The notes under the pieces are model-generated. The model had not been told where the DNA came from, did not search any database, and was given only the letters and a program-made list of their open reading frames with translations. A stretch of 50,676 nucleotides of DNA. It comes from an uncultured Erysipelotrichaceae bacterium. GTDB taxonomy: Bacteria > Bacillota_I > Bacilli_A > RF39 > UBA660. Location of the stretch: NCBI GenBank assembly GCA_902789425.1, contig CADANX010000005.1, positions 1 through 50,676 of the forward strand. Direction: 5' to 3'. A program made the translations under genes and the position numbers. Shown piece by piece: positions 1 through 50,676 of the stretch (positions are counted from its first letter, which is position 1; each line of letters starts with the position of its first letter).

Positions 1-89
1 TTTGTTCATTATTTGTAATTTCAGGATTATTGCAATTAAGAAAAGTATTTAAAAATAAGAAACTTAATAGTATCGAAGATAAAAGATAA
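1..89 (+). CDS. C-terminal end of a membrane protein (partial)
   Basis: Reading from base 3, an open frame enters the window and stops at TAA 87-89. It encodes a short hydrophobic stretch (SLFVISGLLQL) followed by a basic tail (RKVFKNKKLN), which looks like a last transmembrane helix with a cytoplasmic end. A terminator hairpin follows at 118-138, as expected after a real gene. The family cannot be told from 28 residues. Confidence 0.45.
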   Translation, partial: CSLFVISGLLQLRKVFKNKKLNSIEDKR

Positions 90-117
90 TGATTGCTCGT
101 AAGATTAAGATATATAG

Positions 118-138
118 AACGGATGAAAATCCGTTTTT
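118..138 (+). terminator. Intrinsic terminator
   Basis: A 7-bp stem AACGGAT/ATCCGTT closes a GAAA tetraloop and runs into five T. It ends the transcript entering from the left edge. Confidence 0.75.
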
Positions 139-141
139 GTA

Positions 142-150
142 TGGTATAAT
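142..150 (+). promoter_or_regulatory. Extended -10 promoter for the SAP-domain gene
   Basis: TGGTATAAT lies 20 bp before the ATG at 171. No clear -35 is visible. Confidence 0.6.
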
Positions 151-170
151 TTTATATAGAGGTTGATATT

Positions 171-730
171 ATGGATAGACCAGAATTAAATAATCAATTA
201 GATAGTAAAACGTTTAGAGAATATTATTATTTAAAAGAAGAACTTATTGATTTTTGTAAAAAAAATGATTTACAAACTACGGGTTGTAAAATTGAACTAA
301 CTGATAGAATATCAAAGTTTCTTGATACAGGAGAAAGAATTTTTAAAGTATATGATTCTAGAAGAACAAAAATAATAGATGAAATCACTCTTGAAAGCAT
401 TATAGAAGATAATTTTGTATGTTCTGAAAAGCATAGAGCATTTTATAAAAAAGAGATAGGTAAAAGTTATGTTTTTCGTTTAATGTTTTATTTCAAAAGT
501 GGTTAAAAAGTAATGCTGGAAAAATTTACAAAGATTCAATAGAAGCATACTATAAAATATTAGAAGATAAGAAAAATAATAAAACTACTATTGATAAACA
601 ATTTGAGTATAATACCTATATAAGAGATTTTTTTAATGATAATAAAGATAAAACATTAGATGATGTTATTAAAAAAGGTGAGTTTAAAGAGTATAAGGAA
701 GAGTTTATAAAGAATTACGAAAACAAGTAA
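171..730 (+). pseudogene. SAP-domain/DUF6434-like protein, frameshifted
   Basis: The first frame starts at ATG 171 and stops at 506 (111 residues). It contains a SAP-like helix-extended-loop-helix (LKEELIDFCKKNDLQTTGCK...ELTDRISKFL, about residues 25-53), a putative nucleic-acid-binding motif. The reading then continues in another frame from base 479 (FNVLFQKWLKSNAGKIYKD) to TAA 728-730. The junction is VFR|FNVLFQKW, and loss of one T in the run after 478 explains it. The rejoined protein of about 186 residues has the SAP plus DUF6434 layout known from Firmicutes proteins of unknown function. The gene is either recently inactivated or carries a one-base sequencing or assembly error in a T run. 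Confidence 0.7.
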
Positions 731-775
731 TTCTTTTTTATTTATATTTTTTTGAAATAATATTTAAAAAAATGT

Positions 776-805
776 TTGATTTTTACATATAAAAAATGAT
801 ATAAT
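776..805 (+). promoter_or_regulatory. Promoter of the fibre operon
   Basis: TTGATT (776-781), an 18-bp spacer, then an extended -10 TGATATAAT (797-805). The 5' leader before ATG 892 is about 80 nt, longer than most in this window. A strong AGGAGG ribosome binding site lies at 879-885. Confidence 0.6.
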
Positions 806-891
806 TTTAATATAGTAGAAATCGAAGGGCATCGGAAATCATACTATGATAATTATTTATAATTTATAATTACGTAAAGGAGGAGTTAAAT

Positions 892-1533
892 ATGAATTAT
901 AATAAAGGGTATAAATTGGCAGCAATTGCCGCACTTATTTTAGGAATTATTGGAGTATCATTAGGTTATGCAGCATTCTCTAATACATTAACTATTAGAT
1001 CATCTGCAGAAGTTAAACCAGATTCTTCAGCATTTAATGTTGATTTTTCATCAAGTTCATCTGCAGTACAAACTAATGATATTACACCAACATTAAGCGC
1101 AGTAGTAACAGGATTTACTGCAACAGATGCAGAAATAGATAATACATCTGATCCAGTAATATCTAATTTAAAAGCAACATTCACTGAGCCAGGACAATCT
1201 GCAACTTATTCATTCTATGCATATAATGCTGGTGAATATGCTGCATATTTAAATAGTATTGTATTTTCAGGAACAAAAACTTGTACTGCAAAATCAGGAA
1301 CTACACAAAGTTTAGTAGATTCAGCTTGTACTGGAATTACTTTAACTGCAACAGTAGGATCTGAAGCTGCAACTTCAACTTCAGTAGCTAGTATTACTAG
1401 TCATTCATTAGCTAAAGGTGCAGCTGAACAAATAACAGTAGTTATTTCATATGCTGATGGAAGTGCTGTTGCTGATGGAGATTTTGATGTAACACTACCT
1501 GATATTGTATTAACTTATGATTCAGTAGATTAA
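892..1533 (+). CDS. TasA/camelysin-like secreted fibre protein
   Basis: A 213-residue secreted protein. The N-terminus (NKGYKLAAIAALILGIIGVSLGYAAFS) is a SipW-type signal peptide: basic start, long hydrophobic core, then G-Y-A-A-F-S. The rest is Ser/Thr/Ala-rich and low in charge, with alternating hydrophobic residues and one Cys pair (KTCTAK... DSACTG), which suits a beta-sandwich of the TasA/CalY matrix-fibre family. The next gene is a SipW-type signal peptidase, which is the usual partner and the strongest support. It is first in the operon and followed by a perfect hairpin that could raise its mRNA level over downstream genes. Its codon use (GCA, TCA) is richer in G/C than the neighbours, as expected for an abundant protein. 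The exact family is inferred from signal peptide and context. Confidence 0.7.
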   Translation: MNYNKGYKLAAIAALILGIIGVSLGYAAFSNTLTIRSSAEVKPDSSAFNVDFSSSSSAVQTNDITPTLSAVVTGFTATDAEIDNTSDPVISNLKATFTEPGQSATYSFYAYNAGEYAAYLNSIVFSGTKTCTAKSGTTQSLVDSACTGITLTATVGSEAATSTSVASITSHSLAKGAAEQITVVISYADGSAVADGDFDVTLPDIVLTYDSVD

Positions 1534-1534
1534 T

Positions 1535-1569
1535 ATTAATAGCAACTTTCAAACAAAGTTGCTATTAAT
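1535..1569 (+). promoter_or_regulatory. Perfect 15-bp intercistronic hairpin
   Basis: ATTAATAGCAACTTT and its exact complement are separated by a 5-nt loop (CAAAC). There is no T tract. The sequence runs directly into the ribosome binding site (GGAGGGG) of the signal peptidase gene. It is likely an mRNA 3'-end stabiliser, leaky terminator or translation modulator that sets the ratio of fibre subunit to peptidase. Confidence 0.6.
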
Positions 1570-1584
1570 AAATGGAGGGGAAAA

Positions 1585-2715
1585 ATGAAAAAGGGATATA
1601 AAAAATTATTATGTTTTATTGCCATTATAATAATAATTCTTTTTATTGGAGCCTTTAACCATAATTTTTTCTCTGGTTATAAAATTGATTTATTTTTAAT
1701 AATTCTATTAATATTATTTAATTTATTTTTTGTGATTGAAAAAGATAATCATAGGTATATGAATGATATATTATTTGAAATAATGCTTTACGTAATAATC
1801 TATTTTATATTGTTCTATTTATTAGGATTAGTTGTAGGTTTATCTAGAACTTCTAATTATATGACTTTATATGGAATAAATACGTTCATTATTCCTACGT
1901 TGTTCTATACTATATTAAGAGAAATCTTTAGATATAATATGTTATGCAAATCTGATGAAAGTAAGATATGTACTGTTATGGTGATAGTACTATTCATTAT
2001 ATTTGATTTATGTTATAAATCATTCCCACTAAGATTTAATTCTCAATACGATATATTAAAATATGTGGCATTAACTTTATTACCTATTATTGCTAAGAAT
2101 TTATCGTATACATATATATCTAAAAAAATGGGATTTAAGCCAATAATTATATTTGACTTGATTTTCTCTTTGTATCCATATCTAATACCTATACTTCCAA
2201 ATCCTAGTGAATATATTATGTCGGTAATATATATATTAGTGCCGGTTGTATTTGCTTTTAGAATAGTAAGGTTCTTTGAATATAAAAAAGACAATGTTTT
2301 ACCAAGTAATTATCATAAAAAGAAATTTAGTGGTATTCTTTTGCCTGTTATTACAATCTTTGCTATGGTATACATTTATAGTGGTTATTTTAGATTTTAT
2401 GCTGTTGCTATTGCAAGTGGTAGTATGGAACCAAAAATCCATATTGGTGATGTAGTAATTATTGATCAAAAATTTAAGAAGGATGATCTAAAAAAAGGTA
2501 CTATTATTGCTTTTAAACATAATGATGTAGTAGTAGTTCATAGAATTTATAAAAAGATTAAACTAGATGGGAATGATGTATATTATACAAAGGGTGATGC
2601 AAATAATCATATAGATAATTTTTTAACTGAAGAAAAAGCAATTTTAGGAACCGTTGAAAGTAAGATACCTGTTATAGGTTATCCGACTGTATGGTTTAAT
2701 AAGGAAAGAAAGTGA
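1585..2715 (+). CDS. sipW: SipW-type (ER-type) signal peptidase I with extra membrane domain
   Basis: 376 residues. The first ~250 are hydrophobic with about seven membrane helices, far more than classical SipW (about 190 residues). The C-terminal part is a signal peptidase I domain: SGSMEP with nucleophile Ser280, GDVVIIDQ, VVVVHRIY with His319 where bacterial SPase I has Lys, and KGDANNHID with Asp338. This Ser-His-Asp set marks the ER/SipW subtype. The likely substrate is the fibre protein encoded just upstream, and possibly the protein at 3814. The next gene starts 5 bp after its TGA stop, so they are co-transcribed. The domain call is firm; the substrate is inferred from context. Confidence 0.88.
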   Translation: MKKGYKKLLCFIAIIIIILFIGAFNHNFFSGYKIDLFLIILLILFNLFFVIEKDNHRYMNDILFEIMLYVIIYFILFYLLGLVVGLSRTSNYMTLYGINTFIIPTLFYTILREIFRYNMLCKSDESKICTVMVIVLFIIFDLCYKSFPLRFNSQYDILKYVALTLLPIIAKNLSYTYISKKMGFKPIIIFDLIFSLYPYLIPILPNPSEYIMSVIYILVPVVFAFRIVRFFEYKKDNVLPSNYHKKKFSGILLPVITIFAMVYIYSGYFRFYAVAIASGSMEPKIHIGDVVIIDQKFKKDDLKKGTIIAFKHNDVVVVHRIYKKIKLDGNDVYYTKGDANNHIDNFLTEEKAILGTVESKIPVIGYPTVWFNKERK

Positions 2716-2720
2716 TTTAG

Positions 2721-3827
2721 ATGTCAAAAATTAGTAAGAGGTATCTTAATGTTAAAGCAAGAAGGCGTTTTTACTTACGCTTCTTTTGTTCTACATTAAT
2801 AATGATACTTCTTCTTTTTGCATTTAAATCTATTTTTAATAAATCTTTTGCCTTTTCACTAAATGAAGAGGTGACATATAGAGAAACAGGTACGGTTGAT
2901 TATAAGATTTATTTAAAAGAAAATGAATTTTATGATAAACCATATTTAGAGAAAAACATGGCTTATATTGCTAGTTTGATAAACAAAGTAAATGTTGATT
3001 TTATGTATAAGTTTAATGTTGATAGAAAGAGTAATCTTGATATTAAATATAGTATTATAGGAAATCTAGTTATTCAAAGTCAGAATAATTCAAATACTTT
3101 CTTTGAAAAAAAATATGTGTTTACAAAAGATAAAAAAGATGTAGTAAAAGATGGCAGTAGTTTTACAATTAGTGAAAGTGTTTCGATAGATTATGATAAA
3201 TATAATAATTTAGTTAATAAGTTCAGAACCAATTATGCAGTAAATACAAGTAGTTATTTGGATGTTTATTTGCAAGTAGAAGAAAAAAACAAAAGCGATA
3301 ATTCTTATAAGATATCAAATGTAAGTAAAACATCTTTGAAGATTCCATTATCTCAACAAGAAATTAATATTAATTTAAATGATCAGAGATTAGATAATGA
3401 ACAAAAGATTATTTCGAATGAAAAATTTGTAGTAAAAAATAAATTTTTATTAATAGTTAGTATCGTATTATTTGTTATTACATTTGTATATTTCGTTCGT
3501 TATATTTGTAATTTTATAAAATTTTTAAATATACTTAATATGAAATATAATGAATATGATAAATTTATAAATAAGATATTAAAAGGATACGATAGAATAA
3601 TAGTTAATGTAAAAACTGCTGTTGATCCAGATAATTATAATGTAATTTATGTTACTGATTTCCAAGAATTAGTTGACGTTAGAGATAATGTAAAAGAACC
3701 TATTAATTATTTTATTATTGAAGAACATCAAAGTTCAATATTCTATTTGATTCATAATGAAGATTTATATTTATACATGGTTAGTTTAGATGATTTTGTT
3801 GAGGAAAAAACTTATGAGAAAGAATAG
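2721..3827 (+). CDS. DUF5305-like membrane protein of SipW clusters
   Basis: 368 residues. There is a membrane anchor at about 20-45, an extracytoplasmic beta-rich domain (about 50-235) with the Y-x-E-T-G-x-V-D-Y and MAYIASLINKVNVDFMYKF blocks, a second membrane helix (about 242-265: FLLIVSIVLFVITFVYFVRYI), and a cytoplasmic C-terminus. The C-terminal pattern FQELVDVRDN...EPINYFIIEEHQSSIFYLI resembles DUF5305 proteins, which sit beside signal peptidases in archaea and Bacillota. A role as chaperone or assembly factor for the fibre is plausible but unproven. The next gene overlaps its 3' end by 14 nt. Confidence 0.65.
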   Translation: MSKISKRYLNVKARRRFYLRFFCSTLIMILLLFAFKSIFNKSFAFSLNEEVTYRETGTVDYKIYLKENEFYDKPYLEKNMAYIASLINKVNVDFMYKFNVDRKSNLDIKYSIIGNLVIQSQNNSNTFFEKKYVFTKDKKDVVKDGSSFTISESVSIDYDKYNNLVNKFRTNYAVNTSSYLDVYLQVEEKNKSDNSYKISNVSKTSLKIPLSQQEININLNDQRLDNEQKIISNEKFVVKNKFLLIVSIVLFVITFVYFVRYICNFIKFLNILNMKYNEYDKFINKILKGYDRIIVNVKTAVDPDNYNVIYVTDFQELVDVRDNVKEPINYFIIEEHQSSIFYLIHNEDLYLYMVSLDDFVEEKTYEKE

Positions 3828-5988
3828 ACTATACGTAAGCATATTAATTATAATTGTTTTTACTGTCTACTTTTTATCTATAGGTTTTTCTGCTATATCT
3901 GTCTCGGGAAGAATAGAAAACATTATGGCTTCTGTAAAACCTCAGGGTTTAGTTAGAATTACTAATGTACTAACCTCTGATACTACAAATTCAGGTATAA
4001 GTAATTCAGAAGATTACAATAAAAACAATATTAACGCTAATATTGTTTTACCAAATGCATCTTCGACAATAACTTATAAAGTAAATGTAACAGTTTATCT
4101 TGAATCTATAATGAAGATATCGAATATTACACTATCAGATCCAAGTTTAGATTATGAACTATCTGGTTATACATTGGGAAATGCATTATGTAATAGTAAT
4201 AATGATTGTAATTTGGGAGCAACTGATGAAATATATTTGACAATTAAATATAAAGAAGGAATGTATGATAGCTCAAATACTGAGCATTCATTTGTTGCTG
4301 ATTTTAAATTTGAAATACTTGATTATGTAGCAAGAATAGGAACTGACTTTTATGAGTCTTTGCAAGAAGCTATTGATGATGTTCCTGATAATACAAAGAC
4401 TACTATTGTTATGTTAAAGAATACAAGTGAGTCTTTAACTATTCTTAAAAATAAAAACATATTATTTGATTTTCAAAATTATACTCTTAGTAATTTTGGT
4501 GAAAACAAACTTATTGATAACTATGGTACTATAGAAATAACTAATGGTATTATAACATCTAGTGCTACATACGCAGTAATGGATAATAATCCAGGCGGAA
4601 AAGTTACTATTTCTGGTGGTAGTTTAGTTGCTACTGGTTCAAGGGGAGCTATTTACAATACAGGTGGAACACTTGAAATATCAGGCAATGCTATTATATC
4701 TTCTAATACATCTGAAAGAGCAACTATTCAAAATCTAAATAATGGTATTTTAAGAATTTATAGTGGTAGTGTTATTTCTACTAGAAAAAATGCAATTGAT
4801 AATAAATCTACTTTTGTTTTAGGTACAAAAGATGGAACAGTTTCTTCTGAATCACCACTTTTACAAGGTGGTACAAGTGGAATTGTTAGTACAACTAATT
4901 TTAGTTTCTATGATGGTATAGTAAAAGGTATTGAAAATCCTATTTCGGACTTAACAAAAATTACTGATAAAGAGACTGGGTATGGCATATTATATGGTAC
5001 AGAACCAATTGGCTCTAGCATTTATAATACTGCTCGTTTAGCCCTAGTTTACACGATAACTTTTGATGGTAATGGTGGAACTGTTACTGAAGCTAGTAGA
5101 AATATTGCAAGAGGTCAAAAACTTGGTCTTTTACCTATTCCAAATAGAACTGATTATTATTTTGAAGGATGGTATGATGATCCAGATGGTGGTAATAAAT
5201 ATGATAAAGATACAGTAGTAAGTTCTGATACTAATCTTTATGCACATTGGACTTCACTTGCGGACGCAAAAATTGCAAAGATTGGTGATGTATATTATTC
5301 AACAATTCAAGACGCACTAAATGACGTTCCAAAAAATAATACTGAAACAACTGTAGTTATTATAAGAGATACTGTTGAGAATTTAACAATAGAAAAGAAT
5401 CAAAATGTAGTACTTGATTTACAAGACTATACTCTTAGAAATAATGGTGTTAGCAATGTAATTAAGAATAATGGTAGATTAAGAATTTCTAATGGTACTA
5501 TTATATGTAATACAACTCAAGGAGCTATAAATAATAACAAAGGTGCAGTTTTATACGTAACTGGTGGAAGTATTTATGCTACTGGTACTAGACAGGCTAT
5601 TTATAATGATGGAGGTACACTTTATATTTCAGGTAATCCATATTTAAGTTCAACAACTAATCAAAGAGCAACAGTACAAAACTTAAATAATGGTACTGTA
5701 ACTATAACAGGTGGAACTATAGTTTCTGCAAACTTTAATGCCATAGAAAATACTGCAACAATGAATATTGGTAAAAAAGATGGTATAATAGATGCAAGTT
5801 CTCCATTAATTATAGGTAGAAACTATGGTATTAATAATACTAAAACACTTAATATATATGATGGTATTATAAAAGGAGTATCTGCGTCAGTTAATGGTAA
5901 AATATCTGATACTGAGACAGGTAGTACAAGGGTAGATTCTACTGAAACTATTGATGGCAATGTATATAATACGACATATTTTAACTAA
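3814..5988 (+). CDS. Large beta-helix surface protein with InlB B-repeat
   Basis: 724 residues. ATG 3814 is preferred over ATG 3790 because GAGG (3801-3804) is correctly spaced from it and the protein then begins with a short basic signal (MRKNRLYVSILIIIVFTVYF). After an N-terminal domain come two copies of a right-handed beta-helix-like domain, about 172-385 and 484-690, with matching landmarks (IGTDFYESLQEAIDDVP and IGDVYYSTIQDALNDVP; NLNNGILRIYSG and NLNNGTVTITGG). Between them is one InlB B-repeat, about 413-480 (FDGNGG ... FEGWYDDPDGG ... YAHW). No C-terminal anchor or sorting motif is present, so the N-terminal segment is either cleaved by the neighbouring SipW or anchors the protein. 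A role as matrix or tip component of the fibre is inferred. Confidence 0.7.
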   Translation: MRKNRLYVSILIIIVFTVYFLSIGFSAISVSGRIENIMASVKPQGLVRITNVLTSDTTNSGISNSEDYNKNNINANIVLPNASSTITYKVNVTVYLESIMKISNITLSDPSLDYELSGYTLGNALCNSNNDCNLGATDEIYLTIKYKEGMYDSSNTEHSFVADFKFEILDYVARIGTDFYESLQEAIDDVPDNTKTTIVMLKNTSESLTILKNKNILFDFQNYTLSNFGENKLIDNYGTIEITNGIITSSATYAVMDNNPGGKVTISGGSLVATGSRGAIYNTGGTLEISGNAIISSNTSERATIQNLNNGILRIYSGSVISTRKNAIDNKSTFVLGTKDGTVSSESPLLQGGTSGIVSTTNFSFYDGIVKGIENPISDLTKITDKETGYGILYGTEPIGSSIYNTARLALVYTITFDGNGGTVTEASRNIARGQKLGLLPIPNRTDYYFEGWYDDPDGGNKYDKDTVVSSDTNLYAHWTSLADAKIAKIGDVYYSTIQDALNDVPKNNTETTVVIIRDTVENLTIEKNQNVVLDLQDYTLRNNGVSNVIKNNGRLRISNGTIICNTTQGAINNNKGAVLYVTGGSIYATGTRQAIYNDGGTLYISGNPYLSSTTNQRATVQNLNNGTVTITGGTIVSANFNAIENTATMNIGKKDGIIDASSPLIIGRNYGINNTKTLNIYDGIIKGVSASVNGKISDTETGSTRVDSTETIDGNVYNTTYFN

Positions 5989-6010
5989 AGAAGGCAATTG
6001 TCTTCTTTTT
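5987..6010 (+). terminator. Terminator of the fibre operon
   Basis: AAAGAAG/CTTCTTT stem (7 bp, extendable by G-T and C-G), loop AATT, followed by T-rich sequence. Confidence 0.65.
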
Positions 6011-6025
6011 CTTTGATTTAAAATA

Positions 6026-6034
6026 TGATATAAT
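6026..6034 (+). promoter_or_regulatory. Extended -10 promoter
   Basis: TGATATAAT, 20 bp upstream of ATG 6054. It now drives a gene remnant. Confidence 0.45.
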
Positions 6035-6053
6035 TTAATGTAGAAGTGAATTT

Positions 6054-6571
6054 ATGCATAGTATTTTTGGTATAACAAGAAAAGAATTAGAAGAATACTT
6101 TATTAATATTGGTGAAAAAAATTTAAAGCAACACAAGTATATGAATGGATATATAGAAAAGGTGCTAGAAGTTTTGATGAAATGTCTAATATTAGTAAAG
6201 AAACAAAACTTAGATTATAAAAAAAATAAATTGGTAGATTGTGTATTAGATGGAACAATTAGTAAAGAAGTATATCAACAAAAACTAGGTGAAATAGATA
6301 ATAAAATAGAAAAACTTGATAATGAAATTGAATCATATACTTTATTAAAAGAAGTTGATGACAAGATTGAAAATGGAATTTTAAAAACACAGTATTTAGA
6401 ACAAAAAAAATAAAACATATTGTAGAAACAAATCATATACCAAGTGATAATTATATACCTTTGTTGGATTTTGAAAGTGATCAACACTTTTGGTGTTTTG
6501 ATACATCTGGAACAGAAAGGAAAAAAGAATTGGTTAAATATGTTAGAGTTAGGGTAGAGGTTGAAGTTTAA
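6054..6571 (+). pseudogene. C-terminal remnant of a serine-recombinase-like gene
   Basis: The first frame (6054-6413) reads [19 protein letters not shown]...[13 protein letters not shown]...NKLVDCVLDGTISKEVYQQKLGEIDNKIEKLDNEI, a helical/coiled-coil pattern like the C-terminal part of large serine recombinases. At the 8-A run 6403-6410 the frame shifts and continues as IVETNHIPSDNYIPLLDFESDQHFWCFDTSGTERKKELV, ending RVRVEVEV at TAA 6569-6571, which resembles the extreme C-terminus of the same proteins. The catalytic resolvase and zinc-ribbon parts are absent. This is a deletion relic of a mobile element, recognised from remembered sequence patterns, so the family call is tentative. Confidence 0.55.
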
Positions 6572-6631
6572 TATGTTCTTTATCCGCAGTACGAAGTGTA
6601 ACACTGTGGTTAAATTGATATGTTCTTTATC
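6571..6631 (+). repeat. 14-bp direct repeat flanking a small dyad, possible old att region
   Basis: ATATGTTCTTTATC occurs at 6571-6584 and again at 6618-6631. Between them is the perfect dyad AGTGT-A-ACACT (6595-6605). It lies directly behind the recombinase remnant, where serine-recombinase elements often carry an attachment site. Confidence 0.35.
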
Positions 6632-6683
6632 TCCTTACTAGACACATCGAAAGCCTTATGGTTTTAGAAAGGAAGTGATAATT

Positions 6684-7199
6684 ATGCTAAAACTTTATGT
6701 ACCTAAGTTAGAAGATTATTGGTATGAACAAAAACTTCAATCTGATCCAAAAACAATGATTTATAATGCTGGATATGATGTAAGTTATTATGGATATCAT
6801 TATGATACTGGATGTATAGATTTTCCAAAAGAAAAATGGCAAGATACTTATAATAATAGAATAAAAAATAACATATTTTTTGCATATATATTAGATGAAG
6901 ATTTAAATCAATTTGTAGGTTATGTTAATTATCATTATAATAAAAGTGATGATAGATATGAGTGTGGAATTTTAATAGAAGATAAGTATCGAGGAAAAGG
7001 ATATTCTATTAAAGCATTAAAAATGTTATGTGAAGAAGCTAAGAGTAATGGACTAAAATCATTATATGATAGTTTTGAAATAGATAGAGAGAACACTTTA
7101 AAAGTATTTGAAAAAGTAGGATTTAAAATAATATCAAATCAAACATGGAAAAAATTTGATAAAAATGTTAATGGAGTATTAGTAAAAATAGATTTATAG
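6684..7199 (+). CDS. GNAT-family N-acetyltransferase
   Basis: 171 residues. ATG 6684 follows AGGAAG at good spacing; an upstream GTG at 6675 lies inside the ribosome binding site. Motif A of the GNAT fold is visible (YECGILIEDKYRGKGYSIKALKMLC; the R-G-K-G binds acetyl-CoA), followed by NTLKVFEKVGFKII (motif B). The acceptor is unknown; the pattern fits the broad RimJ-like group. Its last codons lie within the 32-bp duplicated sequence at 7191-7256. Confidence 0.75.
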   Translation: MLKLYVPKLEDYWYEQKLQSDPKTMIYNAGYDVSYYGYHYDTGCIDFPKEKWQDTYNNRIKNNIFFAYILDEDLNQFVGYVNYHYNKSDDRYECGILIEDKYRGKGYSIKALKMLCEEAKSNGLKSLYDSFEIDRENTLKVFEKVGFKIISNQTWKKFDKNVNGVLVKIDL

Positions 7200-7256
7200 T
7201 AATCGTAAAATTTTGAGATTGCTAGATTTATAGTAATCGTAAAATTTTGAGATTGC
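7191..7256 (+). repeat. Tandem pair of a near-palindromic repeat
   Basis: A 32-bp sequence (7191-7222) is repeated exactly at 7225-7256. The core is AATCGTAAAATTTTGAGATT, an imperfect palindrome (AATC-nn-AAAATTTT-nn-GATT). Copy 1 includes the end and stop codon of the acetyltransferase gene. A third copy with one mismatch lies at 8756-8778, after the CPBP gene. Confidence 0.85.
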
Positions 7257-7264
7257 GACGATAA

Positions 7265-7293
7265 GAAGTTGAAAATATTCAATTTCTTTTTTT
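7265..7293 (+). terminator. Intrinsic terminator
   Basis: GAAGTTGAA/TTCAATTTC stem (one G-T pair), AATA loop, then seven T. It ends the acetyltransferase transcript. Confidence 0.75.
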
Positions 7294-7328
7294 CATAATA
7301 TTATGAAAAAAAGAAATGGTAAAAAGTA

Positions 7329-7403
7329 TGATATAATGTTAATAGAGTTACAAATGTTAAAAGACTTTGACAAACTTCCAAAGACCTTTGGTAGATTTGT
7401 TAA
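7329..7403 (+). promoter_or_regulatory. Promoter and palindromic operator region of the XRE-CPBP operon
   Basis: An extended -10 TGATATAAT is at 7329-7337. Downstream, 7367-7403 forms a long imperfect palindrome centred on CCAAAG-AC-CTTTGG, with outer arms TTGACAAA and TTTGTTAA. The left arm TTGACAAACTTCCAA nearly repeats the sequence at the promoter of the other XRE gene (16232-16246), so it may be a second promoter or operator for autoregulation. Confidence 0.5.
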
Positions 7404-7444
7404 GTGGTGTTTTTATATAATTGTAAGTGAAAGAAGGGATGATT

Positions 7445-7849
7445 ATGGCGTTAGGTCAAAATATTTTAGAATCAAGAAAGAAGAATGGTCTTTCACAAGA
7501 ACAATTAGGAGAAAAAGTAAATGTTACAAGACAAACTATTTCTAATTGGGAATTAGAGGAAACAGCTCCAAATCCAGAACAATTAAAATTATTATCAAAA
7601 GCATTAAATGTTAGTGTAGATGATTTAATTGATAATGATTTACAAAATGTTGTTTTATCAAAAGTTAAAATGACAGAAAAACAAACTAGAACAATCAAAA
7701 AAATACTTAAAGGATTTTTAATAGGGTTTATAACTTTTCTAGTTATTGATATTATTGCTTTTATAATATGTTTCTTTGGACATTATGGTCCTTTTGAAGA
7801 AACTAAATCTGAAAGTAGTGTTTCATATGTTATAGAGGAGAGCTTTTAG
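7445..7849 (+). CDS. XRE-family regulator with a C-terminal membrane helix
   Basis: 134 residues from ATG 7445, chosen because GAAGGG (7433-7438) is at ribosome-binding distance and the protein then starts directly at the helix-turn-helix domain (ALGQNILESRKKNGLSQEQLGEKVNVTRQTISNWE...PNPEQLKLLSKALNVSVDDL). After a basic linker comes one membrane helix (GFLIGFITFLVIDIIAFIICFF) and a short outside tail, so DNA binding may respond to a membrane event. Three bases separate it from the CPBP gene, so the two form an operon. Upstream palindromes suggest autoregulation. Confidence 0.8.
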   Translation: MALGQNILESRKKNGLSQEQLGEKVNVTRQTISNWELEETAPNPEQLKLLSKALNVSVDDLIDNDLQNVVLSKVKMTEKQTRTIKKILKGFLIGFITFLVIDIIAFIICFFGHYGPFEETKSESSVSYVIEESF

Positions 7850-7852
7850 TAT

Positions 7853-8758
7853 ATGAATAAAGTATTAAGTATTATTAAAGATTTAAATCCTTTTAGTAAC
7901 AAAAAAGTTGATAATAAAATAATTTATACATTGAAAATCTTGTTGTCTGTATTTATAGTTTATTTTGCTAGTTTAGTTGTAGCAGAAGGAATTATTATAG
8001 GTGGATCATATTTATTTGGATATAATGCTACTGATAAACAAATGCCTTATGATATTATGCTATTATGTACATTTTATGGCTATTTAATTACTATATTTTT
8101 ATTTATATTATTTACTAAAAAAATAAATAAAATAGAATTAAACAAAATAGGATTAGATAAGAATATTAAAACTTTTATAAAAGGAATAATAATAGGAATA
8201 CTATCATTATTATTAATAATAATTCCATTATTAATGATTGGTGCAATTAAATTTTACGGAATAAATAATAATATTAATTGGTTATTCTTTGCATTATATT
8301 TATTTGGATATTTAATTCAAAGTTTTATGGAAGAATTAATATGTAGAGGATATCTATTACATAGACTAAAAGAAAGAATACCTTTTGTATTAGCTGTTAC
8401 TATAAGTGTATTATTCTTTTCAATAGGACATTTTGATAAGATGTTTGATAATGGAATATTAATAGGTATTATAGGAATAACAAATCTATTATTAATTAGT
8501 TTATTATTTGCCTTAATCACATTAAAAAATAATAATATTTATGGTGCAACAGGATTTCACTTTGTTTGGAACTTTGCATTATTTAATATAATAGGTTTGA
8601 ATTTAAGTGGTCTTGAAATAACTAATTCTATATTTAATATGGAAGCAGTAAATAAATTCTTAACAGGATATAGTTATGGAATTGAATCAAGTATTATATC
8701 AACTATTGTACTTATAATTGTATTATTATATGCAAAGAAAAATATATCAATAAAGTAA
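7853..8758 (+). CDS. CPBP-family intramembrane metalloprotease
   Basis: 301 residues with about seven membrane helices. The three CPBP (Abi/CAAX protease) motifs are present: EELICRGYLL with Glu160-Glu161 and Arg, FFSIGHF with His193, and GFHFVWNF with His236. These are the metal-binding and catalytic residues of the Rce1-like fold. In bacteria such genes serve in bacteriocin self-immunity, peptide processing or regulator control. Coupling to a membrane-bound XRE regulator suggests the protease and regulator act in one signal path, though no peptide gene was found beside them. The gene ends within a copy of the near-palindromic repeat. Confidence 0.82.
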   Translation: MNKVLSIIKDLNPFSNKKVDNKIIYTLKILLSVFIVYFASLVVAEGIIIGGSYLFGYNATDKQMPYDIMLLCTFYGYLITIFLFILFTKKINKIELNKIGLDKNIKTFIKGIIIGILSLLLIIIPLLMIGAIKFYGINNNINWLFFALYLFGYLIQSFMEELICRGYLLHRLKERIPFVLAVTISVLFFSIGHFDKMFDNGILIGIIGITNLLLISLLFALITLKNNNIYGATGFHFVWNFALFNIIGLNLSGLEITNSIFNMEAVNKFLTGYSYGIESSIISTIVLIIVLLYAKKNISIK

Positions 8759-8778
8759 TCGTAACATTTTGAGATTGC
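8756..8778 (+). repeat. Third copy of the 23-bp near-palindromic repeat
   Basis: Same as 7200-7222 and 7234-7256 except for one A-to-C change. Its first three bases are the TAA stop of the CPBP gene. Together with the copies at 7.2 kb it brackets the XRE-CPBP module. Confidence 0.8.
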
Positions 8779-8785
8779 TATGAGT

Positions 8786-8815
8786 GAAGTTAGAAAAATC
8801 TAACTTCTTTTTTTT
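8786..8815 (+). terminator. Intrinsic terminator of the XRE-CPBP operon
   Basis: GAAGTTAGA/TCTAACTTC, AAAA loop, eight T. Confidence 0.85.
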
Positions 8816-8850
8816 AATAATATTCCGAACAAAATAATTTTAAAAATCTA

Positions 8851-8859
8851 TGATATAAT
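8851..8859 (+). promoter_or_regulatory. Extended -10 promoter
   Basis: TGATATAAT only 10 bp before the first recognisable codons of the truncated acetyltransferase. This spacing leaves no room for a ribosome binding site and start codon. Confidence 0.45.
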
Positions 8860-8868
8860 GGATAAATA

Positions 8869-9255
8869 GATGTTAATGATTTTGTAAGAATAAGAAAAGA
8901 TTTAAAATGGAATGATATACCTTTTACTCTTGTTGAAAAAGCAATAAATGGTTCTATGTTTAATATCAGTGTTTTTGATAATGAAAAATGTATTGGTGTT
9001 GGTAGAATTGTTGGAGATGGAGCACTTAAAGGAATGTTAACAGATATTATGGTATTAAGTGAATATCATAATAAGGGTATAGGAAGAATAATAGTAGAAT
9101 CTTTAATAAAAGAATTAGAAAATTCGGTGAAAGAGGGAGATTGTTTTCAATTAGAGGCAAGTCCAACAGCTAGTAATAGAGATTTTTATATTAAATGTGG
9201 TTTAAAATATAAACCTGATAATCAAGATGGTGTTTATTTGTGGATTAGAAAATAA
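8869..9255 (+). pseudogene. 5'-truncated GNAT acetyltransferase
   Basis: The frame opens after TAA 8863-8865 and reads DVNDFVRIRKDLKWNDIP...VEKAINGSMFNISVFDNEKCIGVGRIVGDGALKGMLTDIMVL, then the acetyl-CoA motif YHNKGIGRIIVESLIKEL and the C-terminal block ASNRDFYIKCGLKYKP. The GNAT fold is complete from the first helix on, but no start codon or ribosome binding site precedes it. The only in-frame ATG (8956) is inside the fold and has no ribosome binding site. A small deletion probably joined the promoter to the body of the gene. A 99-residue product from ATG 8956 is possible but unlikely to be functional. Confidence 0.6.
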
Positions 9256-9284
9256 AAAAGTGGATGATATTTCCACTTTTTTTA
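9256..9284. terminator. Bidirectional terminator
   Basis: AAAAGTGGA/TCCACTTTT with a 7-nt loop and T or A runs on both sides. It separates the convergent genes ending at 9255 and 9289. Confidence 0.8.
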
Positions 9285-9288
9285 ATTA

Positions 9289-9780
9289 TTATTTTTTTGA
9301 ATATTCTTCGATAAATTTACAAAAATTATCATTATGATATGGTAATTTAGGTTCATTTATATCTGCGCATAATACATATTTTTTCTTATCACTTGTTTTT
9401 ATAAATATACTTTTCTTTTTATTATTTAATAAAGCAAATTTTTTAATTTTTATTTCTTTTATATCTTCATTTTTATAAAAAATAAATTTATCTTTTTGTA
9501 ATTCCATTTTTTCTAATTTATATGATAATGGTACTCCAGGTTGTTTTAACATAAACATTCCAATACCATTTTCTGTTTTATTAATTAATAATGCATCATA
9601 TGGATGTTCTGCACCATTAACCATACCACCAGCAAATGCTCCAACTGCACCAAACATGCTAGATGGCCCCATTGCTTTAGCAGTATCTTTATATGCAAAA
9701 AAGATTAAATTTTCTTTTCCTGTACATTTTACAGATTTAAATAATTCTAAACATTTTTCCATTGTATTATATTCTTTCAT
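9289..9780 (-). CDS. Conserved-looking hypothetical cytoplasmic protein
   Basis: 163 residues on the minus strand, with a strong AGGAGG before the ATG. A Gly/Ala-rich stretch (AMGPSSMFGAVGAFAGGMVNG, about residues 36-56) could be a flexible loop or membrane-touching hairpin. It is followed by a beta-strand-rich domain (ALLINKTENGIGMFML... KFALLNNKKKSIFIKTSDKKKYVLCAD), suggestive of a PH-like or small beta-barrel fold. I do not recognise the family. It is a lone transcription unit, opposite in direction to its neighbours. Confidence 0.55.
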   Translation of the reverse strand: MKEYNTMEKCLELFKSVKCTGKENLIFFAYKDTAKAMGPSSMFGAVGAFAGGMVNGAEHPYDALLINKTENGIGMFMLKQPGVPLSYKLEKMELQKDKFIFYKNEDIKEIKIKKFALLNNKKKSIFIKTSDKKKYVLCADINEPKLPYHNDNFCKFIEEYSKK

Positions 9781-9809
9781 TTTAATCCTCCTTAATTACA
9801 ACAATATCA

Positions 9810-9818
9810 ATTATATCA
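9810..9818 (-). promoter_or_regulatory. Extended -10 promoter (minus strand)
   Basis: On the minus strand this reads TGATATAAT, about 30 bp before the start of the gene ending at 9289. Confidence 0.6.
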
Positions 9819-9854
9819 TATTTTAATTATTTTAGTTTTAAAAAATATTTATTA

Positions 9855-9863
9855 TGTTATAAT
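9855..9863 (+). promoter_or_regulatory. -10 promoter with upstream TG
   Basis: TGTTATAAT, 18 bp before ATG 9882. Confidence 0.6.
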
Positions 9864-9881
9864 TAAAATAGAGGTGAGAGA

Positions 9882-10394
9882 ATGAAAAAAAGTACAAAGA
9901 TTTTAATTTTATTATGCACTATTATTGTATGTGCTATTGTTTGTTACTTTATAAGAGATTCTTTTAAAGATAAAGGAGAAACTAAACTTAATTATTCAAT
10001 TGAAGAAAAGAGTGAAACTATTATTTTAGAAGGACAAGAAGAATCAATAACTACAAAAAAATATATTAGTGATCTTAAATACAGTATGAGATATGATATT
10101 GATAGATTCAAAGTATCTAAAAATAATAAACAAGATGTTTATACATTTATTGATAATAAAGATGTAGTTGTATTTGTTGAAAAGTCTACATTACCAAATG
10201 ATTGCAAAAAAGAATCATTTGAAAATGGTTATAATAATTGTTATAAATATATTGATGAGACAAAAGAAGAATATTATGTATATGATGGTGATAGAGTATA
10301 TAAAGTGAAAGTAAAAACTCCAGGTGGTATAGAATACTCTGAAGGAGTAAAAGTTAGAATAAATTATATGATTAACTCATTTAAAATGAATTAA
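9882..10394 (+). CDS. Membrane-anchored extracytoplasmic protein, unknown family
   Basis: 170 residues. The N-terminus is a single anchor (KKSTKILILLCTIIVCAIVCYFI), then a polar, Glu/Lys/Tyr-rich outside domain with alternating strand patterns (DVYTFIDNKDVVVFVEKS, YYVYDGDRVYKVKVKTPGG). Two Cys at the surface (NDCKKESFENGYNNCYKY) may form a disulfide. There is no lipobox, and the family is unknown. It is followed without a terminator by a decayed surface-protein gene. Confidence 0.6.
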   Translation: MKKSTKILILLCTIIVCAIVCYFIRDSFKDKGETKLNYSIEEKSETIILEGQEESITTKKYISDLKYSMRYDIDRFKVSKNNKQDVYTFIDNKDVVVFVEKSTLPNDCKKESFENGYNNCYKYIDETKEEYYVYDGDRVYKVKVKTPGGIEYSEGVKVRINYMINSFKMN

Positions 10395-10950
10395 AAATAC
10401 GATATAATTAATTTAGATAAATTTCAAACATATAAAGTAGTAGGTACAGCAGTAGCAAAAAATATTAAAAATATTAATATAACAATCAAAAATCCAATTA
10501 TTGGTGAATCAGCAACAACTTCTACAAAACCAGTTGTAATATTAGAAAACGGAGCAAAATATGAAATCGATTATATTGCATATGTATCTGCTTTTCCAAG
10601 TCAATTACCATTAGGTTATGATGAACCTATTTGTTGGAACATTTGAATCTGATAAAGATTATTATGTAGAAGTAAGTTTAAAAACAATAGATGGTTATAA
10701 ATTTAGAGATAATGATCATCTAACATTAAAGGTTAATGTATTTACTACAAATCTTGAAAAGAATGAATATAATGTTGATGGCTCAACTTAATATATGTTT
10801 TATGCTAAAGTCAAAGCTGCTAATAAAGAAGTACCTGTTGTAAGTACAACAACTGAAACTGAAAAAACAGTTAATAATCCAAAAACAAGTGATAAATTAA
10901 GTCTATCATTATCAGTAATGATGTTTATTAATAAAAAGAATTATAACTAG
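10395..10950 (+). pseudogene. Decayed wall-anchored surface protein (NPKTSD signal)
   Basis: A -10 (TATAAT 10403-10408) is followed by coding sequence with no start codon: DKFQTYKVVGTAVAKNIKNINITIKNPIIGE...YDEPI. An extra T near 10630 shifts the frame to VGTFESDKDYYVEVSLKTIDGYKFRDNDHLT. An in-frame TAA (10789-10791) interrupts it, and the frame goes on as YMFYAKVKAANK...TEKTVNNPKTSDKLSLSLSVMMFINKKNYN to TAG 10950. The end resembles a sortase signal: NPKTSD, a short hydrophobic stretch, then a basic tail, although the hydrophobic part is shortened. At least three lesions are present (lost start, frameshift, nonsense). Confidence 0.65.
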
Positions 10951-10968
10951 GAGAAATCCTAGTTTTTT
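10945..10968 (+). terminator. Intrinsic terminator
   Basis: AACTAGGA/TCCTAGTT around a GAAA tetraloop, then T run. It overlaps the stop codon of the decayed gene. Confidence 0.85.
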
Positions 10969-10969
10969 A

Positions 10970-10978
10970 TGTTATAAT
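10970..10978 (+). promoter_or_regulatory. -10 promoter with upstream TG
   Basis: TGTTATAAT, 20 bp before ATG 10999. Confidence 0.6.
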
Positions 10979-10998
10979 TAAATTAGGATGGTGATAAT

Positions 10999-11751
10999 AT
11001 GAATAAGGTTGTAAAAGAAAATTGGAGGTTTTTATTATTCGTTTTAATAACAGGAATTATAGGTGGATATTTTACAGGTATTTATTCGTACGAATCTTTA
11101 TCAGTAGACTTACTAAGTGATTTACAAAAACAAAATGTTACAAAAGAAATGCTTGGTCTTGTTTCAATGATTCAATATGGCATTGTATATAGTTTTGTCT
11201 TAGCTGCTATTGGGATACTTTTATCACAAAAAGTAAATTTATGGAAGAAAATTGAGTTTAACAAAAAGGCCCTTATTATAACGTTAATAATTACGATACC
11301 ATCAGCTTTATTATTATTTCCTGGTGATAAACTTATTTTTGGAAATCTAAATAAATGGGTAAATAATTCATATATTAATCCACCAACTATATCAAAAGTT
11401 ATTTGTGGTTTTTTAACAGGTGGTGTAACTGAAGAAATTATGATGAGATTATTTTTAATGTCATTAATTGTATTTATAATATCAAAAATACTTAAGAAAA
11501 AAGAAATACCAGTTTATATATATGTTATATCTAATATATTATCAGCATTATTATTTGCTGCACTTCATCTTCCAGCAACATCAACTATGACCACAATTAC
11601 ACCAATTATAGTTATTAGATGTTTTATTTTTAATGGTGGTTTAGGACTTGCTTTTGGTTATTTATATAGAAAATATGGTATTGTTTATGCTATGATTTCA
11701 CATGGTTTTATGCATTTAATTGCTGATATTTTAGCAATTATACTTATTTAA
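10999..11751 (+). CDS. CPBP-family intramembrane metalloprotease
   Basis: 250 residues with about six to seven membrane helices. The motifs are GGVTEEIMMRLFLM (Glu145-Glu146 and Arg), FAALHLPA (His190) and SHGFMHL (His235), the full CPBP set. It is distant from the protease at 7853 and has no regulator attached. It heads a short row with the AlkD-like gene, which starts 10 bp after its stop, so co-transcription is likely. Substrate unknown; possible roles are peptide immunity or membrane protein processing. Confidence 0.82.
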   Translation: MNKVVKENWRFLLFVLITGIIGGYFTGIYSYESLSVDLLSDLQKQNVTKEMLGLVSMIQYGIVYSFVLAAIGILLSQKVNLWKKIEFNKKALIITLIITIPSALLLFPGDKLIFGNLNKWVNNSYINPPTISKVICGFLTGGVTEEIMMRLFLMSLIVFIISKILKKKEIPVYIYVISNILSALLFAALHLPATSTMTTITPIIVIRCFIFNGGLGLAFGYLYRKYGIVYAMISHGFMHLIADILAIILI

Positions 11752-11761
11752 GGAGAATAAT

Positions 11762-12442
11762 ATGAATAGAATTACAGATGAGTTATTTAGCTTGCAAGAT
11801 AAAAAATATAGAGATATGCAAGTAAAGATTATTCCTAATATTGATTCAGAATCTATAATAGGTGTAAGAACACCAGAACTTAGAACTCTTGCTAAAAAAA
11901 TGGTAAAAGAAAATAATTATTTTGAATTTTTAAATAATCTTCCACATAAGTATTTTGATGAAAATCAATTACATGCATTTATTGTTTCTGAAATAAAAGA
12001 TTATGATGAATGTATTTCTTATGTTAATAAATTTTTACCTTATGTTGATAATTGGGCAACTTGTGATCAAATGTCACCTAAGGCTTTTAAAAAGAATACT
12101 GATATATTATTAGATGAAATAAACGACTGGTTAAATTCAAAAGAATTATATACAGTTCGTTTTGCAATAGGTTGTCTTATGCAATACTATTTGGATGAAA
12201 GATTTGATTCTAAATATTTAAAAATGGTTTCAAAAGTTAAATCAGATGAATATTATTTACAAATGATGATAGCTTGGTATTTTGCAACGGCTCTTGCAAA
12301 GCAATATGATGCTACAATTCCTTATATCGAAAATAAAAAATTATCTAAGTGGATTCATAATAAAACTATTCAAAAATCTATAGAAAGTTATAGAATATCC
12401 CAAGATAAAAAAGACTATTTAAGAACTTTAAAAATAAAATAA
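11762..12442 (+). CDS. AlkD-like DNA alkylation repair protein (HEAT-like repeats)
   Basis: 226 residues, all-helical. The N-terminal IIGVRTPELRTLAKKMVKE and central YVDNWATCDQMSPKAF blocks are typical of the AlkD/DNA alkylation repair family, with the conserved D-N-W-A-x-C-D segment lining the DNA-facing groove. AlkD enzymes excise alkylated bases without flipping them. Many distant members are uncharacterised, so the activity is inferred from family. Start ATG 11762 follows AGGAGAATA. Confidence 0.8.
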   Translation: MNRITDELFSLQDKKYRDMQVKIIPNIDSESIIGVRTPELRTLAKKMVKENNYFEFLNNLPHKYFDENQLHAFIVSEIKDYDECISYVNKFLPYVDNWATCDQMSPKAFKKNTDILLDEINDWLNSKELYTVRFAIGCLMQYYLDERFDSKYLKMVSKVKSDEYYLQMMIAWYFATALAKQYDATIPYIENKKLSKWIHNKTIQKSIESYRISQDKKDYLRTLKIK

Positions 12443-12460
12443 TAAAAATGGAGGTGTTTT

Positions 12461-12925
12461 ATGAGAAATTATATTGAAAAATACAAAAAACTATATGAAA
12501 GTACTAAAGATTTACCTGTAAGAAATCTTAAAGTAAGTGAATCGGAAAATAGAGGTGATGATCTAAGTACTTCTATTTATCCTTCATTTGAAAGTACAAA
12601 TATTAATCTATTTTTATTATCACAAACAATTGCACCAAACGGATTTGTTGAAACTTATTGTTTAAGTGAATCTGATGTAAAAAAAATGAGTGTTATTAGA
12701 GATAGAATAAAAGAAGAACCAGAATGGAAAGAAAAAATAATAGATTTACTAAATAATAATTTACCAATGCCTTATGATAGATTTAAAAAAATGTCACTAG
12801 GTCTTCAAATAAATATGGTTAATAGTATGAGATTTGATTTAGGTAAAGAAAAAAGAGAAGAATTTGATAAAGTATTTGAAATAGAAAAAAATAAGAATGT
12901 TAATGTAAAAAAAATGATCTTATGA
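12461..12925 (+). CDS. Hypothetical soluble protein
   Basis: 154 residues, start ATG 12461 after GGAGGTG. It is charged and mostly helical in its second half (SDVKKMSVIRDRIKEEPEWKEKIIDLLNNNLPMPYDRFKKMS), with no signal or membrane segment. Family not recognised. It lies 18 bp behind the AlkD-like gene, probably in the same transcript. Its TGA stop (12923-12925) forms the TGn part of the next promoter. Confidence 0.55.
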   Translation: MRNYIEKYKKLYESTKDLPVRNLKVSESENRGDDLSTSIYPSFESTNINLFLLSQTIAPNGFVETYCLSESDVKKMSVIRDRIKEEPEWKEKIIDLLNNNLPMPYDRFKKMSLGLQINMVNSMRFDLGKEKREEFDKVFEIEKNKNVNVKKMIL

Positions 12926-12931
12926 TATAAT
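12923..12931 (+). promoter_or_regulatory. Extended -10 promoter built on a stop codon
   Basis: TGATATAAT, where TGA is the stop codon of the upstream gene. It serves the gene starting at 12961. Confidence 0.6.
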
Positions 12932-12960
12932 ACATGCTAATTAGTGGGGGAGATTTTGGT

Positions 12961-13590
12961 ATGGAAGCATTTAATAAAGAAATAATTATTAATGATAAAA
13001 AGAAAGTTAAATATGATGTTTGCGAAGGATATACACCAACACATATTATTACTGATGTAGATTTAACAAATAATGTTAAAACACTTAAAATCATGAAATA
13101 TGATGATTATGCAATTAAGTCGTGGAATGATATTAGTTTTGAAGAATATCAAAAAGCCAAAAATGAATTACATATTTTTGAAAAAAATCATCCTTTATAT
13201 ATTCCGTTATTACATTTATTAGATGGTAAAAGGAATTTAATAATAGATGATGATGATACTTATGAAGTAAATAAAAAGTTCTTAAAAGTATTTTATAATA
13301 AAAAGTATATAGGAATTGATTTTATTAATGAACTTGAAGAAGATGATTCTTTTGATAAGTTTTCTGTGTTTATTAAAAACATTGGATTTGATTTAAGAAG
13401 TAAAATTGATTGTGGTGATAAAGATACTAAAGAAAGATTATATATGTTTTTTAATGAAGTATATAATTTGTTTAGTGAAGAATATCATCAAATGACTATT
13501 GAAGAATATTTACTTGAAAAAGGAAGTCTTGACTTGAAAGAAAGTAAGAAATATGTAAAGAAGTTAGTCATTAATCGAAATATTTATTAA
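12961..13590 (+). CDS. Hypothetical soluble protein
   Basis: 209 residues. ATG 12961 is preferred because GGGGGAG (12946-12952) precedes it, while ATG 12934 lies just behind the -10 and has no ribosome binding site. Acidic, no membrane segment. A beta-rich N-terminal half (KEIIINDKKKVKYDVCEGYTPTHII) is followed by a helical half (EERLYMFFNEVYNLFSEEYHQMTIEEYLLEK pattern). I do not recognise the family. Confidence 0.55.
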   Translation: MEAFNKEIIINDKKKVKYDVCEGYTPTHIITDVDLTNNVKTLKIMKYDDYAIKSWNDISFEEYQKAKNELHIFEKNHPLYIPLLHLLDGKRNLIIDDDDTYEVNKKFLKVFYNKKYIGIDFINELEEDDSFDKFSVFIKNIGFDLRSKIDCGDKDTKERLYMFFNEVYNLFSEEYHQMTIEEYLLEKGSLDLKESKKYVKKLVINRNIY

Positions 13591-13616
13591 AAGTAGATGA
13601 TTATATCTACTTTTAT
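13589..13616 (+). terminator. Intrinsic terminator
   Basis: AAAAGTAGAT/ATCTACTTTT, 6-nt loop; overlaps the stop codon. The T tract is short. Confidence 0.65.
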
Positions 13617-13618
13617 TA

Positions 13619-13624
13619 TATAAT
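13619..13624 (+). promoter_or_regulatory. -10 box of the ABC transporter operon
   Basis: TATAAT, 22 bp before ATG 13647, placed right after the preceding terminator. Confidence 0.5.
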
Positions 13625-13646
13625 TAAATATAGAGGTGTAATAAGT

Positions 13647-14492
13647 ATGAACGTAATAGAAGTAAATGAACTTGTAAAAAAGTTTGGTAAGAAAAAAGTA
13701 ATTAACGAAATTTCTTTTAAAGTAAAAGAAGGAGAAATATTTGGATTTTTAGGTCCATCTGGAGCGGGTAAAACAACGCTTATAAAAATGCTAATAGGTG
13801 AATATTCAATTACTTCTGGTGAAGCAAAAGTATTTGATTTAGTACCTAATAAATTAAATGATGAAATAATAAGTAAAATAAGTGCTGTTATGGATAATTT
13901 TGGTTTATATGAAAGATTAACTGTTTATGAAAATATGGAAGTTTTTGCAGATATATATAATTGTGATAAAAAAGCAATTGATAGTATTTTAAAAAAAGTA
14001 GAATTATTTGATGATAAAAAAACTGTAACTAGTAAATTATCAAAAGGAATGACTCAAAGACTTATACTAGCAAGAGCATTAATAAATAAACCAAAATTAT
14101 TATTTTTAGATGAACCAACATCAGGACTAGATCCAGCAACATCACTTAAAATACATAATTTATTATTTGAACTTAAAAATTCTGGAACAACTATATTCTT
14201 AACTACTCATAATATGGAAGAGGCTACTAAAATGTGTGATGAAGTAGCATTACTTAATTTAGGTAAAATAGTTGAATTTGGTAGTCCAAAAGAAATATGT
14301 ATGAGACATAATAAATATAATGTATTTAATGTTATTACTAAAGATAATAAAGAACTTGTTTTTAAGAGTAATAAAACAGATGCAAAAAAACTATCTAAAC
14401 TAATTGAAGAAGAAAATGTATTATCAATTCATTCTTCAGAACCAACTCTTGAAACAGTATTTATAGAACTTACAGGAAAGGAGTTAGTATAA
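13647..14492 (+). CDS. ABC transporter ATP-binding protein
   Basis: 281 residues. Walker A GPSGAGKT (36-43), a signature region written SKGMTQRLILARAL (Lys-Gly-Met in place of the usual Gly-Gln variant, common in export-type subunits), Walker B LLFLDEPTSGLD, and H-loop TTHNMEE. A C-terminal ~65-residue domain (KELVFKSNKTDAKKL...EPTLETVFIELTGKEL) is typical of CcmA/NatA-like exporters. Its stop overlaps the permease start by one base (TAATG). Likely an ABC-2 type exporter; cargo unknown. Confidence 0.9.
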   Translation: MNVIEVNELVKKFGKKKVINEISFKVKEGEIFGFLGPSGAGKTTLIKMLIGEYSITSGEAKVFDLVPNKLNDEIISKISAVMDNFGLYERLTVYENMEVFADIYNCDKKAIDSILKKVELFDDKKTVTSKLSKGMTQRLILARALINKPKLLFLDEPTSGLDPATSLKIHNLLFELKNSGTTIFLTTHNMEEATKMCDEVALLNLGKIVEFGSPKEICMRHNKYNVFNVITKDNKELVFKSNKTDAKKLSKLIEEENVLSIHSSEPTLETVFIELTGKELV

Positions 14493-15196
14493 TGAAATTA
14501 AATCATATAAAAGCAGTATTCAAAAAAACTAAAATTGATATGCTAAAAAATAGAAGGCAACTATTCTTCTTTCTATTGTTTCCAATAATGACATATTTAT
14601 TTTATTACATGATAGAAGATCAACATGAAATGTTTTCCGTTATTTATTTACCAATTAATGTTATGTTTTGTTCTTTAAATATAATGGCTGGAATAATTGC
14701 AGAAGAAAAAGAAAAAGGTACTTTAAGATCACTTATGTTTGCAAATATAAAACCTGTTGAATATTTTGTTGGAACAGGATTATTTGTATTAATAGCAACA
14801 ATAGTAAGTTGTTCATTATTTTTACCACTTATTGATCATATTGAAGGAATAGAATATTTATACTTTTATGGTTCAATTATATTATCATCAGTATGTTCTA
14901 TGATACTTGGAGCAACTGTTGGAATATCAGTAAAAAATCAAATGGCTGCAAATGGACTATGTGCGCCAATTACAATTATTATTGGTATGCTTCCAACATT
15001 TGGAGCAATGAATGAATCATTTAGAAAAGTTGCAAATATACTTTATACTTCAAAATTTGCTGATACTGCTGCTCAAATTGTAACTAATCTAAAAGTAACA
15101 ATGAATTATAAAATTATTTTAACTTATATATGTAATTTTTTAGTAGCATTTCTAATATTTAGTTTAGTTTATAAAAAAAAGAAATTAGATGATTAA
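14492..15196 (+). CDS. ABC-2 type transporter permease
   Basis: 234 residues with six membrane helices. The pattern IAEEKEKGTLRSLMFANIKPVEYFVG after the second helix is the ABC-2 family hallmark. Partner of the ATPase just upstream (one-base overlap). Export of a peptide, lipid or drug is possible, and the nearby CPBP proteases fit a peptide-defence setting, but nothing in the sequence fixes the substrate. Confidence 0.85.
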   Translation: MKLNHIKAVFKKTKIDMLKNRRQLFFFLLFPIMTYLFYYMIEDQHEMFSVIYLPINVMFCSLNIMAGIIAEEKEKGTLRSLMFANIKPVEYFVGTGLFVLIATIVSCSLFLPLIDHIEGIEYLYFYGSIILSSVCSMILGATVGISVKNQMAANGLCAPITIIIGMLPTFGAMNESFRKVANILYTSKFADTAAQIVTNLKVTMNYKIILTYICNFLVAFLIFSLVYKKKKLDD

Positions 15197-15205
15197 GAGG
15201 TTATT

Positions 15206-15472
15206 ATGAAAAAAAATAGTATTATTGTAATTAAGTTTATTCCAATTGTTTCAGTTATTATTTCATATATTTATATTTTTTCAAAACTTAATAATAAGTC
15301 GGTAACATTAATTAGTACTTTAATATCATTTTTTGGTTTTGTGTTTTATTTCTTTAAAAGAAAAGAATACGCTTCTGATAAAGTAATTAAAACTTTAGGA
15401 ATGCTTGATATATGTTCAACTATTCTTATTATTTTATTATATATTGCATCTATTCTTAGTTTTGGATTATAG
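15206..15472 (+). CDS. Small membrane protein of the ABC operon
   Basis: 88 residues with three hydrophobic helices (IVIKFIPIVSVIISYIYIF, VTLISTLISFFGFVFYFF, LGMLDICSTILIILLYIASIL). It starts 9 bp after the permease stop with GAGG, so it belongs to the operon. It may be an accessory or immunity-like subunit; family not recognised. Confidence 0.55.
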   Translation: MKKNSIIVIKFIPIVSVIISYIYIFSKLNNKSVTLISTLISFFGFVFYFFKRKEYASDKVIKTLGMLDICSTILIILLYIASILSFGL

Positions 15473-15522
15473 TATATTTAATGTGAAATTGATATCATTA
15501 ATAAATGTTTTTAATATTAATA

Positions 15523-15531
15523 TGTTATACT
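15523..15531 (+). promoter_or_regulatory. -10 promoter of the lipoprotein gene
   Basis: TGTTATACT, 23 bp before ATG 15555 and followed by a strong AGGAGG. Confidence 0.5.
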
Positions 15532-15554
15532 AATTTTAATAGGAGGAAACTTAT

Positions 15555-16136
15555 ATGAAAAAAATTCTAAGTTTATTATTAGTTTTTAGCATTATTATGA
15601 TTACAGGATGTCAAAATCCAATTATTGGATCAAAAAAAGTAGAAGGGATAGAAGTACCTAGTGGATATAATACTTATGCTGCTAGACACTGGCTTTCACA
15701 AGATTAAGAGTATGTTGAACTTGTTGTTCGTTATGATAAGAGTGGAAATTTTAAATATCTTAAAGTTACAGAAAATTACAAATTAACTGGTGAAGACTAT
15801 AGTAATAAATCAGATGAAGAATTAAAGAGTTTAGCAAAAGGAGTATGTGAAGAATCAGATATATTTGATAAAAAATATGATGGTTATCAAGTAATTTGTA
15901 CTGTAGAGAATCGTATTTATAAAGCAGGTATATCATTTACAGATAAATCAATTGATGCTGGTATTTTAAATGATCATTTTTCAGATCACTTACTACAAGA
16001 ATATATTGATGAGTTTGATAAGTTTAGAACAGAAGAAAAAGCAAAAGAATTTTTCGCAACAGTAAAAGACAATCTTAGAGCTAGTAATGGTGATTTCTTA
16101 ATGATTCAAAACGAGAAAGTAACTTTATCTAATTAA
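15555..16136 (+). pseudogene. Lipoprotein gene interrupted by one in-frame TAA
   Basis: ATG 15555 opens a clean lipoprotein signal (MKKILSLLLVFSIIMITGCQ; lipid-carrying Cys19). After residue 50 (HWLSQD) there is TAA at 15705-15707, then the same frame stays open for another 142 codons (EYVELVVRYDKSGNFKYLKVTENYKLTGEDYSNKS...) to TAA 16134-16136. Everything else (promoter, ribosome binding site, frame, terminator) is intact, so inactivation is recent or the stop is read through, or the base is a sequencing error. The protein resembles small secreted DUF-type lipoproteins with a repetitive strand pattern; function unknown. Confidence 0.7.
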
Positions 16137-16146
16137 AAATAAATGC

Positions 16147-16169
16147 AAACAGTTTTTAACTGTTTTTTT
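16147..16169 (+). terminator. Intrinsic terminator
   Basis: AAACAGTT/AACTGTTT, 3-nt T loop, T run. Confidence 0.8.
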
Positions 16170-16170
16170 G

Positions 16171-16179
16171 TGCTATAAT
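16171..16179 (+). promoter_or_regulatory. Extended -10 element
   Basis: TGCTATAAT just after the terminator. It may act as a distal promoter for the XRE-DUF4097 operon, 130 bp before its start. Confidence 0.4.
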
Positions 16180-16231
16180 TGAATTGTATTATTAATGTTT
16201 TATTAAAAAATATATAAAATGTTAATGATAG

Positions 16232-16268
16232 TTGACAAATTTCCAACGCAACTATATAGAACGCAACT
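16232..16268 (+). promoter_or_regulatory. Promoter with direct-repeat operator of the second XRE operon
   Basis: TTGACA (16232-16237), 17-bp spacer, TATAGA (16255-16260). The 9-mer AACGCAACT occurs at 16245-16253 in the spacer and at 16260-16268 across the -10/+1 region, 15 bp apart. This layout fits repression by the XRE protein encoded next. Confidence 0.6.
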
Positions 16269-16308
16269 GATAGAAATGGTATATTTGATAGTGAAAGAGG
16301 TGATAATT

Positions 16309-16935
16309 ATGACAATTGGTGAAAGATTGTTAAAATTAAGAAAAGAAAAAAATTTATCGCAAGAAGAACTTGCAAACATTCTAGATGTATCTAGACAAAC
16401 AATTTCAAAATGGGAGACTGATCAATCTACTCCAGATTTTGATAAAATAGTTCCATTATGTGAATGCTTTGGAATTACATCAGATGAGTTATTAACAGGA
16501 AATTCTAATATTATAGAAAAGAAGCAAAAAGATGTTAAATCTAATTTTGCAAGAAATATAGCAGTATCTGTTATGCTTTATATTTTTGCACTTATTGCAA
16601 TGATTATTTGTGCAGCACAATTTAATCAACCAATAATAGGTGTATCATTATTTTTTGGACTAATTGCTGTAGCAACTGGTTTAATTATATACAATGGTAT
16701 ATATTATTCTAAAGAATCAAATAAAAACAAAAATGAAAAACAAGATACAATTGAAAAACAAGTATCTAATATTATAGATTTAATAGCAGTTATTATTTAT
16801 TTATGTGTTTCATTCTTAACAGGTGCATGGAGCATTACATGGATAATATTTATAATAATGGCTCTTGTTAATTTAATTGTTAAGTTAATATTTTCTTTAA
16901 AAAGTGATAAGAAAGATGGTAATGAAAATGAGTAA
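16309..16935 (+). CDS. XRE-family regulator with membrane domain
   Basis: 208 residues from ATG 16309 (AGAGGTGAT ribosome binding site). The N-terminal helix-turn-helix (TIGERLLKLRKEKNLSQEELANILDVSRQTISKWETDQSTPDF) is followed by about four membrane helices (residues ~80-195). The gene overlaps the following DUF4097 gene by 8 nt, a tight coupling seen in envelope-stress type loci. The direct repeats in its promoter suggest autoregulation. Confidence 0.8.
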   Translation: MTIGERLLKLRKEKNLSQEELANILDVSRQTISKWETDQSTPDFDKIVPLCECFGITSDELLTGNSNIIEKKQKDVKSNFARNIAVSVMLYIFALIAMIICAAQFNQPIIGVSLFFGLIAVATGLIIYNGIYYSKESNKNKNEKQDTIEKQVSNIIDLIAVIIYLCVSFLTGAWSITWIIFIIMALVNLIVKLIFSLKSDKKDGNENE

Positions 16936-17863
16936 GAAAATATCAATAGTATTAATCATTATATTAAGTGTATTTGTTATTAGTTTTTCAGTTGGACTAG
17001 GATTTTTAATTTCAAGTGGTAAAAACTTTAATGATTTCTTTATATTTAATTTAAATTTTGATAATTATTCAAAAAAATTAATTGATTCTAAAACTTTTGA
17101 TGAAGAAAAAAATATCAATATTACATTTGATCGTGGTGATGTTTTAGTTGAAGAATCAAGTAATAATAAAATAAATGTAGAAATATATTCAGATAATGTA
17201 AAAAAACATAGTGTTACTTTAGATAATGATATTAATGTTACTTTATTAACAAGTAAAATTTCTTCTTTTAGAAATATTCAAAATAAAATAGTTATTATGA
17301 TTCCAAAAAAATATAGTAAAAAAATAACTATCAATGGTAAAATTGGTGACATTAAAGTAAACGATTTTAGTAATTTAGATTTAGATGTTACTTTATCAAC
17401 AGGAGATATAAAGATAGAAAAAATAAATAATATTGATGCTATATTATCAACAGGTGATATAAAAGTAAATGATGTAATAAATGCTAAAATAGAATTAAAA
17501 ACAGGTGATGTTGAAATAGATAGTGTAAAAGAATTAAAATCAACTATTAAAACTGGTGATTTAGAAGTAGGCCTTGTAAAAGATTTAACAGCTAAATTAT
17601 CGATTGGTGATATTGAAATAGATAGAGTAATAAATAGTGTTGATATTAAATTAAATGTTGGTGATTTAGATATTACAAAAGCAATAATAAATAAAAATTC
17701 TAATATTAAAATAAAAACAGGTGACATTAGAATTAATAAACTTGTAAATGCAAAAGTAGATGCAAAAACAAGATTTGGTTCATTAAGTATTAATAATGAT
17801 TCAAAAGGAGCTAAAAATAAAATAAAAGTAATGGCTACTACAGGTGATATAAGAATTGATTAA
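16928..17863 (+). CDS. DUF4097-family (LiaG-like) anchored beta-repeat protein
   Basis: 311 residues from ATG 16928, with GATGG upstream; the in-frame ATG at 16922 is a possible alternative start. One N-terminal anchor (ISIVLIIILSVFVISFSVGLGFLI) precedes a long beta-solenoid made of the repeated T/I-G-D-(I/L/V)-x-(I/V) motif: STGDIKIEKI, STGDIKVNDV, KTGDVEIDSV, KTGDLEVGLV, SIGDIEIDRV, NVGDLDITKA, KTGDIRINKL, TTGDIRID. This is the DUF4097 pattern, also found in LiaG. It probably sits outside the membrane and works with the membrane-bound regulator encoded upstream. Confidence 0.8.
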   Translation: MSKKISIVLIIILSVFVISFSVGLGFLISSGKNFNDFFIFNLNFDNYSKKLIDSKTFDEEKNINITFDRGDVLVEESSNNKINVEIYSDNVKKHSVTLDNDINVTLLTSKISSFRNIQNKIVIMIPKKYSKKITINGKIGDIKVNDFSNLDLDVTLSTGDIKIEKINNIDAILSTGDIKVNDVINAKIELKTGDVEIDSVKELKSTIKTGDLEVGLVKDLTAKLSIGDIEIDRVINSVDIKLNVGDLDITKAIINKNSNIKIKTGDIRINKLVNAKVDAKTRFGSLSINNDSKGAKNKIKVMATTGDIRID

Positions 17864-17887
17864 AAGCGGATATAATCTGCTTTTTTT
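17863..17887 (+). terminator. Intrinsic terminator
   Basis: AAAGCGGAT/ATCTGCTTT (one G-T), ATA loop, T run. Confidence 0.75.
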
Positions 17888-17888
17888 G

Positions 17889-17897
17889 TGCTATAAT
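17889..17897 (+). promoter_or_regulatory. Extended -10 promoter
   Basis: TGCTATAAT, 19 bp before ATG 17917. Confidence 0.6.
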
Positions 17898-17916
17898 TTA
17901 TATAAGGAGATATATT

Positions 17917-18309
17917 ATGGAAGAAATAGTTAAATTTTTAAAAGAAAGTGGAATGTATTTTATAGCAACTGTTTATGGAGATAAACCTAAGGTAAGACCT
18001 TTTGGTACATCAGAAATATTTGAAAATCATTTATATATTCAAACAGGAAAAAAGAAAGATGTATTTAAACAAATAGTAAGTAACAATAATGTAGAAATAT
18101 GCGCATTTAATAAAGATAAGTGGATAAGAATATCTGGTAATCTTATTTTAGATGATAGATTAGAAGCTAAAAAATATATGCTTGATAAAAATCCTACATT
18201 AAGAAGTATGTATGACGAAAATGATGATAATACAGCAGTTTTATATTTTGAAAAAGGTAAGGCTGTTATTTATTCATTTACTGAAGATAGTAAAATTATA
18301 GAATTTTAA
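17917..18309 (+). CDS. Pyridoxamine-5'-phosphate-oxidase-fold flavoprotein
   Basis: 130 residues, the full length of the small PPOX/FMN-binding split-barrel group. Visible marks are FIATVYGDKPKVRPFG at the start of the barrel, LYIQTGKKKDVFKQI (flavin phosphate loop region) and NVEICAFNKDKWIRISGNL. Such proteins bind FMN or related cofactors and reduce small molecules; the exact substrate is unknown. It has its own promoter and terminator. Confidence 0.8.
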   Translation: MEEIVKFLKESGMYFIATVYGDKPKVRPFGTSEIFENHLYIQTGKKKDVFKQIVSNNNVEICAFNKDKWIRISGNLILDDRLEAKKYMLDKNPTLRSMYDENDDNTAVLYFEKGKAVIYSFTEDSKIIEF

Positions 18310-18334
18310 ACTGAGATAAAACTCAGTTTTTATT
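18308..18334 (+). terminator. Intrinsic terminator
   Basis: AAACTGAG/CTCAGTTT, 6-nt loop, short T run. Confidence 0.7.
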
Positions 18335-18375
18335 TACTTTAAAGTAAAGATAACATATAATAATAGCTATCTTTA
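18333..18375 (+). promoter_or_regulatory. Promoter with operator-like palindromes for the HD gene
   Basis: TTTACTTTAAAGTAAA (18333-18348) is a perfect 16-bp palindrome placed where the -35 should be. TATAAT is at 18356-18361. A second inverted pair, TAAAGATA (18345-18352) and TATCTTTA (18368-18375), brackets the -10. Confidence 0.5.
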
Positions 18376-18387
18376 AGGAGGAATACT

Positions 18388-19305
18388 ATGTATGGTTATT
18401 ATTTAGAATTGCTTGGATATAAAAATCTGCCAGAATATTTAAAAAAATATTTAAATGTTCCTTCTTTAGAAAGACTTAAGGATGTAGGCTATTTTTGTGG
18501 TATGGATTATGCATCAAAAGATATCTATAATTTTAAAGAAAAAATAAGTAGATTTGATCATTCTCTTAGTGTATGTCTTTTAACTTTTAAATTAACTAAA
18601 GATTATAATGCTTCTTTAGCGGGTTTATTTCATGATATATCAACACCATGTTTTTCACATGTAATAGACTATATGAATAGTGATTATTATAATCAAGAAT
18701 CAACTGAGTTTTATACAGGAAAAGTAGTGCAAGAAGATAATGTTTTAACAAGTCTTTTAAAAAAAGATAATATAAGTTTAAATGATGTAATTAATTTTAA
18801 AAAATATACAGTACTTGATAATGATAGACCAAAGTTATGTGCTGATAGACTTGATGGAATTATTCTTTCATCAATTTCATGGACTAATAAAATTAATGAA
18901 TCTATTATTAAAAATATAATAGATGATATAGATGTATTTGTTAATGAAGATAATGAAAAAGAAATCGGTTTTAATACTAGAAAAACATCTGAAATAGTAA
19001 ATGAATTAAGTGATATATTTAACAAATATTGTCATTCTAATGAAGATAATTATATGATGGAATTACTCGCAAAAATAGCAAAATATTTAATTGATAAAAA
19101 CTATATAACTTATGATGATTTATATATTTATAATGAAAAACAATTATTTGAATTAATGCCATCACTTAATGATGAATACTTAAATAATTTACTTAATAAG
19201 TTTAAAACAATAAAAAAAGAAGAGATTACATATTGTGATATACCAGAAATAAAAAATAGATATATTAATCCACTTATTAAAAATAAAAGATTAATAATGA
19301 ATTAA
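18388..19305 (+). CDS. HD-domain phosphohydrolase
   Basis: 305 residues. The metal-binding HD signature is present: SRFDHSLSV (His58), AGLFHDISTPCFSHVIDYM (His82-Asp83, His91), and an Asp in VLDNDRPKLCADRLD. This is the arrangement of HD hydrolases acting on nucleotides such as dNTPs or signalling nucleotides, but the substrate cannot be told. AAGGAGG precedes ATG 18388. The operator-like palindromes upstream suggest regulation. Confidence 0.82.
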   Translation: MYGYYLELLGYKNLPEYLKKYLNVPSLERLKDVGYFCGMDYASKDIYNFKEKISRFDHSLSVCLLTFKLTKDYNASLAGLFHDISTPCFSHVIDYMNSDYYNQESTEFYTGKVVQEDNVLTSLLKKDNISLNDVINFKKYTVLDNDRPKLCADRLDGIILSSISWTNKINESIIKNIIDDIDVFVNEDNEKEIGFNTRKTSEIVNELSDIFNKYCHSNEDNYMMELLAKIAKYLIDKNYITYDDLYIYNEKQLFELMPSLNDEYLNNLLNKFKTIKKEEITYCDIPEIKNRYINPLIKNKRLIMN

Positions 19306-19312
19306 AATATAG

Positions 19313-19318
19313 TATAAT
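19313..19318 (+). promoter_or_regulatory. -10 box of dusB
   Basis: TATAAT, 29 bp before the GTG start at 19348. Confidence 0.5.
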
Positions 19319-19347
19319 TAAAATAGAAATAAAAGGTGGTGATAGTA

Positions 19348-20319
19348 GTGAGCTTTAAAATAGGAAATGTAAAACTTGAAAACAATGTTTGTCTTGCACC
19401 TATGGCAGGTATTTGTGATAGTGCATTTAGACGTATTGTTAAAGAGATGGGTGTAGGTCTTATATTTGCAGAAATGGTATCAGATAAAGCTTTATGTTTT
19501 GATAGCAAAAAAACTCTTGATATGCTTTATTTAACTGATGAAGAAAGACCAATTGCACAACAAATATTTGGTAGTGATCCAGACTCTATGGCTAAAGCAG
19601 CTAAAATCATTTATGAAAAAATGAAACCGGAAATAATAGATATTAATATGGGATGTCCAGTTCCTAAAGTTGCTGTTAAATCAGGAGCAGGTTCAGGACT
19701 TTTAAAAGATCCTGATAAAATTGAAAAAATTGTTAAAGCTGTCGTAGATGCAGTACCAATTCCCGTAACAGTAAAAATAAGAAGTGGTTGGGATGAAAAA
19801 AGTATTAATGCAGTTGAAGTAGCTAAAATAATTGAAAAAGCAGGTGCAAGTGCAATAACAGTTCATCCTAGAACTAGAAAGCAAGGTTATGAAGGTCATT
19901 CTGATTGGAACATTATAAAAGAAGTAAAAGAAAATGTAAGTATTCCAGTAATTGGTAATGGTGATATAAGAAGTGCAGATGATGCAATAAAAATGCTAAA
20001 AGAAACAAAATGTGATGCAATAATGATAGGAAGAGGAGCACTAGGTAATCCATTTTTATTTAAAGAAATACTTTATTATTTAAAAACAGGTGAAAAACTA
20101 GGTGAAATATCAAAAGAAGAAAAAATAAAATATGCACTTAAACATTTTAATTATTTACTTGAATTTAAAAATGAAAAAGTAGCAATTTTAGAAATGAGAA
20201 CACATGCATCATGGTATTTAAAAGGACTAAAAGGATCGGTTGAAGTTAAAAAGAAAATATTTAAAGTAACTACTAAGGAAGAATTAATAAAAACATTAGA
20301 CGATTTTTCTAAAGTATGA
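19348..20319 (+). CDS. dusB: tRNA-dihydrouridine synthase (DusB type)
   Basis: 323 residues. The GTG at 19348 is chosen because AAGGTGGTGAT sits at the right distance and the protein then begins at SFKIGNVKLENNVCLAPMAG, the usual Dus N-terminus. FMN-dependent reduction of uridine in tRNA. Landmarks are INMGCPVPKV with the catalytic Cys, GSGLLKDPDKI, VKIRSGWD, ITVHPRTRKQGYEGHSDW, PVIGNGDI and MIGRGALGNPFLF. A helical C-terminal tRNA-binding domain follows. Stop TGA (20317-20319) is part of the next promoter. Confidence 0.93.
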   Translation: MSFKIGNVKLENNVCLAPMAGICDSAFRRIVKEMGVGLIFAEMVSDKALCFDSKKTLDMLYLTDEERPIAQQIFGSDPDSMAKAAKIIYEKMKPEIIDINMGCPVPKVAVKSGAGSGLLKDPDKIEKIVKAVVDAVPIPVTVKIRSGWDEKSINAVEVAKIIEKAGASAITVHPRTRKQGYEGHSDWNIIKEVKENVSIPVIGNGDIRSADDAIKMLKETKCDAIMIGRGALGNPFLFKEILYYLKTGEKLGEISKEEKIKYALKHFNYLLEFKNEKVAILEMRTHASWYLKGLKGSVEVKKKIFKVTTKEELIKTLDDFSKV

Positions 20320-20325
20320 TATAAT
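20317..20325 (+). promoter_or_regulatory. Extended -10 promoter built on the dusB stop codon
   Basis: TGATATAAT; the TGA is the dusB stop. Start ATG 20351 lies 25 bp downstream. Confidence 0.6.
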
Positions 20326-20350
20326 TGAAGACGTTTTAAGGGAGTTTTTT

Positions 20351-20791
20351 ATGGAAGAAATAGGTTATTTTTCAGAATTATTAAAAAAAGAATTAACAAA
20401 AGAAGAAAAAATAAGATATGTATATAATCAAATTATTAAAGGTAATTTTTCATATTTACCTTCATCATTAGCAGAGAATAATGTTATTAAAGTTCCATAT
20501 GTTGGTGATATAGATAAGATGGGTTTTGAAGTAAATTATTTATATATACCAAAGGATGCAAAAATAAAAAAACATAAACATATTTATGATATTGAAAAAT
20601 ATACATTACTACAGGGTAATTTAGTAGTAAATGAAGAAGATGTAAAAGAAAATTATTGTTTGATAGATGAAGAACATGATATTGATTATACTGATGAAAT
20701 AACTATAGTTGAAACTTATAAAATAAGTAAAGAACTATTAGATAAATATAAAAATAAAGAAGAAAAGGAGCTAGTATTATGCGCGAATTAA
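20351..20791 (+). CDS. Cupin-like hypothetical protein, upstream partner of lysS
   Basis: 146 residues. The central part reads LYIPKDAKIKKHKHIYDIEKYTLLQGNLVV, which resembles a cupin motif 1 (H-x-H-x(5)-E-x(3)-L-x-G). The second half is strand-rich and acidic. The N-terminal segment (FSELLKKELTKEEKIRYVYNQIIKGNFSYLP) is helical. It overlaps lysS by 13 nt, so translation is probably coupled. Function unknown; the cupin reading rests on the short motif only. Confidence 0.55.
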   Translation: MEEIGYFSELLKKELTKEEKIRYVYNQIIKGNFSYLPSSLAENNVIKVPYVGDIDKMGFEVNYLYIPKDAKIKKHKHIYDIEKYTLLQGNLVVNEEDVKENYCLIDEEHDIDYTDEITIVETYKISKELLDKYKNKEEKELVLCAN

Positions 20792-22251
20792 GTGAACAAG
20801 AAGTTGTAAGAAGAGAAAAATTAGAAGAAATTAAAAAGGTATGTAATCCATATCCTGAAAAGTATGAAAGAACACATACACTTACAGAAGCTAAAAATTT
20901 ACCTGATGGTGAAAAAGATGTAAAAGTATGTGGTAGAATTGCTTTTGCAAGAAAAATGGGTAAATTATCTTTTGTTAAAATCAGAAATATAGAAGAAGTA
21001 TTCCAATTAGAATTTAGAGTTGATTTATTAGGTGAAGAAAAATATCAATTCTTTAAAAAACTAATTGATACTGGTGATTTTATTGGTGCAAAAGGTGAAA
21101 TATTCACTACACAAACAGGTGAAAAAACTTTAAGAGTAGAAGAATTTGAATTTTTAGGAAAAGCATTAAGACCTCTTCCAGAAAAATTCCATGGACTTAC
21201 TGATACTGAAGCTAAATATAGAGAACGTTATGTAGATTTAATGATGAATGAAGATTCAAGAAAGATTTTTTTAGGAAGAAGTAAATATTATTTCTTCGTT
21301 AGAAAATTCTTAAATGAAAATGGATTTTTAGAAGTAGAAACACCAATAGTTCAAACAAGTGTATCTGGTGCAACTGCTAAACCATTTTTTACACATTATA
21401 ATGCACTTGATTTAGATTGTAATTTACGAATTGCTCCAGAGTGTTATTTAAAAGAGTGTATTGCTGGTGGATTTGATAGAGTATATGAAGTTGCAAAATG
21501 TTTTAGAAATGAAGGAATGGATACACAACATAATCCTGAATTTACACAAATAGAATGGTATGCAGCTTATTGGAATTTTGAAGATAATATAGAATTTTTC
21601 CAAAAATTAATTAAAGAAAGTATGGAATTCTTAACAGGTTCTTCTGTTGTAGAATATCAAGGAAATAAACTTGATTTTGGTGCAAAATGGGAAAGAATTA
21701 ATTACATTGAAAGAATGAATGAAATTCTTGGTTTTGAATTTTTAAATGAAACAGATATTGATGAATATAAGAATAAAGTTGTTGAAAAAGGATTCTTCAC
21801 ACTAAAAGATATGGAAGAATATAAATCAATTCCTCAATTAACAGATTTCTTATATAAAAAGTTATTAAGAGCAAATATTATTGGACCAGTAGTAATGTAT
21901 AACTATCCAGCTTCATTAAAACCTCTTGCAAGAAGAAATGATAATGATAGTAAGGCTGTTGATTGTTTCCAAGTTGTTATAATGGGTGCTGAAATATGTA
22001 ATGCATATTCAGAACTTGTTAATCCAGAAACACAAAGAGCTACATTTGAAGATCAACTTGCTCAAAAAGAAGCAGGGGATGATGAAACAATGGATTTAGA
22101 TGAAGATTATCTACTTGCTATGGAACAAGGAATGCCTCCAATAAGTGGTCTTGGATTTGGAATAGATAGACTTATGATGATGGCATATAACCTTGAAACA
22201 TTACGTGATGCAATACTATTTCCAACAATGAAACCTAATAATAAAAAGTAA
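20779..22251 (+). CDS. lysS: Lysyl-tRNA synthetase, class II
   Basis: 490 residues, normal for bacterial LysRS. The N-terminal OB-fold anticodon-binding domain (VCGRIAFARKMGKLSFVKIRN...) is followed by the class II core: motif 1 region (VRKFLNENGFLEVETPIVQT), motif 2 (KCFRNEGMDTQHNPEFTQIEWY) and motif 3 (GLGFGIDRLMM). GGAG lies just before ATG 20779, inside the end of the upstream gene. It charges tRNA-Lys. A strong terminator follows. Confidence 0.97.
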   Translation: MRELSEQEVVRREKLEEIKKVCNPYPEKYERTHTLTEAKNLPDGEKDVKVCGRIAFARKMGKLSFVKIRNIEEVFQLEFRVDLLGEEKYQFFKKLIDTGDFIGAKGEIFTTQTGEKTLRVEEFEFLGKALRPLPEKFHGLTDTEAKYRERYVDLMMNEDSRKIFLGRSKYYFFVRKFLNENGFLEVETPIVQTSVSGATAKPFFTHYNALDLDCNLRIAPECYLKECIAGGFDRVYEVAKCFRNEGMDTQHNPEFTQIEWYAAYWNFEDNIEFFQKLIKESMEFLTGSSVVEYQGNKLDFGAKWERINYIERMNEILGFEFLNETDIDEYKNKVVEKGFFTLKDMEEYKSIPQLTDFLYKKLLRANIIGPVVMYNYPASLKPLARRNDNDSKAVDCFQVVIMGAEICNAYSELVNPETQRATFEDQLAQKEAGDDETMDLDEDYLLAMEQGMPPISGLGFGIDRLMMMAYNLETLRDAILFPTMKPNNKK

Positions 22252-22278
22252 TTTTTTTAGCAAATTACTTTTTTTTTA
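22243..22278 (+). terminator. Terminator of lysS
   Basis: AAAAAGTAATTT/AAATTACTTTTT, 7-nt loop, T run; it begins within the last codons. Confidence 0.8.
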
Positions 22279-22287
22279 TTTAAATTA

Positions 22288-22296
22288 TGCTATAAT
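22288..22296 (+). promoter_or_regulatory. Extended -10 promoter
   Basis: TGCTATAAT, 57 bp before ATG 22354. The leader holds a possible 8-codon ORF (ATG 22318 to TAA 22345, MVSLIYLY) ending at the AAGGAGG of the transporter gene. Confidence 0.55.
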
Positions 22297-22353
22297 TAAA
22301 TAAAGAGATTAGAGGTGATGGTAAGCTTAATTTATTTATATTAAGGAGGAAAT

Positions 22354-23868
22354 ATGAAAAAATATAATGTATTTAAGATTTTAGGTATAGTTATAGCTTT
22401 AACTATATTACTTAGTTACTTTATACCACAAACAACAGTTAATTATGGTTCAGTAGCTAAAGGTGACATAAATCCAGTAAGCATAATTGATACATTTAGT
22501 AATTCAATTACTTCGTTTAATGTATTTATATCACAATTTATATTTATACTTATTTGTGCAGTATTTTATGGAATACTACATAAAACAGGTGAATATGAAA
22601 AAGTTGTTAATCAAACAGCTGTAATAAATGAGAATAATAAAGGATTATTTGTTGTAATAAGTGTTTTAACATTAGGTATTATTACAGCAGCAATTGGTGA
22701 TATCTTCCCAATGCTAATCTTTGTACCATTTGTAATGGCAGTGGCAGTAAAATTAGGATATAAGAAAGTATCAGCAATCGCAATGTCAGTAGGTGCAATA
22801 TTAATAGGTAGCACAGGATCTCTTTATACTAATATTACAAATCAAATGTTATCTACAAAACCAGAAACTTATTTAATATATAAAATTATTATTTTAGTAG
22901 TTGGTCTTGTAAGTTTAATAGGATTTATATTAGTGTTTACAAAACCAGAAGATACAAAACTTACCGTATCTAAAGAAAACGGAAAAGTACCAATAATAAT
23001 CTCTTTTATATCAATATTGTTATTTACAATACTTGGTATGTTACCATGGAATGGTTTTTTCAAACTAGATCTATTTGAAAATTTATTCAAAGATATTACA
23101 GCATTTAAAGTAGGTAAAATATCACTTTATAATGCATTTGTAGGAAATTCAGTTTCAGCATTTGGAACATGGCAATTATTTGATATATTTGTTTTAATAG
23201 CAATAGTATCAGTATTATTAGTTATCACTTATAAAATTAAATTTGATGATTTTCTAGAATTAAGTGCAAAGGCAGTTAAAAAAGCATTACCATATGCATT
23301 AATAATTATTATTGCTAATATAGTACTTGTAAATGTATATTCATCAGGATGGATTACTACATTAATTAGTGCTTTAGCTGGTAAGAAATTTAATTTATTT
23401 ACTGCTATTGGTTCTGCATTTATTTCAGGTATTGTATATCCAGATTATTCATATGGATTACAATTTACTGTTTCAACAATAATGTATACAATTTCAGGAA
23501 GTAAAAAATATTATGATATTTTAGCTATTGCTTATCAAGCAATTTATTCAGCTGCATTATTAATATCACCAACAAGTGTACTTGTATTAATTGCATTACA
23601 TTATTCAGATGTAAAATATACAGAATGGATCAAATATATTTGGAAATATTTCTTAATACTATTTGCATCACTTGTGATAGTATTATTTGTTGCTAAATAT
23701 GGATTTACTGTGTCAAGTATTTTATGTTTAATTATTGTTCTTGCAGTATCTACTTTATTAGTAGTTAGAAGAATCAATAATGTTAAAAGTACAATGCCAA
23801 AAAAAGAAGTAAAAGTAGAAAAGAAAGAAACTAAAAAAACTACAAAAAAAGTATCAAAGAAAAAGTAA
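22354..23868 (+). CDS. Ion-transporter-superfamily permease (YfcC/DcuC-like)
   Basis: 504 residues with about 12 membrane helices in two halves, each with a re-entrant-like Ser/Thr/Gly segment (GAILIGSTGSLYTNITNQ and GSAFISGIVYPDYSYGLQFTVST). The layout SYFIPQT near the start, a hydrophobic repeat and Pro-Thr-Ser in the last helices (LISPTSVLVLIALHY) fit YfcC/C4-dicarboxylate-type carriers of the IT superfamily. The substrate could be an amino acid or dicarboxylate. The last 25 residues form a Lys-rich cytoplasmic tail (KKEVKVEKKETKKTTKKVSK) reminiscent of the S2 extension. Monocistronic. Confidence 0.6.
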   Translation: MKKYNVFKILGIVIALTILLSYFIPQTTVNYGSVAKGDINPVSIIDTFSNSITSFNVFISQFIFILICAVFYGILHKTGEYEKVVNQTAVINENNKGLFVVISVLTLGIITAAIGDIFPMLIFVPFVMAVAVKLGYKKVSAIAMSVGAILIGSTGSLYTNITNQMLSTKPETYLIYKIIILVVGLVSLIGFILVFTKPEDTKLTVSKENGKVPIIISFISILLFTILGMLPWNGFFKLDLFENLFKDITAFKVGKISLYNAFVGNSVSAFGTWQLFDIFVLIAIVSVLLVITYKIKFDDFLELSAKAVKKALPYALIIIIANIVLVNVYSSGWITTLISALAGKKFNLFTAIGSAFISGIVYPDYSYGLQFTVSTIMYTISGSKKYYDILAIAYQAIYSAALLISPTSVLVLIALHYSDVKYTEWIKYIWKYFLILFASLVIVLFVAKYGFTVSSILCLIIVLAVSTLLVVRRINNVKSTMPKKEVKVEKKETKKTTKKVSKKK

Positions 23869-23888
23869 TCAATTGATTACTTTTTTTT
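23861..23888. terminator. Bidirectional terminator
   Basis: AAAAGTAATC/GATTACTTTT with an AATT loop and A/T runs on both sides. It serves the convergent genes ending at 23868 and 23877. Confidence 0.85.
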
Positions 23889-24965
23889 ATCTATAAAATT
23901 TATATAATATTCATCAAATGTAATATTATTTTTATATATATAATTAGCTGCCTTTTTTCCAACATATCTTATATGCCATGTTTCAGCACCAAAACCTGTA
24001 ACATCTTCTTTATCTTTTTCGTATCTAATTATATAACCATATTTATGAGCATTCTTTTTAACCCATTCATATTCTTCCATACCTTCAGATAATGTCCATA
24101 TATTTGCAAGATCTACAGCTAGTCCTGTTTGATGTTCTGAATATCCTGGTCTTGCAGCAATCTCATCTGTTTTTATTTTTCCCATTGCATTTACATAACT
24201 ATTATATATTGTTTCTTGATAGTCATAAGTTCTAAATGCTGATTCTGCATAAAACTTTATTCCAACTTTATTTGCATCATCTACCATTTTAGTAAACCAA
24301 TTATAAGCTTCTTTTCTTAGTCTTTTTTGATTATCAGAATTATTAGCATATGCATTATCCATATCAACTAGATCATCTGGAATATATTTTTCATCTAAAT
24401 ATCTATATTTATTAACTAAACAAGTAATTGAATTTGGATTTTTTTCTTTTTTTGTATCTTCATAATAATCTTTATCTAGATTAAGTTCAACTCTAGTTAC
24501 AACATCTTTTAGTTTTAAACTATCATGTTCTTCTTGAAATTCAACATATCTTTTATAATGATTATAATTAAATAAATCAAATGTTATGTATTTTTCAAAA
24601 TCCTTATCATGACTTTTACTAAGTAGGGAAGTAATCTCTTTTTTTTCTAGATTTTTTAAAACAAAATTAATTGTATTCTTATTATATCCTTTACTATGAA
24701 GTTTTAATATATAGTTTTGTGTATCTTCTGTAATCTTTTCATTATTCTTTAAGTATTCCATTAAATTAACAACTTCATCTTTTGAATAATCTGATTCAAA
24801 TAATGCATCTACTACTTTTGAATACTTCATATATGGAACATATGCATGTAGATTTAAAATTTTAACTCTATTAATAATTATGATAGGTAATAATACTATC
24901 ATTATTAATATAAATACTGCGACCTTTCGTCTAAGTGCATAATTTGGCCTTTTTCTTTTTTTCAC
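23877..24965 (-). CDS. VanY-type D-alanyl-D-alanine carboxypeptidase
   Basis: 362 residues on the minus strand, GTG start with GAGGTG at 5 bp. A basic N-terminus and one membrane anchor (residues ~15-31) precede a ~150-residue helical stalk and the zinc peptidase domain: SAFRTYDYQE, ARPGYSEHQTGLAVDL (His278, Asp285), and GAETWHIRYVG (catalytic Glu328, His331). It trims the terminal D-Ala from peptidoglycan stems outside the membrane. The long stalk is unusual for VanY and may bind another wall or divisome component. Divergent from the serine-type carboxypeptidase at 25041. Confidence 0.87.
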   Translation of the reverse strand: MKKRKRPNYALRRKVAVFILIMIVLLPIIIINRVKILNLHAYVPYMKYSKVVDALFESDYSKDEVVNLMEYLKNNEKITEDTQNYILKLHSKGYNKNTINFVLKNLEKKEITSLLSKSHDKDFEKYITFDLFNYNHYKRYVEFQEEHDSLKLKDVVTRVELNLDKDYYEDTKKEKNPNSITCLVNKYRYLDEKYIPDDLVDMDNAYANNSDNQKRLRKEAYNWFTKMVDDANKVGIKFYAESAFRTYDYQETIYNSYVNAMGKIKTDEIAARPGYSEHQTGLAVDLANIWTLSEGMEEYEWVKKNAHKYGYIIRYEKDKEDVTGFGAETWHIRYVGKKAANYIYKNNITFDEYYINFIDKKK

Positions 24966-24989
24966 AATATCACCTCAATTATCAATATA

Positions 24990-24998
24990 ATTATATCA
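24990..24998 (-). promoter_or_regulatory. Extended -10 promoter (minus strand)
   Basis: Reads TGATATAAT on the minus strand, 24 bp before the GTG start. It lies close to the divergent promoter at 25008. Confidence 0.65.
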
Positions 24999-25007
24999 TA
25001 AAAATAA

Positions 25008-25013
25008 TATAAT
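25008..25013 (+). promoter_or_regulatory. -10 box of the divergent carboxypeptidase gene
   Basis: TATAAT, 27 bp before ATG 25041. Only 75 bp separate the divergent starts, so the two promoters may influence each other. Confidence 0.5.
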
Positions 25014-25040
25014 TTCATATTTTTAAGTAGAGGTGAAAAT

Positions 25041-26177
25041 ATGAAAAAAGTATTATTAATAATTCTTTTGTGTTTAATATATATTCCAAATGTTTATGCA
25101 CTTGATCTTACAAAGAATGCAAAAAGTTCTATTTTAATAGAGGAAAGTACCGGAGAAATAATATATGAAAAGAATAAAGACGAGAGACTAGCGCCTGCAT
25201 CTATGACTAAAATAATGAGTTTAATAATTATTATGGAAGAATTAAATAAAGGTAATATAAAACTTGATGAAGAAATAACTATAAGTAAAAATGCAGCAAG
25301 TATGGGTGGTAGCCAAATATATCTTGAAGAAAATGAAAAAATGACTGTAAAAGATTTAATAAAAGGAATTGCAATGGCATCAGCAAATGATGCAGTAGTT
25401 GCACTTGCTGAAAGAATTTCAGGAACAGAGGAAGCTTTTGTTTTTAGAATGAATCAAAAAGCAAGAAAATTAAAATTAAGAAATACTAATTTTAAAAATG
25501 CAACTGGACTTGATAAGGATGATCATTATTCATCTGCATATGATATGAGTATTATGGCAAGAGAACTTATTAAGTATAAAGAAATACTTAATTATTCAAG
25601 TAAGTATGAAGATTATTTGAGAACAGATAGTGAAAAAAAGTTTTGGCTTGTTAATACAAACAAATTAATAAAGATGTATGATGGAATGGATGGACTTAAA
25701 ACAGGATATACAGAAAAAGCAAAGTATTGTCTTACAGCTACAGCTAAAAAAAATAAAATGAGACTTATTGGTGTTGTTATGGGTGAAGAATCGTCTAATG
25801 ATAGAAATGAAGAAATGAAAGCATTACTTGATTATGGATTTAATTTATATAATGTTAAAAACCTAGTAAAAGAAAATAAGGTAATTTCTAAGTATAATAA
25901 TTCTAAAATGAAAAATACCAATGTAGGGATTGTTTCTAGTAAAGATATAAATATTATAAATAAAAAAGGCTCTAAAAAAAGAAAAGTAAGTTATAAAGTA
26001 AAAATAAACAGGAAAAAATTGCCAATTAAAAAAGGTGAAGTAGTAGGAAAATTACTTCTATATGAGAATAATAATGTTATATCTAAAATAAATGTTACAG
26101 TTAATCAAAATGTATATAAAGCAAGCTTTTTTTGCCAATTATTTAAAAATATAATTAATCATCTTACATACTCGTAA
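25041..26177 (+). CDS. dacF: Serine-type D-Ala-D-Ala carboxypeptidase (PBP5/DacF family)
   Basis: 378 residues. Signal peptide (KKVLLIILLCLIYIPNVYA) then a penicillin-binding S11 peptidase domain: SxxK = SMTK (Ser54-Lys57), SxN = SAN (Ser114-Asn116), KTG = Lys220-Thr-Gly222. The C-terminal PBP5-like beta domain (residues ~270-365) ends in a hydrophobic stretch that may touch the membrane. It removes the terminal D-Ala of the pentapeptide. Pairing with a VanY-type enzyme of the same activity across a divergent promoter is notable. The gene symbol is by family; dacA/dacB assignment is uncertain. Confidence 0.88.
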   Translation: MKKVLLIILLCLIYIPNVYALDLTKNAKSSILIEESTGEIIYEKNKDERLAPASMTKIMSLIIIMEELNKGNIKLDEEITISKNAASMGGSQIYLEENEKMTVKDLIKGIAMASANDAVVALAERISGTEEAFVFRMNQKARKLKLRNTNFKNATGLDKDDHYSSAYDMSIMARELIKYKEILNYSSKYEDYLRTDSEKKFWLVNTNKLIKMYDGMDGLKTGYTEKAKYCLTATAKKNKMRLIGVVMGEESSNDRNEEMKALLDYGFNLYNVKNLVKENKVISKYNNSKMKNTNVGIVSSKDINIINKKGSKKRKVSYKVKINRKKLPIKKGEVVGKLLLYENNNVISKINVTVNQNVYKASFFCQLFKNIINHLTYS

Positions 26178-26184
26178 AAAAAAA

Positions 26185-26213
26185 TTGACAAAAAATGCAT
26201 AATTTGTTATTAT
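26185..26213 (+). promoter_or_regulatory. Near-consensus promoter of surface protein gene
   Basis: TTGACA (26185-26190), 17-bp spacer, TATTAT (26208-26213). The TTGACAAAAAA start is shared with the two promoters before 28059. Confidence 0.8.
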
Positions 26214-26248
26214 ATTGACCTCGAAAAAGGGGAAAAGAGGTTTTATTT

Positions 26249-27892
26249 ATGAATATAAAAGATATAAAAAGAAAAGGCGCAAAATTTCTAGTAGGATTAA
26301 CACTAGGAACTCAAATATTTTCGGTTGCTCCAAAAGTAAATAGTAATATTGAACCATTTACAATTGAAGCCGAAGCTAAAACTAAAAAGAAAGATAAAAA
26401 AGCACCAAAGATTATAAATAATTTATCAAATGATCAAATATTTATAAAATCTGGTGATTCAGTAAAAATAAAAGGTAAAATAAAAGCAAAAGATAATAAA
26501 ACTAAAGTTAAAAAGATTAAATTAAAAGTTTTAGTTGAAGATAAATATGGTATTAGATATGAAAATGTAGCTAAAATTAGTAAAAAAGGTGTTATAACTA
26601 TATCTAAAACTGCAGGATTAACTGATGGTTCATATAAAATTATAGTTAAAGCAACAGATAAAGCTAAAAATACTGCTACTAAAGCTGTTAAATATTTCCA
26701 TATTATTAATTTAAATAATACAGAAATAAATACAAACACAAATACAAATGTAGATACTAATACAAATACTAATACTGTAGTAACAGAAGAAACTAAAAAA
26801 GTAATAGTTGAAGAAAATACTACTACTGAAGAACAAAAACAAGAAGTAAAAGAAGAAAAAGAAACTATAATACCAGATGAAGAAGATAAAAAAGATATAT
26901 TCTTAGGTGAATATGAAGGTAAACTTGTTTATGCTGATTCTAAATACAGATTATATATTTTAGAGGAAGCTTTAACAGCTACTCCAACTAAGAAATATAT
27001 TACTGATTCAGATTATAGATTAATTAATTCAGATTATAGAGTAGTACTTGATAGTTTCTATCATAAAAATGAAGAAAAAATAGGTGATTATACATATTTA
27101 GGTGAATATGAAGGTAATAAATACTATAAAGATGAAAATAATAGATTATTTACTATTATAGAAATTAAATCTGGTGATAGTGTTGTTACTAACAGAATAT
27201 ATTTCACAGATGAAGATTATACTATGATTGATAGTTACTTTAGAAATGTACTTGATACATTATTACATAGTACTGAATCAAAAGAAACATATCTTGGTCA
27301 AAAATATGATCAATTATTCTATTATGATGAAAATTATAGATTATATTCAAAATATACTGTAACAGGTGTACCAAGTGAATTAAAAAGATATTACACTGGT
27401 AGTGATTACAGATTAGTTAATGAAGATTGGGAAAAAATTGTTGATAAATTCTATTATATTCCAGATGGTAATGAAAATAACAACCAAGAAAATGAAAATA
27501 ATGAAAATAACAACCAAGAAAATGAAAATAATGAAAATAATAACAACAATAACAATCAAAATAACGAAAATAATAACAATAATAACAATAATAACAATCA
27601 AAATAACGAAAATAACAATAATAATAACAATAGCCAAGGTCATGGTAGTGAAAATTTAACTAATGATACATATCTTGGTGTATATGATGATGTAACTTAT
27701 TATGCTGATTATGAAAATTGGATCTATAAAATCTATATAATTGCTGGTAAAGAGTATAAAATATATACTGTTACTGAAGATTATACTAATTATCCATCAT
27801 GGGAAGATGCAGTTCAAACTTATATAGATAGATTAGAAAATACAATTAGTAAAAATAACAATAAATCATTATCATTAAAATTAAACGCATAA
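26249..27892 (+). CDS. Secreted surface protein: Ig-like domain plus four ~58-residue repeats and Asn-rich linker
   Basis: 547 residues. Signal-like N-terminus (NIKDIKRKGAKFLVGLTLGTQIFSVAP), a Lys-rich stretch, and a bacterial Ig-like domain (about 50-150, ending VKATDKAKNTATKAVKYFHI). An Asn/Thr linker and a Glu-rich segment lead to repeats at about 214, 281, 346 and 473, each of the form (Y/F)LG-x-Y-(E/D)-x(4)-Y-x-D-x(4)-(L/I)(Y/F) ... DY-x(6)-(W/Y/F). A pure Asn-rich tract (about 407-464) splits repeats 3 and 4. No sorting signal or C-terminal anchor. Likely secreted or wall-bound through charge; family not recognised. Confidence 0.65.
   Translation: MNIKDIKRKGAKFLVGLTLGTQIFSVAPKVNSNIEPFTIEAEAKTKKKDKKAPKIINNLSNDQIFIKSGDSVKIKGKIKAKDNKTKVKKIKLKVLVEDKYGIRYENVAKISKKGVITISKTAGLTDGSYKIIVKATDKAKNTATKAVKYFHIINLNNTEINTNTNTNVDTNTNTNTVVTEETKKVIVEENTTTEEQKQEVKEEKETIIPDEEDKKDIFLGEYEGKLVYADSKYRLYILEEALTATPTKKYITDSDYRLINSDYRVVLDSFYHKNEEKIGDYTYLGEYEGNKYYKDENNRLFTIIEIKSGDSVVTNRIYFTDEDYTMIDSYFRNVLDTLLHSTESKETYLGQKYDQLFYYDENYRLYSKYTVTGVPSELKRYYTGSDYRLVNEDWEKIVDKFYYIPDGNENNNQENENNENNNQENENNENNNNNNNQNNENNNNNNNNNNQNNENNNNNNNSQGHGSENLTNDTYLGVYDDVTYYADYENWIYKIYIIAGKEYKIYTVTEDYTNYPSWEDAVQTYIDRLENTISKNNNKSLSLKLNA
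27471..27640 (+). repeat. In-frame Asn-rich minisatellite
   Basis: A 30-bp unit (27471-27500) is repeated exactly at 27501-27530, followed by AAT/AAC runs and a second repeated block containing CAAAATAACGAAAAT. All units are multiples of three, so slippage would change linker length without breaking the frame. Confidence 0.8.
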
Positions 27893-27893
27893 G

Positions 27894-27919
27894 GCATAGA
27901 TAATAGCATCTATGCTTTT
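27894..27919 (+). terminator. Intrinsic terminator
   Basis: GCATAGAT/ATCTATGC, 6-nt loop, then TTTT. Confidence 0.75.
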
Positions 27920-27935
27920 GTTTTACCTCAAAAAA

Positions 27936-27964
27936 TTGACAAAAAAAGGCCTTTGTGATAGTAT
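27936..27964 (+). promoter_or_regulatory. Upstream promoter of the 28059 gene
   Basis: TTGACA, 17-bp spacer, TAGTAT. Same TTGACAAAAAA start as at 26185. Confidence 0.65.
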
Positions 27965-27997
27965 ACTTGCGATATTTGAAACACGGGCCCAGATTAT

Positions 27998-28026
27998 TTG
28001 ACAAAAAAGGGGCTTTATGGTAGAAT
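27998..28026 (+). promoter_or_regulatory. Downstream tandem promoter of the 28059 gene
   Basis: TTGACA, 17-bp spacer, TGG-TAGAAT (extended -10). The spacer GGGGCTTTATGG resembles GGCCTTTGTG of the promoter 62 bp upstream, suggesting duplication. Confidence 0.75.
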
Positions 28027-28058
28027 AATGCGCGTGTTTTCGAAAAGGGGGATATTTT

Positions 28059-30209
28059 ATGGAACTAGAAAGTAGAAAGTCATATTTTATTAGGGATTTA
28101 ATAGTAAGAATTTTATTAATAGTTTTATTTATATTTTTATTAATGTTCTTATTTCCAATGCCTAATTTAAATCCATTTTATGATGCAATCTTTAATGATA
28201 ATGTCCAAACAATGAAGGATGCAGCTGAAAAATGGTACACAACTGATAGAATGCCAGAAAAAGAAGGAGAAATTAAGAAATTAACTCTTCAACAAATGCT
28301 TGATAAAAAGTTAATTTTACCGTTTGTAGATAAGGATGGAAATTCTTGTGATACAAATAAATCTTACGTTACAGTTAAAAAATCTGGTGATGAATATATA
28401 ATGAAAGTTTCACTTACTTGTGGAAGTCAAACTGATTATATAATTGAACACATTGGATGTTATAATTTCTGTAAAGATGGAAAGTGTGAAGTTGAAACAC
28501 CAGCTCCAACTCAAACAGCTACTAATGTAGAAACTGGTAAAGTTGTAGTTAAAAAACCAACTTATACACCAACTCCAAGCAAAGTAACTTATGCTTTAGA
28601 ATATGAGTACGAAAGAACTCACATTTCTGAAAAATGGAATTTACTTGACTGGCAAACAACTAAAATGAAAGAAACTTCTGACTTAGTATTAGTTGATACA
28701 AAAACTGAATATACTGGTCAAAAGAAAGTATCTAATGATTCAAATATTTATAAACATATTAAAGATATTACAGTAAATCATTGGTCAAAAGATGAAAATT
28801 GGACAGACGAAGTTAAAGATACTTCAGATCAAAACAAAATTAGATTATATGCAGTTAGAACACTATATACTGGTGATAAAACTGAAACAGAAACAGTAAC
28901 TAAATATAGACATATTAAAGTTGGAAATACTGATAACTGGACAGAAGAAGACTGGAGAGACACATATGTAGTTCCAAATAATACAACTGTATTAATAAAT
29001 ACAAGATATACATTAAGAAAAACTACTGCTACTGATACTACAGGTTATGAATGTGGATCTTGGCAAAAAGATAGTACTTGGAGAACAAGCAAACCTAATG
29101 ATACTGAAACTGTTGAATGGGGAGATGCTTATGACACAAGAACTAGAGAAGTTACAACTGGTACAACAACTAAGACTGTATGGGGAAATTGGCAAAAAGA
29201 TAATACTTGGAGAACAAGCAAACCATCAAATACATCAACTAAACAATGGGGAGATGCATGGACTTCAACAACTAGTTCATCTACATCAAACTCATATGAT
29301 AAGATTGTAACAACTGCAACTCCATTAACAAGTGATAATACTTATACATATAAACTATTCAAGAAAGAAACAGTTGCATGTACAGTAGCTTGTAATGGTA
29401 AAGCAACAGTAACTTATTACTATTATTATCGTTACCCAAGAGTAAGTACTACTTCTTATAAATATTATTATAGAACAACTACTACTGTAACTGATAATAC
29501 AACTAAAAAAGTAACTGAATACAAATATAAATATAAAAATTGTAAAAAGAAAACAAATACATCTACTTCAAGCGATGCTAAAACTGTTTATACAACAGCT
29601 GAAAGAGATAGCTTAATAAATAAAGGTTATACTTTAATTAAAACTGAATATAAATATAAAGTTAATAGACCTACTTACACTGCTGATGTAATTTGGACAG
29701 AAAGTATTACTCCACCAGCAGGTTATAAATTTGATGATGCTACAGCTTCTGTAACAAGAAATGTTAAATCATCACTTGGTAAATGGGTTACTAACAAAGC
29801 TGCTCTAGGTGAGTACACTGAAGATATTACAACAAGAAAACAATACAAATATTACTATAATAATCCAACAACTGATACAGATGAAATATATACTGAATCA
29901 AAAGTGTCACCAGCAGGTTATACTTATAAAGAAACTTATAGTATTAGAGATTTATGTGCTAGTAAATCATATGTAGAAAATCTTGTTGATGAAGATGTAT
30001 GTAACAATATGAAAGACGTATATGTTGATCTTGGTAAATGGGTTTCAACTGAAAGCGAATTACAAGAATATACATATAATAAACAAGAAAGAAAATTATA
30101 CAGATATAAGAAAAGAACAGTATCTACTTATACTGAAAGAGCTTGGTTTAGATCAAATCCTGGTAAGGATTGGAAAGCTACAGGTAATAGTAGAAGAGTT
30201 CAAAATTAA
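28059..30209 (+). CDS. Large membrane-anchored repetitive surface protein with pilin-like N-terminus
   Basis: 716 residues. A single N-terminal membrane helix (LIVRILLIVLFIFLLMFLF, no signal cleavage site) is followed by a globular domain (about 48-145: NVQTMKDAAEKWYTTDRMP...LTLQQMLDKKLILPFVDKDG...KVSLTCGSQTDYII) whose helix-then-strand pattern recalls pilins, with paired Cys. The rest is Thr/Tyr/Trp/Lys-rich repeats: three blocks with W-x(2)-(D/E)-W-x-(D/T) spacing, two near-identical segments (SWQKDSTWRTSKPNDTETVEWGDA and NWQKDNTWRTSKPSNTSTKQWGDA), and two PAGY...LGKWV blocks. It has GGGGGAT as ribosome binding site and strong tandem promoters, so it is probably abundant. An adhesin or fibre role is inferred; family not recognised. 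Confidence 0.65.
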   Translation: MELESRKSYFIRDLIVRILLIVLFIFLLMFLFPMPNLNPFYDAIFNDNVQTMKDAAEKWYTTDRMPEKEGEIKKLTLQQMLDKKLILPFVDKDGNSCDTNKSYVTVKKSGDEYIMKVSLTCGSQTDYIIEHIGCYNFCKDGKCEVETPAPTQTATNVETGKVVVKKPTYTPTPSKVTYALEYEYERTHISEKWNLLDWQTTKMKETSDLVLVDTKTEYTGQKKVSNDSNIYKHIKDITVNHWSKDENWTDEVKDTSDQNKIRLYAVRTLYTGDKTETETVTKYRHIKVGNTDNWTEEDWRDTYVVPNNTTVLINTRYTLRKTTATDTTGYECGSWQKDSTWRTSKPNDTETVEWGDAYDTRTREVTTGTTTKTVWGNWQKDNTWRTSKPSNTSTKQWGDAWTSTTSSSTSNSYDKIVTTATPLTSDNTYTYKLFKKETVACTVACNGKATVTYYYYYRYPRVSTTSYKYYYRTTTTVTDNTTKKVTEYKYKYKNCKKKTNTSTSSDAKTVYTTAERDSLINKGYTLIKTEYKYKVNRPTYTADVIWTESITPPAGYKFDDATASVTRNVKSSLGKWVTNKAALGEYTEDITTRKQYKYYYNNPTTDTDEIYTESKVSPAGYTYKETYSIRDLCASKSYVENLVDEDVCNNMKDVYVDLGKWVSTESELQEYTYNKQERKLYRYKKRTVSTYTERAWFRSNPGKDWKATGNSRRVQN

Positions 30210-30238
30210 GAGAAGTTATTTAATTTCTCTTTTTTTTT
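30208..30238 (+). terminator. Intrinsic terminator
   Basis: AGAGAA/TTCTCT stem (extendable through TTA/TAA), followed by nine T. Confidence 0.7.
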
Positions 30239-30246
30239 GCTATAAT
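30238..30246 (+). promoter_or_regulatory. Extended -10 promoter of priA
   Basis: TGCTATAAT, 18 bp before ATG 30265, directly at the end of the terminator T run. Confidence 0.6.
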
Positions 30247-30264
30247 AGAAAAAGAGGTAATAAT

Positions 30265-32412
30265 ATGATTATAAAGGTACTTGTAGAAATAAATATTAAT
30301 AAACAAGAAAAAACATTTGATTATAATGTTCCTTTAGACATGCAAAAATATATAAAAATAGGAATAAGAGTTAAAGTACCTTTTGGAAAACAAACACTTG
30401 AGGGTTTTGTTCTTGAAATAAATGAAAATAGTGATTATAAAGTAAAAGATATTATAAAAGTAGTTGATTTTGAACCAATACTAAATAAAGAATTATTAAG
30501 TCTCGGAAAAGTAATAGCAAAAGAAAATGTAGTCAATTTAATAAATGTTTATCAAGCAATGCTTCCAAAAGCATATAAGGCATCAAATAAAACAAGTATT
30601 AATATAAAAGAAGAAAAGTATATTACTCTTGTAAAAGAAGAGGAAGTAAAAGGTAAAAATCAAATAAAAATAATAAATGATTTAAAAGAAAATAAAATGA
30701 TACTTAAAAGTAATTATCCAGATTCATCTGTTAAATCTTTACTTGAAAAAAATATAATAAAAATTGTAAGTAAAGAAGTTTATAGACTTGACAATTCTTG
30801 TGATTTAAAACCTATAAATAAATTAAATGAGGAACAAGCAAGATGTTTTGATGAAATTAATAATTCTAAAAATGATGTTTGCTTATTAAATGGAGTAACT
30901 GGTTCAGGTAAGACAGAAATATATATTAATTTAATTAATCAAACAATAAATGAAGGAAAAGAAGCGATAATGCTTGTTCCTGAAATAAGTTTAACAACTC
31001 AAATAATAGAGAGATTTAAAAGAAATTTTGGTGATAAAATAGCAATTCTTCATAGTAGTTTATCTGATGGAGAAAGATTTGATGAATATAGAAAAATACT
31101 AAAAGGAGAAGTTAAAATAGTTGTTGGTGCAAGAAGTGCAATATTTGCTCCTTTTAATAATATAGGATTAATTGTAATAGATGAAGAACATTCATCAACT
31201 TATAAGCAAGATCATAATCCAAGATATAATGCTATTGATGTTGCTATTCATAGAATAAAATATCATAATGCAAAATTAGTACTAGGTAGTGCAACTCCAT
31301 CTATAGAAAGTTTTGCAAGAGCTAAAACAGGTCATTATACACTAGTTAAATTAGATAAAAGAGCTAATAATGCTAAATTACCATTAGTTACTATAATTGA
31401 TATGCAAAAAGAAATAAAAAAAGGAAATAAGACATTTTCTAATGATTTACTTCTTGCAATTGAAGATAGATTAAATAAAAAAGAACAAACTATGCTATTA
31501 ATAAATAAAAGAGGTTATTCTAGTTATTTAATGTGTGAAGATTGTGGATATGTTTATAAATGTCCTAATTGTGATATAACTTTAACTTATCATAAAACAA
31601 GTGAAATGAATAGATGTCATTACTGTGGATATGCAGAAAATAAAATGGATATTTGTCCTAGCTGTGGTAGTGAAAGTATAAAAAGCTTTGGATTAGGTAC
31701 TGAAAAAGTAGAAGAAGAAATAAAAAATAGATTTAAAGGTGCAAGAGTACTTAGAATGGACATTGATACAACATCAAGAAAAGGTGCTCATAGTAAGATT
31801 ATTAATGATTTTTATGATAATAAAGCAGATATATTAATTGGTACACAAATGATTGCAAAAGGACTTGATTTTCCAAATGTAACACTAGTTGGTGTAATAA
31901 ATGCTGATACAATATTAAATTTACCAGACTTCAGAAGTAATGAAAAAACATATCAATTGATATCACAAGTATCAGGAAGAGCAGGTAGAGATAAAAAAGC
32001 AGGTAAAGTCATTATTCAAACATATAATGCTGATAATGAAGCAATAGTAAAGGCTAAAAATCATGATTATGAAAGCTTCTATAACGAAGAAATAAAAGTA
32101 AGAAAAAAACTTAATTATCCACCATATTTCTTCTTAGCTAATTTAATAGTAAGTGGAAAAGATTTTAAAACAACAATAAAAGAAGCAGAAAAACTAGGTA
32201 ATTATTTAAGAATAAAATATAATTCTTTTATGATGGTTTTAGGCCCATCTGTAGCTAGTTTATCTAAGATTAATAACATATATTATTTTTCAGTTATTAT
32301 TAAATATAGAAATAAAGAAAAAGTAGTAAAAGCATTAAATGAAGTAAAAGTTTTAACTGAAAATAATAGGCAAATAAAACTTGATATTGATGTGAATCCT
32401 ATTTCACTATAA
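30265..32412 (+). CDS. priA: Primosomal helicase PriA (replication restart)
   Basis: 715 residues from ATG 30265 (AGAGG), which gives the standard N-terminus IIKVLVEININKQEKTFDYNVP of the 3'-DNA-binding domain; a longer open frame upstream overlaps the previous gene and its terminator. Walker A GVTGSGKTEIY, Walker B VIDEEHSSTYKQ, motif III GSATPS, and a zinc-binding region of eight Cys (CEDCGYVYKCPNCD...CHYCGY...CPSCGS) are visible, then helicase motifs (GTQMIAKGLDFPNVTLVGV, QVSGRAGR). It reloads the replisome at stalled forks. DnaB and DnaI, which act with PriA in Firmicutes, lie 8 kb downstream. Confidence 0.96.
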   Translation: MIIKVLVEININKQEKTFDYNVPLDMQKYIKIGIRVKVPFGKQTLEGFVLEINENSDYKVKDIIKVVDFEPILNKELLSLGKVIAKENVVNLINVYQAMLPKAYKASNKTSINIKEEKYITLVKEEEVKGKNQIKIINDLKENKMILKSNYPDSSVKSLLEKNIIKIVSKEVYRLDNSCDLKPINKLNEEQARCFDEINNSKNDVCLLNGVTGSGKTEIYINLINQTINEGKEAIMLVPEISLTTQIIERFKRNFGDKIAILHSSLSDGERFDEYRKILKGEVKIVVGARSAIFAPFNNIGLIVIDEEHSSTYKQDHNPRYNAIDVAIHRIKYHNAKLVLGSATPSIESFARAKTGHYTLVKLDKRANNAKLPLVTIIDMQKEIKKGNKTFSNDLLLAIEDRLNKKEQTMLLINKRGYSSYLMCEDCGYVYKCPNCDITLTYHKTSEMNRCHYCGYAENKMDICPSCGSESIKSFGLGTEKVEEEIKNRFKGARVLRMDIDTTSRKGAHSKIINDFYDNKADILIGTQMIAKGLDFPNVTLVGVINADTILNLPDFRSNEKTYQLISQVSGRAGRDKKAGKVIIQTYNADNEAIVKAKNHDYESFYNEEIKVRKKLNYPPYFFLANLIVSGKDFKTTIKEAEKLGNYLRIKYNSFMMVLGPSVASLSKINNIYYFSVIIKYRNKEKVVKALNEVKVLTENNRQIKLDIDVNPISL

Positions 32413-32440
32413 AAGATTGACTAAAACAATCTTTTTTTTT
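32411..32440 (+). terminator. Terminator of priA
   Basis: AAAAGATTG/CAATCTTTT, 7-nt loop, long T run. The last T starts a TATAAT (32440-32445) for the next gene. Confidence 0.8.
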
Positions 32441-32465
32441 ATAATATTGCGAAGAGGTGAAGGCT

Positions 32466-33050
32466 ATGGATGATAAAATGATTAATTTACTTGAAAAAAA
32501 TCTTGATGATATTAATAAAAATATTAATCTTGAATTTCAAAATATAATTGATTCTGAAGAGTCTTTATCAAACTTACTTAAAAATGTATTAATATTAATA
32601 ACAGACTCTTTAATAATAATTAATAATTTAGGAATGAATACATGTTTAAATATTGCTAAAATAATTGTATTTTTAGTAACAATTAACAACATAATCGAAC
32701 ATTCATCAGTTATTATAGAATCAAGAAAAATAAAAAAAAATTATAATGGATTATGTAAAAAAAGAGATTGTTTAAAAGATGAATTAGAAGTTTATAAAAG
32801 AATAAAACAAAAAGAAGAAAAAATAAAATATTTAAAAGACTTAAAAGAAAAATTAGAAACATCATATAAGTATGGATTTAATAAAGAAAAAGTAGAAAAA
32901 TATTATAAAAATAATAACTTAAATAAATTAGAAAAAAAGGGGTTTTCTAAGGAAGAAATAGCATATATTGATGAAAGGATTAAAGAAGAAAGATTAAATA
33001 AGGTTCTTGATCTAAAATTACCTATAAATAATAAGTCAAATTATGAATAA
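32466..33050 (+). CDS. Hypothetical coiled-coil protein with a hydrophobic segment
   Basis: 194 residues from ATG 32466, preceded by GAGGTGA. Helical throughout. A hydrophobic stretch at about 60-80 (NIAKIIVFLVTINNII) could enter the membrane. The rest is Lys/Glu-rich with heptad-like spacing (KKRDCLKDELEVYKRIKQKEEKIKYLKDLKEKLETSY). Family not recognised. Own -10 box at 32440-32445. Confidence 0.55.
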   Translation: MDDKMINLLEKNLDDINKNINLEFQNIIDSEESLSNLLKNVLILITDSLIIINNLGMNTCLNIAKIIVFLVTINNIIEHSSVIIESRKIKKNYNGLCKKRDCLKDELEVYKRIKQKEEKIKYLKDLKEKLETSYKYGFNKEKVEKYYKNNNLNKLEKKGFSKEEIAYIDERIKEERLNKVLDLKLPINNKSNYE

Positions 33051-33074
33051 AGCCATTTACTTTGGCTTTTTCTT
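33049..33074 (+). terminator. Intrinsic terminator
   Basis: AAAGCCA/TGGCTTT, 7-nt loop, TTT. Confidence 0.65.
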
Positions 33075-33075
33075 A

Positions 33076-33084
33076 TGCTATAAT
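33076..33084 (+). promoter_or_regulatory. Extended -10 promoter of rpsB-tsf
   Basis: TGCTATAAT, about 108 bp before the rpsB start, leaving room for a structured leader. Confidence 0.65.
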
Positions 33085-33100
33085 ACTTTTGGCTTTGAAA

Positions 33101-33175
33101 AAATACACAGACGTTGATTTATGAGCCTAGTGCCTAATGGTGGTGAGTAAAAAAGAGATGTCTGGAAGAAAAACA
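33101..33175 (+). promoter_or_regulatory. Structured rpsB leader (candidate S2 autoregulation site)
   Basis: CAGACGT (33108-33114) pairs with ATGTCTG (33158-33164; one G-T), enclosing ATGAGCCTAGTGCC and a G-rich loop (TGGTGGTGAG). It ends 10 nt before the ribosome binding site. r-protein leaders of this size in front of rpsB are known in Firmicutes; identity with that class is inferred. Confidence 0.5.
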
Positions 33176-33191
33176 AAAGGAGATGAGAAAT

Positions 33192-34184
33192 ATGGCAGTA
33201 GTTTCAATGAACTATTTATTAGAAGCTGGGGTTCACTTTGGTCACCAAACTAAAAGATGGAATCCAAAAATGAAAGAATATATCTTTACTGCAAGAGATG
33301 ATATTTACATTATCGATCTACAAAAAACTGTAGATAAAATTGAAGAAGCATATAAAGCTTTAAAAGAAATTGCAGAAAACAATGGTAAAGTACTTTTCGT
33401 AGGTACTAAAAAACAAGCTCAAGAAGCTTCAGTAGAAGAAGCAACTAGAACAGAAAGTTATTATGTTGTATCTAGATGGCTTGGTGGAACTTTAACTAAC
33501 TTTAGAACAATCAGAAGAAGAATTAATCGTTTAGAACAAATCGAAAAAATGGAAGCTAACGGAACATTCGAAGCACTTCCTAAAAAAGAAGTTATTAAAA
33601 TCAAAAAAGAATATGAAAAATTAAATACTAATTTATGTGGTATTAGAAATATGAAAAAATTACCTGATGCTTTAATTATTGTAGATCCTAAAAAAGAATA
33701 CAATGCAATTAAAGAAGCAAGAAGACTTAATATTCCAGTATTTGGTATTGTAGATACTAACTGTGATCCAGATATGGTTGATTATGTAATTCCTGGTAAT
33801 GATGATGCAGTAAGAGCTGTTAAAGTTGTTCTTGGAGTTCTTGCAAATGCAATTAATGAAGCACAAGGTAGAGAACTTGTTGATTATGTAACTGAAGAAG
33901 ATAAGATTAAAGAAAAAGACGAAGTTAAAGAAATTAAAAAAGAAGAAAAGAAAGAAACTAAAAAAGTAGAAAAAACTAAAGAAGTTAAAGAAGAAAAGAA
34001 AGAAGTAAAAAAAGAAACTAAAAAAGCTGAGAAGAAAGAAACTGTTAAAAAAGAAAGCAAAGCCAATGATAAAGAAGATTTATCTAAAAAAACAGTTGCT
34101 GAATTAAAAGCAATAGCTAAAGAAAAGAAAATCGAAGGCTATAGCAAAATGAAAAAAGATGAGCTTTTAGAAGCTTTAAAGTAA
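33192..34184 (+). CDS. rpsB: Ribosomal protein S2 with a C-terminal SAP/Rho_N-like extension
   Basis: 330 residues. ATG 33192 gives [20 protein letters not shown], matching the usual S2 start, with AAAGGAGATG upstream; an ATG at 33183 lies inside the ribosome binding site. The core (1 to ~230) has all S2 marks: [67 protein letters not shown]. It is followed by ~60 residues of Lys/Glu-rich low complexity and, at about 296-330, a helix-loop-helix ([14 protein letters not shown]... [11 protein letters not shown]) like the SAP or Rho N-terminal motif. Normal S2 is about 230-250 residues. tsf follows 22 bp later. Confidence 0.96.
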
Positions 34185-34206
34185 GAATCTAAAAGGAGAA
34201 TATAAT

Positions 34207-35076
34207 ATGGATGCTAGTTTATTAAAAAAATTAAAAGATATGAGTGGTGCTGGTCTAATGGATTGTAAAAAAGCATTAGAAGCATCAAATGATAATATAG
34301 ATGAAGCAATTGCTTATCTAAGAGAAAAAGGTATCTCTAAAGCTGCTAAAAAAGCAGATAGAATAGCAGTTGAAGGTATAGCAAATGTTATTATTAATGG
34401 TAACGATGCTGTAATTTATGAAGTTAATTGTGAAACTGACTTTGTATCAGCTAATGAAAAATTCAAAAACTTAGTTAATACAATCGGTGAAACATTAATT
34501 AAAAATGATGTAAAAACTAATGAAGAAGCTTTAAAACTTCCAGTTGGTGAAGAAACACTAAATGATGTAATTATAAATACTACAGCAACAATGGGTGAAA
34601 AAATGGATTTAAGAAGATTCGAAAGAATTACTAAATCTGATAATGAAGTATTTGGTGATTACATTCATATGGGTGGAAAAATGGCAGCTTTAATCGTTCT
34701 TGAAGGAACTAAAGAAGAAGTTGCAAAAGACATAGCAATGCATCTAACAGCAATGAGCCCATCTTATATAAGAAGAGAAGATGTTCCTGCTGATGAAGTA
34801 GAAAAAGAAATGGAAATCTTAAAAACTCAAGCTATGAATGAAGGTAAACCTGCTGAAATAGCTGAAAAGATGGTTCAAGGTAGAATTGGTAAATTCTATA
34901 AAGAAATTTGTTTAGAAGAACAAGAATTTGTTAAAAATTCTGATATGACTGTACTTGAATATGCTAAAAGCAATGATTCAGTAATTAAACAAATGGTTAG
35001 ATATGCAGTAGGCGAAGGAATGGAAAAGAAAGAAGAAAACTTTGCTGAAGAAGTTATGAAACAAATAAAAGGATAG
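34207..35076 (+). CDS. tsf: Elongation factor Ts
   Basis: 289 residues, normal length. UBA-like N-terminal domain (LLKKLKDMSGAGLMDCKKALEAS), the EF-Tu contact TDFVSANEKFK (typical TDFV motif), and dimer-like core domains. It exchanges GDP for GTP on EF-Tu. It follows rpsB in the classical order with AAAGGAGAA before ATG. Confidence 0.97.
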   Translation: MDASLLKKLKDMSGAGLMDCKKALEASNDNIDEAIAYLREKGISKAAKKADRIAVEGIANVIINGNDAVIYEVNCETDFVSANEKFKNLVNTIGETLIKNDVKTNEEALKLPVGEETLNDVIINTTATMGEKMDLRRFERITKSDNEVFGDYIHMGGKMAALIVLEGTKEEVAKDIAMHLTAMSPSYIRREDVPADEVEKEMEILKTQAMNEGKPAEIAEKMVQGRIGKFYKEICLEEQEFVKNSDMTVLEYAKSNDSVIKQMVRYAVGEGMEKKEENFAEEVMKQIKG

Positions 35077-35093
35077 TAAATATCCTTTTTTTA
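35067..35093 (+). terminator. Terminator of rpsB-tsf
   Basis: AAAAGGATA/TATCCTTTT, 5-nt loop, T run; overlaps the last codons of tsf. Confidence 0.8.
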
Positions 35094-35097
35094 TTTC

Positions 35098-35126
35098 TTG
35101 ACTATTATATACTATAGTTATATAAT
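35098..35126 (+). promoter_or_regulatory. Near-consensus promoter for the two paralogous genes
   Basis: TTGACT (35098-35103), 17-bp spacer, TATAAT (35121-35126). Confidence 0.75.
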
Positions 35127-35155
35127 ATATCATGCTTATTTTAAGGGGTGTTTTT

Positions 35156-36469
35156 ATGGAAAAATTTGAAAAATTTGAAAATTATTTATTATTAAAAATA
35201 AGAGAATTAAATGATGATATAGCTACTATTATTTTTGAAAGAGATAAATATTATTATGATTATAGTAATAAAGTTCATAATGAAGATGAATCTTATAGTC
35301 TATTTAGATTTGATTCAGATAAAGTAATAAAATTATATCAAGATTTATTCTATGATATTTTACTTGAAAGAATAAATGCTAAAAAAGTAGTAGAGGAACA
35401 CAATATGGTTGTTGCTTTATTTGGTGCTCATAATGGAGATTTTGAAAAACTTTTAAAAGCAATCGAAGAAAAAGGTATTGATTATGAAAAAGTAAAAGAA
35501 AATGCTATTATTTTTAATATTTGTAAATGTTTTAGACGCTGTTTTGAAACAGAAAATCCGGACGAAAGAGAACAAAAAATTCTTGATATTTATCATAAGC
35601 AAGAAGAATATGTTGATGTTTTAAATTATTTCGAATCATTAGATTGTGATCAAATAGAATTAACATGTTCATATAAGAATGTTGTTGAAAAAATAGAATC
35701 ATACAATCCTAATTCAAGAGAACTTAATAAAATAATAAGCACTTTATTAAATAACTATTTAAAAATATCAAATGAAGGTAAAGATGTTAGTAATGCTAAA
35801 GAAATAGATTATTATGCAGAAATTGCAACTTTATTAAAAGATTATAAAGTAGAATCTATTGATGATCTTTCTGAAGATGAATTATATGTATTAATTAAAA
35901 AAATTGGTTTTAGTGAAAAGAGTATTGATAAAATTAGAAATTTAAAAAATACCGAAGAAAAAGAAGAAGTAGTAAATATTAATATTGAATCAGGACTTGA
36001 CACTTATGAAAGAAAAGAAGAAATTAATAAAGAATTAAAAGCTATTTTATCTGAATACTTTGATTTAAAAGATATGCATTTAAAAAGATTTCTAAGTAGA
36101 AAAGAGACTAATACTGTATTAATAGCACTAAATAGACTTGGATATAAAGAAGATGCAATTAGAGACTTTATTTGGGAAAATGAAGCATTATTAAATCAAG
36201 AACAATTAATTATAAAATGTAATTATATAAAAGAAAAAGCTGAATTTTATTCATCTAAATATGGTTTTGAAAAAGAATATAATGACTTTTTAGAATACTA
36301 TAATGGTTATTTTGAAACAAAAGATGAAGAAGAAAAAGCTATTTACTTAGATTTTCTTGAATTATCATATAATGAAATAAATTCCTTCTTAAACTCAATT
36401 CCAAGAACATATGAATATGAAATGAGTAAAAGTAATGATAAAAACTTTACTTTAAAAAAAGAAATGTAA
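35156..36469 (+). CDS. Unknown protein, paralogue A (between tsf and frr)
   Basis: 437 residues from ATG 35156 (AAGGGGTG ribosome binding site). Helical, acidic, no signal or membrane segment. The N-terminal ~260 residues are weakly similar to paralogue B. The C-terminal ~150 residues (from VNINIESGLDTYERKEEINKELK) are strongly shared with B: SEYFDLKDMHLKRFLSRKET, IRDFIW, NYIKEKAEFYSSKYGFE, DFLEYYNGYFE, PRTYEYEMS. Family not recognised. It lies where pyrH often sits between tsf and frr. A promoter of its own suggests regulation apart from tsf. Confidence 0.6.
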   Translation: MEKFEKFENYLLLKIRELNDDIATIIFERDKYYYDYSNKVHNEDESYSLFRFDSDKVIKLYQDLFYDILLERINAKKVVEEHNMVVALFGAHNGDFEKLLKAIEEKGIDYEKVKENAIIFNICKCFRRCFETENPDEREQKILDIYHKQEEYVDVLNYFESLDCDQIELTCSYKNVVEKIESYNPNSRELNKIISTLLNNYLKISNEGKDVSNAKEIDYYAEIATLLKDYKVESIDDLSEDELYVLIKKIGFSEKSIDKIRNLKNTEEKEEVVNINIESGLDTYERKEEINKELKAILSEYFDLKDMHLKRFLSRKETNTVLIALNRLGYKEDAIRDFIWENEALLNQEQLIIKCNYIKEKAEFYSSKYGFEKEYNDFLEYYNGYFETKDEEEKAIYLDFLELSYNEINSFLNSIPRTYEYEMSKSNDKNFTLKKEM

Positions 36470-36481
36470 GATGGTGATTAT

Positions 36482-37837
36482 ATGGAAGAAGAAATATTAA
36501 AGTATAGAACTCACATTGATGAGAAAGTAAATGAAAAATGTGATGTAATTTCAGATTATATTTATAATTTTGATAGACATTCATATGATAATTACAGAGA
36601 TAATTCTGTAATTTTAACTGATGTTAAGTTTTATAAATATTTAGAATTAAAATTAGGAAAAAAAGAGATGAATAATCTTTTTAATGAAATACTTAGAGAT
36701 GTAATACATAATAGAGTAGATATAAATGAAATTTTTGAAAGAATTAATAGTATTAAAAATGTTTATAATAATAAAGAAGAAGACTCTATATCAGCTAGAA
36801 AATGGTTAATTGATAATAATGTTTCTTTAAATGAATTAGATTATTTATATTTAGTTAATCATATAAGTTCTGCATATAAATTCTTTATTGATCATCCAAA
36901 AGAATGTGAAGTAGTAACTAAAGCACATAAAGAATTAAATTATTATATAAGTGTTTATAATGTTTTTTCAAAAGAAAATAAGATTTTGTTAGAATGTTCT
37001 TATAAAGATTTTATTTTTGAACTAAATAATTATTCAAATAAATATAAAGAATTATATGATTTATTTAATGAATTTATTAAAAGAAGTGTTAATACAAAAA
37101 ATAATTTAGGAAAAGATATTTTTTCTTTAGAATTTGATAATATTTATATAACTAGTGAAGACGCTTTAAAACATTATGAAGAATTATATGAATTATTAGA
37201 TGAACTAAATATTACATCTTTAGATAATCTTGATATAGATGAACTAATTTATGTACTAGAAAGATTTGGTTTTAGAAATGATGTTATAAATGGAATAACT
37301 ACATATTTAACAAATGAAGAGTCAACAAATAGTATTAATGTTAATATTAATATTGATTCTGGTCTTGATGAATATGAAAAAAAATCAGAATTAAATAAAA
37401 AATTAAGAGAAATATTAAGTGAATACTTTGATTTAAAAGATATGCATTTAAAAAGATTTTTAAGTAGAAAAGAAACAAATCTAGTATTAAGTATTTTAAG
37501 AGAACTATCTTATCCAGAAAGTACAATAAGAGATTTTATATGGACTAATGAAACTATGCTTAGTGACGAAATGTTAATTGTTAAGTGTAATTATATTAAA
37601 GATAAAGCAGAGTTTTATTCATCTAAATATGGTTTTGAAAGAGAATTTAGTGACTTTTTAGAATATTATAATGGTTACTTTGAATCAAAAACAAAAGAAG
37701 ATAAAGAATTATATTTAGAATTTCTTGAAGTATCATATAATGATATTAAATCAATTATGAATTTAGTTCCAAGAACTTATGAATATGAATTATCTATGAG
37801 TAATAAGAAATTAAACTTAATATTAAAAAAAGACTAA
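36482..37837 (+). CDS. Unknown protein, paralogue B
   Basis: 451 residues, 12 bp after paralogue A, so one operon. Helical. The C-terminal domain begins at INVNINIDSGLDEYEKKSELNKKLRE and repeats the blocks of A (SEYFDLKDMHLKRFLSRKET, NYIKDKAEFYSSKYGFE, DFLEYYNGYFE, PRTYEYELS). The N-terminal half is diverged. Gene duplication is certain from the sequence; the function is not known. The contrast between a conserved C-terminus and free N-terminus suggests a shared binding surface with different partners. Confidence 0.6.
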   Translation: MEEEILKYRTHIDEKVNEKCDVISDYIYNFDRHSYDNYRDNSVILTDVKFYKYLELKLGKKEMNNLFNEILRDVIHNRVDINEIFERINSIKNVYNNKEEDSISARKWLIDNNVSLNELDYLYLVNHISSAYKFFIDHPKECEVVTKAHKELNYYISVYNVFSKENKILLECSYKDFIFELNNYSNKYKELYDLFNEFIKRSVNTKNNLGKDIFSLEFDNIYITSEDALKHYEELYELLDELNITSLDNLDIDELIYVLERFGFRNDVINGITTYLTNEESTNSINVNINIDSGLDEYEKKSELNKKLREILSEYFDLKDMHLKRFLSRKETNLVLSILRELSYPESTIRDFIWTNETMLSDEMLIVKCNYIKDKAEFYSSKYGFEREFSDFLEYYNGYFESKTKEDKELYLEFLEVSYNDIKSIMNLVPRTYEYELSMSNKKLNLILKKD

Positions 37838-37840
37838 ATC

Positions 37841-37862
37841 ACATATTGAAAAATATGTTTTT
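37841..37862 (+). terminator. Intrinsic terminator
   Basis: ACATATT/AATATGT around GAAA, then TTTT. A possible -10 (TATAGT 37864-37869) for frr follows at once. Confidence 0.7.
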
Positions 37863-37898
37863 ATATAGTAAAATTATCTTAAATGAGAGGGAAAGAAA

Positions 37899-38441
37899 AT
37901 GGATGAAATTTTATTAGAAGCAGAAGAAAAAATGGGTAAAGCCGTTGAAAACTTACAAAATAGATTTACAAAAGTAAATACTGGAAGAGCAAATCCAAGT
38001 ATGCTTGATGGAATAAAAGTTAATTATTATGGTGCAGATACACCACTTAATCAACTTGCAACTATATCAGTTCCAGAAGCTAGAAAACTTCAAATTAAAC
38101 CATTTGATAAAAGCTCTGTTCAAGATATAGTAAAAGCTATTTATGAAGCAGATTTAGGTTTAACACCAAATGATACTGGTGATGTTATATTTATAGCTAT
38201 TCCAGAACTTACTGAAGAAAGAAGAAAAGAACTTGTTAAACAAATTAAAAAAATGTCTGAAGAAGCTAAAATTGCTTTAAGAAATATTAGACAAGATGCT
38301 AATAGCAAAGTAAAAGCTTTAGAACTTAATGAAGATGAAGAAAAAGCTTTAGAAAAAGAAGTTCAAGATTTAATAAATGAATATAATAAAAATGTAGATG
38401 AAAAAACATCACAAAAAGAAAAAGATTTAATGACTATTTAG
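37899..38441 (+). CDS. frr: Ribosome recycling factor
   Basis: 180 residues. Typical RRF: FTKVNTGRANPSMLDGIKVNYYG (conserved T-G-R-A), ISVPEARKLQIKPFD, LGLTPNDTGDVI, LTEERRKELVK, ALRNIRQDA. Works with EF-G to split post-termination ribosomes. ATG after GAGAGGG. Confidence 0.97.
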   Translation: MDEILLEAEEKMGKAVENLQNRFTKVNTGRANPSMLDGIKVNYYGADTPLNQLATISVPEARKLQIKPFDKSSVQDIVKAIYEADLGLTPNDTGDVIFIAIPELTEERRKELVKQIKKMSEEAKIALRNIRQDANSKVKALELNEDEEKALEKEVQDLINEYNKNVDEKTSQKEKDLMTI

Positions 38442-38444
38442 TGT

Positions 38445-38473
38445 AAAGTTACATATATTGTAACTTTTTTTTA
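38445..38473 (+). terminator. Terminator of frr
   Basis: AAAGTTACA/TGTAACTTT, 5-nt loop, T run. Confidence 0.85.
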
Positions 38474-38484
38474 TTATTTTTGTT

Positions 38485-38490
38485 TATAAT
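38485..38490 (+). promoter_or_regulatory. -10 box of the lipoprotein gene
   Basis: TATAAT, 17 bp before ATG 38508. Confidence 0.5.
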
Positions 38491-38507
38491 AATAATAGGA
38501 GGAAAAA

Positions 38508-38978
38508 ATGAAGAATTTAAAGAAATTATTTTTAGGAGTATTTTTATTTATGGCAGTTATATCTGTAACTGGATGTGGAACAAAAAAAGCCATTACTGCT
38601 GATACATTTAAAACAAAAATGGAAACAAAAAAATATGTAGTTCAAGATGCTAGTTCACAATTTGAAAGCAATGAACAAATAAAAAAAGTTTTTCTTGCTT
38701 TAAATAGTGCATCATCTTATCAAATAGAATTTTATGAAATAGATACAGTTGATAATGCTGTGGAATTTTATACAAATAATAAACTTATATTTCAACAATC
38801 AAAATCAAGTGGAAATATTGAAACAAATGTTGATTTGAAGAATAATTCAAAATATACATTAGAATCAAATGGTATGTATAAATTAATATCTAGAATTGAT
38901 AAAACAGTTATATATGTAAATACTTCATCAAAAAATAAAAAAGAAATTAATAAAGTAGTAAAAGAACTTGGTTATTAA
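38508..38978 (+). CDS. Small lipoprotein, unknown function
   Basis: 156 residues. Signal with lipobox (LFLGVFLFMAVISVTGCG; lipid-carrying Cys23). The mature part is polar and mixed alpha/beta (YQIEFYEIDTVDNAVEFYTNNKLIFQQ ... YKLISRIDKTVIYVNTS), a compact ~130-residue domain. Strong AGGAGG. Single-gene unit between frr and the CotE homologue. Family not recognised. Confidence 0.65.
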   Translation: MKNLKKLFLGVFLFMAVISVTGCGTKKAITADTFKTKMETKKYVVQDASSQFESNEQIKKVFLALNSASSYQIEFYEIDTVDNAVEFYTNNKLIFQQSKSSGNIETNVDLKNNSKYTLESNGMYKLISRIDKTVIYVNTSSKNKKEINKVVKELGY

Positions 38979-38994
38979 AAAGTTCTTTTTTTTG
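38960..38994 (+). terminator. Intrinsic terminator
   Basis: AAAAGAACTT/AAGTTCTTTT, 10-nt loop, T run; starts within the last codons. Confidence 0.75.
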
Positions 38995-39006
38995 GGCACA
39001 TATTTT

Positions 39007-39012
39007 TATAAT
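39007..39012 (+). promoter_or_regulatory. -10 box of the CotE-like gene
   Basis: TATAAT, 31 bp before ATG 39044. Confidence 0.45.
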
Positions 39013-39043
39013 TAGCATAGATTAAATTAGGAGGAGATAAAAT

Positions 39044-39568
39044 ATGGCTTATAAGGAAATAGTAACAAAAGCAGTTGTTGGAAAGGGTAAGAAATATTTT
39101 AAAAACAAATATAGTGTTGAAACACAAGATATTCCAAGTACAATATTAGGATGCTGGATTATTAATCATAAATTCAATGGATATGAAAAAAGTAATAATG
39201 TTATTGTTGATGGATCATTTGATATAAATATTTGGTATTCAACAGAAAATGATACAAAAACAAATGTAATTAATAAGACAATTAAATATAATGAAGAAAT
39301 AGTTGTAAAAGATAAACTTGATGTAGATTTTTCAAATAATGAAATAGTAGTTCGTGCTTTATCACAGCCAGCATGTTCAAATGTAGTAGTTGAAAATAAT
39401 ATGATTTCATTTGATATAGAAAAAGAACTTGGTATTGAAGTAGTAGGTGATACAGTTGTTAAAATAGCAGTAGAAGATAATATAGATAATTGGGAAGTTT
39501 TAGATGAAGAAGATAAAACAATTGATGAGCAAATTGATGAAGAAGTGAAAGAAGAATTTTTAGACTAG
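39044..39568 (+). CDS. CotE-like spore coat morphogenetic protein homologue
   Basis: 174 residues. The start YKEIVTKAVVGKGKKYF, then IPSTILGCWIINHKFNGY, VDGSFDINIWYSTENDTKTNVI and VVGDTVVKIAV follow the order and wording of Bacillus CotE (YREIITKAVVAKGRKF, SSILGGWIINHK, YDINVWYS, TK). The acidic tail (DEEDKTIDEQIDEEVKEEF) is also CotE-like. CotE organises the outer spore coat. No other sporulation gene is seen in this window, so whether the organism forms spores is open. AGGAGG before ATG. Confidence 0.82.
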   Translation: MAYKEIVTKAVVGKGKKYFKNKYSVETQDIPSTILGCWIINHKFNGYEKSNNVIVDGSFDINIWYSTENDTKTNVINKTIKYNEEIVVKDKLDVDFSNNEIVVRALSQPACSNVVVENNMISFDIEKELGIEVVGDTVVKIAVEDNIDNWEVLDEEDKTIDEQIDEEVKEEFLD

Positions 39569-39607
39569 TGTTAACAAAAAAATGTTGACACTTCTTCTTT
39601 TTTATAG
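39568..39607 (+). terminator. Terminator overlapping the rpsP promoter
   Basis: GTGTTAAC/GTTGACAC (one T-G pair), 8-nt A-rich loop, then a C/T-rich tract. The 3' arm contains the TTGACA of the next promoter. Confidence 0.6.
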
Positions 39608-39613
39608 TAATAT
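39585..39613 (+). promoter_or_regulatory. Near-consensus promoter of rpsP-khpA
   Basis: TTGACA, 17-bp spacer, TAATAT. Confidence 0.75.
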
Positions 39614-39640
39614 ATTTAAAGACAAAAGAAGGAGGATATC

Positions 39641-39904
39641 ATGGTAAAAATTAGATTAAAAAGAATGGGTGCTAAGAAAAGACCATTTTACAGATTAGTT
39701 GCTGCTGATTCAAGAAGTCCTAGAGATGGAAGATTTATCGAAACTCTTGGAACTTATAATCCACTTGATGGAAAAGTTGAAATCAAAGAAGATTTAGTTT
39801 TAGAATGGTTAAGTAAAGGTGCTATTCCTACTGATACTGCAAGAAGTTTATTATCTAAATCAGGAGTTATGAAAAAATTTGCTGATTCAAAGAAAGGTAA
39901 TTAA
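39641..39904 (+). CDS. rpsP: Ribosomal protein S16
   Basis: 87 residues; [41 protein letters not shown] is diagnostic. 30S assembly protein. AGGAGG and strong promoter; khpA starts 2 bp after the stop, the classical rpsP-ylqC order. Confidence 0.97.
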
Positions 39905-39906
39905 TT

Positions 39907-40149
39907 ATGTCATTATTAGATTTAACTTTAACAATTGTAAAATCTTTAGTTGAGGATGCTGATTCTGTAACAGCAAAAGAATTTGAAGAAGATAACGGTG
40001 TTGTAATTGAGGTTATGGTTCCTGAAGCTTCAGCTGGAGGAGTAATAGGAAAAGACGGAAAAATCGTTAATTCTATTAGAACTGTAGTTCAAGCAAGTTC
40101 TTACCTTAAAGATAATAAAAAAGTTAAAATAAATATTAATGTTTTTTAA
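39907..40149 (+). CDS. khpA: KH-domain RNA-binding protein KhpA (YlqC)
   Basis: 80 residues; one KH domain with the GxxG loop (GGVIGKDGKIVNSIRTVVQ). It follows rpsP, as in other Firmicutes. Binds RNA, often with a KhpB partner. Translation is probably coupled to rpsP. Confidence 0.92.
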   Translation: MSLLDLTLTIVKSLVEDADSVTAKEFEEDNGVVIEVMVPEASAGGVIGKDGKIVNSIRTVVQASSYLKDNKKVKININVF

Positions 40150-40182
40150 AAGTAGAATAAGTGTCTTTATTCTACTTTTTTG
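40148..40182 (+). terminator. Terminator of rpsP-khpA
   Basis: A 13-bp stem, AAAAGTAGAATAA (40148-40160) with TTATTCTACTTTT (40167-40179), 6-nt loop, T run. Confidence 0.85.
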
Positions 40183-40211
40183 TTGTTATTATGCCAAAAA
40201 GAATATATAAT
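40183..40211 (+). promoter_or_regulatory. Promoter of dnaB-dnaI
   Basis: TTGTTA (40183-40188), 17-bp spacer, TATAAT (40206-40211), placed right behind the previous terminator. Confidence 0.65.
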
Positions 40212-40234
40212 ATATAAAAAGGATGGTGATAGTC

Positions 40235-41533
40235 TTGAATAATGAACATGTTTTACCAGCAGATACATATACAGTAATTAATAAGTCTATTATTACTGAA
40301 TATGATAAGAAGATTATTACAATGCTATACCAACCAATAATTGGCATAAATTCATGTAATTTATATTTTTTACTTATTAATGATCTTGATAAAAATGAAA
40401 TGATAAGTGAAGAAGAAAATCATCATCATATTATTAATTCAATGAGAATATCACTAAGCGAAGTTGTTGTAGCAAGAGAAAAACTCGAAGCAATAGGACT
40501 TCTTAAAACATATTATAAACAAGATAAAACTGGTAATAATTATGTATATGAATTATTTTCACCATTAAAACCAAATGAATATTTTTCTCATCCAATACTA
40601 AATATTGTATTATTTAACAATGTTGGTAAAAAAGAGTATGAAAAACTTGTTAATTACTTTAAAATGCCAAAAGTAAAATTAAGTGATTACGAAGATGTAA
40701 CTAAATCATTTGATGAAGTATTTGAAAGTATTAGTGGTACATATTTTGAAAACAATTTACTTGATATAAAAAGAGAGAATAAATCAGATATTATTGTTAG
40801 TAATATAATTGATATAGATATGCTTATTTCATCATTTTCAAAAGATTCTATTAATAAAAGTGCATTTACAAAAGATATAAAAGATTTAATTATAAAACTA
40901 TCTTTTGTATATAAATTAGATGAAGAAGAAATGAAAAATATAATTATTAATTCATTAAATGATAAATTGTTAATTGATAAAATAGAACTTAGAAAAAATG
41001 CAAGAAATTATTATCAATTTGAAAATAGTGCAAAACTTCCAACACTAGTATATAGATCATCACCAAAAGGAATATCATCATCAATGGGTAGTTCAAAAAG
41101 AGATAAAATGATATATACTTTTGAAACAGTAAGTCCATATGACTTTTTAAAAAGTAAATATAATGGAGCAAAACCAACTGCAAGAGATATTAGCTTAATA
41201 GAAAGTTTAATGATTGATACAAATTTAAGATATCCTGTTGTTAATGTACTTATTGATTATGTAATGAAGATTAATGATAAAAAATTATCTAAAAGTTTTG
41301 TAGAAACAATCGCAGGTCAATGGAAAAGATTAAAAATAGAGACTGCTATTGATGCTATGAATCAAGCAGAAAAAGAGTATAAAAAAAATAAAAAGATAAA
41401 AGAAGAAAAAACAAAAACAACTACTAAAAAAGAAGCATCTGTACCTGAATGGTTTAATAAAGATATAACAAAAACAGAAATAACTAAAGATGATGAAAAT
41501 GAGTTAAAAGATATGCTTAAGGAGTTTAAATGA
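40235..41533 (+). CDS. dnaB: Primosomal helicase loader DnaB (Firmicutes type)
   Basis: 432 residues. TTG 40235 is chosen because AAGGATGGTGAT precedes it at the same spacing as the GTG start of dusB; an ATG at 40223 lies inside this ribosome binding site. The N-terminal winged-helix region (IITEYDKKIITMLYQPIIG...LSEVVVAREKLEAIGLLKTYY) and the C-terminal DnaD-like domain (PYDFLKSKYNGAKPTARDISLIESLM...YPVVNVLIDYVMKIN) identify it. It is not the replicative helicase of the same name in E. coli. It loads the helicase together with DnaI, encoded with a 4-nt overlap. Confidence 0.85.
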   Translation: MNNEHVLPADTYTVINKSIITEYDKKIITMLYQPIIGINSCNLYFLLINDLDKNEMISEEENHHHIINSMRISLSEVVVAREKLEAIGLLKTYYKQDKTGNNYVYELFSPLKPNEYFSHPILNIVLFNNVGKKEYEKLVNYFKMPKVKLSDYEDVTKSFDEVFESISGTYFENNLLDIKRENKSDIIVSNIIDIDMLISSFSKDSINKSAFTKDIKDLIIKLSFVYKLDEEEMKNIIINSLNDKLLIDKIELRKNARNYYQFENSAKLPTLVYRSSPKGISSSMGSSKRDKMIYTFETVSPYDFLKSKYNGAKPTARDISLIESLMIDTNLRYPVVNVLIDYVMKINDKKLSKSFVETIAGQWKRLKIETAIDAMNQAEKEYKKNKKIKEEKTKTTTKKEASVPEWFNKDITKTEITKDDENELKDMLKEFK

Positions 41534-42441
41534 TGAAAAATATAGACTATAAAAAATATGGTAAAGTTGATATTAAAAAATTACAAGATGAATTCTATGA
41601 AGCAAGAAAAGATGAAGACTTTAAAAAATTAGTTGATAGTCTTCCAATAAAAGAAGATGAACTAATAAAATATACTACTAGCTTAAAAAAAGTAGTTAAT
41701 GAAAGAAGAAATGACATTGAAAATAATCATTATCCATCAAATAAAAATGAAATACCAGGTTTTATATATAATGTAAAAATAGTTGATGGTAAATTATTAT
41801 TTTATTATGATACATGTGAAATAAAAAAAGAAGAGTTAAAAGAAATAGAATATGTAAAAAATGGTTATATGTTCGAAGTTTCTAAGAATATTAGAAATGC
41901 AAAAATGAGTGATATATATACAGATAGTAATGATAGAAAAGAAGTAATTAAATATGCAGTTAAATTTATAAAAGACTATAAATGTGGTAAACCAGTAAAG
42001 GGACTTTATTTGAATGGTAATTTTGGATCTGGTAAATCATATATAGTATCTGCAATTTTAAACGAAATAAGAAAAGATAATAGAAAAGTTGCTATGGTAT
42101 ATTATCCAGAATTTTTAAGAAGTTTAAAAACATCATTTAATTCTGATTTTGATGAGCAATTTAATTATGCTAAAAGAGCAGATTTATTATTACTAGATGA
42201 TATAGGTGCAGAAAGTACTTCATCTTGGTCTAGAGATGAAATACTAGGACCAATACTTCAATATAGAATGGATGAAAATTTACCTACATTTTTTACTTCA
42301 AATTTAACACTAGATGAACTTGAAATACATTTAAGTGAAAGTAAAGATAAAGTAGATAAATTAAAAGCTAAAAGAATTATTGAAAGAATTAAATATTTAA
42401 CAAATGATATACAATTAATAAGCGAAAATAGACGTAAATAA
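41530..42441 (+). CDS. dnaI: Primosomal ATPase DnaI, helicase loader
   Basis: 303 residues. An N-terminal helicase-interaction domain is followed by an AAA+ domain: Walker A LNGNFGSGKSY, Walker B LLLLDDIGAES, and a sensor-like FTSNLTLDEL with RIIERI near the end. Start ATG 41530 overlaps the dnaB stop (ATGA); the second ATG at 41533 is also possible. Delivers the replicative helicase to oriC and to restart sites with DnaB. Confidence 0.93.
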   Translation: MMKNIDYKKYGKVDIKKLQDEFYEARKDEDFKKLVDSLPIKEDELIKYTTSLKKVVNERRNDIENNHYPSNKNEIPGFIYNVKIVDGKLLFYYDTCEIKKEELKEIEYVKNGYMFEVSKNIRNAKMSDIYTDSNDRKEVIKYAVKFIKDYKCGKPVKGLYLNGNFGSGKSYIVSAILNEIRKDNRKVAMVYYPEFLRSLKTSFNSDFDEQFNYAKRADLLLLDDIGAESTSSWSRDEILGPILQYRMDENLPTFFTSNLTLDELEIHLSESKDKVDKLKAKRIIERIKYLTNDIQLISENRRK

Positions 42442-42460
42442 TAGTTAAGGGGATTTTGGT

Positions 42461-44281
42461 ATGAATAAGAAAAAAGATAGAAAAAGATTAAGAAAAAAAA
42501 GAAATGAATATAAAGCAAAAATAAGAAAATTATTTAAAAAATATAAAGAAATTATTAAAGAAGAAAAAGTAATTGAAAAAAAAGAAGAAGAAAAAGAAAA
42601 AAGAATATATAATCCACTAGAAAAAGAATATAACAAAATAAATGATTTTTCTAAGTATTCCACAGTTGATTTAATAAACTATTTTAAAGATATGATAATA
42701 AATTGTGATATAGATAATGATTATATGAAATGTTCTTATGAAATAATTAAAAGATTAGATTATGATAAACAATCATTTATATATGTAAGTACTATTCTTG
42801 ATGCTATAAAAATAAAAAAATATAAAGTAGATAAAGAATCAGTACAATATAATACATTAAAGAAAGTAAAAAAAATATTTAAGAATTATAAAAAATTAAT
42901 AGATATAAAAGAAGAAACACCAAATGATAATGTTTCATTAGTTAGATATAATATTATTTTTTCACTTATATTTGATGATGATAATTATTTACTAATAAAA
43001 GCACTTTTAAACAAATGTAATGACTTTTTAAATATAAGAGTAGATAATAGACATATAGTATGTTATATACTTGATGTATATTTAAAATACTTAAATGAAT
43101 TATTAAATAAGAATTATGATATAAGTGATAAAATTAATGTTGATTATATGAAAGAAGTTTATTTATTATTTATGACTGATAAAAATCTTAAATTAACTTC
43201 AAGTGATATTTTTGAAATAGAGAATAAACTTAATACTTTTATTTCAAGAATAACTAGTGAAAAAGAACAAAAGACAAAAGTCATTGATGGAGTTAAATAT
43301 AATACTATATTAATTAAATATAATAGTAAAAGAGATAAAATAATTGATAATTTAAAAACATTATATCCATCATATAAAAGAGAAAAACAATATAAATTAA
43401 GAAATTTTAGAGATTATGAATTTAAATGTAATCTTAATAGTTTAATGCATATTAGTAATAACTCATATTATGATTTGACAAATAAAGAGAGTGTTGTTAT
43501 TTCTAATCCATTTGTAAGTTATAGTTATAATAAAGAAGGTAATATTTTAAGAATTAGTATACCTGATATTTCTGATTTAATAGATGAAAATTCACCAATT
43601 GATTCTTATATGTATAATAAGACTATTAAAAGAGAAAAAATGGACGAAAGACTTGTTGAAAAATTAATATATAAAGATAATCAAGTTACTCCATCAATAA
43701 CATTTAAAGTATTACTTGATAAAAACAATGAACCAAAACATTTATATATTTATAAAAGTAAAGTAAAACCCACATTTAATATAGATTCTAATACTTATAA
43801 AGATATAGAAAATGATTTTGGACATAGAGCAGAAGAAAAAATTAATAATATATTAAATAAAGCATATTTAAATCTTGTAAAAGAAGAAAAGATACCTTAT
43901 GTATTTTCTGGAATAGAAAAAATAGATGATTTTAATAAAGATGTATTTGTAAGAATAAGTAGTTTATCACATACTTTCTCAGATGCAGATTATGATAAAA
44001 TCTATAATGTAATAACAGGTAATATTGGTGAATTTCATTATTCGAATAAAGAATTTTCTTCATCTAGTTTTAATATGAATTTAACAAGAATTAATTATAT
44101 TACTTTATTAAATTTAAGAATTATTAAAAAGATAATAATTAGTAATTTTACAAATAAAGAAGATATAAAGGAACTAATAAAAGAAGAAATAAATTCTTTA
44201 GTTGATGATTTAAATGAAAATTTAGGATATAAAAATCCAAAGACTTTATTTAAAAAAGTTCTTAAGAAAAAAAATAATTGA
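42461..44281 (+). CDS. Degenerate RNase II/R (RNB-fold)-like protein, probably without catalysis
   Basis: 606 residues, starting with a very basic coiled segment (1-50). Residues ~335-590 follow the RNB domain order: ILRISIPDISDLIDENSPIDSYMY (362-385) matches the V-H-I-A-D-V-S-x(5)-G-S-x-L-D block; FKVLLDKNNEPKHLYIYKSKVKPTF (415-439) matches the E-M-x-I-D-x-x-G-x-V-x-x-x-x-I-F-x-S-V-I block; later come LVKEEKIPYVFSG and GNIGEFHYSN. The Asp cluster that holds Mg in active enzymes is missing upstream of the first block (NKESVVISNPFVSYSY instead), and the T-S-P-I-R-R-Y element is replaced by SSSSFNMNLTR. Gene lies 19 bp behind dnaI. Interpretation by remembered motif order; profile search needed. 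Confidence 0.55.
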   Translation: MNKKKDRKRLRKKRNEYKAKIRKLFKKYKEIIKEEKVIEKKEEEKEKRIYNPLEKEYNKINDFSKYSTVDLINYFKDMIINCDIDNDYMKCSYEIIKRLDYDKQSFIYVSTILDAIKIKKYKVDKESVQYNTLKKVKKIFKNYKKLIDIKEETPNDNVSLVRYNIIFSLIFDDDNYLLIKALLNKCNDFLNIRVDNRHIVCYILDVYLKYLNELLNKNYDISDKINVDYMKEVYLLFMTDKNLKLTSSDIFEIENKLNTFISRITSEKEQKTKVIDGVKYNTILIKYNSKRDKIIDNLKTLYPSYKREKQYKLRNFRDYEFKCNLNSLMHISNNSYYDLTNKESVVISNPFVSYSYNKEGNILRISIPDISDLIDENSPIDSYMYNKTIKREKMDERLVEKLIYKDNQVTPSITFKVLLDKNNEPKHLYIYKSKVKPTFNIDSNTYKDIENDFGHRAEEKINNILNKAYLNLVKEEKIPYVFSGIEKIDDFNKDVFVRISSLSHTFSDADYDKIYNVITGNIGEFHYSNKEFSSSSFNMNLTRINYITLLNLRIIKKIIISNFTNKEDIKELIKEEINSLVDDLNENLGYKNPKTLFKKVLKKKNN

Positions 44282-44306
44282 CTTTAGATATAAGATAATA
44301 TAAAAT
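44278..44306 (+). promoter_or_regulatory. Promoter of thrS
   Basis: TTGACT (44278-44283), 17-bp spacer, TAAAAT (44301-44306). The -35 overlaps the TGA stop of the preceding gene. Confidence 0.6.
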
Positions 44307-44513
44307 AAATTTAGATGCGTTTATATGAGACACGTTTATTAAAATAATATTTTGTAGAGAGCTTATGGTTGGTGAAAATAAGTAATATGTTTAATAAATA
44401 CTACTCATTCAGCAGAAATCACAAAAAGGTTTCCGGTTAGCAGCCGTTATCAAATTAAGTTAAACAAAGGATGGTACCGCCATTATGGCTCCTTATATAC
44501 CATTCTTTTTTTT
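44307..44513 (+). promoter_or_regulatory. T-box leader of thrS
   Basis: Stem I elements (GTAGAGAGCTTATGGTTGGTGAAAA) are followed by tandem ACT codons (44400-44405) in the specifier region, which fit threonine. The antiterminator/T-box sequence AAAGGATGGTACCGCC lies at 44466-44481. The terminator is GGATGGTA (44469-44476) with TACCATTC (44498-44505), then eight T. Uncharged tRNA-Thr should stabilise the antiterminator and switch thrS on. Confidence 0.92.
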
Positions 44514-44527
44514 AGGAGGAAAATAAG

Positions 44528-46285
44528 ATGATTAATATTAAAGAAAATGAAAACTTAGAAATACTAAATCATAGTTGCGCACACTTACTTGCACATGCTA
44601 TTAAACATTTATATCCAGATGCTAAACTTTGGGTAGGACCTGCTATTGAATCAGGATTTTACTATGATATAGATATGGGTGATAAAGTAATTACTGAAGA
44701 TGATTTAGAAAAAATACAAAAAGAAATGAAAAAAATCGCTAAAAGTGATAAAAGAATTACTAGAATAGAATTAACTAAAGAAGAAGCACTTGAAACATTT
44801 AAAGATAATCCTATGAAAGTAGAATTAATAGAAAATATTCCAGATGGAGAAACTATTAGTGCTTATAAACAAGATGATTTTATTGATTTATGCCGTGGCC
44901 CACATATGCCTACTACTAAATCAATGAAGTATTTTAAATTACTTAAATTTTCTGGTGCATACTATAAGGGTGATTCTAAGAATAAAATGCTTCAAAGAAT
45001 ATATGGTGTTTGTTTTGAAACAGAAGAAGATTTAAATGAATACTTAAAGGAACTTGAAGAAGCTAAAGAAAGAGATCATAGAAAAATAGGTAAAGAACAA
45101 AACTTATTCTTTACTCATAAATTAGTAGGTGCAGGTCTTCCATTATTTACACCAAATGGAGCAACAATTAGACGTAATCTAGAAAGATATATTCAAGATA
45201 AAGAACTATCTCAAGGATATAAACACGTATATTCTCCAGTTTTAGCATCAACTGAAATGTATAAAATAAGTGGACACTGGGATCATTATAAAGATGATAT
45301 GTTCCCAATAATGAAACTTGATAATGAAGATTTAGTATTAAGACCAATGAATTGTCCTCATCATGCACTTATATATAAAAATGAACTTCACTCATATAGA
45401 GATTTACCTGTTAGAATGGGCGAAATAGCTAATGTATTTAGATATGAAGCTTCAGGTGCTGTATGTGGTCTTGAAAGGGTTAGACAAATATGTCAAAATG
45501 ATGCACATTTATTTGTTAGACCAGATCAAATAGCTGAAGAAGTAGGTAATGTAATTAACCTTATTTTTGAAGTATATATAAAAGATTTTGGATTTTCTAA
45601 AGATTCATTTAAATTTAGATTATCAAAAAGAAGTAAAGAAAAAGAAAAATATATAGATAATGATGAAATGTGGGAAACAGCAGAAAGTCAATTAAAAGCA
45701 ATTATGGATAAGCTTGAACTTGACTATTATGAAGAAGAAGGCGAAGCTGCTTTTTATGGACCTAAAATAGATATTCAAATTAAGACTGCTTTAGGACATG
45801 ATATAACAATTCCAACATGTCAACTTGATTTTTCTCTACCAGAAAGATTTGATTTAACTTATATAGATGAAAAAGGTGAAAAAGTAAGACCAGTTGTAAT
45901 TCATAGAGCAATACTTGGTTCATCAGAAAGATTTATGTCTTTCTTACTTGAAGAAAAGAAAGGTATATTACCACTATTTTTAGCACCAGTTCAAGTAAAT
46001 ATAGTTCCTGTTAATATGGAATATCATTTAAGATATGCAAAAGAAATAAAAGAAGAACTTCAAAAGAACTTAATAAGAGTAGAACTTGATGATAGAGATG
46101 AAAAAATGAACTATAAAATACGTGAATCTGTAACAAGAAAAATTCCAATTACTATAATACTTGGAGATAAAGAAAAAGATAATGAAAATATATCTTATAG
46201 AAAGTATGGTAGTGAAGAAACTGTTACTGTTTCTAAAGACGATTTTATAGTACTTTTAAAAAATCAAATAGATAACTATAAATAA
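44528..46285 (+). CDS. thrS: Threonyl-tRNA synthetase lacking the TGS domain
   Basis: 585 residues (usual 640). It begins almost directly with the editing domain (HSCAHLLAHAIKHLYPDAKLWVGPAIESGFYYD; H-x3-H zinc/editing motif), so the N-terminal TGS domain is absent. No longer start exists because the T-box terminator sits just upstream. The class II core is complete: MNCPHHALIYK (zinc Cys), FRYEASGAVCGLERVRQICQND (motif 2), VVIHRAILGSSERFMSFLLEEKKG (motif 3), then an anticodon-binding domain. Controlled by a T-box. Confidence 0.96.
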   Translation: MINIKENENLEILNHSCAHLLAHAIKHLYPDAKLWVGPAIESGFYYDIDMGDKVITEDDLEKIQKEMKKIAKSDKRITRIELTKEEALETFKDNPMKVELIENIPDGETISAYKQDDFIDLCRGPHMPTTKSMKYFKLLKFSGAYYKGDSKNKMLQRIYGVCFETEEDLNEYLKELEEAKERDHRKIGKEQNLFFTHKLVGAGLPLFTPNGATIRRNLERYIQDKELSQGYKHVYSPVLASTEMYKISGHWDHYKDDMFPIMKLDNEDLVLRPMNCPHHALIYKNELHSYRDLPVRMGEIANVFRYEASGAVCGLERVRQICQNDAHLFVRPDQIAEEVGNVINLIFEVYIKDFGFSKDSFKFRLSKRSKEKEKYIDNDEMWETAESQLKAIMDKLELDYYEEEGEAAFYGPKIDIQIKTALGHDITIPTCQLDFSLPERFDLTYIDEKGEKVRPVVIHRAILGSSERFMSFLLEEKKGILPLFLAPVQVNIVPVNMEYHLRYAKEIKEELQKNLIRVELDDRDEKMNYKIRESVTRKIPITIILGDKEKDNENISYRKYGSEETVTVSKDDFIVLLKNQIDNYK

Positions 46286-46305
46286 AGACTTTTTAGTCTT
46301 TTTTT
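46284..46305 (+). terminator. Terminator of thrS
   Basis: AAAGACT/AGTCTTT, TTTT loop, T run. Confidence 0.8.
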
Positions 46306-46313
46306 GTTATAAT
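46306..46313 (+). promoter_or_regulatory. -10 promoter of the polysaccharide operon
   Basis: G-TTATAAT at the end of the terminator T run, 17 bp before the GTG start at 46331. Confidence 0.5.
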
Positions 46314-46330
46314 AAAAATAGGTGATGTTT

Positions 46331-48601
46331 GTGGATAAAAAATTAAATAAATTTTTAACAATTTTCTTACTTTTTCAACCAATATTAGATGTAATTACAT
46401 CTATTCAAATAAGAAATAATATTGGTTTTATAAGTATTAGTGCTATAGTTAGAGGTTTATTTTTTCTATACGTTATTTTTTACTTATACAAACATAATGT
46501 TAAGAAAAAAGTATTATTCTTATTCTTAGTATATGTTTTTTTAGCAATGAGTTATTATTTTCTATATACTAAGAATAACTATATTGTTGAATTACTTAAT
46601 CTAATGAAAATATTTTATTTACCATTTTTAATATATTTCTTTACTAGTATTGATAATGAAAATATAAATGATAAATTAATACTAATTATTTATTTATTAT
46701 TTATTAATCTAATTATTATTCCATATATATTTAATATAGGTTTTGATATATATAAAGATTTTGAACACAAAAGTGGTTTTATAGGTTTATTTTATTCAGG
46801 TAATGAAATAAGTGCTATTTTAATAGGACTTATGCCTATAGTATTTAATTATATTTTATATTTAAAAAACTATATAATAAAAATATTTACTTTAATAGAA
46901 ACAATAATTATTATATTACTAGTTGGTACTAAATCACTTTATTTTGGATTTATAATAATTTCTATTTATTTTCTATTAAAATATTTAACAAGTAAAAACA
47001 TTACTAAAAAATCAAAAGTTATCCACATTATATTATTAATTTTATTAATTATAATAAGTATAATGATTCTTCCAAAAACATCCATGTATAAAAATTTAAA
47101 TGAAGCAATTAAATTTTATGAAATAAATGAAGTAAAAGATGTATTTACTCTAGAAAATATTGATAATATTGTTTTTTCAAAAAGATTATCTTATGCATCA
47201 AAAGTTAATGATATTTATGTAAAGGGTGATTTTAAAGTTATATTATATGGTATTGGACTTAGTGCTTTTCCAATGGTAATAGAACTTGATATATTTGATA
47301 TATTTTATAGTATAGGTTTATTTGGAAGTATAGTATATGTAGTTTTATTAATTGACATTAAACAAAAATTAAAATCTGAATATAAACTTAGTTTAATACT
47401 ATTTATACTTTTATCATTAACATCAGGTCATGTACTTTTAGAACCTATGGTATCAATTTATATTGCTTTACTATTTGCTTTGTCAAAAAATAAAAAAGAA
47501 TTAAATAAAAAAAGAATACTTTTAGTTTCTAATATGTATCCAAATAATAAATATAAATTCTATGGATCTTTTGTAAAAAATACTGAAAACATTTTATTAA
47601 ATAATAATTTTATTGTTGATAAAAGTGTTAAATATAAAGAGACAAGAAAACTTGGTAAACTAATAAGTTATATAGCTTTATATACTAAAACATTTTTAAA
47701 ATTATTATTTAATAATTATGATTATGTATACGTTCATTTTTCATCCCATTCATGTGTTGGAACAATTATTCCACTTAAAACAACAAAAGATTTAAAACTT
47801 GTAATAAATGTACATGGTAATGATATAGTTAAAGATTATGATTTTGAAGAAAAAAATGAAAAAAGAAGTAGAAAATATTTAAAATATGCATATAAAATAA
47901 TAGCTCCATCTAATTACTATAAAGATGTACTTATAGATAAATATGATATAGATGAAGAAAAAATAGTTGTATATCCATCAGGTGGAGTAAATACAGATAA
48001 ATTTAAAAAAATGGATATAAAACAAGCTAAAAAAGAAGCAAATTTAAGTGAAGAATATGAATATATAGGTTATATAAGTAGAATAGAAAAGAATAAAGGA
48101 TATGATGTTTTCTTAAGAATGATAAGAGAACTTGAAATAAGAAATGAAATAGGTAATAAAAGGTTTTTAATAATTGGCACTGGTGATGAAGAAGAAAAAA
48201 TGTTAAAACTAATTAAAGAACTTGATATTACTAAATACTTAGAAATAAGAAATATGGTTTCACAAGATGAACTTGTTAGTATTTATAATTCACTAGAAAT
48301 ATTTGTTTTTCCTACATATAGAGAAAGTGAAAGTTTAGGACTTGTTGGACTTGAAGCTATGGCATGTGAAACATTCTTAATTGCAAGTAACAATTATGGA
48401 CCAACTGATTATGTTGTAGATAATAAAAATGGATTTATGTTTAATCCTAAAGATGAAAAAGATTTAGCTGATAAAATACTTGGTTATTATAAATTAAATA
48501 ATGAACAAAAGAAAAAAATATTCAAAAAAGAAAGAGAAACAGCAATCAGATATGATTCAAAAAATACAGAGGGTATTTTAATTAATACGTTTAAGGAGTA
48601 A
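46331..48601 (+). CDS. Fusion of a Wzy/O-antigen-ligase-like membrane domain with a GT4 glycosyltransferase
   Basis: 756 residues from GTG 46331 (AGGTGAT upstream; GTG 46322 and ATG 46325 fall inside the ribosome binding site). The first ~390 residues are 10-12 membrane helices with a large outside loop between late helices (KTSMYKNLNEAIKFYEINEVKDVF... FKVILYGIGLSAFP), the layout of O-antigen polymerases/ligases. Then KKRILLVSNMYPNNKYKFYGSF opens a GT-B fold: INVHGNDIV, IAPSNYYKDVLIDKY, GYISRIEKNKGYDVFLRMI, FPTYRESESLGLVGLEAMA (GT4 E-x7-E). Both domains look complete. One stop-free frame at 47.5 kb supports a real fusion. The next gene starts 2 bp after its stop. Confidence 0.78.
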   Translation: MDKKLNKFLTIFLLFQPILDVITSIQIRNNIGFISISAIVRGLFFLYVIFYLYKHNVKKKVLFLFLVYVFLAMSYYFLYTKNNYIVELLNLMKIFYLPFLIYFFTSIDNENINDKLILIIYLLFINLIIIPYIFNIGFDIYKDFEHKSGFIGLFYSGNEISAILIGLMPIVFNYILYLKNYIIKIFTLIETIIIILLVGTKSLYFGFIIISIYFLLKYLTSKNITKKSKVIHIILLILLIIISIMILPKTSMYKNLNEAIKFYEINEVKDVFTLENIDNIVFSKRLSYASKVNDIYVKGDFKVILYGIGLSAFPMVIELDIFDIFYSIGLFGSIVYVVLLIDIKQKLKSEYKLSLILFILLSLTSGHVLLEPMVSIYIALLFALSKNKKELNKKRILLVSNMYPNNKYKFYGSFVKNTENILLNNNFIVDKSVKYKETRKLGKLISYIALYTKTFLKLLFNNYDYVYVHFSSHSCVGTIIPLKTTKDLKLVINVHGNDIVKDYDFEEKNEKRSRKYLKYAYKIIAPSNYYKDVLIDKYDIDEEKIVVYPSGGVNTDKFKKMDIKQAKKEANLSEEYEYIGYISRIEKNKGYDVFLRMIRELEIRNEIGNKRFLIIGTGDEEEKMLKLIKELDITKYLEIRNMVSQDELVSIYNSLEIFVFPTYRESESLGLVGLEAMACETFLIASNNYGPTDYVVDNKNGFMFNPKDEKDLADKILGYYKLNNEQKKKIFKKERETAIRYDSKNTEGILINTFKE

Positions 48602-48603
48602 TA

Positions 48604-49461
48604 ATGAAAACAGGAATTGTAGTTTTAAATTATAATGATTATAATACAACTAAAGAATTTATAAATATAATTAAAGATTTTAAAGAAATAAATTATATAG
48701 TTATTGTTGACAATAATAGTTCTGATAAATCATATGAAAAATTACAAAAATATTCATCTAATAAAGTAAAAATAATTAAAACAGATGAAAATAAAGGTTA
48801 TGCATATGGAAATAATTATGGAATTAAGTATCTTGTTGATAATTACAAAGTGGATAATATAATTATTTCTAATCCAGATATAATAGTAAAAGATAAAGAT
48901 ATAAAAGAACTAAAAAATGATTTAAAAAATAAAGATGTAGCATTAATAGCTCCTGTAATAAAAGAAAGAGGATATGAAAAAAGAGGTTGGAAACTTCCAA
49001 ATTATTTGAATGATTTATTGTCTAATTTGAATTATTTTCATAAATTTGCAGAAAAAAATTTAAAATATAAAAATGAATACTATAATTCAAAATTAACAAA
49101 AGTAGAGGCTGTATCTGGTTGTTTCTTTATGATAAAGGCTGATGCTTTTAAAAAAGTAGATTATTTTGATACAAATACATTTTTATATTATGAAGAAAAT
49201 ATATTGGGTAAAAAACTAAAAAATAATAATTTAGATTCTTATATAGATAATGAAGTATATGTTATACATAATTTATCTGTTAGTGTTGATAAAAGTATTA
49301 ATAGAATAAAAAAATATAAAATTCTAAAAAATTCACAAAAATATTATGAAAAAGTGTATAATAATATTAATATATTTCAAATGATATTGTTAAGACTTGT
49401 ATACTATATTAGTTTAATAATTTCATATATAGTTTTCTTCTTTGAAAACTTATGGAGGTAA
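48604..49461 (+). CDS. GT2-family glycosyltransferase (rhamnosyltransferase-like)
   Basis: 285 residues. GIVVLNYNDYNTTKEFI, VDNNSSDKSYEKL, DENKGYAYGNNYGIKY and IISNPDIIV (D-x-D-like N-P-D of this branch), plus VSGCFFMIKADAF, are characteristic of wall-polysaccharide rhamnosyl- or galactosyl-type GT2 enzymes. A hydrophobic C-terminal stretch (MILLRLVYYISLIISYIVFFF) probably binds the membrane. Middle gene of the operon; its 3' end supplies GGAGG for the next start. Confidence 0.85.
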   Translation: MKTGIVVLNYNDYNTTKEFINIIKDFKEINYIVIVDNNSSDKSYEKLQKYSSNKVKIIKTDENKGYAYGNNYGIKYLVDNYKVDNIIISNPDIIVKDKDIKELKNDLKNKDVALIAPVIKERGYEKRGWKLPNYLNDLLSNLNYFHKFAEKNLKYKNEYYNSKLTKVEAVSGCFFMIKADAFKKVDYFDTNTFLYYEENILGKKLKNNNLDSYIDNEVYVIHNLSVSVDKSINRIKKYKILKNSQKYYEKVYNNINIFQMILLRLVYYISLIISYIVFFFENLWR

Positions 49462-49463
49462 AT

Positions 49464-50633
49464 ATGAAAAATATAATTATTATCGGATCTAGAGGCTACG
49501 AAAAAAATTACGGAGGTTGGGAAACTTTTGTAACAAATTTAATTAATAATTATAATGATAAAGATACTAAGTTCTATGTTCCAGAACTTAATCATAATAG
49601 AAAGAATAATGAAACTGAAATAAGAAATGGTGTAATGTGTCCACAAATATACACACCAAAATTATCTTTTGTAACTATGTTTATTTTTACAATAAAAGCA
49701 GTTTTATATTTTAAAAGGTACATTAAAAAAGAAAAACTTGAAAATGTTGTAATATATGTTTTAGGTTCTAAAGTAGGTCCATTATTTTCATTTATTGAAA
49801 AGTCATTTAAAAAGATGAATGTAAAAATTGCATTTAATCCAGATGGACTTGAATGGCAAAGAGAAAAATGGGCTTGGTGGATAAAACAATGTTTTAAAAT
49901 ATCAGAAAGAACTATGATTAAACATTCTGATTATATAGTTTGTGATTCAAAGAACATTGAAAACTATGTAAAAACTAAATACGAAAAATATGGTAAGCCA
50001 ACAACATTTATTGCATATGGTGCATATTTAAATGATATAAAAGATGTTAATAAAGAAACAAAAGAATTTATGGATAAATATGATATTAAAGTTCATGAAT
50101 ATTATTTAGTAGTAGGAAGATTTGTTCCAGAAAATAATTATGAACTTATTATAAAAGAATTTATGGCATCAAATACAACAAAAGACTTAGTAATTATTTG
50201 TAATTTAGCAAAAAATAAATTCTATAAAAAGTTACTAAAGAAAACTCATTTTGATAAAGATAAAAGAATTAAATTTGTTGGAGCAGTATATGACAAAGAA
50301 ATTCTTACAAGAATAAGAAAAAATGCATCAGCATATATTCATGGACATTCTGCAGGTGGAACAAATCCATCATTACTAGAAGCTTTATCTTTAACTGATG
50401 TAAATATACTTTATAACGCTTGTTATAATGAAGAAGTAGGAGAAGAAGCTGCATTATATTTTTCTAAAGAGGAAGGCAGTTTAAAAGATATAATTTCTAA
50501 AGTTGATAAATTAAAAACAAAAGAAATAAATGAATATGGAGAAAAAGCAAAAAATAGAATAGAAAAAGAATATACTTGGGATATAGTTGTTAAAAAATAT
50601 AAAAAACTATTTGATAAATTATTAAGTGAATAA
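49464..50633 (+). CDS. DUF1972/GT4 glycosyltransferase (Cps2T-like)
   Basis: 389 residues from ATG 49464 (GGAGGT at 49454-49459). The N-terminus IIIIGSRGYEKNYGGWETFVTNLI is the DUF1972 signature (G-x-x-G-x-P-x-x-Y-G-G-x-E-T). FNPDGLEWQREKWAWWIKQCFKISE and the GT4-like VVGRFVPENNYELIIKEF and HSAGGTNPSLLEAL follow. Such enzymes add the second sugar, often rhamnose, to lipid-linked capsule or wall repeat units. Last gene of the operon; a tRNA gene begins 17 bp later. Confidence 0.85.
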   Translation: MKNIIIIGSRGYEKNYGGWETFVTNLINNYNDKDTKFYVPELNHNRKNNETEIRNGVMCPQIYTPKLSFVTMFIFTIKAVLYFKRYIKKEKLENVVIYVLGSKVGPLFSFIEKSFKKMNVKIAFNPDGLEWQREKWAWWIKQCFKISERTMIKHSDYIVCDSKNIENYVKTKYEKYGKPTTFIAYGAYLNDIKDVNKETKEFMDKYDIKVHEYYLVVGRFVPENNYELIIKEFMASNTTKDLVIICNLAKNKFYKKLLKKTHFDKDKRIKFVGAVYDKEILTRIRKNASAYIHGHSAGGTNPSLLEALSLTDVNILYNACYNEEVGEEAALYFSKEEGSLKDIISKVDKLKTKEINEYGEKAKNRIEKEYTWDIVVKKYKKLFDKLLSE

Positions 50634-50650
50634 ACTTAATAATTTAATTT

Positions 50651-50676
50651 GTCTTCGTAGCTCAGTAGGATAGAGC
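50651..50676 (+). tRNA. 5' part of a tRNA gene, possibly tRNA-Arg (cut by window end)
   Basis: GTCTTCGTAGCTCAGTAGGATAGAGC has the acceptor 5' strand GTCTTCG, T8-A9 and a full D arm (GCTC-AGTAGGATA-GAGC). The rest lies outside the window, so the anticodon is not seen. The 5' half is like Firmicutes tRNA-Arg (UCU), a guess from memory. Confidence 0.75.

Follow-up and report, generated by a model that had tools for sequence, protein, structure and literature searches.

A putative RNase R descendant with an erased active site encoded behind the helicase loader genes dnaB and dnaI

What kind of protein is encoded directly behind dnaB and dnaI in an uncultured Erysipelotrichaceae bacterium, and what might it do there? 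The locus lies in a contig stretch of 50,676 nt (CADANX010000005.1), referred to here as the window, with all features of the locus on the forward strand. The dnaB gene (40223..41533; helicase loading/DNA remodelling protein, 436 aa) matches NCBIfam NF052657 with E 7.6e-86 and overlaps by 4 nt with dnaI (41530..42441; primosomal protein/helicase loader, 303 aa), which matches PRK08939 with E 5.7e-73, above its cut-off; the first-pass annotation had therefore correctly placed its candidate, a catalytically dead RNase R, directly behind this gene pair. The candidate gene, P0001 (42461..44281), is separated from dnaI by 19 nt and preceded by a putative ribosome-binding site AAGGGG (42447..42452), 8 nt 5′ of its ATG. 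According to the list of open reading frames and the translation it is an intact frame of 606 aa starting with ATG, and its strong codon-position signal (GC of 28, 19 and 6% at the first, second and third positions) gives it the composition of a real gene. Downstream there are a T-box leader (44311..44496), matched by Rfam RF00230 at E 1.3e-15 with a score of 70.5 bits that falls short of the gathering score of 93, and the conserved neighbour thrS (44528..46285), an open reading frame that we take to encode threonyl-tRNA synthetase on recognising its sequence and from the leader in front of it, and that was used as the query marking the same neighbour in other genomes. Since thrS is separately controlled by the T-box leader, the dnaB-dnaI transcript probably has P0001 as its final gene. 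The corresponding order in Bacillus subtilis is presumably dnaB-dnaI-ytxC-thrS, with ytxC in the same dnaI-thrS slot; P0001 has no YtxC match in Pfam and is unrelated to it.

Single-sequence searches of Pfam, NCBIfam and PDB with P0001 gave no match. CRISPR matches in PADLOC and NCBIfam (Csm3, Cas8e; E 0.006-0.02) were at chance level, and the sole match of the contig search, L005 from Scalindua, was discarded as a chance match to MutL. A defence or phage-related protein could be suspected from fast evolution, patchy presence and the fast turnover at the locus, where the content of the slot changes, but with a PADLOC match no better than chance and a housekeeping neighbourhood conserved across the family we regard such an origin as highly improbable.

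The link to RNase R was reached through gene order, a recognisable RNB protein being encoded directly behind dnaI in several related genomes. Relatives of P0001 itself are few and distant: a search of 60 related genomes yielded two, L003 with 774 aa and L004 with 788 aa, and the identity to the nearest relatives is about 27%. When compared by hhalign with a profile of 69 RNB paralogs, P0001 alone aligned over 454 columns (prob 97.6, P 4.4e-12), and a profile made of P0001, L003 and L004 gave P 4e-21 against nine paralogs and P 4e-24 against the 69. Both halves of the protein contribute separately, the N-terminal paralog profile matching the three-sequence profile with P 4.9e-11 (2.9e-7 for P0001 alone) and the RNB-half profile with P 8.4e-14 (3.2e-6 for P0001 alone). 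None of the hhalign controls went below P 0.05, whether P0001 in reverse or shuffled five times, the three-row profile in reverse, or four other proteins of the window, and L003 was recovered independently by an N-terminal profile lacking it (2e-11). The 69 paralogs in turn match canonical RNase R with P 1e-68 in a profile-profile comparison, and an 11-row paralog profile that includes P0001 and its two relatives matches the solved RNase R (8cdu, 7e-65) as well as structures of Dis3, RNase II and SSD1. The direct comparison with canonical RNase R is weak for the three-sequence profile (P about 1e-4) and not significant for P0001 alone, and a PDB search with the three-sequence profile returned chance matches only, so that the kinship is demonstrated through the paralog intermediates. 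The RNase II/R block order that had been read by eye in the 606-aa protein is upheld by the alignment over both halves, and the RNB match expected from it is found through the paralogs, not in Pfam, NCBIfam or single-sequence PDB searches. The single-sequence AlphaFold2 model of P0001 is uninformative (pLDDT 36), and the RNB fold is assigned from the profiles. On these sequence comparisons P0001 is a distant descendant of RNase R (Rnr; TIGR02063, PF00773 RNB), the presumed ancestor with which it has the order of RNB elements in common, by way of lineage-specific paralogs.

The architecture of the protein differs from that of RNase R. Residues 1-338 (42461..43474), defined by the match to the N-terminal paralog profile, comprise a coiled/helical stretch and a paralog-specific helical domain, and occupy the place of the RNase R cold-shock/OB domains; residues 339-606 (43475..44278), defined by the RNB-half profile match and alignment, form the degenerate RNB domain. 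No Pfam match to CSD2, OB_RNB or S1 was found in P0001, in which no S1 domain follows the RNB half, and the helical N-terminal domain of the paralogs gave no family or structure match. In a class-wide sample of 296 genomes the N-terminal profile was found only in the family of the window (f1), where at least 87 of 282 genomes, from 56 of 150 genera, have it; this figure is a rough minimum, because the profile misses P0001 itself, although a few of the weakest matches may come from the linker in canonical RNase R. The paralog family has lost the cold-shock and S1 domains of RNase R and carries in their stead a helical N-terminal domain, which P0001 has in common with the other paralogs together with the RNB half.

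The catalytic elements have been erased from this scaffold, as the first-pass annotation had proposed for both the Mg-binding Asp cluster and SPIRRY. In the alignment the canonical IDGADTKDIDDA becomes IS-------NPF in P0001, the loop bearing three of the Asp residues (residues 344-356, SVVISNPFVSYSY; 43490..43528) being shortened by about seven residues, and the four catalytic positions read S-NP versus DDDD. No Asp or Glu is present between E343 and E359, so the cluster could not be restored by any nearby alternative alignment. The IPDISDLIDENSPID block, earlier listed among the RNase II/R blocks, is indeed an RNB element; it corresponds to HIADVxxYVxxG, a strand located after the Asp cluster, and not to the cluster itself. 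The SPIRRY element (paralog consensus TSPIRRYxDLxNQR) reads RINYITLLNLR in P0001 (residues 543-553; 44087..44119), where the RR pair is replaced by -N and both arginines are gone. The strands and helices flanking the active site stay recognisable by profile. A normal RNase R, whose presence elsewhere in the genome had been left to be checked, was found: it has 708 aa, scores 816 bits against TIGR02063, contains the cold-shock/OB and S1 domains, and reads IDGADTKDIDDA and TSPIRRF. It has the four Asp, the SPIRRY element and the accessory domains, all missing from P0001 with its helical N-terminus, and it is encoded between secG-like and smpB-like genes, whereas P0001 lies behind dnaI.

With its active site erased, P0001 is not expected to degrade RNA in the manner of RNase II. 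It could still be a nuclease with a remodelled active site, as may be the case for family members with DEDD or DVDD, and many paralogs do retain the SPIRR arginines along with three or four acidic residues; P0001, however, is without all four Asp, its loop is shortened and its arginines are lost, and its nearest relatives L003, L004 and L261 have no recognisable Asp cluster either, which makes this the least credible of the readings considered.

The family in which the site was lost was followed through 94 RNB paralogs gathered in the bacterial family of the window. Sixty of them are the gene immediately after dnaI, in most cases followed at once or almost at once by thrS, so that the dnaI adjacency that was to be checked in related genomes is borne out, and 34 lie elsewhere; the order dnaB-dnaI-[RNB paralog]-thrS recurs across the family. 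Among the dnaI-adjacent paralogs the last two Asp are present in 45/60, four acidic residues in 18/60 and DDDD in 1/60, and four acidic residues are kept in 19 of the 34 paralogs located elsewhere. The second Asp is most often changed (to Glu, Val, Cys and others). On the paralog tree P0001 groups with L261, L003, L004, L265 and L279 (97% SH-aLRT), all with altered sites, and the active-site state changes at least 19 times; the tree is a quick one with degenerate rows on long branches, which makes the exact branching unsure. The nearest sequence, L261, comes from another genus and also has the order dnaB-dnaI-X-thrS. In the P0001 subclade the site has been erased while the RNB scaffold has stayed recognisable by profile, in a family whose member is usually the third gene of dnaB-dnaI-X in front of a T-box-controlled thrS. 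An 809-aa gene behind dnaI in another genome (G021) is linked weakly (P 0.0012 to the paralog profile, BLAST 1e-15 to L279), and its catalytic alignment is not trusted.

Such loss of catalytic residues could also be expected of a decaying gene without function, a reading favoured by the very fast divergence of P0001 and the completeness of the loss. Against it, the 606 codons are open at 6% GC3 and clearly biased by codon position, both halves are retained in homologs of 600-800 aa from other species, in one case with the same neighbours, and close-relative pairs with altered sites show dN/dS of 0.10 to 0.42. These ratios were obtained by the Nei-Gojobori method with our own script from pairs outside the branch of P0001, which has no sufficiently close pair of its own; they range from 0.16 to 0.42 among the pairs in which one or both of the last two Asp are missing or the second has become Lys. 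The altered-site relatives are under purifying selection, and the low dN/dS means that loss of the catalytic residues in the family was not a loss of function. Decay is accordingly disfavoured, and we consider it very unlikely.

The content of the dnaI-thrS slot varies. Four genomes of the same genus (G002, G006, G007 and G010) have there one or two copies of an unrelated family of 340-360 aa with no known match (L036:1617-3725, L037:1946-2962, L038:1584-3665, L040:1387-2442); these proteins were tried as degenerate RNB paralogs and rejected (hhalign P ≥ 0.1). A family of small proteins (about 165 aa) is repeatedly encoded either immediately in front of thrS or immediately after the RNB paralog (L044:1812-2309, L046:1625-2113, L048:1960-2442, L004:3548-4066). 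Runs of secreted or pilin-like genes stand behind dnaI in three further genomes (L056, L061 and L066 in G032, G031 and G018, respectively), so that the dnaI-thrS gap looks like an insertion hot spot in several genomes of the family. Outside this family, 20 dnaI neighbourhoods were taken from the rest of the class, and where thrS follows, no RNB-sized gene was found between it and dnaI.

Some degenerate paralogs are physically joined to a complete RNase R, and in genus g3 three species carry the two as a one-frame fusion (L108:3110-6961 in G013, L258 in G182 and L259 in G283; open frames of 1278-1292 aa), the second and third fusions being 64-70% identical to the first. The degenerate half reads DLED and TTPARNY and the RNase R half DDDD and SPIRRY, with 659 bits against TIGR02063, over the cut-off; the degenerate half, which belongs to a different and less degenerate branch than P0001, has dN/dS of 0.12 to 0.22. 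In L267 and L263 an RNB gene with DDDD follows downstream of a degenerate paralog, immediately in L267 and after one intervening ORF in L263. This arrangement points to degenerate paralogs working alongside an active RNase.

The loss of catalysis on an RNB scaffold has precedents. The fungal RNase II-family pseudonuclease Ssd1 of yeast, a Dis3L2 relative with cold-shock domains, has lost all four acidic residues, keeps the RNB scaffold and binds RNA uncut on its outer surface (PMC8934651). Zam, a cyanobacterial RNB member found alongside a normal Rnb, has a degenerate active site and is proposed to lack nuclease activity; it still has CSD1, CSD2 and S1 and works by way of cysteines of CSD1, a domain with two conserved redox cysteines (PMC9145284). 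P0001 resembles Ssd1 in the loss of acidic residues on a kept scaffold, as far as its profile-based fold goes, and the paralog profile matches the Ssd1 structure 7am1 with 2.5e-14; it differs in having no cold-shock domains. Like Zam it is a bacterial degenerate RNB protein beside a normal enzyme, in another phylum and without CSD1, CSD2 or S1. Dead RNB proteins being known, the first-pass claim of a new kind of protein was too strong. New, as far as our searches reached, are the lineage, the operon, the graded series and the architecture, i.e. a new helical domain with no cold-shock or S1 domains, at a recurring place in a core replication operon; beside the fungal and cyanobacterial pseudonucleases of the literature searched, the family is an independent bacterial case.

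By these precedents and the signs of work alongside an RNase, the best-supported mechanism would be that of a non-cutting RNA-binding or RNase-steering protein. Like Ssd1 or Zam, P0001 may bind RNA without cutting it, or it may dock with the active RNase R and so steer or limit it; the RNase R fusions and the active-looking RNB neighbours in L263 and L267 slightly favour the RNase-partner version. Speaking against RNA binding, P0001 lacks CSD and S1, the domains known to bind RNA in such proteins. That P0001 is a pseudo-exoribonuclease arisen from lineage-specific RNase R paralogs and serving as an RNA-binding or RNase-partner regulator is a proposal in which we have roughly even confidence.

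A replication role, for which gene order is the evidence, would be a different matter. The RNB scaffold could serve as an adaptor of DnaB/DnaI or bind RNA primers or R-loops at the fork, which would explain why P0001 stays behind dnaI; the 60 adjacent paralogs of 94, the recurrent dnaB-dnaI-X-thrS order, and the short gap and good ribosome-binding site, which suggest co-expression, are in its favour. The other 34 paralogs lie elsewhere, however, several genomes of the same genus have an empty slot or the unrelated 340-360-aa protein, other families of the class do without an RNB paralog, and gene order alone is weak evidence, so we consider a replication factor unlikely. Similarly doubtful is the idea that the family has evolved a dedicated non-catalytic RNase R paralog, co-produced with the helicase loader, through which RNA turnover is coupled to replication; the paralog would either regulate RNase R as one of its subunits, a role to which the fusions point, or handle fork RNA with DnaB/DnaI. 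If such coupling were true, the family would be a natural enzyme-to-pseudoenzyme series.

The dozens of intermediates between DDDD and an erased site form a series suited to tracing how an exonuclease turns into a non-enzyme and for what reason, and the family is a ready case for asking if RNase R works with protein partners in these bacteria. Its extreme members are missed completely by annotation with family models.

Two minor observations were made. A second altered type of RNase R, of about 670 aa with DTDD and SPxRS, is encoded in G006, G007 and G010 directly behind infC- and rplT-like genes (L104:3537-5549, L105:3484-5487, L106:3565-5565); most of its length aligns with canonical RNase R by profile. 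In the window itself, two paralogous ORFs in tandem (445 and 451 aa; 35132-37837), upstream of an frr-like gene, have a common C-terminal block, EYFDLKDMHLKRFLSRKETN.
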